A stretch of 34,082 nt of DNA. Origin: Flavobacteriales bacterium (GTDB lineage: Bacteria; Bacteroidota; Bacteroidia; Flavobacteriales_E; Vicingaceae). Where the stretch lies: the NCBI GenBank assembly GCA_020435335.1, contig JAGQZT010000077.1:1-34082 (forward strand). The letters run 5' to 3'. Both the position numbers and the translations under genes were made by a program. Positions 1 through 34,082 of the stretch are shown in pieces (within the stretch, counting starts at the first letter, position 1; every line of letters begins with the position of its first letter). The notes under the pieces are model-generated. The model worked only from the letters and a program-made list of their open reading frames with translations, was not told the origin of the DNA and did not search any database.

Positions 1-345
<345 letters not shown>

Positions 346-403
346 TACAATAAATTTTATTCCTAATTTCTTTCGATGTATGTCATAAAATATTAATGAT
401 TTA

Positions 404-510
<107 letters not shown>

Positions 511-520
511 ATTTTAATTA

Positions 521-549
521 AGCCCCTTTCTTTAGATTGGGGCTTTTTT
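521..549 (+). terminator. rRNA operon terminator
   Basis: AGCCCC (521-526) pairs with GGGGCT (539-544) across a 12-base loop, followed by a run of T. It sits 10 bases after 5S and ends the rRNA operon. The next gene starts only about 24 bases beyond it. Confidence 0.85.
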
Positions 550-572
550 ATTTTTCTTACTTTCGTTCTGCC

Positions 573-2462
573 TTGAACAAGTTAACGTACATACTACCCT
601 TCTTTTTTCTTGTACTCAGCCTCCGGAGTCATTCCCAGACAGCCGATTCGCTTCAGATTGTCAACAATAAATTCGATTCCATCCTGAAAACCGATGCCTT
701 AAGTAGCAGCCGTTTGTTCTATAAACATCAGCAGGATATGCTACTCAATAACCTTGGCCCGTTCGGTTCCCGTTATTATTATCCGTCCGCCTGGTTCTTA
801 TGGGAGCAGGATATGGTACATGATGTTGATCTTACTGAGTTGGAATTCAAAGGATTAGCAGGAGTAAAACCTTTTACCAATATCACGTATGTCAATGCCA
901 GCCGCAAGGAACAGCTCTTTAAAATCCAACACCTCCAGCATTTTGGAAAACAACTTTTCTTCACCATCAACCTGAATAAGGTAAGTGCCCCCGGGGCCTA
1001 TATCAATCAGGAGGCAAACAACACCTTTTTTAAAAGTAATCTCGATTTTCACACCAAAAAGAAGAATTACCACGCATTGATCTCTGCTGAAATCCAGCGT
1101 GATTTCTATGAGGAAAATGGCGGATTGGCCAATCCGGAGGATTATGAAGCCAACCGGTTTGATGATGCGCGTAATTATTCCGTTAATTTATTATCCAGCA
1201 ATTCTTTTGTGAAACGTTATCGCTATGAGTTAGCCCAGGAACTGGATATTGTCGGGTTTGGTCCGGATTCGGTCACGAAGAGTAATAAGGTTTATTTGGG
1301 CCATAAATTCGCTTATCAAACCAGGTCAAGGGTCTTTTACGATAATGATCCAACATCCTCTATCTACCGGATGAATTACCTGGATTCGTCAAAAATTATG
1401 GACTTATTGGCGTTAGATTCGTTAGTTACCGTTGAAGATTCGACCCGATTTAATTACCTCAGTTTTGTAGAATCTCAACCAAGCATTGATTCGATGTTTT
1501 CCGGTACCTTGAGTAATACGGCCACGTTAGGGTTTAAATCGAGGGAAAACCGATTGGAATTCCTGTTTGTTAATGAGCAGCAGCAATATGTTCAAGGAAT
1601 GCAGCTCGATACGATCTGGCGGGGAATTGATACGACTTACAGCAATAATTTTGTGGGGTCCAACCTTGAGTTCAAAAAGAAGCATATGCAGGTTCAGGCC
1701 CTTTTTCAGATTGGGATTACAGGGTACAGGCAAGGAGACATAAAGGGAGAGCTTCATGCCGCAAGCCATTGGAAATCAATGTTTCTTAAACTGAAAGGCG
1801 GGTATTACCTCACGGAGCCCGACCTGAATTTTGTTAGGTATCAGTCCAACCATTTTGAATGGAACAATCCCGATTTGAAAAAACAAGCCGTTACGGCCCT
1901 GTCGGTTGATGCCGTTCAGACCAAATGGCAATTGGAGTTTCATGGCGATGTAAAAATGGTGGGGCAGGCTCTTTATTTCGATAGTTTATCACAGGCAGCT
2001 CAGCATCATCAAGCGCTTACCTTAACAACCCTGACACTGGCCAAAAACTATGAGTTGTGGAAATTTCACTTCCGGACAGCAGGAAGTTTCCAAATAACTT
2101 CCGATGAAATTCTCGCACCGTTGCCACAATTAATAGGAAGGCAAGTTATTTATTTCGAAGGGAGAATCTTTAAAAAAGCCCTGAAGATCCAGTTAGGGGC
2201 CGGAGCAACATTTACTTCCGATTACTATGGATATGCGTACTCACCTGCTTTATCGGAATTTTATGTGCAGGGGAATCAACGGTTAGGCAATTACCCTTCC
2301 ATTGATTTATTCCTGAACACACACTTGAAACGGGCGCAAATCTTCCTGAAATGGGAACACTTTAATTCCGGGAACAGCAATTACAAATCGTATCTGGTTC
2401 CGGGTTATCCGAACTTGTCCAGATCCATGAAGTTTGGAATATCATGGAATTTGTTTGATTAA
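573..2462 (+). CDS. putative porin (Bacteroidota Porin_10-like outer-membrane protein)
   Basis: About 629 residues, predicted to be an outer-membrane beta-barrel. I chose the TTG at 573 because it gives a clean signal peptide (MNKLTYILPFFFLVLSL, then a short polar stretch ending SHSQ). An upstream TTG at 537 would place the start inside the rRNA terminator, and the next in-frame ATG would lose the signal peptide. The mature protein has many alternating aromatic/polar strands and ends in a C-terminal strand closing on Leu-Phe-Asp (FGISWNLFD), as barrel proteins often do. Overall look and length fit the 'putative porin' family of Bacteroidota, which I recall lying next to dCMP deaminase and S41 protease genes as here. 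The solute is unknown. Family call is fairly sure; exact start is less so. Confidence 0.75.
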   Translation: MNKLTYILPFFFLVLSLRSHSQTADSLQIVNNKFDSILKTDALSSSRLFYKHQQDMLLNNLGPFGSRYYYPSAWFLWEQDMVHDVDLTELEFKGLAGVKPFTNITYVNASRKEQLFKIQHLQHFGKQLFFTINLNKVSAPGAYINQEANNTFFKSNLDFHTKKKNYHALISAEIQRDFYEENGGLANPEDYEANRFDDARNYSVNLLSSNSFVKRYRYELAQELDIVGFGPDSVTKSNKVYLGHKFAYQTRSRVFYDNDPTSSIYRMNYLDSSKIMDLLALDSLVTVEDSTRFNYLSFVESQPSIDSMFSGTLSNTATLGFKSRENRLEFLFVNEQQQYVQGMQLDTIWRGIDTTYSNNFVGSNLEFKKKHMQVQALFQIGITGYRQGDIKGELHAASHWKSMFLKLKGGYYLTEPDLNFVRYQSNHFEWNNPDLKKQAVTALSVDAVQTKWQLEFHGDVKMVGQALYFDSLSQAAQHHQALTLTTLTLAKNYELWKFHFRTAGSFQITSDEILAPLPQLIGRQVIYFEGRIFKKALKIQLGAGATFTSDYYGYAYSPALSEFYVQGNQRLGNYPSIDLFLNTHLKRAQIFLKWEHFNSGNSNYKSYLVPGYPNLSRSMKFGISWNLFD

Positions 2463-2486
2463 ACCCTTTTTTGCACAACAATTTCC

Positions 2487-2494
2487 TACTTTTG
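2487..2494 (+). promoter_or_regulatory. possible -7 box before the dCMP deaminase
   Basis: TACTTTTG is an exact match to the Bacteroidota -7 consensus TAnnTTTG, 17 bases before the ATG at 2512. A TTTG at 2470-2473 is only 13 bases upstream, shorter than the usual spacing of about 19-21, so the -33 element is not convincing. If used, it would give the deaminase-protease group its own transcript. Confidence 0.35.
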
Positions 2495-2511
2495 AAGTTC
2501 ATATTCGCTGC

Positions 2512-2940
2512 ATGGAATACAACAAAGAGAAGCAATTACGATACGATACGGCTTACCTGAAAATGGCAATGGAATGGGCTAACCTGTCTCATTGTCAGCG
2601 TAAGAAGGTCGGCGCCCTGATCGTGAAAGACCGGATGATTATTTCCGACGGATATAACGGTACACCGACAGGTTATGATAATTCCTGTGAAGATGAAGAA
2701 GGCGACACGCTGTGGTATGTGTTACATGCGGAAGCCAATGCCTTGACGAAGATTGCCAGATCAAATCACAATGCTCATGGAGCTACATTGTACATTACAC
2801 TTTCTCCGTGCAGGGAATGCAGTAAATTGATTTTGCAGGCCGGTATTGAACGCGTGGTCTACATCAACAGCTATAAAGATCAATCAGGAATCGAGTTTCT
2901 GAAGGCTTCGGGTATTCACCTTACACAAATCGATCTCTGA
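2512..2940 (+). CDS. dCMP deaminase family protein
   Basis: A 142-residue zinc-dependent cytidine/deoxycytidylate deaminase. It probably converts dCMP to dUMP to feed thymidylate synthesis in the cytoplasm. The zinc site is complete: HAE at residues 72-74 supplies the His ligand (H72) and the catalytic Glu (E74), and PCREC at 99-103 supplies Cys ligands C100 and C103. The YNGTPTGYDNSCE stretch near residue 48 is typical of the dCMP deaminase branch. The reading frame is open further upstream into the porin gene, but the ATG at 2512 matches the usual length. Its TGA overlaps the next ATG by one base (TGATG), so translation is probably coupled to the S41 protease. Confidence 0.9.
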   Translation: MEYNKEKQLRYDTAYLKMAMEWANLSHCQRKKVGALIVKDRMIISDGYNGTPTGYDNSCEDEEGDTLWYVLHAEANALTKIARSNHNAHGATLYITLSPCRECSKLILQAGIERVVYINSYKDQSGIEFLKASGIHLTQIDL

Positions 2941-4559
2941 TGAATAAAAATAAAGCACTGGTTTTCCTGTTGTTGCCGCTGATCATTGTCGGTTCGGTGG
3001 CCATTGGAATTGTTCTGGGGGGTATTCTTACACCTTCGGATGTGAACGATAAAAACATCCTGTTCCAGTCACAGCAGTATAGTAGCGCTGCCAAGCTGAA
3101 TGAAATTCTGAACTACATCGTGGATATGTATGTGGATTCGGTCGATAAAAAACACCTGACCGAACAATCTATTTCCACCATGTTGTCCGAGCTGGATCCG
3201 CATTCCTACTATATTCCCGCGAAAGATTTCGATGAAATGAATGAACCCCTTGAAGGAAATTTTGATGGTATTGGTGTGGAATTCCGAATTAAGGATGATA
3301 CGGTGATGATTATTTCACCCATTGCTAACGGACCTTCTGAAAAACTGGGCATCAAAGCAGGCGACCGGATCATAAAAGTCGATGATAAACGGATTGCCGG
3401 GGTCGGAATCACGAACGACAGCATCATTAAATTGTTGAAAGGCCCACGCGGCACCAATGTAGAAGTTGATATTGTCCGCCCGGGTTATTCCAAGGTCTTT
3501 CATTACAAGATTACCCGGGATGAAATCCCGATTTATAGTGTTGATGCGCCTTATATCATAAAAGGGAAAACAGGCTATCTGAGAATTACCCGCTTTTCCA
3601 AAACAACTTATGAAGAGTTTATGCAGGCTACCCAGAAATTATTGAAAGAGGGCATGGAAAAACTGATCATCGATCTGAGGGGGAACGGAGGAGGAGTGTT
3701 GGCTGCATCCACGATGATTGCCGATGAGATGTTGCCCAAGAACGCGATGATTGTTTATACCGATGGAAGGACAAGAAGCCGGGAGGAAGTGTATGCTACC
3801 GGCGGCGGAACACTGGAGCAGGTGGAAATAGCCATTTTAATCAACGAAAGCTCGGCTTCGGCATCCGAAGTTCTGGCCGGTGCGATTCAGGACAACGACA
3901 GAGGGGTCATTATTGGCAGAAGGTCTTTCGGGAAAGGTCTCGTACAGGAACAGGTGATGTGGCCCGACGGCTCGGCGCTGAGATTAACAGTGGCCCGTTA
4001 TTATACACCGACGGGAAGGTGCATTCAAAAACCCTATGATTCCAATCTTGAAGCCTATCATGCGGAAGCATATAACCGATTTGATAACGGTGAATTATTG
4101 TCGGCCGATAGCATTCATTTCCCCGATTCATTGAAATATTACACACCATCCGGGAAGCTGGTTTATGGCGGAGGGGGCATTATGCCGGATGAATTTGTGC
4201 CGCTGGACACGACCGATGGCACTCCTTACCTGTACGAGTTAAGGTACAAGGGAATCTTGCAGGATTTTGCTTTGAATTATGCCGATACCGAACGAAAAAT
4301 ACTGATGGGCAAGTACATGAATGCCGTGAGTTTTAAAAATAAATTCAAGGTGAATGACGATTTATTCAACAGCCTGATCAAATATGCGGAAGAACAAGGG
4401 ATGCCCCGGAAGCTGGATGAGATCATGATTTCCAAAGAGCTGATCAGGCGAGGAATCAAAGCAGCCATCAGTCGCAATCTTTATAATGATTTTGGTTATT
4501 ATGTGATCACTAACGAATATGACCAAACGGTTCAAAAAGCCATTGAAAGCCTAAATTAG
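2940..4559 (+). CDS. S41 family C-terminal processing protease with PDZ domain
   Basis: A 539-residue carboxyl-terminal processing peptidase (CtpA/Prc type) acting in the periplasm. An N-terminal hydrophobic anchor spans roughly residues 7-29. A PDZ domain lies at about 104-185, starting near the GIGVEF motif, and a tail-specific protease domain at about 190-375. The Ser/Lys dyad is visible: SASASE at 305-310 with the nucleophile most likely S307, and the general-base Lys in SFGKG at K332. Their 25-residue spacing matches known S41A enzymes. A C-terminal extension of about 160 residues follows. The family trims C termini of envelope proteins. Translationally coupled to the deaminase upstream; the hypothetical gene downstream begins 7 bases after its stop. 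Confidence 0.93.
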   Translation: MNKNKALVFLLLPLIIVGSVAIGIVLGGILTPSDVNDKNILFQSQQYSSAAKLNEILNYIVDMYVDSVDKKHLTEQSISTMLSELDPHSYYIPAKDFDEMNEPLEGNFDGIGVEFRIKDDTVMIISPIANGPSEKLGIKAGDRIIKVDDKRIAGVGITNDSIIKLLKGPRGTNVEVDIVRPGYSKVFHYKITRDEIPIYSVDAPYIIKGKTGYLRITRFSKTTYEEFMQATQKLLKEGMEKLIIDLRGNGGGVLAASTMIADEMLPKNAMIVYTDGRTRSREEVYATGGGTLEQVEIAILINESSASASEVLAGAIQDNDRGVIIGRRSFGKGLVQEQVMWPDGSALRLTVARYYTPTGRCIQKPYDSNLEAYHAEAYNRFDNGELLSADSIHFPDSLKYYTPSGKLVYGGGGIMPDEFVPLDTTDGTPYLYELRYKGILQDFALNYADTERKILMGKYMNAVSFKNKFKVNDDLFNSLIKYAEEQGMPRKLDEIMISKELIRRGIKAAISRNLYNDFGYYVITNEYDQTVQKAIESLN

Positions 4560-4565
4560 ACCGCT

Positions 4566-4973
4566 ATGAAAAAGGACATCAATCCCCCGAAAGTGGAGAA
4601 TATCGTAGTTGCCGTTGTCAAGGAGAAAGATGAATTAAACCATGATGTCTGGAATGTTTACCTGATCAATCAGCAACCCCGGACCATTGAGAATGTGTTG
4701 GTTTCATCCAAAGGCTATTTTACGGCAGAAAATGGTGATAAAACCGAAACGTCCATGTTGCGGCATGCCTTGGGCGATCTGGAGTCTCAGAGCTATGCCT
4801 TGATCGAACCCATTATGGAAAATCTGTTTGTGCTCCACAATGAATACTGGGTAAGTTTTTTTGTCGGGCATACGATGTATGATAAGAAGTACATTTTTCT
4901 GGCGGAAACCATCAAAGATGAAAACCTCATTAACATTCCTGTGGTCAATAAAAAAGGGATTATGATCAAATAA
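4566..4973 (+). CDS. conserved hypothetical protein, 135 aa
   Basis: No recognised domain. It is a soluble, acidic protein without signal peptide or membrane segment. The pattern is beta-rich: VENIVVAVVKE, WNVYLIN and ALIEPIMENLFVLHNEYWVSFF read as alternating strands, suggesting a small all-beta fold. It starts 7 bases after the S41 protease stop, so it is almost certainly cotranscribed. Similar short proteins are common in Flavobacteriia; from memory some database entries carry an unfounded 'phenylalanyl-tRNA synthetase alpha subunit' label, and nothing here resembles a tRNA synthetase. I assign no function. Placement beside an envelope protease and an exonuclease gives no clear hint. Confidence 0.8.
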   Translation: MKKDINPPKVENIVVAVVKEKDELNHDVWNVYLINQQPRTIENVLVSSKGYFTAENGDKTETSMLRHALGDLESQSYALIEPIMENLFVLHNEYWVSFFVGHTMYDKKYIFLAETIKDENLINIPVVNKKGIMIK

Positions 4974-5015
4974 TTCTTCCTTAAAAACGTATCTTTCACT
5001 ACCCAATGAAAGAAT

Positions 5016-5732
5016 ATGCTTGAACAAATCAATCTGGAAAAAATACTGTTCCTTGACATCGAAACGGTTGCACAGCAACCCGATTTCGAGTTATTGAGTG
5101 AGGATTTTAAAAAACATTGGGCACACAAGACCGGAATCATTTCGGCGGACTCAACGCCTGAAGAGGCTTATGAACGGGCAGGAATCTATGCCGAATTCGG
5201 AAAGATCGTCTGCATCTCGGTAGGCTTTGTCAAATTTGAACACGGTGAAAAGACCCTGCGGATCAAATCTTTTTACGATGATGATGAGCAAGTGCTCCTC
5301 ACCAATTTCTTTGCTTTACTGAATCAGTATTTCAATACCCGTGATCATTTGCTTTGTGCCCACAATGGTAAAGAGTTTGATTTTCCCTACATTGCCAGGA
5401 GAGGGTTGATCAATGGTATGTCCATTCCCGATCTGCTCGATTTAGCCGGTAAAAAACCCTGGGAAATACCTCATTTGGACACCATGCAGTTGTGGAAATT
5501 CGGGGACTATAAGAATTTTACATCCTTAAGTTTGTTAACGACCGTCTTCAATATTCCTACTCCGAAAGACGATATCGATGGGAGCATGGTCAATCAGGTT
5601 TACTGGCAGGATAAAGATTTACCCCGGATTGCAAACTACTGTCAGAAAGATGTCGTGGCTCTGGCTCAATTGTTCATGAGGTTCCGGAATGAGCCGCTGA
5701 TCCAGGATGAAAATATAATCATAAGCACATGA
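5016..5732 (+). CDS. 3'-5' exonuclease, PolB-like DEDDy superfamily
   Basis: A 238-residue stand-alone proofreading-type exonuclease that would remove nucleotides from 3' ends with two divalent metals. All three Exo motifs are visible: Exo I DIET with D14 and E16, Exo II HNGKEFDFPYI with D122, and Exo III YCQKD with Y208 and D212, which makes it DEDDy type. No polymerase domain is attached. It matches the predicted PolB-like 3'-5' exonuclease family seen in many Bacteroidota. Its exact substrate is unknown; repair or RNA/DNA end trimming is plausible. The ATG at 5016 overlaps a five-codon reading frame starting at 5006. The stop overlaps the next gene's ATG by four bases (ATGA). Confidence 0.88.
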   Translation: MLEQINLEKILFLDIETVAQQPDFELLSEDFKKHWAHKTGIISADSTPEEAYERAGIYAEFGKIVCISVGFVKFEHGEKTLRIKSFYDDDEQVLLTNFFALLNQYFNTRDHLLCAHNGKEFDFPYIARRGLINGMSIPDLLDLAGKKPWEIPHLDTMQLWKFGDYKNFTSLSLLTTVFNIPTPKDDIDGSMVNQVYWQDKDLPRIANYCQKDVVALAQLFMRFRNEPLIQDENIIIST

Positions 5733-6226
5733 AAATCAGGTTGTTTACATTAAGCTTGTTGGTGATGGTATTGGCCGCTTGCCAATCCGGTAAAAGCGAT
5801 TATTTTGAAGGAATCAAGAAAAGCGATGAGGGTCATTTAAGAGGCATTACGATAGGAAGTGCTATCGAAGAAGTGAAAGCCTCGGAAGATGCTACCTTTC
5901 TGAAGGAGGAAATGCCCGATTACCTGCACTATGATTACCCGATCAGTATGGGGAACAGTTTTACCGTTACCTACGATTTTTCGAGTGAAAATAAATGTTA
6001 TGAAATAGAGCAGGCGGTTTTCCTGGATAAAATAGAAGATGCGGCTTCGCTTTTTAGCGATTACGAGGCGTTTTTTACCAGGAAATACGGGAAAGGCAGG
6101 TTGGCCGATGACGGTTTCATGATCTGGACCCATAAAACAGCACAACTGAATATAGAGGTTGCCATGATCAATGACAGTGAGTCATACGGTTATTTGTCCA
6201 TCTTTATAAGAGACCTTGATTATTGA
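5729..6226 (+). CDS. small lipoprotein, unknown function
   Basis: A 165-residue predicted lipoprotein. The N terminus is a classic type II signal with lipobox LAAC and the lipidated Cys at position 18; the next residue is Gln, compatible with outer-membrane sorting. The mature part is acidic and beta/alpha mixed, with a recurring pattern of a strand, 'GSAIEEVKASED' and another strand. That loosely resembles periplasmic proteins with a small repeated alpha/beta fold, but I do not recognise a named family. It overlaps the exonuclease stop by four bases, so the two genes are translationally coupled and this is the last gene of the run. No convincing terminator follows. Confidence 0.8.
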   Translation: MKIRLFTLSLLVMVLAACQSGKSDYFEGIKKSDEGHLRGITIGSAIEEVKASEDATFLKEEMPDYLHYDYPISMGNSFTVTYDFSSENKCYEIEQAVFLDKIEDAASLFSDYEAFFTRKYGKGRLADDGFMIWTHKTAQLNIEVAMINDSESYGYLSIFIRDLDY

Positions 6227-6311
6227 TTCATAGGTGGTTAAACCTTGTTTGGTCTTGGATAATCTCAAAGTGGTCTAAACACCGCTTATCTATCGAATTA
6301 TTTCCTTGTTT

Positions 6312-6319
6312 TATTTTTG
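6312..6319 (+). promoter_or_regulatory. possible -7 box before the ABC transporter gene
   Basis: TATTTTTG matches TAnnTTTG, 46 bases before the ATG at 6365, in an AT-rich 138-base intergenic gap. There is no good TTG/TTTG about 20 bases upstream. The gap also holds a 7-bp hairpin at 6268-6287 (AAGTGGT / ACCGCTT) with no T run, so it is not a clear terminator. Confidence 0.3.
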
Positions 6320-6364
6320 TTAAAAGTGTAATTTTATTGCCCTCTCAAGACGGAATATATTAGT

Positions 6365-8173
6365 ATGAGCAATCAAACATTATTAGAGATCAGAAACCTG
6401 GTTACCGAATTTCAAACGGAAGATGAGGTAGTTAAGGCTGTAAATGACATTTCATTTACCTTAAATAAGGGTGAAACCATTGGAATTGTTGGAGAATCCG
6501 GTTCGGGTAAATCGGTAACTTCCCTTTCTGCCATGCGTTTGATCCCCAACCCTCCGGGAAGAATCGCTTCCGGGGAGATTCTTTTCCACTCCGATAGCGG
6601 TGTGGTTGATCTCGCTAAAGTTTCCGAAAAAGAAATGAGAAGTTTCCGTGGGAATGAAATTGCTATGATTTTCCAGGAACCGATGACCTCGCTGAATCCG
6701 GTTTATACTTGTGGTGATCAGGTAGCTGAAGCCATTATGCTGCATCAGAAAGTAACCAAAAAACAAGCGAAGGAACAAACCATCGATTTATTCAAAAAAG
6801 TACAACTTCCAAGACCGGAAGTTATTTTCGATACTTATCCGCACCAGATTTCCGGTGGACAAAAACAACGGGTGATGATTGCCATGGCGATGTCGTGCAA
6901 TCCGTCGATTTTGATTGCCGATGAGCCGACAACAGCACTCGACGTTACCGTTCAAAAAACCATTCTGGAGCTGATGATGAAATTGCAGCAGGAAGAAGAA
7001 ATGGGAATTTTGTTCATTACTCACGATTTGGGCGTTATCGCCGAATTAGCCGACAAGGTTGTGGTAATGTACAAAGGTAAGATCGTTGAACAGGGAAGTG
7101 TGCTGGATATCTTTACCAATCCGCAACACCCGTATACGAAAGGACTTCTGGCTTGTCGTCCGCCACTGAACAGACGATTAACCTGGTTGCCCACGGTTAG
7201 TGACTTCATGACCATCGACGAGAATGGGATGATGCACGAAACCAATAAATCGGTTGAAGAAGTAACCAATAGCCTGGTGATTACTCCGGAAGAAACAGCC
7301 AGAAGACACGAAAAATTATACAAACAGGATCCGGTATTGGAAATTAAAAACCTGAAAACCTATTTCCCGATCAATAAAGGGATGTTCGGTAAAGCGAAGG
7401 ACTATGTAAGAGCCGTTGATGATGTATCTTTTGAAGTGTATCCCGGTGAAACACTCGGACTGGTTGGAGAATCAGGATGCGGTAAAACCACCATGGGAAG
7501 GACCATCCTGAAACTGGTTGAGCCTACTTCTGGTAGCATCATCTTCGAAGGACAGGATATTACGGAACTGGGAACCAAGGAAATGCGCGAATTCAGAAAA
7601 GAAATGCAGATCATTTTCCAGGATCCGTATTCATCATTAAATCCACGGATTACCATCGGCGAAGCCATCATGGAACCGATGCGTGTTCACGGAATCTTCG
7701 ACAATGATGATCAGCGAAAGGAGCGTGTGATGGAACTGCTGAGACGTGTGAGCTTGCAGGAACAACATTTTTACCGCTATCCGCACGAATTTTCCGGTGG
7801 TCAGCGTCAACGGATTTGTATTGCCCGTTCATTGGCGCTGAATCCGAAGTTCATTATATGCGATGAGTCGGTATCCGCGCTGGACGTTTCCGTTCAGGCA
7901 CAGGTGCTGAATCTGCTCAACGAGCTGAAAGAAGAATTCAATTTCACCTACATTTTCATTTCCCACGATTTATCCGTTGTGAAGTTTATGAGCGACAGAA
8001 TGGTGGTGATGCAGAACGGTAAAGTGGTGGAGATGGGTGATGCGGATGAGATTTATACCAATCCTAAAACGGAGTACACCAAAAAACTCATCAATGCCAT
8101 CCCGAAAGGGGAACTTGAAGACATCAAAGCATCGATCGAATCCAAAAAACAACGAAGAGCAGTTACCGTCTAA
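6365..8173 (+). CDS. oligopeptide/dipeptide ABC transporter, fused double ATP-binding protein
   Basis: A 602-residue protein carrying two complete ABC ATPase domains, equivalent to a DppD-DppF or OppD-OppF fusion (GsiA/YejF-like). Domain 1 has Walker A GESGSGKS (K49), signature ISGGQKQR, Walker B ILIADEP and the oligopeptide-transporter tail QHPYTKGLL. After a linker near residues 270-325, domain 2 has Walker [10 protein letters not shown] (K374), signature FSGGQRQR and Walker B FIICDES. It would power peptide or nickel-type uptake at the inner membrane. No permease or substrate-binding protein gene lies in the window, so it must partner with subunits encoded elsewhere. radA follows after 9 bases. 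Confidence 0.93.
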
Positions 8174-8182
8174 CGAATACCT

Positions 8183-9556
8183 ATGGCAAAAACTAAAGTT
8201 AAAACGGCCTTTTTTTGCCAAAGCTGTGGTGCTCAATATCCCAAATGGGTAGGAAAATGTTCATCGTGCAACGAATGGAATACCATCGTTGAAGAGATCA
8301 TCAGTAAACCCGATCCTGCTGATGTTAAAAGTACATTTAATCCGAAACGAAACAGCAAACCCACTCAGGTTGAAAAAATCGAATTGTCGGATATTCCGCG
8401 TCTGAAATTACCGGGCACAGAACTCAACCGGGTATTGGGTGGCGGATTGGTTCCCGGTTCACTCATTCTGTTCGGGGGAGATCCCGGAATCGGAAAATCA
8501 ACCCTCATGCTGCAGATGTCGCTCCGGCTGAAAGGAAGTAAAATCCTATACGTAACCGGCGAAGAGAGTGAGCAACAGATCAAGATGCGTGCCGACCGGA
8601 TCGGCAACAAGAATCCTGATTGCTACATCCTCACCGAAACATCCACGCAAAATATTTTTCATCACATCAAAGAACTACAGCCCAACGTGCTGGTGATTGA
8701 TTCCATTCAAACCTTGCACACCGCTGTAATCGACTCCTCTCCGGGAAGCATTTCGCAGGTGCGGGAATGCACATCCGAACTGATGCGTTACGCCAAGGAA
8801 ACAGCTACGCCTGTCTTTTTGATCGGGCACATCACCAAAGACGGAAATATTGCAGGGCCTAAGATTCTGGAACACATGGTGGATGTTGTGCTGCAATTCG
8901 AGGGCGACCGCAACCACATCTATCGCTTGTTGCGATCCATTAAAAACCGTTTCGGTTCCACCAACGAATTAGGCATCTATGAGATGTACGGAGAAGGGTT
9001 GCGTGAAGTGGAGAATCCTTCCGAGATCCTGATCAGCAGCATAGACGAACAATTGAGTGGCGTGGCAATTGGTGCCACCATGGAAGGGAACCGTCCGTTA
9101 CTCATCGAAATTCAGGCACTGGTCAGCTCGGCAGCCTATGGAACACCGCAACGATCTACAACCGGATTCGATACCCGCAGGCTCAATATGTTGCTGGCGG
9201 TTCTGGAGAAACGCTGTGGCTTTAAACTGGGTTCCAAAGATGTGTTCCTGAATGTTGCCGGAGGCATTAAAGTCAATGATCCTTCGGTAGATCTGGCCGT
9301 GATTAGTGCGGTACTCTCTTCGGGAGAAGATATGCCCATTGATTCCAACACCTGTTTTGCTGCCGAAGTGGGCTTATCCGGAGAAATCCGCCCCATCAGC
9401 AGGATTGATCAGCGGATTGCCGAAGCAGAAAAACTGGGCTTCAAGCGCATGTTCATTTCCAAATACAACCAAAAGGGAATCACCATCAAAAAGCACAAGA
9501 TCGAAATCGTGTTTGTGAGCAAAGTTGAAGAAGTCTTCGAGCATTTATTTGCCTGA
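8183..9556 (+). CDS. radA: DNA repair protein RadA (Sms)
   Basis: A 457-residue RadA, the RecA-like helicase that drives branch migration of recombination intermediates. The N-terminal four-Cys zinc finger is present (CQSC at 12-15, CSSC at 26-29). Walker A GGDPGIGKST spans about 98-107, and the RadA-specific KNRFG motif sits at 254-258. The C-terminal half carries the Lon-protease-like domain typical of the family. Length matches the usual 450-460 residues. It starts 9 bases after the ABC gene, so the two are likely cotranscribed, although no functional link is known. Confidence 0.97.
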   Translation: MAKTKVKTAFFCQSCGAQYPKWVGKCSSCNEWNTIVEEIISKPDPADVKSTFNPKRNSKPTQVEKIELSDIPRLKLPGTELNRVLGGGLVPGSLILFGGDPGIGKSTLMLQMSLRLKGSKILYVTGEESEQQIKMRADRIGNKNPDCYILTETSTQNIFHHIKELQPNVLVIDSIQTLHTAVIDSSPGSISQVRECTSELMRYAKETATPVFLIGHITKDGNIAGPKILEHMVDVVLQFEGDRNHIYRLLRSIKNRFGSTNELGIYEMYGEGLREVENPSEILISSIDEQLSGVAIGATMEGNRPLLIEIQALVSSAAYGTPQRSTTGFDTRRLNMLLAVLEKRCGFKLGSKDVFLNVAGGIKVNDPSVDLAVISAVLSSGEDMPIDSNTCFAAEVGLSGEIRPISRIDQRIAEAEKLGFKRMFISKYNQKGITIKKHKIEIVFVSKVEEVFEHLFA

Positions 9557-9588
9557 AAAAAAGTAATTTAATTCCCTAAACAACGACC

Positions 9589-10254
9589 ATGAAAATTCTG
9601 ATTGTACACGCACATCCGGAAGAACAGTCCTTTTGTTCCAGCCTGAAAAATACGGCCGTTGATTATTTCACATCAAGAGGTGATGAGGTCAGGGAGAGTA
9701 ATTTGTATCAAATGGGATTCAATCCTGTGGGGGATCAAAACGATTTTAAAAGCCTGGAAAACCCGGATTTTTTCAAATACCAGCTCGAACAGGTAAATGC
9801 CTGGTCCAACGACCTCTTCGTGGAGTCGTTGAAATCGGAAATGGATAAACTGGCCTGGTGCGATGTACTCATCTTCAATTTCCCATTGTGGTGGTTCGGA
9901 TTACCCGCGATCCTAAAGGGGTGGGTTGACCGGGTGTTTGCCATGGGTTTTGTGTATGGAAATGGGAAAGGGGTCTACGACAACGGCGTTTTCAAAGATA
10001 AAACGGCGTTTTTAACCATCACCACCGGTGGGCCGGAACAAGCCTATAACGGTGGAAAGAATGGCGATCTGGATACCATTCTTTTCCCGGTTCAGCACGG
10101 CATGTTTTATTTTGCCGGGATGACGGTACTGCCGCCTTTTGTATGTTTTTCGCCGGCAAGGATCTCCGATGAAGAACGTGAACTGGAGCTAAAGCGGTAC
10201 AGGAAATTTTTATCCGAAATGGATAAAAAAACACCCATATACACTAACAAATAA
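9589..10254 (+). CDS. NAD(P)H oxidoreductase, flavodoxin-like fold (MdaB/NQO family)
   Basis: A 221-residue cytoplasmic FAD/FMN-type quinone reductase. It starts with a flavodoxin-like strand and phosphate loop (MKILIVHAHPEEQSF). The family hallmark FPLWWFGLPAILKGWVDRVF at about residues 99-118 forms part of the flavin and substrate pocket, and TTGGPEQAY follows near 143-151. Enzymes of this group reduce quinones by two electrons with NAD(P)H and guard against oxidative damage. It lies 32 bases after radA and may be read with it. The natural substrate cannot be told from sequence. Confidence 0.88.
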   Translation: MKILIVHAHPEEQSFCSSLKNTAVDYFTSRGDEVRESNLYQMGFNPVGDQNDFKSLENPDFFKYQLEQVNAWSNDLFVESLKSEMDKLAWCDVLIFNFPLWWFGLPAILKGWVDRVFAMGFVYGNGKGVYDNGVFKDKTAFLTITTGGPEQAYNGGKNGDLDTILFPVQHGMFYFAGMTVLPPFVCFSPARISDEERELELKRYRKFLSEMDKKTPIYTNK

Positions 10255-10360
10255 GGCGGTTTTAAGAAAAGGATGACCTTTCATAACCGTATTTGCCCTT
10301 TCCTATAATCCTGCTTGACCCGGACTTGAATTTCCTTTACCTTAGGAGAAAATCAAACCG

Positions 10361-11218
10361 ATGAAAACACTATTTTCCCTTTTATTTGTCCTGCTGTTTT
10401 TCGATGCGTTTACACAGGATTATGATATCTATGTCAGCGATGCCGGAAATTTTAACAAGCCACCCTGGCAGATTCTTAAATTCGATGCAAACGGCTCCAA
10501 TCCGGAAGTTTTCATCGATAGCAATAGCGTCCTGAATTGGCCTCAGGATATCCTCTTTCTGGAAGAATCCGACGTGGTACTGATCTCCAATTTGGGAAGC
10601 GGAGCCATTACCCGGCACGATGCCACAACCGGCGCATACTTGTCGGATTTCGCAACCGGAATCGGTGGACCGACACGTTTTAAAATTGGTCCGGATGGTT
10701 TGTTATACGTTCTGCAGTGGGTAGGTGATGGAAAAGTAAAACGCTATCGGTTGGACGGAACCTTCGTGGACGATTTTACTGAAACAGGTGTTGCAAGCAG
10801 TATAGGTCTGGATTGGGATCAGGCAGGGAATCTCTATGTTTCTTCCTATAAAAAAGATCTGGTTCAAAAGTATAGTCCGGAAGGCAAAGATTTAGGTGCT
10901 TTCATCGATAGCAATTTGGCTGGTCCGACGAACATTTGGTTTGATACAAACGGAGATTTATTGGTGTCTGATTATGATGCCACAGCGATCAAACGCTTCG
11001 ACAAGGCTGGAAATTACATGGGTGAATTTCTAACCGGAACAGGCCATTCCGAGGGGGTGGCCTATTTGCCGGATGGGAACATCCTGATCGGAAACGGATC
11101 AACCAGCTCCGTTAAATTATTCGATGCATCGGGGAAATTCATCAAAGATCTGATTTCGTCGGGTTCTGCTAACTTATTAAATCCGAATGCGGTGGTGATT
11201 CGGAAACACAAGAAATAA
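10361..11218 (+). CDS. secreted NHL-repeat beta-propeller protein
   Basis: A 285-residue exported protein. The signal peptide covers about residues 1-18 (MKTLFSLLFVLLFF core). The remainder is a series of roughly 40-residue blades with recurring patterns such as 'IGPDGLLYV', 'DQAGNLYVSSY', 'DTNGDLLVSDY' and 'LPDGNILIGN', each followed by 'VKRY/IKRF/VKLF' and a D-x-x-G turn. This is an NHL/SMP-30-like six-bladed propeller. There is no T9SS sorting domain and no lipobox, so it is probably periplasmic. Catalytic metal ligands of true SMP-30 lactonases are not evident, so a binding or scaffold role is possible. The 106 bases upstream hold no convincing -7/-33 pair. Confidence 0.82.
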   Translation: MKTLFSLLFVLLFFDAFTQDYDIYVSDAGNFNKPPWQILKFDANGSNPEVFIDSNSVLNWPQDILFLEESDVVLISNLGSGAITRHDATTGAYLSDFATGIGGPTRFKIGPDGLLYVLQWVGDGKVKRYRLDGTFVDDFTETGVASSIGLDWDQAGNLYVSSYKKDLVQKYSPEGKDLGAFIDSNLAGPTNIWFDTNGDLLVSDYDATAIKRFDKAGNYMGEFLTGTGHSEGVAYLPDGNILIGNGSTSSVKLFDASGKFIKDLISSGSANLLNPNAVVIRKHKK

Positions 11219-11224
11219 AAAAAA

Positions 11225-11244
11225 AGCCCGCCAATCGGCGGGCT
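11225..11244 (-). terminator. terminator between convergent genes
   Basis: AGCCCGCC (11225-11232) pairs perfectly with GGCGGGCT (11237-11244) across a 4-base loop. The A run at 11217-11225 becomes a T run on the minus strand, so it chiefly ends the minus-strand repeat-protein gene. The plus-strand T run is weak, but the hairpin may also stop the NHL gene transcript. Confidence 0.85.
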
Positions 11245-11248
11245 TCAG

Positions 11249-14086
11249 CTACCTGAGTAGCGTGATGTTTCCTTTAAATCGTTCCGGTTCGCCTTGCTGT
11301 TCGAAATACACATCGAGTAAGAAGTAGTACGTTCCCTCACTATACTTTTCTCCATCCCAACCATTTTTATAGTTGGTGGCTTCATAGATCAAAGTTCCCC
11401 ATCGGTTGTACACCTGTAAGTGGTTGTTGAATTGTTCCAGGTTTTTGAATACCAGGAAGTCGTTGTCACCATCTCCGTTCGGCGTAAATACGTTTGGAAT
11501 AATGATCAGGTGATTGCCGGGTAGGGTATCCACAATATAAGGGATCGTTACCGTATCCGTGCAACCGTTCGCATCTTCTACGATCAGGGTTACGTAGTAA
11601 ATCCCCGTATTATGATACGTGTGGGTCGGGTTCGGAATATGGGTGTTTCCGGCAGGACTGTTGTCTCCGAAAATCCAGGTCCAGGAAACGATGTTTCCGG
11701 TAGAATTATCGGTGAATGTAACCGGTACATTAGACTGGCTGTTGCCCGGTGGGCTGGCAGAGAAATCAGCAATCGGACCGATGAACATGGTCGGGCAAAC
11801 GGTATCGGTATAAACCGTGTCGCATACGGTATAAACCATTACCCGGAAACAATCTCCGGTAGAGATTCCGGATTGTGATACGGAATCGGTAGTGGCTCCG
11901 CTGATGTCGGTCCACGGACCTCCGGCGAGCGATACCTGCCATTGCAGGTTGCCGTTGGTGCCTGTAACCCATAGATCAACGTTTCCTTTACAGTCGGCTT
12001 CGTAGGCAATCTGTCCGGTATCCGGGTAAGTAGGAATCACGATGCAGGCGGTGTCGGAATACAGGGTATCGCAAATTGTTGCCACTTTTACTCTGAAACA
12101 ATCTCCTGTTACCACACCCGATTGGTATAATGAATCCAGGGTTGCTCCAGAGATATCGGTCCATGGTCCGCCACCGGCTGAACTTTGCCATTGCAGGTCG
12201 CCGAAAGATCCGTTGAGGTTCAGGGATACGTTCCCCTGGCAATCTGCTGTGTAGGTTACATTTCCGGGTACGGGAGGGGTTAAGGTTCCCATGCAAACGG
12301 TATCGGTATAAACGGTGTCACAAACAGTATACACCATTACCCGAAAACAGTCTCCGCTGGAAACTCCGGGCTGAGCGATCGAATCGGTTGTAGCTCCGCT
12401 GATGTCAGTCCAGGGGCCACCTCCGGTAGATGTTTGCCATTGCAGGTCGCCATCGGTACCGGTAACCCAGAAATTAATGGTGCCGGTACAGTTAGGGATG
12501 TAGCCGATTTGTCCGGTATCCGGAAAAGTAGGGATCACGGCACAGGCGGTATCCGAATAAACGGTGTCGCAAGCGGTCGCTACTTTCACGCGGAAACAAT
12601 CTCCTGTTGCAACACCGGATTGGAGCAACGAATCCAGGTTAGCCCCGGAGATATCCGTCCAGGGGCCACCACCGGCAGAGGATTGCCATTGCAGGTCGCC
12701 TACATAGCCAGTCAGGTTTAAAGAAACATTTCCCTGGCAATCTGCAGTTTGGGTCACATTTCCAGGGATAGGAGGAGTGAGAATTCCCTGGCATACCGTA
12801 TCGGAGTATGCCGTTCCGCAAGGTGAAGTAATTTCTACCCGGAAACAATCTCCCGTTGCAGCATTTTGGGCATACGTGCCGGCATTCGCACCGGGAATGT
12901 TGGTAAATGGTCCGCCACCTGTTGAGATTTGCCATTGCAGGCTGCCCTGGTAGCTGGTCAGGCTCATGTTCATGTTACCGTTACAGTCGGTGCTGTATGT
13001 GATTGGCAGACTAAAAGGAACGGTCATCGGGTAAACAGTGATCGGAATTTGTGCGGAGACACCCTGATTACAGGCATTGGTGTCGCCTACGGTGATGGTG
13101 AGCATGTAGGTTGTTACGATGCTTGGTGAAGCGATAGGGTAAGGGCAGGTATCACAGGAAAAATTAACCGGCACGTTGATCGGTTCACCGCTTACAACCG
13201 ACCATTTGTAGGTGGTGTCTGTAGAACAGCCGATGATGCCGCAGCCTCCGGTTCCGGGGGTGTAGGTCCAGCCGAGTTGTGTAGAGCCGCAAAAGTATTG
13301 CGGGTTAGCTGTAAGGACCAGTTGTCCTCCGGTAGAAGGAGTGTCGCAGGCCAGTTTAGTTAGCAGGTCGGCAATAAAATCGATGATGGGAGTGTTGTTG
13401 GGAGTACCCATTAAACCCACGCTTCCACAAGTTCCGTTCAGGGGGAAGATGTTGAAGTCGCCGTTGGAGATGAGTGCTCCTTTACCTGAGATCATGTCGC
13501 CGGAGCAGAACCTGACTCCCACAATATCGCCGGTAGTGATGTTACCACCGCAGGTTGGATTGGCTTCGAATAAAATGTTTTTGGTTGGCGTTCCGATAAA
13601 AGGACGAACGGCGGCTCCGTAATGAGTAATGGTGCTACAGGAAAGCGCAGGAAAGGCGTCATATTGATAGTAACTTGATTTGGTGAGGTTGTGAATGATG
13701 CTGCCTCCGGCTATGGTGGTAGAATCGATGAGTTGATCGACGAAGGCTGCCTGGTTGTTGCAGCAGCTTACTTCCGATTGAACGTAAACGGCACCTCCGC
13801 TGTTCATGTAGGCGATGATCGGGTTGAGTGTTGCAGAAGTCGGAAAGCCCATGTTTCCGAAGATCCAGACTTGCTGGTATTGTGCCACGTTGATGGATCC
13901 GGGGATGGAGAAAACGCGGGTAACTGAGGTTTGAGTGGTGAGTAGATGATTGTAAATCCGGCTCCCGTTGTTGCTCATGTCGCTCGAAAAGCTGTTGTTG
14001 TAGTCGATAATTAATACGTTGCTTTGAGCCAGGCTTAATCCTGCGAAAGTTAGCAGGAATACAAACAGGAAGGTGATTTTTTTCAT
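11249..14086 (-). CDS. secreted repeat protein with PKD domain and type B T9SS sorting domain
   Basis: About 945 residues, exported by Sec and then by T9SS to the cell surface or medium. The start is the ATG at 14086, which begins a signal peptide (MKKITFLFVFLLTFAGLSLAQ); a TTG six bases upstream adds only two residues. Residues ~22-245 form an alpha/beta domain (NVLIIDYN, VWIFGN, SGGAVYVQSE) reminiscent of glutamine-amidotransferase/ThuA-like folds, without an obvious catalytic triad. A Cys-rich Ig-like segment (~255-350) follows, then five 83-residue repeats (~358-770), a PKD domain (~775-850, with WTWIFGDNSP and HTYHNTGIYYVTL), and the gliding-motility-type C-terminal domain starting at PNVFTPNGDGDND and ending FKGNITLLR. 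Probably an adhesin or matrix protein; the ligand is unknown. Confidence 0.88.
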   Translation of the reverse strand: MKKITFLFVFLLTFAGLSLAQSNVLIIDYNNSFSSDMSNNGSRIYNHLLTTQTSVTRVFSIPGSINVAQYQQVWIFGNMGFPTSATLNPIIAYMNSGGAVYVQSEVSCCNNQAAFVDQLIDSTTIAGGSIIHNLTKSSYYQYDAFPALSCSTITHYGAAVRPFIGTPTKNILFEANPTCGGNITTGDIVGVRFCSGDMISGKGALISNGDFNIFPLNGTCGSVGLMGTPNNTPIIDFIADLLTKLACDTPSTGGQLVLTANPQYFCGSTQLGWTYTPGTGGCGIIGCSTDTTYKWSVVSGEPINVPVNFSCDTCPYPIASPSIVTTYMLTITVGDTNACNQGVSAQIPITVYPMTVPFSLPITYSTDCNGNMNMSLTSYQGSLQWQISTGGGPFTNIPGANAGTYAQNAATGDCFRVEITSPCGTAYSDTVCQGILTPPIPGNVTQTADCQGNVSLNLTGYVGDLQWQSSAGGGPWTDISGANLDSLLQSGVATGDCFRVKVATACDTVYSDTACAVIPTFPDTGQIGYIPNCTGTINFWVTGTDGDLQWQTSTGGGPWTDISGATTDSIAQPGVSSGDCFRVMVYTVCDTVYTDTVCMGTLTPPVPGNVTYTADCQGNVSLNLNGSFGDLQWQSSAGGGPWTDISGATLDSLYQSGVVTGDCFRVKVATICDTLYSDTACIVIPTYPDTGQIAYEADCKGNVDLWVTGTNGNLQWQVSLAGGPWTDISGATTDSVSQSGISTGDCFRVMVYTVCDTVYTDTVCPTMFIGPIADFSASPPGNSQSNVPVTFTDNSTGNIVSWTWIFGDNSPAGNTHIPNPTHTYHNTGIYYVTLIVEDANGCTDTVTIPYIVDTLPGNHLIIIPNVFTPNGDGDNDFLVFKNLEQFNNHLQVYNRWGTLIYEATNYKNGWDGEKYSEGTYYFLLDVYFEQQGEPERFKGNITLLR
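11777..13015 (-). repeat. five tandem ~249-bp coding repeats (83 aa each)
   Basis: A conserved core CCATTGCAGG (minus strand encoding LQW) recurs at 11939, 12188, 12437, 12686 and 12932, giving spacings of 249, 249, 249 and 246 bases. Each protein unit carries about four Cys, within DCxGN, GDCFRV, CDTxYxDT and the closing TxC. Adjacent units alternate between two subtypes, so the array is also a 498-base direct duplication. Outer limits are approximate. Confidence 0.9.
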
Positions 14087-14175
14087 GTACAATTCAGTTT
14101 AGTTAGGAGTTAGACGCAGGATGTTTTTACCGGGTTGCGTGGACGCGGAAATAAAATGAGAAGGGTTGTTCCAAT

Positions 14176-14205
14176 AAAAAAGCCCGCTGAAATTTTCAGC
14201 GAGCT
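14176..14205 (-). terminator. minus-strand terminator, second one behind tRNA-fMet
   Basis: A hairpin of about ten pairs with one mismatch (14181-14191 with 14195-14205, core CGCTGAA/TTCAGCG), read on the minus strand, is followed by a T run that is the complement of A at 14176-14181. It lies about 140 bases beyond the first tRNA terminator and 90 bases before the start of the T9SS gene. Confidence 0.7.
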
Positions 14206-14211
14206 TTCTTT

Positions 14212-14275
14212 GTAGCGTGGGCCAGATTGACGCCCTTCGGTCGTCGGACTGAAATGAGGGGGCTATACTACTCGG
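14212..14275 (-). pseudogene. degenerate tRNA-fMet-like remnant
   Basis: On the plus strand GTAGCGTGGGCCAGA (14212-14226) matches GTAGCGGGGGCCAGA at the 3' end of tRNA-fMet (14378-14392) at 14 of 15 positions. After a six-base gap equal to most of the T loop, TGACGCCCTTCGG matches TGACGACCTCCGG, and further on ATGAG and GCTA recur in order. The fold is broken because the T loop is missing. I read it as a decayed partial duplicate; chance plus selection for a small RNA remains possible. Confidence 0.4.
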
Positions 14276-14307
14276 AACCAGTGCTTCGCACGTAGCTTCT
14301 TTTCCTA

Positions 14308-14338
14308 CTCAAAATAAGAAGTAAACTTCCATTTTGAG
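14308..14338. other. strong hairpin next to the tRNA terminator
   Basis: CTCAAAAT (14308-14315) pairs perfectly with ATTTTGAG (14331-14338), enclosing a second short stem GAAG/CTTC. It has no T run of its own and lies just beyond the tRNA-fMet terminator in the minus direction. Function unknown. Confidence 0.55.
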
Positions 14339-14339
14339 C

Positions 14340-14371
14340 AAAAAAAAGAACCATTCATTGCTGAATGGTTC
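14340..14371 (-). terminator. tRNA-fMet terminator
   Basis: A perfect 10-bp stem GAACCATTCA (14348-14357) / TGAATGGTTC (14362-14371) with loop TTGC. On the minus strand it is followed by eight T (A run 14340-14347). It begins 8 bases after the tRNA 3' end. Confidence 0.92.
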
Positions 14372-14378
14372 CTCGTAG

Positions 14379-14451
14379 TAGCGGGGGCCAGACTCGAACT
14401 GACGACCTCCGGGTTATGAGCCCGATGAGCTACCAACTGCTCTACCCCGCG
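14379..14451 (-). tRNA. initiator tRNA-fMet (CAT)
   Basis: A 73-base cloverleaf on the minus strand. The acceptor 5' strand is CGCGGGG, the D stem GAGC/GCTC, the anticodon loop CTCATAA (anticodon CAT) and the T arm GTCAG-TTCGAGT-CTGGC. Two features mark it as the initiator and not the elongator tRNA: base 1 (C) faces U at position 72 with no pair, and the anticodon stem has three consecutive G:C pairs (GGG/CCC) next to the loop. CCA is not encoded and must be added. It is transcribed alone and ended by the strong terminator at 14340-14371. The gap to the next gene (14452-14614) holds nothing else I can identify. Confidence 0.96.
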
Positions 14452-14614
14452 ATATATCTTAAGAACGTTTGATCAATTAAGGGGTGCAAATATAAGACTT
14501 TTTCTGGTTTATGGAAGGGATTCCAATATTTTTTCGTGAGATAAAGCAGTAGCTCGTGTTCGGGGAGTATGAATTAAATTTATGGGATCGAACAATATTT
14601 CGTTTCTTTGCACC

Positions 14615-15496
14615 ATGCATAAAGCAGGATTTGTCAATATCATCGGTGCGCCGAACGTCGGAAAATCGACCCTCATGAATGAGCTGGTGGGTGAGCGCTT
14701 GTCCATCATCACCTCCAAGGCTCAAACCACCCGTCACCGGATTCTCGGCATCGTGAACGATGAAGAGCATCAGATCGTTTTTTCCGATACGCCCGGAATC
14801 GTTGATCCTGCCTATAAAATGCATGAAGGTATGATGAGCTTCGTGAAATCGGCCATCAGTGATGCGGATGTGCTGCTGGTGATGGTGGAAGCTCAAGAGA
14901 AAGAATTCAAAGACAAAGAAATTCTGGCCCGCCTTCAGAAAACGTCAACGCCCATTATTTTACTCATCAACAAGATCGATGAGGTAGAACAAGCCTTTCT
15001 GGAAGAGCGCGTGGCCTACTGGAAAGGACAATTGCCTCAGGCAAAGATTTTCCCGATCTCAGCCCTGCATCGCTTCAACGTGGATCAGGTGTTGCTGGAG
15101 ATTAAAGCCCTCCTGCCGGAATTTCCACCTTTTTACGATAAGGATGCCCTCACCGACAGGCCCGAGCGCTTCTTTGTGTCGGAGATCATCCGCGAAAAGA
15201 TTTTACTCCATTATAAAAAGGAAATCCCTTATTCCTGTGAAGTGGAGGTAGAAGAATTTAAAGACGAACCAAACATCGTACGCATTCGGGCGGTAATTAT
15301 GGTCATTCGTGATTCCCAAAAAGGGATCATTATCGGCCATCAGGGAAAAGGGCTGAAACGTGTCGGAACCGAAGCCCGGAAAGACATGGAACAGTTCCTC
15401 GGGAAGAAGGTTTTTCTGGAACTTTATGTGAAGGTGAACAAGGACTGGAGAAATAATGAAGCACAATTAAAGCGATTTGGATATCTAAATCGATAA
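14615..15496 (+). CDS. era: GTPase Era
   Basis: A 293-residue Ras-like GTPase that binds the 3' end of 16S rRNA and helps 30S maturation. I chose the ATG at 14615 (MHKAGFVNIIG), which matches usual Era N termini; an ATG at 14582 would add 11 atypical residues. G1 is GAPNVGKST (residues 11-19), G3 DTPG, and G4 NKID. The C-terminal KH domain is present with its GHQGKGLKRVG loop. CTTTGCACC directly before the ATG resembles the Bacteroidota -7 box with one mismatch (TTTCTTTG), which would leave a very short or absent leader. It is followed by der after 12 bases. Confidence 0.96.
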   Translation: MHKAGFVNIIGAPNVGKSTLMNELVGERLSIITSKAQTTRHRILGIVNDEEHQIVFSDTPGIVDPAYKMHEGMMSFVKSAISDADVLLVMVEAQEKEFKDKEILARLQKTSTPIILLINKIDEVEQAFLEERVAYWKGQLPQAKIFPISALHRFNVDQVLLEIKALLPEFPPFYDKDALTDRPERFFVSEIIREKILLHYKKEIPYSCEVEVEEFKDEPNIVRIRAVIMVIRDSQKGIIIGHQGKGLKRVGTEARKDMEQFLGKKVFLELYVKVNKDWRNNEAQLKRFGYLNR

Positions 15497-15501
15497 CTTT
15501 G
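15494..15501 (+). promoter_or_regulatory. possible internal -7 box for der
   Basis: TAACTTTG matches TAnnTTTG exactly and overlaps the era stop codon. It ends 7 bases before the der ATG, so a transcript starting here would have almost no 5' leader. A TTTG lies at 15476-15479, 14 bases upstream, shorter than the usual spacing. Confidence 0.4.
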
Positions 15502-15508
15502 CAGCCAG

Positions 15509-16819
15509 ATGGGAAACATTGTAGCCATAGTAGGAAGACCGAATGTCGGAAAATCAACCCTGTTTAACCGCTTAACCGAAAGCCGGAGTGCGATCGTTGA
15601 TGAGGCAAGCGGGGTAACCCGGGACCGTCATTACGGGAAGGTCGACTGGAACGGTAAAGAATTTACCCTGATCGATACCGGAGGGTACGTGAAGGGATCC
15701 GATGATATTTTTGAAGATGAAATCCGCAAGCAGGTTATCATCGCAATCGAAGAATGCGACCTGATCATTTTTGTGGTGGATGTGATGTCAGGAATTACCG
15801 ACCTCGATGAGGCGGTCGCCAAATTATTACGCAAAACAAATAAGAAAGTCCTCTTGGTTTCCAATAAGGTGGACAATAACCAACGCATGCTCGATTCGAG
15901 TGTGTTTTACAGTTTCGGTATTGCGGATGAAATCTTTAATGTTTCGTCCATTAACGGAAGCGGAACGGGAGAGTTGCTCGATGAGGTGGTGAAACACCTG
16001 GAGGATACACCGGAAGAGGAAGAAGATGATGGCGTACCGAGGCTGGCGATAGTCGGACGGCCCAATGTGGGGAAATCGTCATTGCTCAATGCCTTGATCG
16101 GAAAGGAAAGAAACATCGTAACCAACATTGCAGGAACTACCCGCGACTCCATTACCACCCGGTACAATGCCTTTGGTTTCGAACTGAACCTGATCGATAC
16201 GGCCGGACTGCGAAAGAAGGGAAAGGTTAACGAAGACATTGAGTTCTATTCGGTAATGCGTGCCGTTAGGACCATCGAAAACGCTGATGTCTGCCTGTTG
16301 CTGATTGAAGCCACTGAAGGCGTGATGTCGCAGGACATGAACATCTACAACCTGATCATCAAGAATAAAAAAGGCGTGGTAATCCTGGTCAATAAATGGG
16401 ATCTGATCGAAAAGGAGACCAATACGGCCAAGGAATTTGAGCGGGAGATCAAGGAGCGAATCGCACCGTTTACCGATGTGCCGATTGTTTTTACATCGGT
16501 CAAGAACAAGCAGCGTATTCATAAGGCACTGGAAGAAGTGGTTCAGGTTTACGAGAACCGTAAACGTAAAATACCGACCAACAAGTTGAATGAAGTGATG
16601 CTGGAAGTGATCGCCCAAAACCCGCCGCCAGCGATCAAAGGAAAGTGGATCAAGATCAAATTCGTGACGCAATTGCCGACCTACGCGCCGACTTTTGCAT
16701 TTTTTTGTAATTTGCCACAATATGTAAAAGATCCGTATAAACGCTACCTGGAAAACAAATTGAGGGAAAATTTTAATTTTAAAGGTGTACCCATTCAGTT
16801 GTTTATGCGTAAAAAGTAG
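15509..16819 (+). CDS. der: ribosome biogenesis GTPase Der (EngA)
   Basis: A 436-residue protein with two tandem GTPase domains, needed for 50S subunit assembly. The first G1 motif, GRPNVGKST, is at residues 8-16 with DTGG as G3. The second G1, GRPNVGKSS, is near 179-187 with DTAG as G3 and NKWD as G4. A C-terminal KH-like domain follows (~350-436). Length is normal. It lies 12 bases after era, so both GTPases probably share a transcript, joined by a possible internal promoter at the era stop. Confidence 0.97.
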
Positions 16820-16823
16820 AGGT

Positions 16824-17420
16824 ATGAGACTAATTAGAACATGTTTATATCTGTTTCTGCTGCTGCCGATGGCGATGGTTTCGCAAAATAATGCCCCGGC
16901 ACAGCCTGAACTGGAGTCCGGAACGATCGAAAGCCAGTTTGATTACATCATCGAAAAGTCGAGTTCATTCAAAGACTTTCAGCTGATCCGGAAATCATCC
17001 ATTTTAAAGGTAAAAGATAATGCCGTTGATTCGATCCGAAATATCCGGAAAGGAGTAGCTGCGCTGGAAACGGAGAATAAGGAATTGAAAGGTAAGATCA
17101 GTACACTCGAAGGGGAGAAGGTACAACTGCAAGAAGAAGTGGCAGACATCTCCGAAGGGGTGGAAAGCATTGCCGTTTTTGGGCAGAACGTCAATAAATC
17201 GGTTTACAATACCATTGCCTGGTCGGTAGCCATTGTGTTACTGCTCTTGTTGTTGTTTTTTGTTTACCGTTTCAAAAGCAGTGTGGCTGTTGCCCGGAGA
17301 ACCCGGAATGAGATCAGTAAACTGGAACAGGAATTCGAAGAGCACCGCAAGAAGACCATGAAGAAAGAGCAGGAGATCATGCGGAAGCTGCAGGATGAGA
17401 TTAACAAGAATAACATGTAA
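16824..17420 (+). CDS. membrane-anchored coiled-coil protein, unknown function
   Basis: 198 residues from the ATG at 16824, four bases after the der stop; the frame is open upstream into der, but this start gives a clean signal sequence (MRLIRTCLYLFLLLPMAM). Order of parts: signal peptide ~1-20, a periplasmic region, a coiled coil ~65-110 rich in E, K and L heptads, one transmembrane segment 129-150 (long Leu run), and a second charged coiled coil ~155-195 on the far side. No enzyme domain is visible. It is last in the era-der group and is ended by a strong terminator. Perhaps an envelope scaffold; its place with ribosome GTPases may only reflect shared transcription. Confidence 0.75.
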   Translation: MRLIRTCLYLFLLLPMAMVSQNNAPAQPELESGTIESQFDYIIEKSSSFKDFQLIRKSSILKVKDNAVDSIRNIRKGVAALETENKELKGKISTLEGEKVQLQEEVADISEGVESIAVFGQNVNKSVYNTIAWSVAIVLLLLLLFFVYRFKSSVAVARRTRNEISKLEQEFEEHRKKTMKKEQEIMRKLQDEINKNNM

Positions 17421-17455
17421 AAAAAAAGCCCCTGATTAATCAGGGGCTTTTTTTT
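17421..17455. terminator. bidirectional terminator
   Basis: A near-perfect palindrome, GCCCCTGATTAATCAGGGGC flanked by seven to eight A on the left and eight T on the right. It ends the era-der run on the plus strand and the M43 protease gene on the minus strand, whose stop codon is at its edge. Confidence 0.93.
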
Positions 17456-19568
17456 ATTGGATCATCAGCTTTCGAACCTGAACCTGATCGTCGGTCCGGA
17501 ATTCGAGGAAGTAAATTCCCTTCGATACTTTTCGGCCTTCATCAATGCTTAGGGTGTATTTTCCTTTCTCAAAGGATTGTCCGTTGATGATGGAGCTTAC
17601 CTGTTGTCCCAGCGAGTTCTTGAGTTGAATGCTCAGCACGTTGACATGTTCAGTCAATTCGAATGAAACCCGGGCACTGCCGGTGGTTGGATTCGGAAAA
17701 ACGTTAAACGATCCGAGAACCGGGCTGTTTTCGTCAATTCCAACAGGATTACCCACGTTGATATCATCCAGATAAATATCATTTCCTCCTAGCGAGGTAA
17801 ATTCAAATTTAAAGCGTACGTTCGTTTCATTGGCAATAGGCGATAAATCGATGGAGTGCTCAACCCATTGAGAAGCATTAGGTATGAACATGCTGAACTG
17901 GTCGGGTGCAGTGGGCAGGTTACCGTAAGCAGTTAAAGGCTTTTTCAGCTGCCATGATTTTCCGCAGTTGGTAGACCAATACACCAACAATTTATCTTTA
18001 CTCGATGTGTCTTTTCTGGCATAAGCCACTTTAAAGCTCATCACTTTGTTTGGTAGTGCGGACACATCATAAGACGGGCTGATCAGCAGATCTTTCGAAT
18101 TATCGATGGTAATCAAACGATTTTGAATTCTTACGGATTGTATGCCGCTAACTGCTGCGGTGCTGTTGTGCTCCCAGGTTTGGCTACCGGTCGGATCTTC
18201 GATGATCCAGTCGTTGGCAAACTGTGTGGCATTTTCAAAATCATCCACCAGGTTTCCGGAATAAGCGGCGGTTAATGAACTCACGGTTACCAGATTGGGT
18301 TTGATGATGACATCTGTTCCTGCCGTTGTTCCGGGACGGTGAGTGACGTCGTACACACCTACCGTGTCATAATGGATCGTAGGCATGGAGTCGGTCGAGG
18401 AGAATGGAGTACCTCCGTTAAATGTCCAGTTCCAGCTCGTCGGAGTAGCATTGTATGATGCGTCCGTATATGTGATGGAATCTCCTTCGCACACGTATTT
18501 GTTATCATAAGAGAATTCGGCGATCGGTGTGCAGATTACCGGGCCATAAGGATTGGCAACACCGGTATTGGCCAGGTTGGTGGGGGTGTATAAATGAGCA
18601 AGCCCCTGATTGGTATTGGTATTGCTTAAGGTAGCATTTACACGGTCAACTTGCTGTTGTGTAAACATGTTCTGGCAATTCGCATAGCTCATGTAGTTTT
18701 CGAATTGATCAACCACATCGGCTCCGTAGAAAGGTTCGAAGTTGGTGCAGCTGTTTCGGTTTACATCGCAGTCGAATTTTGATTCGTATACGGTCGGAGT
18801 ATCACCGCACTGGTCGTTGCTGCTGTTGCAGCTTCCGTAGTTAAAGGTGTGATACAGGTTCAGGCAGTGCCCCAGCTCGTGCGTGAGCGTCCGGTGTCCC
18901 GGTCCGAACGATTGATTGGCCATTACGACTCCGTAGGTGCCGTTGTTGTTGCTCCCCGGAAATTGCGCGTATCCGGCTACAAAGGTGTTTCCGTTGCTTT
19001 GGATCTCGTCAATCACCCAGATGTTGAAATAAGCTCGTGTTCCGGTTACCGGCCATTGGCTGACACTTTTTACATTTTCGGCCATGGAGGTGGATGTGCT
19101 GAAACTGTAGTGTGATTCGGCTCTTACAATGCCTTCGGTGCAGTCGCCGTTCGGATCGATATGAGCGAGTCGGAATTCAATATCTACAGATCCTGCATAT
19201 GGAGCAAACAAAGGTCTTGTGTTGGAAGTGTCGGCATTGAGCCGGTTAAAGTCTTCATTGAGTGTTTTAAGTTGCCCCTCAATGGTTGTTTTGGATACAT
19301 ACCCTTTACCTCCATCGTGTGTAATGTTGTGAACCACCACCGGGATGATGATGGTGACTTTTTTGTTGCCTGAATTTTTTTTAGCATGGGAGGCAAATTG
19401 TTGGATGAAGCCTTCCATGGCCTGTCGTTCTTTTGCAAAGTCAGGATTTTGGTGTAGCATGTTTTGTAAATGCTCGTCCGAAGAACACCAGTTCTCCGTT
19501 CTTGTTTCCTGGGCGGTTGCGGCAAGAGTAAGCAGGCAGCTTGTAATAAGAAAAGAAATTCTACGCAT
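17454..19568 (-). CDS. secreted M43 (pappalysin/cytophagalysin-like) zinc metalloprotease, T9SS type A
   Basis: 704 residues. The signal peptide is MRRISFLITSCLLTLAATAQ. The zinc motif HELGHCLNLYH is at 230-240 (H230, E231, H234, H240), and the Met-turn is visible in YMSYANC, as in metzincins of family M43. A lone Cys in the NWC motif (C28) just after the signal peptide could act as a cysteine switch. After the catalytic domain come a PKD-like domain (~350-425, with SWNWTFNGGTP), a jelly-roll/MAM-like domain (~440-610, with RFKFEFTSLGGNDIYLDDI) and a type A sorting domain starting VFPNPTTG and ending RKLMIQ. Exported to the surface or medium to degrade proteins. Paralogue of the next upstream gene. 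Confidence 0.92.
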   Translation of the reverse strand: MRRISFLITSCLLTLAATAQETRTENWCSSDEHLQNMLHQNPDFAKERQAMEGFIQQFASHAKKNSGNKKVTIIIPVVVHNITHDGGKGYVSKTTIEGQLKTLNEDFNRLNADTSNTRPLFAPYAGSVDIEFRLAHIDPNGDCTEGIVRAESHYSFSTSTSMAENVKSVSQWPVTGTRAYFNIWVIDEIQSNGNTFVAGYAQFPGSNNNGTYGVVMANQSFGPGHRTLTHELGHCLNLYHTFNYGSCNSSNDQCGDTPTVYESKFDCDVNRNSCTNFEPFYGADVVDQFENYMSYANCQNMFTQQQVDRVNATLSNTNTNQGLAHLYTPTNLANTGVANPYGPVICTPIAEFSYDNKYVCEGDSITYTDASYNATPTSWNWTFNGGTPFSSTDSMPTIHYDTVGVYDVTHRPGTTAGTDVIIKPNLVTVSSLTAAYSGNLVDDFENATQFANDWIIEDPTGSQTWEHNSTAAVSGIQSVRIQNRLITIDNSKDLLISPSYDVSALPNKVMSFKVAYARKDTSSKDKLLVYWSTNCGKSWQLKKPLTAYGNLPTAPDQFSMFIPNASQWVEHSIDLSPIANETNVRFKFEFTSLGGNDIYLDDINVGNPVGIDENSPVLGSFNVFPNPTTGSARVSFELTEHVNVLSIQLKNSLGQQVSSIINGQSFEKGKYTLSIDEGRKVSKGIYFLEFRTDDQVQVRKLMIQ

Positions 19569-19596
19569 GGATTTCCGATTTATAGGTGGTATAAAA

Positions 19597-19624
19597 AAGC
19601 TCCGACCGGAGTCGAAGCTTTTTA
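19597..19624 (-). terminator. terminator between the two M43 protease genes
   Basis: AAGCT-c-CGAC pairs with GTCG-a-AGCTT (19597-19620) around loop CGGA; on the minus strand six T follow. It separates the two protease genes, leaving only about 28 bases before the downstream start, so the second gene depends on partial readthrough or a very close promoter. Confidence 0.8.
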
Positions 19625-19641
19625 TGAAAGTATTAACTAAT

Positions 19642-21747
19642 TTATTGTACGATTAATTTTTGAGTTTTCGCAACACCGTCGGCTACGAATTCAATGAAAT
19701 AAATCCCGCGGGATAATTTACGCTCTTCATCGATGTTCAGGGTGTATTTTCCGGCACTGAATGATTGTCCGTTGATTACCCGGGTAACTAACTGGCCTAA
19801 AGAATTTTTCACCTGAATGCTCAGGTTAGCAACATTCCCGCTTAAGGTAAAGGCAATCTTTGCACTTGAGCTGGTTGGGTTAGGGTAAACGTCGAACTGG
19901 GCGATGTTGCCGTTCAATTCATCGATCCCTACCGCAGAACCTACGTTGATGTCATCAATGTAGATGTTGTTACCTCCACCGGCAGTGAATTCAAACTTAA
20001 AGCGAACATTGGTGTTACTTCCTATGCTTGAGAAATCAACTGATTTTTCAACCCATTGACTGGCATTCGGTGTAAAGTAAGAAGATTGTGTAGGGGCAGT
20101 TGTTAAGCTTGCATTGACGTATGGTGTTTTTAAAGACCAGGTCTGACCACAGTTCAGCGAATAGTATAAGAACAACTTGTCTGTGTTACTTGCTGAGCGG
20201 TTACAGTAAGCCACTTTGAATCTCAAGGTCTTGTTCGTTGAAGTAGAGAGATTGTATGAAGGGGTGATCAAGGCATCCACGTCGGTGTTGCTGCTACTGG
20301 TTGTGTAATTTAGCAGGCGGGCACATCTGGCACCGCTTGCCGCTGTGGCGTTGGTGTTGCTCCAGTTGGTGTTGTCGTTTCCGTTTTCAATAAACCATTC
20401 GTTGTTAAATGATGTGGTATTTTCCAATCCGTCTGAGAAAGGGGAAGTGTAATCGGCAGTCAGGGAACTTACGGTGATGATGCTGTTTTTGGTGATTGAA
20501 CCGGTGCCTGCAGTAGTTGTTGATTGCAGTGTGGCACCGTAAACACCGGCGGTGTTGTAGGTGATGGAAGGGTTCTGCTGAGTGGAAGAACCTGGAGTTC
20601 CACCTGTAAACGTCCAGCTCCAGGAAGTTGGTGTGGCGTTCCAGGATTGATCAGTATACGTTACGGAAGCACCCTCACAGATTAAATCTCTACTGTAAGT
20701 GAAATCGGCTACCGGCGTACAAATTACCGGTCCGTAAGGGTTGTTAACACCGGTAAGGTTGTGATTAGTGGTTGTGTTTAACTGATCCAGACCCTGAGTC
20801 GTGCTGGTGCTGTTTAATGTTGAAGTCATAGTGGCAACCTGCTCCAGGCTGAACATGTTCTGGCAGGCATCGTAGCTCATGTAGTTCTCAATTTGATCGA
20901 CTACATTTCCTCCGAACGGATCAGGCCCGTTGGCATCGTTGGAGCATGAGTTTTGTGATGTGTTACATCCGTAAGTGTCGGTTTGAGCAGGAGGTGTGTC
21001 ACACATAAAATCACCTGAAGAAGAACAGTTGCTCCCACATCCGCTTTGGAAGGTATGCAACAGACCGAAGCAGTGTCCGATTTCGTGTGTTAAGGTACGG
21101 TCGTTTGGTCCGAAGAACGAGTCATCTACCACAACGCCGTAGGTGCTGTTGATTCCTCCGCCGGGTCCGTAAGGGAACTGTGCATAACCGGCAATGTAGC
21201 TCGGAGGGTTGGATCCGTTGATCTGATCGACCAGCCAAATGTTAAAATATTTCTTGGAGTCCCAGTAGCTTACTCCTTTGTTTCCGTCGGAGAAATTGGC
21301 GCTTGAAGGGTCTTCCAGACGAACGATCCCTTCGGTACAATCACCGTTAGGATCTTTATGTGCTAAACGAAATTCAATGTCGATGGAACCCGCCAGCGGT
21401 TTAAATAATGAACGGGTATTCACGGTGTCTGAGTTCAGACGGTTAAAGTCGATGTTCAACCGGTCAATAGCTCCTTCGATGGTTGATTTGGAAACATATC
21501 CTTGTCCGCCATCGTGTGTGATGTTGTGCACAACCACCGGAATGATGTAAGGACTGGCCTTCTTGTTGTTGGCGGCATGTTGTTTGGCTTGTTGATAGAA
21601 CTGATCCAGGAAATAAGGATCAATAGCCAGTGCAGCCTGAATTTTTTCGTCGAATTTGCACCAGTTTCCTCCTCTGTTGGTTTGAGCTGAAGCGCTCACG
21701 GCACCTATTGCAAAAAGTGCAAATAATACTTTTGATAATTTCGTCAT
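19642..21747 (-). CDS. secreted M43 (pappalysin/cytophagalysin-like) zinc metalloprotease, T9SS type A
   Basis: 701 residues, same architecture as its neighbour. The signal peptide runs to about SASAQ at 20-22. NWC with C30 near the mature N terminus is a candidate cysteine switch. The zinc motif HEIGHCFGLLH is at 221-231, and YMSYDAC supplies the Met-turn. A PKD-like domain (with SWSWTFTGGTPG), a jelly-roll domain with NNIYIDDINVG, and a type A sorting domain (VYPNPTSSSAK to KLIVQ) follow. The Cys-rich loop after the zinc helix differs most from the paralogue. A TAAATTTG box on the minus strand (21823-21830) lies about 75 bases upstream; the rest of the 151-base gap to the SDR gene is AT-rich and otherwise blank. 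Confidence 0.92.
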   Translation of the reverse strand: MTKLSKVLFALFAIGAVSASAQTNRGGNWCKFDEKIQAALAIDPYFLDQFYQQAKQHAANNKKASPYIIPVVVHNITHDGGQGYVSKSTIEGAIDRLNIDFNRLNSDTVNTRSLFKPLAGSIDIEFRLAHKDPNGDCTEGIVRLEDPSSANFSDGNKGVSYWDSKKYFNIWLVDQINGSNPPSYIAGYAQFPYGPGGGINSTYGVVVDDSFFGPNDRTLTHEIGHCFGLLHTFQSGCGSNCSSSGDFMCDTPPAQTDTYGCNTSQNSCSNDANGPDPFGGNVVDQIENYMSYDACQNMFSLEQVATMTSTLNSTSTTQGLDQLNTTTNHNLTGVNNPYGPVICTPVADFTYSRDLICEGASVTYTDQSWNATPTSWSWTFTGGTPGSSTQQNPSITYNTAGVYGATLQSTTTAGTGSITKNSIITVSSLTADYTSPFSDGLENTTSFNNEWFIENGNDNTNWSNTNATAASGARCARLLNYTTSSSNTDVDALITPSYNLSTSTNKTLRFKVAYCNRSASNTDKLFLYYSLNCGQTWSLKTPYVNASLTTAPTQSSYFTPNASQWVEKSVDFSSIGSNTNVRFKFEFTAGGGNNIYIDDINVGSAVGIDELNGNIAQFDVYPNPTSSSAKIAFTLSGNVANLSIQVKNSLGQLVTRVINGQSFSAGKYTLNIDEERKLSRGIYFIEFVADGVAKTQKLIVQ

Positions 21748-21898
21748 CTTTATAATTATGTTTAGTTAGTTCTGCGAAAGCATGCCAGGTCTCTGGAAAG
21801 CATACTTTAATTTAATGCATTCCAAATTTAATTAAAAAAATAGAAAAATCCCGGCTTTATTTAATGAGCGGTCGATATTGTCGTTAAATGGACAGACG

Positions 21899-22624
21899 TC
21901 AGGCGTCAGGAAGATCTCTTACCGAACACAATACTTCAGCAGCTAATTGGGGTTCCCGGATGAATCGAAGTACTTGTTTGGCAGTTAGTTCCGGAGCAGC
22001 AAGATCGCCATTGGCTTTATAGGCCACGAACTTTTCAAGTCCTGAAAAATCAGTTTGGTCAGCAGACCGAATTTCGGATTGCATCCCGGTATCGATAATT
22101 CCCGGGGCAAGGCTCAGGATGATGAGATCAGACCGGTCAATCCGGCTTTCTTCATGTACTACCCGGCTGAACATGTCCAGTCCGGCTTTGGTTGAGCAGT
22201 ATACATTCCATCCGTCGATCGGATGCCTGCCTGCACCTGAACTGATGTTGATGATCAGTTTTTTGGCAGAAGAACCCCCGTATGTTTTTATGAAATTGTT
22301 GCAGAGGATGGCCGGTGCGATCAGGTTGGTGTTGTAACAGGTTATGATCTGTTCATTGTCGATGTTTCCGGCATGCTTAACATCACCCACAATCCCGGCA
22401 TTGTTCACTAAAACAACGGTTTCTGCGTCCGGTAATTCAGGGAACCGGTATCCGGTAACCTGATCCAAATCGGCGAGATCGAGTTGTTGGTGGTGGTAGC
22501 GGGGATGCTGAACGGATTGCGACCGGGCTGCACCGAATACAACATGTCCTTCGTCCTCCAAAAGGAGTTCGACCAATGCTTTTCCCAGTCCCTTGCTGCT
22601 TCCGGTAATGAAATAATAATTCAT
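21899..22624 (-). CDS. short-chain dehydrogenase/reductase (sepiapterin/benzil reductase-like)
   Basis: A 241-residue classical SDR, NAD(P)H-dependent, cytoplasmic. The nucleotide-binding motif is TGSSKGLGKA (7-16), NNAG is at 74-77, and the catalytic Ser is about S128/S129 with Y142 and K146 in YCSTK. The LNLxD-like 'QLDLADLD' and a family-typical late 'LAPGIIDTGMQ' resemble sepiapterin- or benzil-reductase relatives. The real substrate is unknown. Its start lies 2 bases after the stop of the PLP-enzyme gene, so the two are one operon, which hints at, but does not prove, a shared pathway. Confidence 0.87.
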   Translation of the reverse strand: MNYYFITGSSKGLGKALVELLLEDEGHVVFGAARSQSVQHPRYHHQQLDLADLDQVTGYRFPELPDAETVVLVNNAGIVGDVKHAGNIDNEQIITCYNTNLIAPAILCNNFIKTYGGSSAKKLIINISSGAGRHPIDGWNVYCSTKAGLDMFSRVVHEESRIDRSDLIILSLAPGIIDTGMQSEIRSADQTDFSGLEKFVAYKANGDLAAPELTAKQVLRFIREPQLAAEVLCSVRDLPDA

Positions 22625-22626
22625 GG

Positions 22627-23781
22627 TTAACGCAGTGCTTGTTCCAGGTCCCGGATCAGGTCATCCACATCTTCCACACCCACACTTAGCCGGATCAGCG
22701 AATCCACTACGCCGCTTTTTTCACGCTCTTCTTTGGGGATGGAGGCGTGGGTCATGGTGGCCGGGTGACCGATCAGCGATTCCACACCGCCTAAGGATTC
22801 GGCCAAAGCGAAGATTTCAACCTTCTTCACCACATCCAAAGCATCTTCCAATTTATTGCCTTTAAGGGTAAAAGAGATCATTCCTCCGAAGCCCCTCATT
22901 TGTTTTCTGGCTACGTCATGGTTAGGATGTGTCTCGAATCCGGGCCAGTACACTTTATCAATTTTTGGATGATTAGCTAAGAATTGAGCTACCTTTTCTC
23001 CATTCTCACAATGACGTTGAACACGAAGGTGAAGGGTTTTGATGCCCCGTAAAACGAGGAAAGAATCCTGTGGTCCGCATACCGCACCACTGCTGTTTTG
23101 AATGCGGTAAATTTCCTGAGCCAGTTTGTCGTCGTTACAAACCAAAGCACCCATTACAACATCTGAGTGTCCGCCCAGGTATTTGGTTACGGAATGCATC
23201 ACAACATCGGCCCCTAAATCGAGTGGGTTTTGCAAATAGGGCGTGGCAAAGGTGTTGTCTACGGCAAGCAGGATGCCGTTGGCTTTCGCGATTTTGGCAA
23301 CCGCCTGAATGTCGATGATGTTCATCATCGGGTTAGTTGGTGTTTCCACCCAGATCAGTTTGGTGTTGCTGTTGATGTTTGCTTCGATCTGGGTCATATC
23401 CTGCATGGGTACAAAATGAAATTTGATCCCGTATTTTTCAAAAATGGTTTTAAACAGGCGATAAGAACCTCCGTATAAATCGTTGGTGGAGATCACTTCG
23501 TCGCCGGGATTCAGGGTTTTGATCAGACAATCCATGGCAGCCAGGCCGGAACCGAAGCAAGCACCGTATTTTCCGTTTTCGATGGCAGCCAGATTCTTTT
23601 CCAGGGCATGGCGGGTTGGATTCAGGGTACGCGAATACTCATATCCTTTGTGATTACCCACACCATCTTGTACATAGGTTGATGTTTGATAGATCGGGGT
23701 CATAATAGCTCCTGTTGCCGAATCGGGTTCTAATCCGCCGTGAATGGCTTTGGTTCCAAATTTCAAGTGGTCTGATTTCAT
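22627..23781 (-). CDS. Cys/Met metabolism PLP enzyme (cystathionine gamma-synthase or lyase)
   Basis: A 384-residue fold-type I PLP enzyme of trans-sulfuration. The PLP-binding Lys is K200 within HSVTKYLGGHSD; GSGLAAMD (77-84) binds the phosphate, DLYGGSYRLF (101-110) and ETPTNP (146-151) are family hallmarks, and SLGGVESLIGHPATMTH closes the active site. Length fits cystathionine gamma-synthase (MetB) or gamma-lyase; sequence alone does not decide between them. First gene of a two-gene minus-strand operon with the SDR. No SAM riboswitch is visible in the 163-base upstream gap. Confidence 0.92.
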   Translation of the reverse strand: MKSDHLKFGTKAIHGGLEPDSATGAIMTPIYQTSTYVQDGVGNHKGYEYSRTLNPTRHALEKNLAAIENGKYGACFGSGLAAMDCLIKTLNPGDEVISTNDLYGGSYRLFKTIFEKYGIKFHFVPMQDMTQIEANINSNTKLIWVETPTNPMMNIIDIQAVAKIAKANGILLAVDNTFATPYLQNPLDLGADVVMHSVTKYLGGHSDVVMGALVCNDDKLAQEIYRIQNSSGAVCGPQDSFLVLRGIKTLHLRVQRHCENGEKVAQFLANHPKIDKVYWPGFETHPNHDVARKQMRGFGGMISFTLKGNKLEDALDVVKKVEIFALAESLGGVESLIGHPATMTHASIPKEEREKSGVVDSLIRLSVGVEDVDDLIRDLEQALR

Positions 23782-23805
23782 AATTAATACCTGTTAAGTT
23801 TCGCA

Positions 23806-23813
23806 CAAATATA
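23806..23813 (-). promoter_or_regulatory. possible -7 box for the PLP-enzyme/SDR operon
   Basis: On the minus strand TATATTTG matches TAnnTTTG, 24 bases before the start codon at 23781. No good -33 TTG is spaced about 20 bases further out. Confidence 0.4.
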
Positions 23814-23857
23814 TCCATTTGAAACAAGGATAGGAAAAAATGGGGGAGGTAAAATAG

Positions 23858-23889
23858 TTTGGTTTGCCACTTCATTTTTGTTACATTTG
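23858..23889 (+). promoter_or_regulatory. Bacteroidota-type promoter for the adhesin-PorP/SprF operon
   Basis: TTTG at 23858-23861, a 20-base spacer and TACATTTG at 23882-23889 match the Bacteroidota primary-sigma consensus (TTTG, about 20 bases, TAnnTTTG). It is the best promoter in the window. Transcription would begin near 23895, leaving a leader of about 50 bases. Confidence 0.6.
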
Positions 23890-23944
23890 CCACCCTTTTT
23901 CTAATTGATACTAAACAGATTAAGGAAGCTTTAACGAATAAACC

Positions 23945-24280
23945 ATGAAACACAAACTACGTATCTCATTCACTTTTCTGTTGCTGCTTTTTCTCGGAAG
24001 CCAAATTCAGGCACAGGAAGTGGCAAAAGAAAGAACGACCAAATACATCTTTCACCTGAATGCCATCAAACATCAGGATCAGGTTGACGGTGTGAGTGCC
24101 AAAACCAAACAGATATCCGGAGTAACCACCTGCGAGCTGAACTGGCTGCAGTACCAAATGGAAGTTGTTGTGAAAGAAGGCGGATCCTACGGGAGTTTTC
24201 CCATGGAAGACCTGAAAGCCATTTTGAATGAACATCACGTCCAGTTGAAAAATTTCACCAAAGAAACACTTAATCCATGA
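23945..24280 (+). CDS. small secreted protein, unknown function (possible HMA-like fold)
   Basis: 111 residues with a clear signal peptide (MKHKLRISFTFLLLLFLGSQIQAQ). The mature part of about 87 residues alternates strands and helices: KYIFHLNAI, a helix over QDQVDGVSAKTKQI, GVTTCELNWLQYQMEVVVKE, a helix over PMEDLKAILNEH, then VQLKNF. That beta-alpha-beta-beta-alpha-beta order recalls the heavy-metal-associated ferredoxin-like fold, but the metal-binding CxxC is absent, so this is only inference. Its stop overlaps the adhesin's ATG (ATGA), so translation is coupled. It is the first gene of the T9SS operon and could help fold, export or anchor the adhesin. Confidence 0.75.
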   Translation: MKHKLRISFTFLLLLFLGSQIQAQEVAKERTTKYIFHLNAIKHQDQVDGVSAKTKQISGVTTCELNWLQYQMEVVVKEGGSYGSFPMEDLKAILNEHHVQLKNFTKETLNP

Positions 24281-27200
24281 TGCGATATGCCCTAGCTCTG
24301 CTACTGATGATGGCTGTTCCGGGTGTTTTTGCCCAGGGAGATGATTGTACCGGTGCGGTATCCATTACGCCAACACTAACGAATTGTAATTTTCAGGCCG
24401 GTTCTTCGGCTAATGCTACCCAGTCCCTCCCGAGTTGTTCGGGTGGAGGTGTTGCCGACGACGATGTTTGGTACGCCTTTGTGGCCAACAGCACCAACAT
24501 GACCATTACCGTTGATCCGACTGTAGGATATGATGCCGTGATCGAATTGTTCTCCGGAACCTGCGGATCGCTAGCTTCCCTTCAATGTGAAGATGTGAAC
24601 GGTGCCAACGGAGATGAAGTGTTGAATATCAATACACTTTCGGTGGGTGTGACTTACTATTTTAGGGTATTTCATTATGGTGTAGGATCGGGAACATCTA
24701 CCTTCAATGTGTGTGTAACCGGATTGGCACCTCCAACGAATAATACGCCTTGTAACGCTTATCCTTTACCTACGGTAGATCCGTCTTGTAATTTCGACAC
24801 ATACACGAACCTGGGTTCTGCCGGATCAGCCGTAGCGACACCTTCTGCTTGTGGTGGTTCTTCACCTTTTCAGGGAGGATATGCCGGTGGCGACGTTTGG
24901 TTCTCTGTAGTGGTTCCTGCCAGCGGTGAACTGGATATTCACACACTCGCCATCGATTTTGCCGATGGTGCCATGGCGCTTTATACCGGTCCTTGTACGG
25001 CACCGACTTTACTGGAGTGTGATGATGACGGGGAGCCCGGAGACGGCATCCTGATGCCTCATATTTACTATACCGGATTAACGCCAGGAGCAACGGTTTA
25101 TATCCGGGTATGGGAATACGGAAACAACAACAACGGGCAATTCGGGATTTGTGTGTCGACACCGGATAACGACGATTGTAATACGGCTCAGCAGATCTGT
25201 GACCTGAACGGTTACGGGGGAATTACCAGTAGCGCCTATACCATCGATCAGCCTAGTAATATGTGTGGGATTGGTAATCCGCTTTCCCCGAATCCGGGAT
25301 GTGTCTTCGGAACCGGCTATACCGGAACATCTCCTGTACAGATCGACAACAACAGCTGGTTGCAATTCACGGCCAGCAGTACCACGGCCACCTTATTCGT
25401 TCAGGTGAATCAGTGTTCCAATGGAAACGGCATGCAGATGCAGATCTTCAGTGGAACCAATTGCACGAACTTCAGTGCCGTTTCTCCCTTCCTCGAAACC
25501 TTAACCTCACAGTCCATTACGGCTACCGGTTTAACTCCGGGGAATACGTATTACATTGTGATCGACGGGTTTGCCGGTGATATCTGTTCATACACCATTT
25601 CCGCGACCAGCGGGGTTCAGGTTGTAGAGGCGGTTACGTCCAAGTCTGCTATCTGTAAGGGCGATTCGGCGGTTATTTCAGCATTGGTAACCGGTACGGG
25701 TTCTTATACTTATACCTGGAGCTCAACGCCTCCCGGGTTGTTCAGCACCGATTCGTCACTTACCGTCTCACCGACACAGAACACACTTTATACCGTTGAC
25801 ATCACCGGGCTTTGCGGAAGCGTTACCACGGCATCGGTATATGTTACGGCACACGATTTACCGACTGCCGGAATTACGGCTTCGGATACGGTGATCTGTC
25901 AGGATGAACTGGTCAACCTGAACGGGAATCCTGCCGGCGGTACGTCGCCCTACCAGCATACCTGGACCGGGTCGGGCATTCCGTTTTTGAATAATGCCGG
26001 ACTGATAACTCCGGTCTTCTCCGGAACAACACCGGGATCATATACCCTCTATTATGATGTAACCGATACCATCGGATGTGCGGCTCAGGACAGCGTCGAT
26101 ATTCTCGTAAATGCCAACCCTTCGGCTGCGATTATTGGAATTGACAGTATTTGCCTGGGCGATACCACAATCCTGAATGCAACGGGAGGAGGAACATATG
26201 CCTGGAATATTGGAGGAAATGCAGACTCCATTGTCGTCAGTCCTTCTACCAATACAAGCTATCAGGTAGTTGTAACGAATGCGAATAATTGTACGGATAC
26301 GGCTAATTTTAGTTTGACGGTGAACCCGGTTCCAACGGCATCCGTTTCCGGAAACAATGTGATTTGCCAGGGAAATTCTACAACATTAACGGCTGCCGGA
26401 GGATCAACTTTCTTATGGAATACAGGATCATCTTCTGCTTCCATCAGTGTGTCTCCGACCGCAGATACAACTTATGTCGTAACGGTTACCAATTCCAGCG
26501 GGTGTTCCGATACGGCCAGCTATTTGGTGCAGGTTCTGTCTAATCCGACAGCATCCATCGCTGCAGTCGATTCCATTTGCCTGGGAAGTTCAATTGCTTT
26601 AACGGCTTCCGGAGGTGGAACCTATCAATGGAATAACGGTCAGACTTCACCAACGATCAACATGTCGCCGCAAGCAGATACCACCTACACGGTCATTGTT
26701 GATGTGGGAGGGTGTAAGGATACGACCTCACATTTGGTGACGGTTAATCCATTGCCTGTAGTCTCCATATCCGGAAATACAACCATTTGCAACGGACAAG
26801 CTACTACGCTTCTAGCAACCGGAGGGGGGGGCTACACCTGGAATACCGGAGGAATACTGGATTCCATTACAGTGAATCCGACCTCTACCACGACGTATAC
26901 GGTTGTTGTTACGGATGCAAATAGTTGTGTTGATTCTTCCAGTATTACCGTTCTGGTCAATCCGCTGCCGGTGATCAGCATCAACGGTACGGATTCCATC
27001 TGTTTGGGGAATACATCAACATTAGTTGCCGGAGGAGCGTTACAGTACAATTGGAATACCGGTGATACGACCGGAAGTATTGTGGTGAATCCCGGAAATA
27101 CGACCAGCTACACGGTTATCGGAACGGATGTTAATGGTTGTGTTGATTCCACTCAGTTTACGGTGTTTATTAAACCGAATCCAACCGCTTCGATTTCGGG

Positions 27201-27891
27201 TACATCAACCATTTGTGACGGAGAGTCAACCCAATTACTGGCAAGTGGCGGAGGAGCCTATTTCTGGAGTACGGGTGATACGACATCTGCCATCAATGTG
27301 ATGCCGGGAGATACCACCACGTATACGGTAATTGTAAACGATAACGGATGTGCCGATACGGCCACGTACACGGTTGTAGTTATTCCTCTGCCGGGTATTA
27401 CTGCCTATAGCGATACGACCATCATCTTAGGTCAGAGTGCCCAGATTTACGCTTCGGGAGGTAGCACATTCTTTTGGACACCAACCGACAGTTTATCGTG
27501 TACCACTTGTGCTGATCCGCTAGCCAATCCAACGGAAACAACGACCTATTGTGCACGGACTTCACAGAACGGCTGTGAGAATGAAAGCTGTGTAACGGTT
27601 TATGTGGATGTGTTGTGCGGCGAGATCTTTGTGCCCAATGCGTTTTCACCGAATGGTGATGGTAGCAATGATTGTCTGAAAGTCTACAGCAATTGCCTCG
27701 CTGAGGTGCTGTTCCGGGTTTACTCCAGATGGGGAGAACTTCTTTACGAATCCAATGATGTGGATGGTTGCTGGGATGGTACCAAAAACGGCCAGGATCT
27801 GAATACCGGCGTGTATACCTATACGGTTCAGGCGAAGCTCATCGACGGACAAGAAATCGAACAGAAAGGAAATACCACCTTATTCAAATAG
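24277..27891 (+). CDS. large secreted adhesin with Ig-like repeats and type B T9SS sorting domain
   Basis: 1204 residues. The start is either of two adjacent ATGs (24277 or 24280); a signal peptide ends near VFAQ. Residues ~20-450 hold three PPC-like beta-sandwich modules (GVADDDVWYAFVAN and VTYYFRVFHYG in the first, VYIRVWEYG in the second, NTYYIVIDGFAG in the third). Two longer Ig-like units follow to ~610, then six regular ~71-residue Ig-like units (615-1038) with the pattern 'SICLGxS..L.A.GG..Y.WNTG'. A last divergent unit precedes the type B sorting domain (PNAFSPNGDGSNDC to KGNTTLFK). Each regular unit has two Cys that may form a disulfide. Probably a surface adhesin or gliding/attachment filament; its likely secretion partner is encoded next. 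Confidence 0.9.
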   Translation: MMRYALALLLMMAVPGVFAQGDDCTGAVSITPTLTNCNFQAGSSANATQSLPSCSGGGVADDDVWYAFVANSTNMTITVDPTVGYDAVIELFSGTCGSLASLQCEDVNGANGDEVLNINTLSVGVTYYFRVFHYGVGSGTSTFNVCVTGLAPPTNNTPCNAYPLPTVDPSCNFDTYTNLGSAGSAVATPSACGGSSPFQGGYAGGDVWFSVVVPASGELDIHTLAIDFADGAMALYTGPCTAPTLLECDDDGEPGDGILMPHIYYTGLTPGATVYIRVWEYGNNNNGQFGICVSTPDNDDCNTAQQICDLNGYGGITSSAYTIDQPSNMCGIGNPLSPNPGCVFGTGYTGTSPVQIDNNSWLQFTASSTTATLFVQVNQCSNGNGMQMQIFSGTNCTNFSAVSPFLETLTSQSITATGLTPGNTYYIVIDGFAGDICSYTISATSGVQVVEAVTSKSAICKGDSAVISALVTGTGSYTYTWSSTPPGLFSTDSSLTVSPTQNTLYTVDITGLCGSVTTASVYVTAHDLPTAGITASDTVICQDELVNLNGNPAGGTSPYQHTWTGSGIPFLNNAGLITPVFSGTTPGSYTLYYDVTDTIGCAAQDSVDILVNANPSAAIIGIDSICLGDTTILNATGGGTYAWNIGGNADSIVVSPSTNTSYQVVVTNANNCTDTANFSLTVNPVPTASVSGNNVICQGNSTTLTAAGGSTFLWNTGSSSASISVSPTADTTYVVTVTNSSGCSDTASYLVQVLSNPTASIAAVDSICLGSSIALTASGGGTYQWNNGQTSPTINMSPQADTTYTVIVDVGGCKDTTSHLVTVNPLPVVSISGNTTICNGQATTLLATGGGGYTWNTGGILDSITVNPTSTTTYTVVVTDANSCVDSSSITVLVNPLPVISINGTDSICLGNTSTLVAGGALQYNWNTGDTTGSIVVNPGNTTSYTVIGTDVNGCVDSTQFTVFIKPNPTASISGTSTICDGESTQLLASGGGAYFWSTGDTTSAINVMPGDTTTYTVIVNDNGCADTATYTVVVIPLPGITAYSDTTIILGQSAQIYASGGSTFFWTPTDSLSCTTCADPLANPTETTTYCARTSQNGCENESCVTVYVDVLCGEIFVPNAFSPNGDGSNDCLKVYSNCLAEVLFRVYSRWGELLYESNDVDGCWDGTKNGQDLNTGVYTYTVQAKLIDGQEIEQKGNTTLFK
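26119..27390 (+). repeat. six tandem Ig-like coding repeats, 213/213/210-base pattern
   Basis: The conserved Pro codon that opens each unit falls at 26119, 26332, 26545, 26755, 26968, 27181 and 27391, giving spacings of 213, 213, 210, 213, 213 and 210 bases. Units share (S/T)ICxG, the W-N-T-G core and a closing YTVxVT..GCxDT strand. They are diverged at DNA level, unlike a recent expansion. Confidence 0.85.
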
Positions 27892-27896
27892 ACCCT

Positions 27897-28928
27897 ATGA
27901 AACTAAGATTAACCATATTATCCCTGCTTTGTGCTTCCGGTTTGTTTGCACAGGATATCCACCTGACTCAGGCTAACATGACCCCTTTGCTGGTTAATCC
28001 GGCCAATGCAGGTGCCGAATACACGATCCGTGGCATCCTGAACTACCGTACCCAATGGGGAAGCGTGAGCGAGCCTTATGTAACCATGATGGCTGCCTAC
28101 GACATGAATTTTAAGAAACCGAGGAATAAGACCGGGTATTTTGCCGGAGGACTTTATGTTTATAACGACAAGGCAGGAGCCTCTCAGATGAAGACCACAC
28201 AGGTAAATCTGAGTTTGGCGTATCATGTCAACCTGAATGAACGGAATACTTTAGGGCTTGGACTTCAGGGGGGGTATTTTCAGCGTTCGGCGAACATCAA
28301 TCAGTTAACCTGGGGGAGTCAGTTTGACGGTTATCAGTACAACGAGAATCTGGCTACCGGCGAAAGTGCCGGATTTAACGGGATCTCTTTCGGATCAACC
28401 GATTACACCACAGGCTTGTTGTGGACTTACCGGAATCAGGAAAAATATTTCTCGGGGAATGATGTTTACCTGAGCAGTGGTATTTCGTTTCATCACATCA
28501 GCAAGCCGGATATTGAAACTCAGGGCCTGATCCCGGATGAATTGCATTACCGGTATATCTGGCACGGGAACGGGATCATCGGAGTGAATGAAAAGTTTTC
28601 CGTATTGCCTTACCTGTATTTTTCGCGGCAGGGACCAATCAACGAGATCATGTTCGGATCGGATGTGCTTTATAAATTAAAACAGGAACGGGGCTTACTC
28701 GATGAAAAGGGGATGGCCATCGGTGGCGGGTTGTATTACCGTTGGGGAGATGCTTTTATCCCTTCGTTGCTGATCCAGTACGCCAATTATACCTTTGGGT
28801 TTACCTACGACATCAACACATCTTCGTTGAGCAATGCCACCAATAAAAACGGCGGGTTTGAAATCTCTTTGCGCTATGTGTATCCGAATCCGTTCGGACA
28901 GACGAAGAGCACGTCCCGATTCAATTAA
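27897..28928 (+). CDS. PorP/SprF family type IX secretion outer-membrane protein
   Basis: 343 residues from the ATG at 27897, chosen for the signal peptide (MKLRLTILSLLCASGLFAQ) and the family-typical N terminus that follows (TQANMTPLLVNPANAGA). The rest is a 14-strand-like beta-barrel with 'NYRTQWGSV', 'LSLAYHVNLNERNTLGLGLQGGY' and a final 'GGFEISLRYVYP'. PorP/SprF proteins work with T9SS and are needed for particular type B cargo, as SprF is for SprB. It starts 5 bases after the adhesin stop, so it is very likely the dedicated partner of that adhesin. A strong terminator follows. Confidence 0.93.
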   Translation: MKLRLTILSLLCASGLFAQDIHLTQANMTPLLVNPANAGAEYTIRGILNYRTQWGSVSEPYVTMMAAYDMNFKKPRNKTGYFAGGLYVYNDKAGASQMKTTQVNLSLAYHVNLNERNTLGLGLQGGYFQRSANINQLTWGSQFDGYQYNENLATGESAGFNGISFGSTDYTTGLLWTYRNQEKYFSGNDVYLSSGISFHHISKPDIETQGLIPDELHYRYIWHGNGIIGVNEKFSVLPYLYFSRQGPINEIMFGSDVLYKLKQERGLLDEKGMAIGGGLYYRWGDAFIPSLLIQYANYTFGFTYDINTSSLSNATNKNGGFEISLRYVYPNPFGQTKSTSRFN

Positions 28929-28942
28929 AAAATACAAGCAAC

Positions 28943-28971
28943 AAAAAAGGCTCTCAACGAGAGCCTTTTTT
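28943..28971. terminator. bidirectional terminator between porP/sprF-like gene and gdhA
   Basis: GGCTCTC (28949-28955) pairs with GAGAGCC (28959-28965), loop AAC, with six A to the left and six T to the right. It serves both converging genes. Confidence 0.92.
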
Positions 28972-28994
28972 GTAAGTATGTTGATTGTAATTGA

Positions 28995-30371
<1,377 letters not shown>

Positions 30372-30381
30372 TTAGTGGAGA

Positions 30382-30389
30382 CAAATGTA
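30382..30389 (-). promoter_or_regulatory. possible -7 box for gdhA
   Basis: On the minus strand TACATTTG matches TAnnTTTG, 46 bases before the gdhA start, in an AT-rich divergent gap of 127 bases shared with the TrpG/PabA gene. The -33 element is unclear. Confidence 0.42.
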
Positions 30390-30462
30390 TATAAATTAAA
30401 AGTTAAAATATTCCTTTTTTGATAAATTTATCCCTTAATGTTGCAGTTCTATTTTACCCCGA

Positions 30463-31038
30463 ATGCAAAAGATATTAGTCATAGATAACTTCGATTCGTT
30501 TACCTACAACCTGGTGCATTATATTGAAGCACATCCGGATTGTGAAATCAGGGTAGTCCGGAACAATGAAATCAGCCTCGAGGAGGTAGGTGAATATGAC
30601 ACCCTTGTGCTCTCTCCGGGGCCAGGTTTGCCGGATGATGCCGGAATGACCAAAGCCGTAATTCAACGCTATGCTCCGGTTAAAAAAATTCTCGGCGTTT
30701 GTTTGGGCATGCAGGCCATCGGAGAGGTGTTCGGTGCCGAACTGAAAAACCTGCAAACCGTTTATCATGGCGTAGCAACGCCGCTGAAAGTGCTGGATGC
30801 TACGAATGAACTTTACAAAGATTTGCCCGGACAGTTCGAAATAGGGCGTTATCACAGTTGGGTGCTGGCTTCCGGCAGAGTTCCTTCCTGTTTGGAAATT
30901 ACGGCTGTGGATGCCGAAAACAACCCCATGTCGTTAAAGCACAAAGATTACCGTGTGTATGGAGTTCAGTATCATCCCGAGTCCGTGTTAACCGAAAATG
31001 GCCGAAAAATAATCAGCAACTTTTTGGAAATCAACTAA
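30463..31038 (+). CDS. anthranilate/aminodeoxychorismate synthase glutamine amidotransferase (component II)
   Basis: A 191-residue class I glutamine amidotransferase that releases ammonia from glutamine for a chorismate-using synthase. The nucleophile is C80 in GVCLGMQAI; the triad is completed by H171 and E173 in QYHPES. DNFDSFTYNLVHY at the N terminus and SPGPGLPDD at 51-59 are typical of TrpG/PabA. No TrpE or PabB gene is in the window, so the subunit may serve tryptophan synthesis, folate synthesis or both; hence no gene symbol. It is divergent from gdhA. Confidence 0.93.
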   Translation: MQKILVIDNFDSFTYNLVHYIEAHPDCEIRVVRNNEISLEEVGEYDTLVLSPGPGLPDDAGMTKAVIQRYAPVKKILGVCLGMQAIGEVFGAELKNLQTVYHGVATPLKVLDATNELYKDLPGQFEIGRYHSWVLASGRVPSCLEITAVDAENNPMSLKHKDYRVYGVQYHPESVLTENGRKIISNFLEIN

Positions 31039-31127
31039 GTAAAGGTATTAACATCATTTAACACTATTTTAAAAAAGCAGGTGGTTACTTGTGATCAAAT
31101 AATTATCTTTACTGCCATTATTTCGAT

Positions 31128-31859
31128 ATGTCGGATAGTTTAGTCATTATACCAACCTACAACGAGAAAGAAAACGTGGAGAAAATGCTCCGCTACGTTT
31201 TTGCCATGGAAAAGTCCTTCCATGTTTTGATTGTTGATGACGGTTCTCCCGACGGAACGGCTGATATCGTTAAACGGCTGCAACAGGAGTTTCCGCAGAA
31301 ATTACACATGGAAGAGCGGAAAGGAAAGTTAGGCTTAGGTACAGCCTACATTCATGGTTTCAAGTGGGCCCTGAAACGGGATTACCAGTATGTTTTCGAA
31401 ATGGACTGCGATTTTTCTCACAACCCCGACGATTTGGTTAACCTCTACAATGCCTGTGCTAAAGACGGTGCAGACCTCTCGATCGGATCCCGTTACATCA
31501 CCGGCGTGAATGTGGTGAACTGGCCCATGGGAAGGGTACTGATGTCTTACTACGCTTCGGCTTATGTGCGTCTGATTACCGGCATGAAGATCCGCGATAC
31601 CACATCCGGATTCAAGTGTTACACCCGTAAAGTGCTGGAAACTATTGATCTCGATCACATCAGGTTTAAAGGGTATGCCTTCCAGATCGAAATGAAATTT
31701 ACGGCTTACAAATTCGGGTTCCAGATCGTGGAAGTACCGATCATTTTTACCGACCGCCAGGAAGGTCAGTCCAAAATGAGTGGAGGCATCTTCAAAGAAG
31801 CCGTGTTCGGTGTGATCCAGATGAAGATCAAAAGCTGGTTTACGAAATATAAGCGCTGA
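31128..31859 (+). CDS. polyprenol-monophosphate mannosyltransferase (DPM1-like GT2)
   Basis: A 243-residue family 2 glycosyltransferase that moves a sugar, probably mannose, from a nucleotide donor to a polyprenyl phosphate at the cytoplasmic face of the membrane. It shows IPTYNEKENVEKM at 8-20, DDGSPDGT (37-44), the metal-binding DCD at 93-95 in MDCDFSHNP, and SGFKCYTRKVLE later on, as in DPM1-like enzymes. The C terminus ends soon after the catalytic domain with no membrane segments. The sugar is inferred from family resemblance. The product would feed lipid-linked or protein O-glycosylation, which is common on secreted Bacteroidota proteins. Confidence 0.9.
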   Translation: MSDSLVIIPTYNEKENVEKMLRYVFAMEKSFHVLIVDDGSPDGTADIVKRLQQEFPQKLHMEERKGKLGLGTAYIHGFKWALKRDYQYVFEMDCDFSHNPDDLVNLYNACAKDGADLSIGSRYITGVNVVNWPMGRVLMSYYASAYVRLITGMKIRDTTSGFKCYTRKVLETIDLDHIRFKGYAFQIEMKFTAYKFGFQIVEVPIIFTDRQEGQSKMSGGIFKEAVFGVIQMKIKSWFTKYKR

Positions 31860-31879
31860 TCAAATTCATTAAAAGCAAC

Positions 31880-31960
31880 CCATTCCAACCAGAATGGAGT
31901 AATCTTCATTAATTTTGGGTTTAGAAACATAAGATTTCTCGACTCCGCTCGAAATGACAT
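31880..31960. repeat. remnant of dispersed intergenic palindromic repeat
   Basis: CCATTC-CAACCA-GAATGG (31880-31897) forms a hairpin, followed by AGTAATCTTCATTAATT and then TTTCTCGACTCCGCTCGAAATGACA (31935-31959). This looks like the short intergenic repeats frequent in Bacteroidota genomes. A related, longer stretch lies on the other side of the next gene (33338-33505). Confidence 0.5.
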
Positions 31961-31969
31961 ACTAAATAC

Positions 31970-33316
31970 ATGAAAACACTACTGAAAAACGCAACCATCG
32001 TTAATGAAGGTCAAATCTTTAAAGGGCATGTGCTCATTGATGGCGAACGCATCGCCAAAGTGATCCGGGAAACGGAAGATGTGAGCCCGTATGAAACCGA
32101 TGCCGAAGTGCTTGACTTGCGTGGCAATTATCTGATGCCGGGAGTGATCGACGATCAGGTTCATTTTCGGGAGCCTGGTTTAACGCATAAGGCCGACATT
32201 CATTCGGAATCGCGTGCAGCTGTTGCAGGTGGGACTACCGCCTTCATGGAAATGCCCAATACCGTTCCGAATACCTTAACGCAGGAGCTGCTTCAGGATA
32301 AATACGACATCGCCGAAAAGACTTCTTTCGCCAATTATTCCTTTTTCATGGGAGCTTCCAACGATAACCTCGAAGAAGTACTGAAAACCGATCCGAAAAC
32401 AGTATGTGGGATCAAGATCTTCATGGGGTCTTCTACCGGAAATATGCTGGTGGATAAGAAAGAAGTGCTCGAAAACATTTTTGCCAACTGCCCGATGCTG
32501 ATCGCGACACACTGCGAAGATGAGCACACTGTACGCACCAACATGGAAAAATACCGGGAACAATATGGTGAAGACGTACCCATGAAATGCCATCCGGAAA
32601 TCCGCAGTGAGGAAGCCTGTTATTTATCGTCTTCATTCGCAGTCGAGTTGGCTAAAAAACACAACACCCGTTTACACATCTTACACATTTCCACAGCGAA
32701 AGAACTGGAGTTGTTCGATAATTCGATACCATTAAAAGAGAAGCGCATCACCGCTGAGGCCTGCATTCACCACATGTGGTTCAGCGATGAAGATTATGAA
32801 GAAAAGGGAGCCTTCATCAAATGGAATCCGGCGGTGAAGAAAGCCAGCGACCGCGATGCGATCCTGCGAGGTGTGCTCGATAACAAGATCGATGTGATCG
32901 CTACCGACCATGCGCCGCATACGGTGGAAGAAAAACTGAATACCTATTTCAAATCGGCTTCCGGCGGACCAATGGTGCAACATGCACTGGTGGCGATGCT
33001 GGAGCACTACCATAACGGCAAGATCAGCCTCGAAAAGATCGCCGAGAAGATGAGTCATGCGGTTGCGGATTGCTTCCACATCGAAGATCGCGGCTACATT
33101 CGGGAGGGCCAGTTTGCCGATCTGGTGGTGGTTGATCTGGATAATCCGTGGACGGTCAGCAAAGAGAATTTACTGTACAAATGCGGCTGGTCACCCCTCG
33201 AAGGACAAACCTTCCAGTCGAAGGTGATGCAAACTTTCGTGAACGGCCACCTGGTTTACAACATGGGTGAGATCGATGAAGATTTCCGGGGGAAACGAAT
33301 GACTTTTGATAGGTAG
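31970..33316 (+). CDS. pyrC: dihydroorotase
   Basis: A 448-residue amidohydrolase that closes carbamoyl-aspartate to dihydroorotate in pyrimidine synthesis. The usual family signature DxHxHxREPG appears as DDQVHFREPG (61-70): the first metal-ligand His is Gln63 and the second is H65. Other residues are in place: the carbamylated Lys K149 in CGIKIFMGSS, H181 in ATHCEDE, HILHIST, and the catalytic Asp D313 in ATDHAPH. The Gln form is, to my knowledge, usual in Bacteroidota dihydroorotases, so this is probably active. Length fits. It stands alone, 110 bases after the glycosyltransferase. Confidence 0.92.
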   Translation: MKTLLKNATIVNEGQIFKGHVLIDGERIAKVIRETEDVSPYETDAEVLDLRGNYLMPGVIDDQVHFREPGLTHKADIHSESRAAVAGGTTAFMEMPNTVPNTLTQELLQDKYDIAEKTSFANYSFFMGASNDNLEEVLKTDPKTVCGIKIFMGSSTGNMLVDKKEVLENIFANCPMLIATHCEDEHTVRTNMEKYREQYGEDVPMKCHPEIRSEEACYLSSSFAVELAKKHNTRLHILHISTAKELELFDNSIPLKEKRITAEACIHHMWFSDEDYEEKGAFIKWNPAVKKASDRDAILRGVLDNKIDVIATDHAPHTVEEKLNTYFKSASGGPMVQHALVAMLEHYHNGKISLEKIAEKMSHAVADCFHIEDRGYIREGQFADLVVVDLDNPWTVSKENLLYKCGWSPLEGQTFQSKVMQTFVNGHLVYNMGEIDEDFRGKRMTFDR

Positions 33317-33337
33317 TTTTCTTATATATCGTCATTC

Positions 33338-33505
33338 AGAACGATATTTTGTGTTTTGTCATAGTGAGTTTATCGAACTATAGATAAAACATAACAAAAT
33401 GAAGTGAAGAATCTTCATGAATTAAGGCTTAATCCTTTTCTTGATCAGAGTAGTAGCCCTTCGAGGCTTTTGCTCTCGCAAAACGTGATCAGGGTGACGT
33501 CTCTG
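33338..33505. repeat. dispersed intergenic repeat remnant
   Basis: The 204-base gap between convergent pyrC and purE holds no gene. It contains CGTCATTCAGAACGA, later AATGAAGTGAAGAATCTTCATGAATTAA (33400-33425, like 31891-31915), a hairpin TTTTGC-TCTC-GCAAAA (33468-33483), and CAGGGTGACG at its end. These resemble parts of short palindromic intergenic repeats. No classical terminator is seen here. Confidence 0.45.
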
Positions 33506-33520
33506 ATGAATATGGGAGGC

Positions 33521-34009
33521 TTATTTTTCTAGTTTCCTCACCTTCTCCTCAACCTGAGCGGTTAATTTTTGCTTGTAGGCGATGATGCGGTCGCGCAACG
33601 CGCTGTCTTGAACAGAAACGATCTGAGCCGCTAAAATCCCGGCATTCTTGGCACCGTTCAGGGCAACCGTTGCTACGGGAACGCCGCCCGGCATTTGCAA
33701 AATGGAAAGCACAGAATCCCAGCCGTCGATGGAGTTGCTCGATTTAACCGGCACACCGATCACAGGAAGTGGTGAAATGGCCGCTACCATGCCCGGAAGA
33801 TGGGCAGCACCTCCCGCTCCGGCAATGATCACTTCAATGCCTCGTAGGTGGGCATTTTCGGCAAATTCGAACATGCGTTGCGGTGTACGGTGAGCCGATA
33901 CGATGGTCAGTTCGTAAGGGACATTTAATTCTTCGAGAATTTCTTTGGCTTGGTTCATTACGGGCAGATCTGAATCCGACCCCATGATGATGCTAACTTT
34001 TGGGTTCAT
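33521..34009 (-). CDS. purE: N5-carboxyaminoimidazole ribonucleotide mutase (class I PurE)
   Basis: A 162-residue purine synthesis enzyme that moves the carboxylate of N5-CAIR to C4. GSDSDLPVM (10-18) and SAHRTP (38-43, with H40) form the active site, followed by AGAGGAAHLPGMVA and the substrate-loop segment SILQMPGGVPVATV. The usual class I length and these motifs mark the bacterial mutase that works with PurK. The ATG overlaps the stop of the upstream minus-strand gene by one base (TAATG), as expected for a purK-purE pair. Confidence 0.96.
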   Translation of the reverse strand: MNPKVSIIMGSDSDLPVMNQAKEILEELNVPYELTIVSAHRTPQRMFEFAENAHLRGIEVIIAGAGGAAHLPGMVAAISPLPVIGVPVKSSNSIDGWDSVLSILQMPGGVPVATVALNGAKNAGILAAQIVSVQDSALRDRIIAYKQKLTAQVEEKVRKLEK

Positions 34010-34082
34010 TATGCAATAACTTTCAAATGTTCTTTAACGTAATAGGCTTTTTTCTTGGCACTTTCCAGATCGGTGTCGATCA
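34009..34082 (-). CDS. purK: 5-(carboxyamino)imidazole ribonucleotide synthase, C-terminal end (partial)
   Basis: Only the last 23 codons are in the window (IDTDLESAKKKAYYVKEH ending KVIA), followed by TAA that overlaps the purE ATG. The helical, Lys-rich tail with paired Ala-Lys-Lys resembles PurK C termini, and the coupling to purE makes PurK the natural reading. It would supply N5-CAIR to PurE using ATP and bicarbonate. The tail alone is not diagnostic. Confidence 0.65.
   Translation of the reverse strand, partial: IDTDLESAKKKAYYVKEHLKVIA

Follow-up and report, generated by a model that had tools for sequence, protein, structure and literature searches.

The forward strand of the analysed window, a stretch of 34,082 nucleotides from a 3.03 Mb Flavobacteriales bacterium assembly, appears by sequence to carry a compact unit at positions 23858–28973, in which a promoter, a small gene, a gene for a T9SS type B cargo, a PorP/SprF gene and a terminator follow one another. 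Bacteroidetes promoters share a consensus of −33 and −7 elements, and TTTG (23858–23861), a 20-base spacer and TACATTTG (23882–23889) match it, making up a putative Bacteroidetes-type promoter at 23858–23889 (+); a promoter search of the unit found no sigma-70 promoter at the site preceding the small gene. The full motif is also present upstream of 13 of the 21 homologous loci tested, and its −7 part was found at 18 of these 21, compared with about 15 % in shuffles. The small gene (23945–24280, +) encodes 111 residues and its stop codon overlaps the start of the cargo gene as ATGA. The 1204-residue cargo or adhesin (24277–27891, +) is in turn separated by only 5 bases from the PorP/SprF gene (27897–28928, +; 343 residues counted from the ATG). 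An intrinsic terminator hairpin with a 15-bp stem follows at 28941–28973, folding with −20.6 kcal/mol for this segment and shared with a convergent gene at 28995–30335. Judged by sequence, the N termini of all three encoded proteins are signal-peptide-like. A preliminary description of this DNA had seen a promoter, coupled starts and a terminator enclosing three exported proteins, and the open reading frames, the ATGA overlap and the 5-base gap were all recovered as it gave them.

The cargo carries GBD_T9SS_assoc domains at its N terminus, within a module comprising residues 1–444 (24277–25608, +), followed by Ig_7 repeats and a CHU_C type B T9SS sorting domain at the C terminus (CTD; residues 1118–1198, 27628–27870, +), which scores above the cut-offs of both TIGR04131 (48.7 bits, cut-off 35) and PF13585 (64.4 bits, cut-off 27). 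The adhesin contains 44 cysteines. The third gene is identified as encoding a PorP/SprF family outer-membrane protein by TIGR03519 (165.8 bits, cut-off 90.55) and PF11751 (132.3 bits). At one homologous locus (genome G017, L045), the gene directly downstream of PorP/SprF on the same strand (5342–5944, −) encodes a MerTP-like protein whose HMA domain has the normal CxxC, and at another (genome G042, L058) a gene with a seemingly OmpA/PorE-like C terminus (12050–14080, +) lies between the adhesin and PorP/SprF; ORFs resembling the latter come after PorP in L096 and L107. Elsewhere in the window, a second cargo with a type B CTD (11249–14092, −; 947 residues) is preceded by no small exported gene and has no PorP/SprF next to it, and thus represents an orphan type B cargo in contrast to the three-gene unit. 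A tandem pair of similar exported metallopeptidase-like proteins (17454–19568 and 19642–21747, −), whose C-termini resemble type A T9SS signals, recurs near the unit in several genomes of the same genus (L045, L049, L050). Across the whole genome, sorting-domain matches amount to 113 of type A and 45 of type B, a very large T9SS repertoire for 3.03 Mb.

The small gene is real, and the assumption that it belongs to no annotated family proved right, as its product has no credible match among Pfam or NCBIfam families. A PF00403 match at the Pfam cut-off is absent in 18 of 18 family members, and a PDB sequence search gave sub-threshold matches only, with copper chaperones among them. An AlphaFold2 model built from 18 homologues has the element order beta-alpha-beta-beta-alpha-beta with a core pLDDT of 92–96; this predicted HMA-like core (residues 28–111 by the VIA-align range, 24026–24277, +) follows a predicted signal peptide of approximately residues 1–24. 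HMA metallochaperones rank first for the model in Foldseek and VIA-align (Z 10.9, rmsd 1.7, 69–72 residues). Once the signal peptide is removed, the profile of the mature family matches an HMA profile as well (94 %, E 1.2e-7, 75 columns), and exported HMA proteins with CxxC are among the best out-of-family profile matches in the phylum searches. The CxxC motif itself is found in none of 38 homologues, the mature part of which contains a single cysteine in 20 cases and none in 18. According to the model, the small protein is a degenerate HMA domain that is unable to bind metal in the HMA way; a metallochaperone was rejected for want of the CxxC, whose absence makes protein binding likelier than metal binding. 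Compared to the HMA family PF00403 (the MerP, CopZ and Atx1 metallochaperones), it is alike in predicted fold, domain length and whole-domain profile similarity, and MerP is exported too, but it lacks both the CxxC and the Pfam match and is encoded with T9SS cargo instead of metal genes. As NCBIfam profiles detect no T9SS sorting domain in it, the small protein should by default stay in the periplasm.

Among the 46 genomes of the family, small-gene homologues were found in 19 (18 strong ones and that of G007), each directly upstream of the cargo. Using the N-terminal 444 residues of the cargo as query, full-length orthologues (E < 1e-95; 1e-185 for one contig-truncated copy) were found in exactly the same 19 genomes, giving 19 of 19 in both directions. 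No clear small-gene homologue lies away from the cargo in the 46 genomes, whereas common occurrence without T9SS cargo had been named beforehand as the pattern that would speak against a dedicated component. Orthologous cargo also occurs in six further families of the class (f7, f74, f80, f81, f87 and f90), where all 19 loci that could be assessed have the small gene directly upstream (at one more, L111, the contig breaks off); weaker cargo relatives (L113, L115–L118) gave no match to the profile of the small-gene family. Scanning named species genomes separately with the cargo alignment yielded 80 loci, 79 of them assessable, labelled as Flavobacteriales, Vicingaceae, Crocinitomicaceae, Fluviicola, Brumimicrobium, Bacteroidales and others; these include genomes from the earlier counts, so the counts are not additive. 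The small gene was present at 75 of the 79, at −22 to +143 bases from the cargo, and was missing both upstream and elsewhere in the stretch examined at four (L231, L232, L289 and L295). Together with its restriction to the cargo in the 46 family genomes, this upholds the earlier view that the small gene is outside the usual cargo–PorP pair and dedicated to the cargo. Outside the family, HMM searches of the whole phylum with the small gene returned only HMA metallochaperones and chance matches, owing to the fast divergence of the gene and the low number of candidates scored; the mean pairwise identity of the small protein is 23 %, compared to 45 % for the cargo module. Scanning with the small protein as query gave no hits, and the distant loci were recovered by searching for the adhesin instead. 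A non-systematic look at the loci examined revealed no fusions of small protein and cargo, and the maximum of inter-protein covariation over 85 pairs (effective number 67) was not above shuffles.

Judging from gene neighbourhoods, the small gene follows the N-terminal module of the cargo, whose presence predicts it, and neither PorP nor the type B signal, since PorP is often non-adjacent and some of the cargo is type A. PorP/SprF was found near the cargo at 37 of the 53 loci whose downstream sequence was long enough, being missing nearby at 16, and orthologous cargo at L108, L112 and L114 carries type A sorting domains with the small gene kept. The expected order of small gene, type B cargo and PorP/SprF therefore stands as far as the position before the cargo is concerned, but not for the barrel or the cargo type.

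Other small exported proteins are encoded directly upstream of paralogous cargo with GBD domains. We compared 28 GBD cargo frames from 12 genomes, which had been picked because the adhesin is present, and set aside the 12 that are orthologous to the cargo of the window, so that 16 other GBD cargo remained; about 60 cargo sampled by region served for comparison. An exported small ORF lies within 100 bases upstream of 13 of the 16 non-orthologous GBD cargo, compared to 2 of 55 assessable non-GBD cargo (Fisher p ~1e-9), and L177, the sole GBD cargo among those sampled, has such an ORF as well. On the 2 of 55, the idea that such a gene comes with all T9SS cargo was accordingly rejected. About 10 of the 13 ORFs upstream of GBD cargo are HMA-like by HMM, fold or pattern, a count in which partner families other than 1 and 2 were judged by eye, which is weak evidence, and a few ORFs were admitted under a looser size limit (86 to 227 residues). 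GBD cargo without such a gene was seen at L083, L084, L197, L206–L208, L211 and L214; more distant GBD cargo frequently lacks one (L206, L207, L208, L211, L214), and an HMA-like small gene is present at L216 and L118. One 195-residue exported protein upstream of GBD cargo (L087, 616–1203, +) seems to consist of the HMA-like unit duplicated in tandem. Small exported proteins that by eye are not HMA-like also occur directly upstream of T9SS cargo, at L202 (7254–7742) and L204 (960–1562) and at L150 and L213 (4010–4396), and may be cargo partners of two further types. The preliminary description had taken the small protein as specific to this one cargo: its family is indeed tied to the adhesin, but comparable partners precede other cargo.

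Besides the family of the window protein (family 1), these partners include family 2, comprising 10 sequences upstream of type A GBD cargo. Its AlphaFold2 model has the same element order as family 1 with a core pLDDT of 88–95, as forecast before modelling, and its best match is Atx1 with a Z of 8.3, a value close to what chance alone gives for common folds, ferredoxin-like folds being common. The profile link between the two families is not significant in hhalign. Families 1 and 2 hence share predicted fold and gene position, and with a Z near chance level and no sequence link, their likeness may reflect either deep homology or convergence.

The reading we favour, at just short of an even chance, is that the 111-residue protein is a dedicated periplasmic escort, i.e. 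a chaperone-like partner, of the adhesin's N-terminal module. We infer binding, chaperone action and location from the signal-peptide-like N terminus, the predicted metal-free HMA fold and the gene position immediately before, and in many cases coupled to, cargo with the N-terminal module; a periplasmic chaperone role, one of those suggested in the preliminary description, is compatible with these features. The small protein would be made first, wait in the periplasm and meet the cargo as it leaves Sec, binding its N-terminal GBD-containing module. It would thereby keep this large passenger of many domains in solution and competent for export, or mask its binding surface, until the T9SS translocon takes the cargo by its CTD, which PorP/SprF would then receive. 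Also in favour of the escort are the co-occurrence with the cargo, the absent CxxC and sorting domain, the independence from PorP and CTD type, the family 2 fold as forecast and the excess of small exported ORFs before GBD cargo. Against it speak the covariation at no more than shuffle level, the four adhesin loci and the several GBD cargo without such a gene, the missing sequence link between families 1 and 2 along with the commonness of ferredoxin-like folds, and the choice of the 12 genomes by presence of the adhesin. NapD is a small ferredoxin-fold chaperone dedicated to the exported nitrate reductase NapA, and thus offers a parallel for a small protein of this fold serving one exported partner. 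Unlike the proposed escort it is cytoplasmic and binds a Tat signal peptide, and the small-protein family gives one chance-level Pfam match to it among 18 homologues (E 0.072).

The main rival, which we consider unlikely though far from negligible, is a permanent subunit that binds the N-terminal module, leaves through the T9SS together with the adhesin and acts in its surface adhesive tip. Co-occurrence with the N-terminal module fits such a co-exported subunit equally well, and the fast divergence of the small protein relative to the cargo module is often seen in surface-exposed parts, although it is compatible with other roles too. The small protein has no sorting domain of its own, however, and the accessible portions of the T9SS papers describe no such piggy-back export. 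A plug or anchor was likewise among the initial proposals. That the small protein serves the PorP/SprF barrel in this way, or is specific for the type B CTD, would suit the third position of PorP in this unit and in most family members; with the barrel missing nearby at 16 of 53 loci and the small gene kept by orthologous cargo with a type A CTD, this link is weakened and appears improbable. Similarly small is the chance that the gene is an expression device or neutral neighbour, mainly setting cargo translation by coupling while its product matters little. The ATGA overlap would suit such a device, but gaps reach 143 bases at other loci, the export signal and fold are conserved over several families, and co-occurrence is strict in both directions. 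Metal or redox handling, in the form of delivering copper or another metal or helping disulfide formation in the cysteine-rich adhesin, is very improbable, since against the HMA fold, the 44 adhesin cysteines and the single mature-part cysteine of 20 homologues stand the absence of CxxC from all 38 and a cysteine-free mature part in 18.

Returning to the escort, two known components of T9SS export invite comparison. PorP/SprF proteins are cognate shuttles of type B cargo (PMC12618676, PMC9143113), and they resemble the small protein in being cargo-specific and encoded in the cargo operon; they are, however, outer-membrane barrels matching the CTD, whereas the small protein goes with the N-terminal module and is found beside type A cargo too. 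SkpA, part of the T9SS extended translocon (PMC10994853), is likewise a periplasmic helper of T9SS export, but by description it is a Skp-type trimer common to all cargo, unlike an HMA-fold protein tied to one cargo type. Open-licence PubMed Central papers yielded nothing relevant on a T9SS with an HMA domain or a dedicated chaperone, and the accessible text of open-licence T9SS papers makes no mention of a small gene upstream of cargo, its description elsewhere being possible. The early hunch of an undescribed component thus appears sound: the small protein is a T9SS-linked part that goes unmentioned in the T9SS papers searched, and probably the adhesin's dedicated helper. It may tentatively be extended, with somewhat less confidence than the escort itself, to a general undescribed class of T9SS cargo-specific periplasmic partners, consisting of several sequence-unlinked families with a metal-free HMA fold, each encoded just upstream of one cargo and binding its N-terminal GBD-type module.

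T9SS export has been described via components common to all cargo and via the CTD-specific PorP/SprF shuttles, and little is known about the periplasmic fate of very large passengers. If a partner gene goes with the N-terminal module and not with the CTD, cargo-specific handling would have a second level. It would, moreover, be a case of a metal-binding fold reused without its metal, probably as a protein-binding device.
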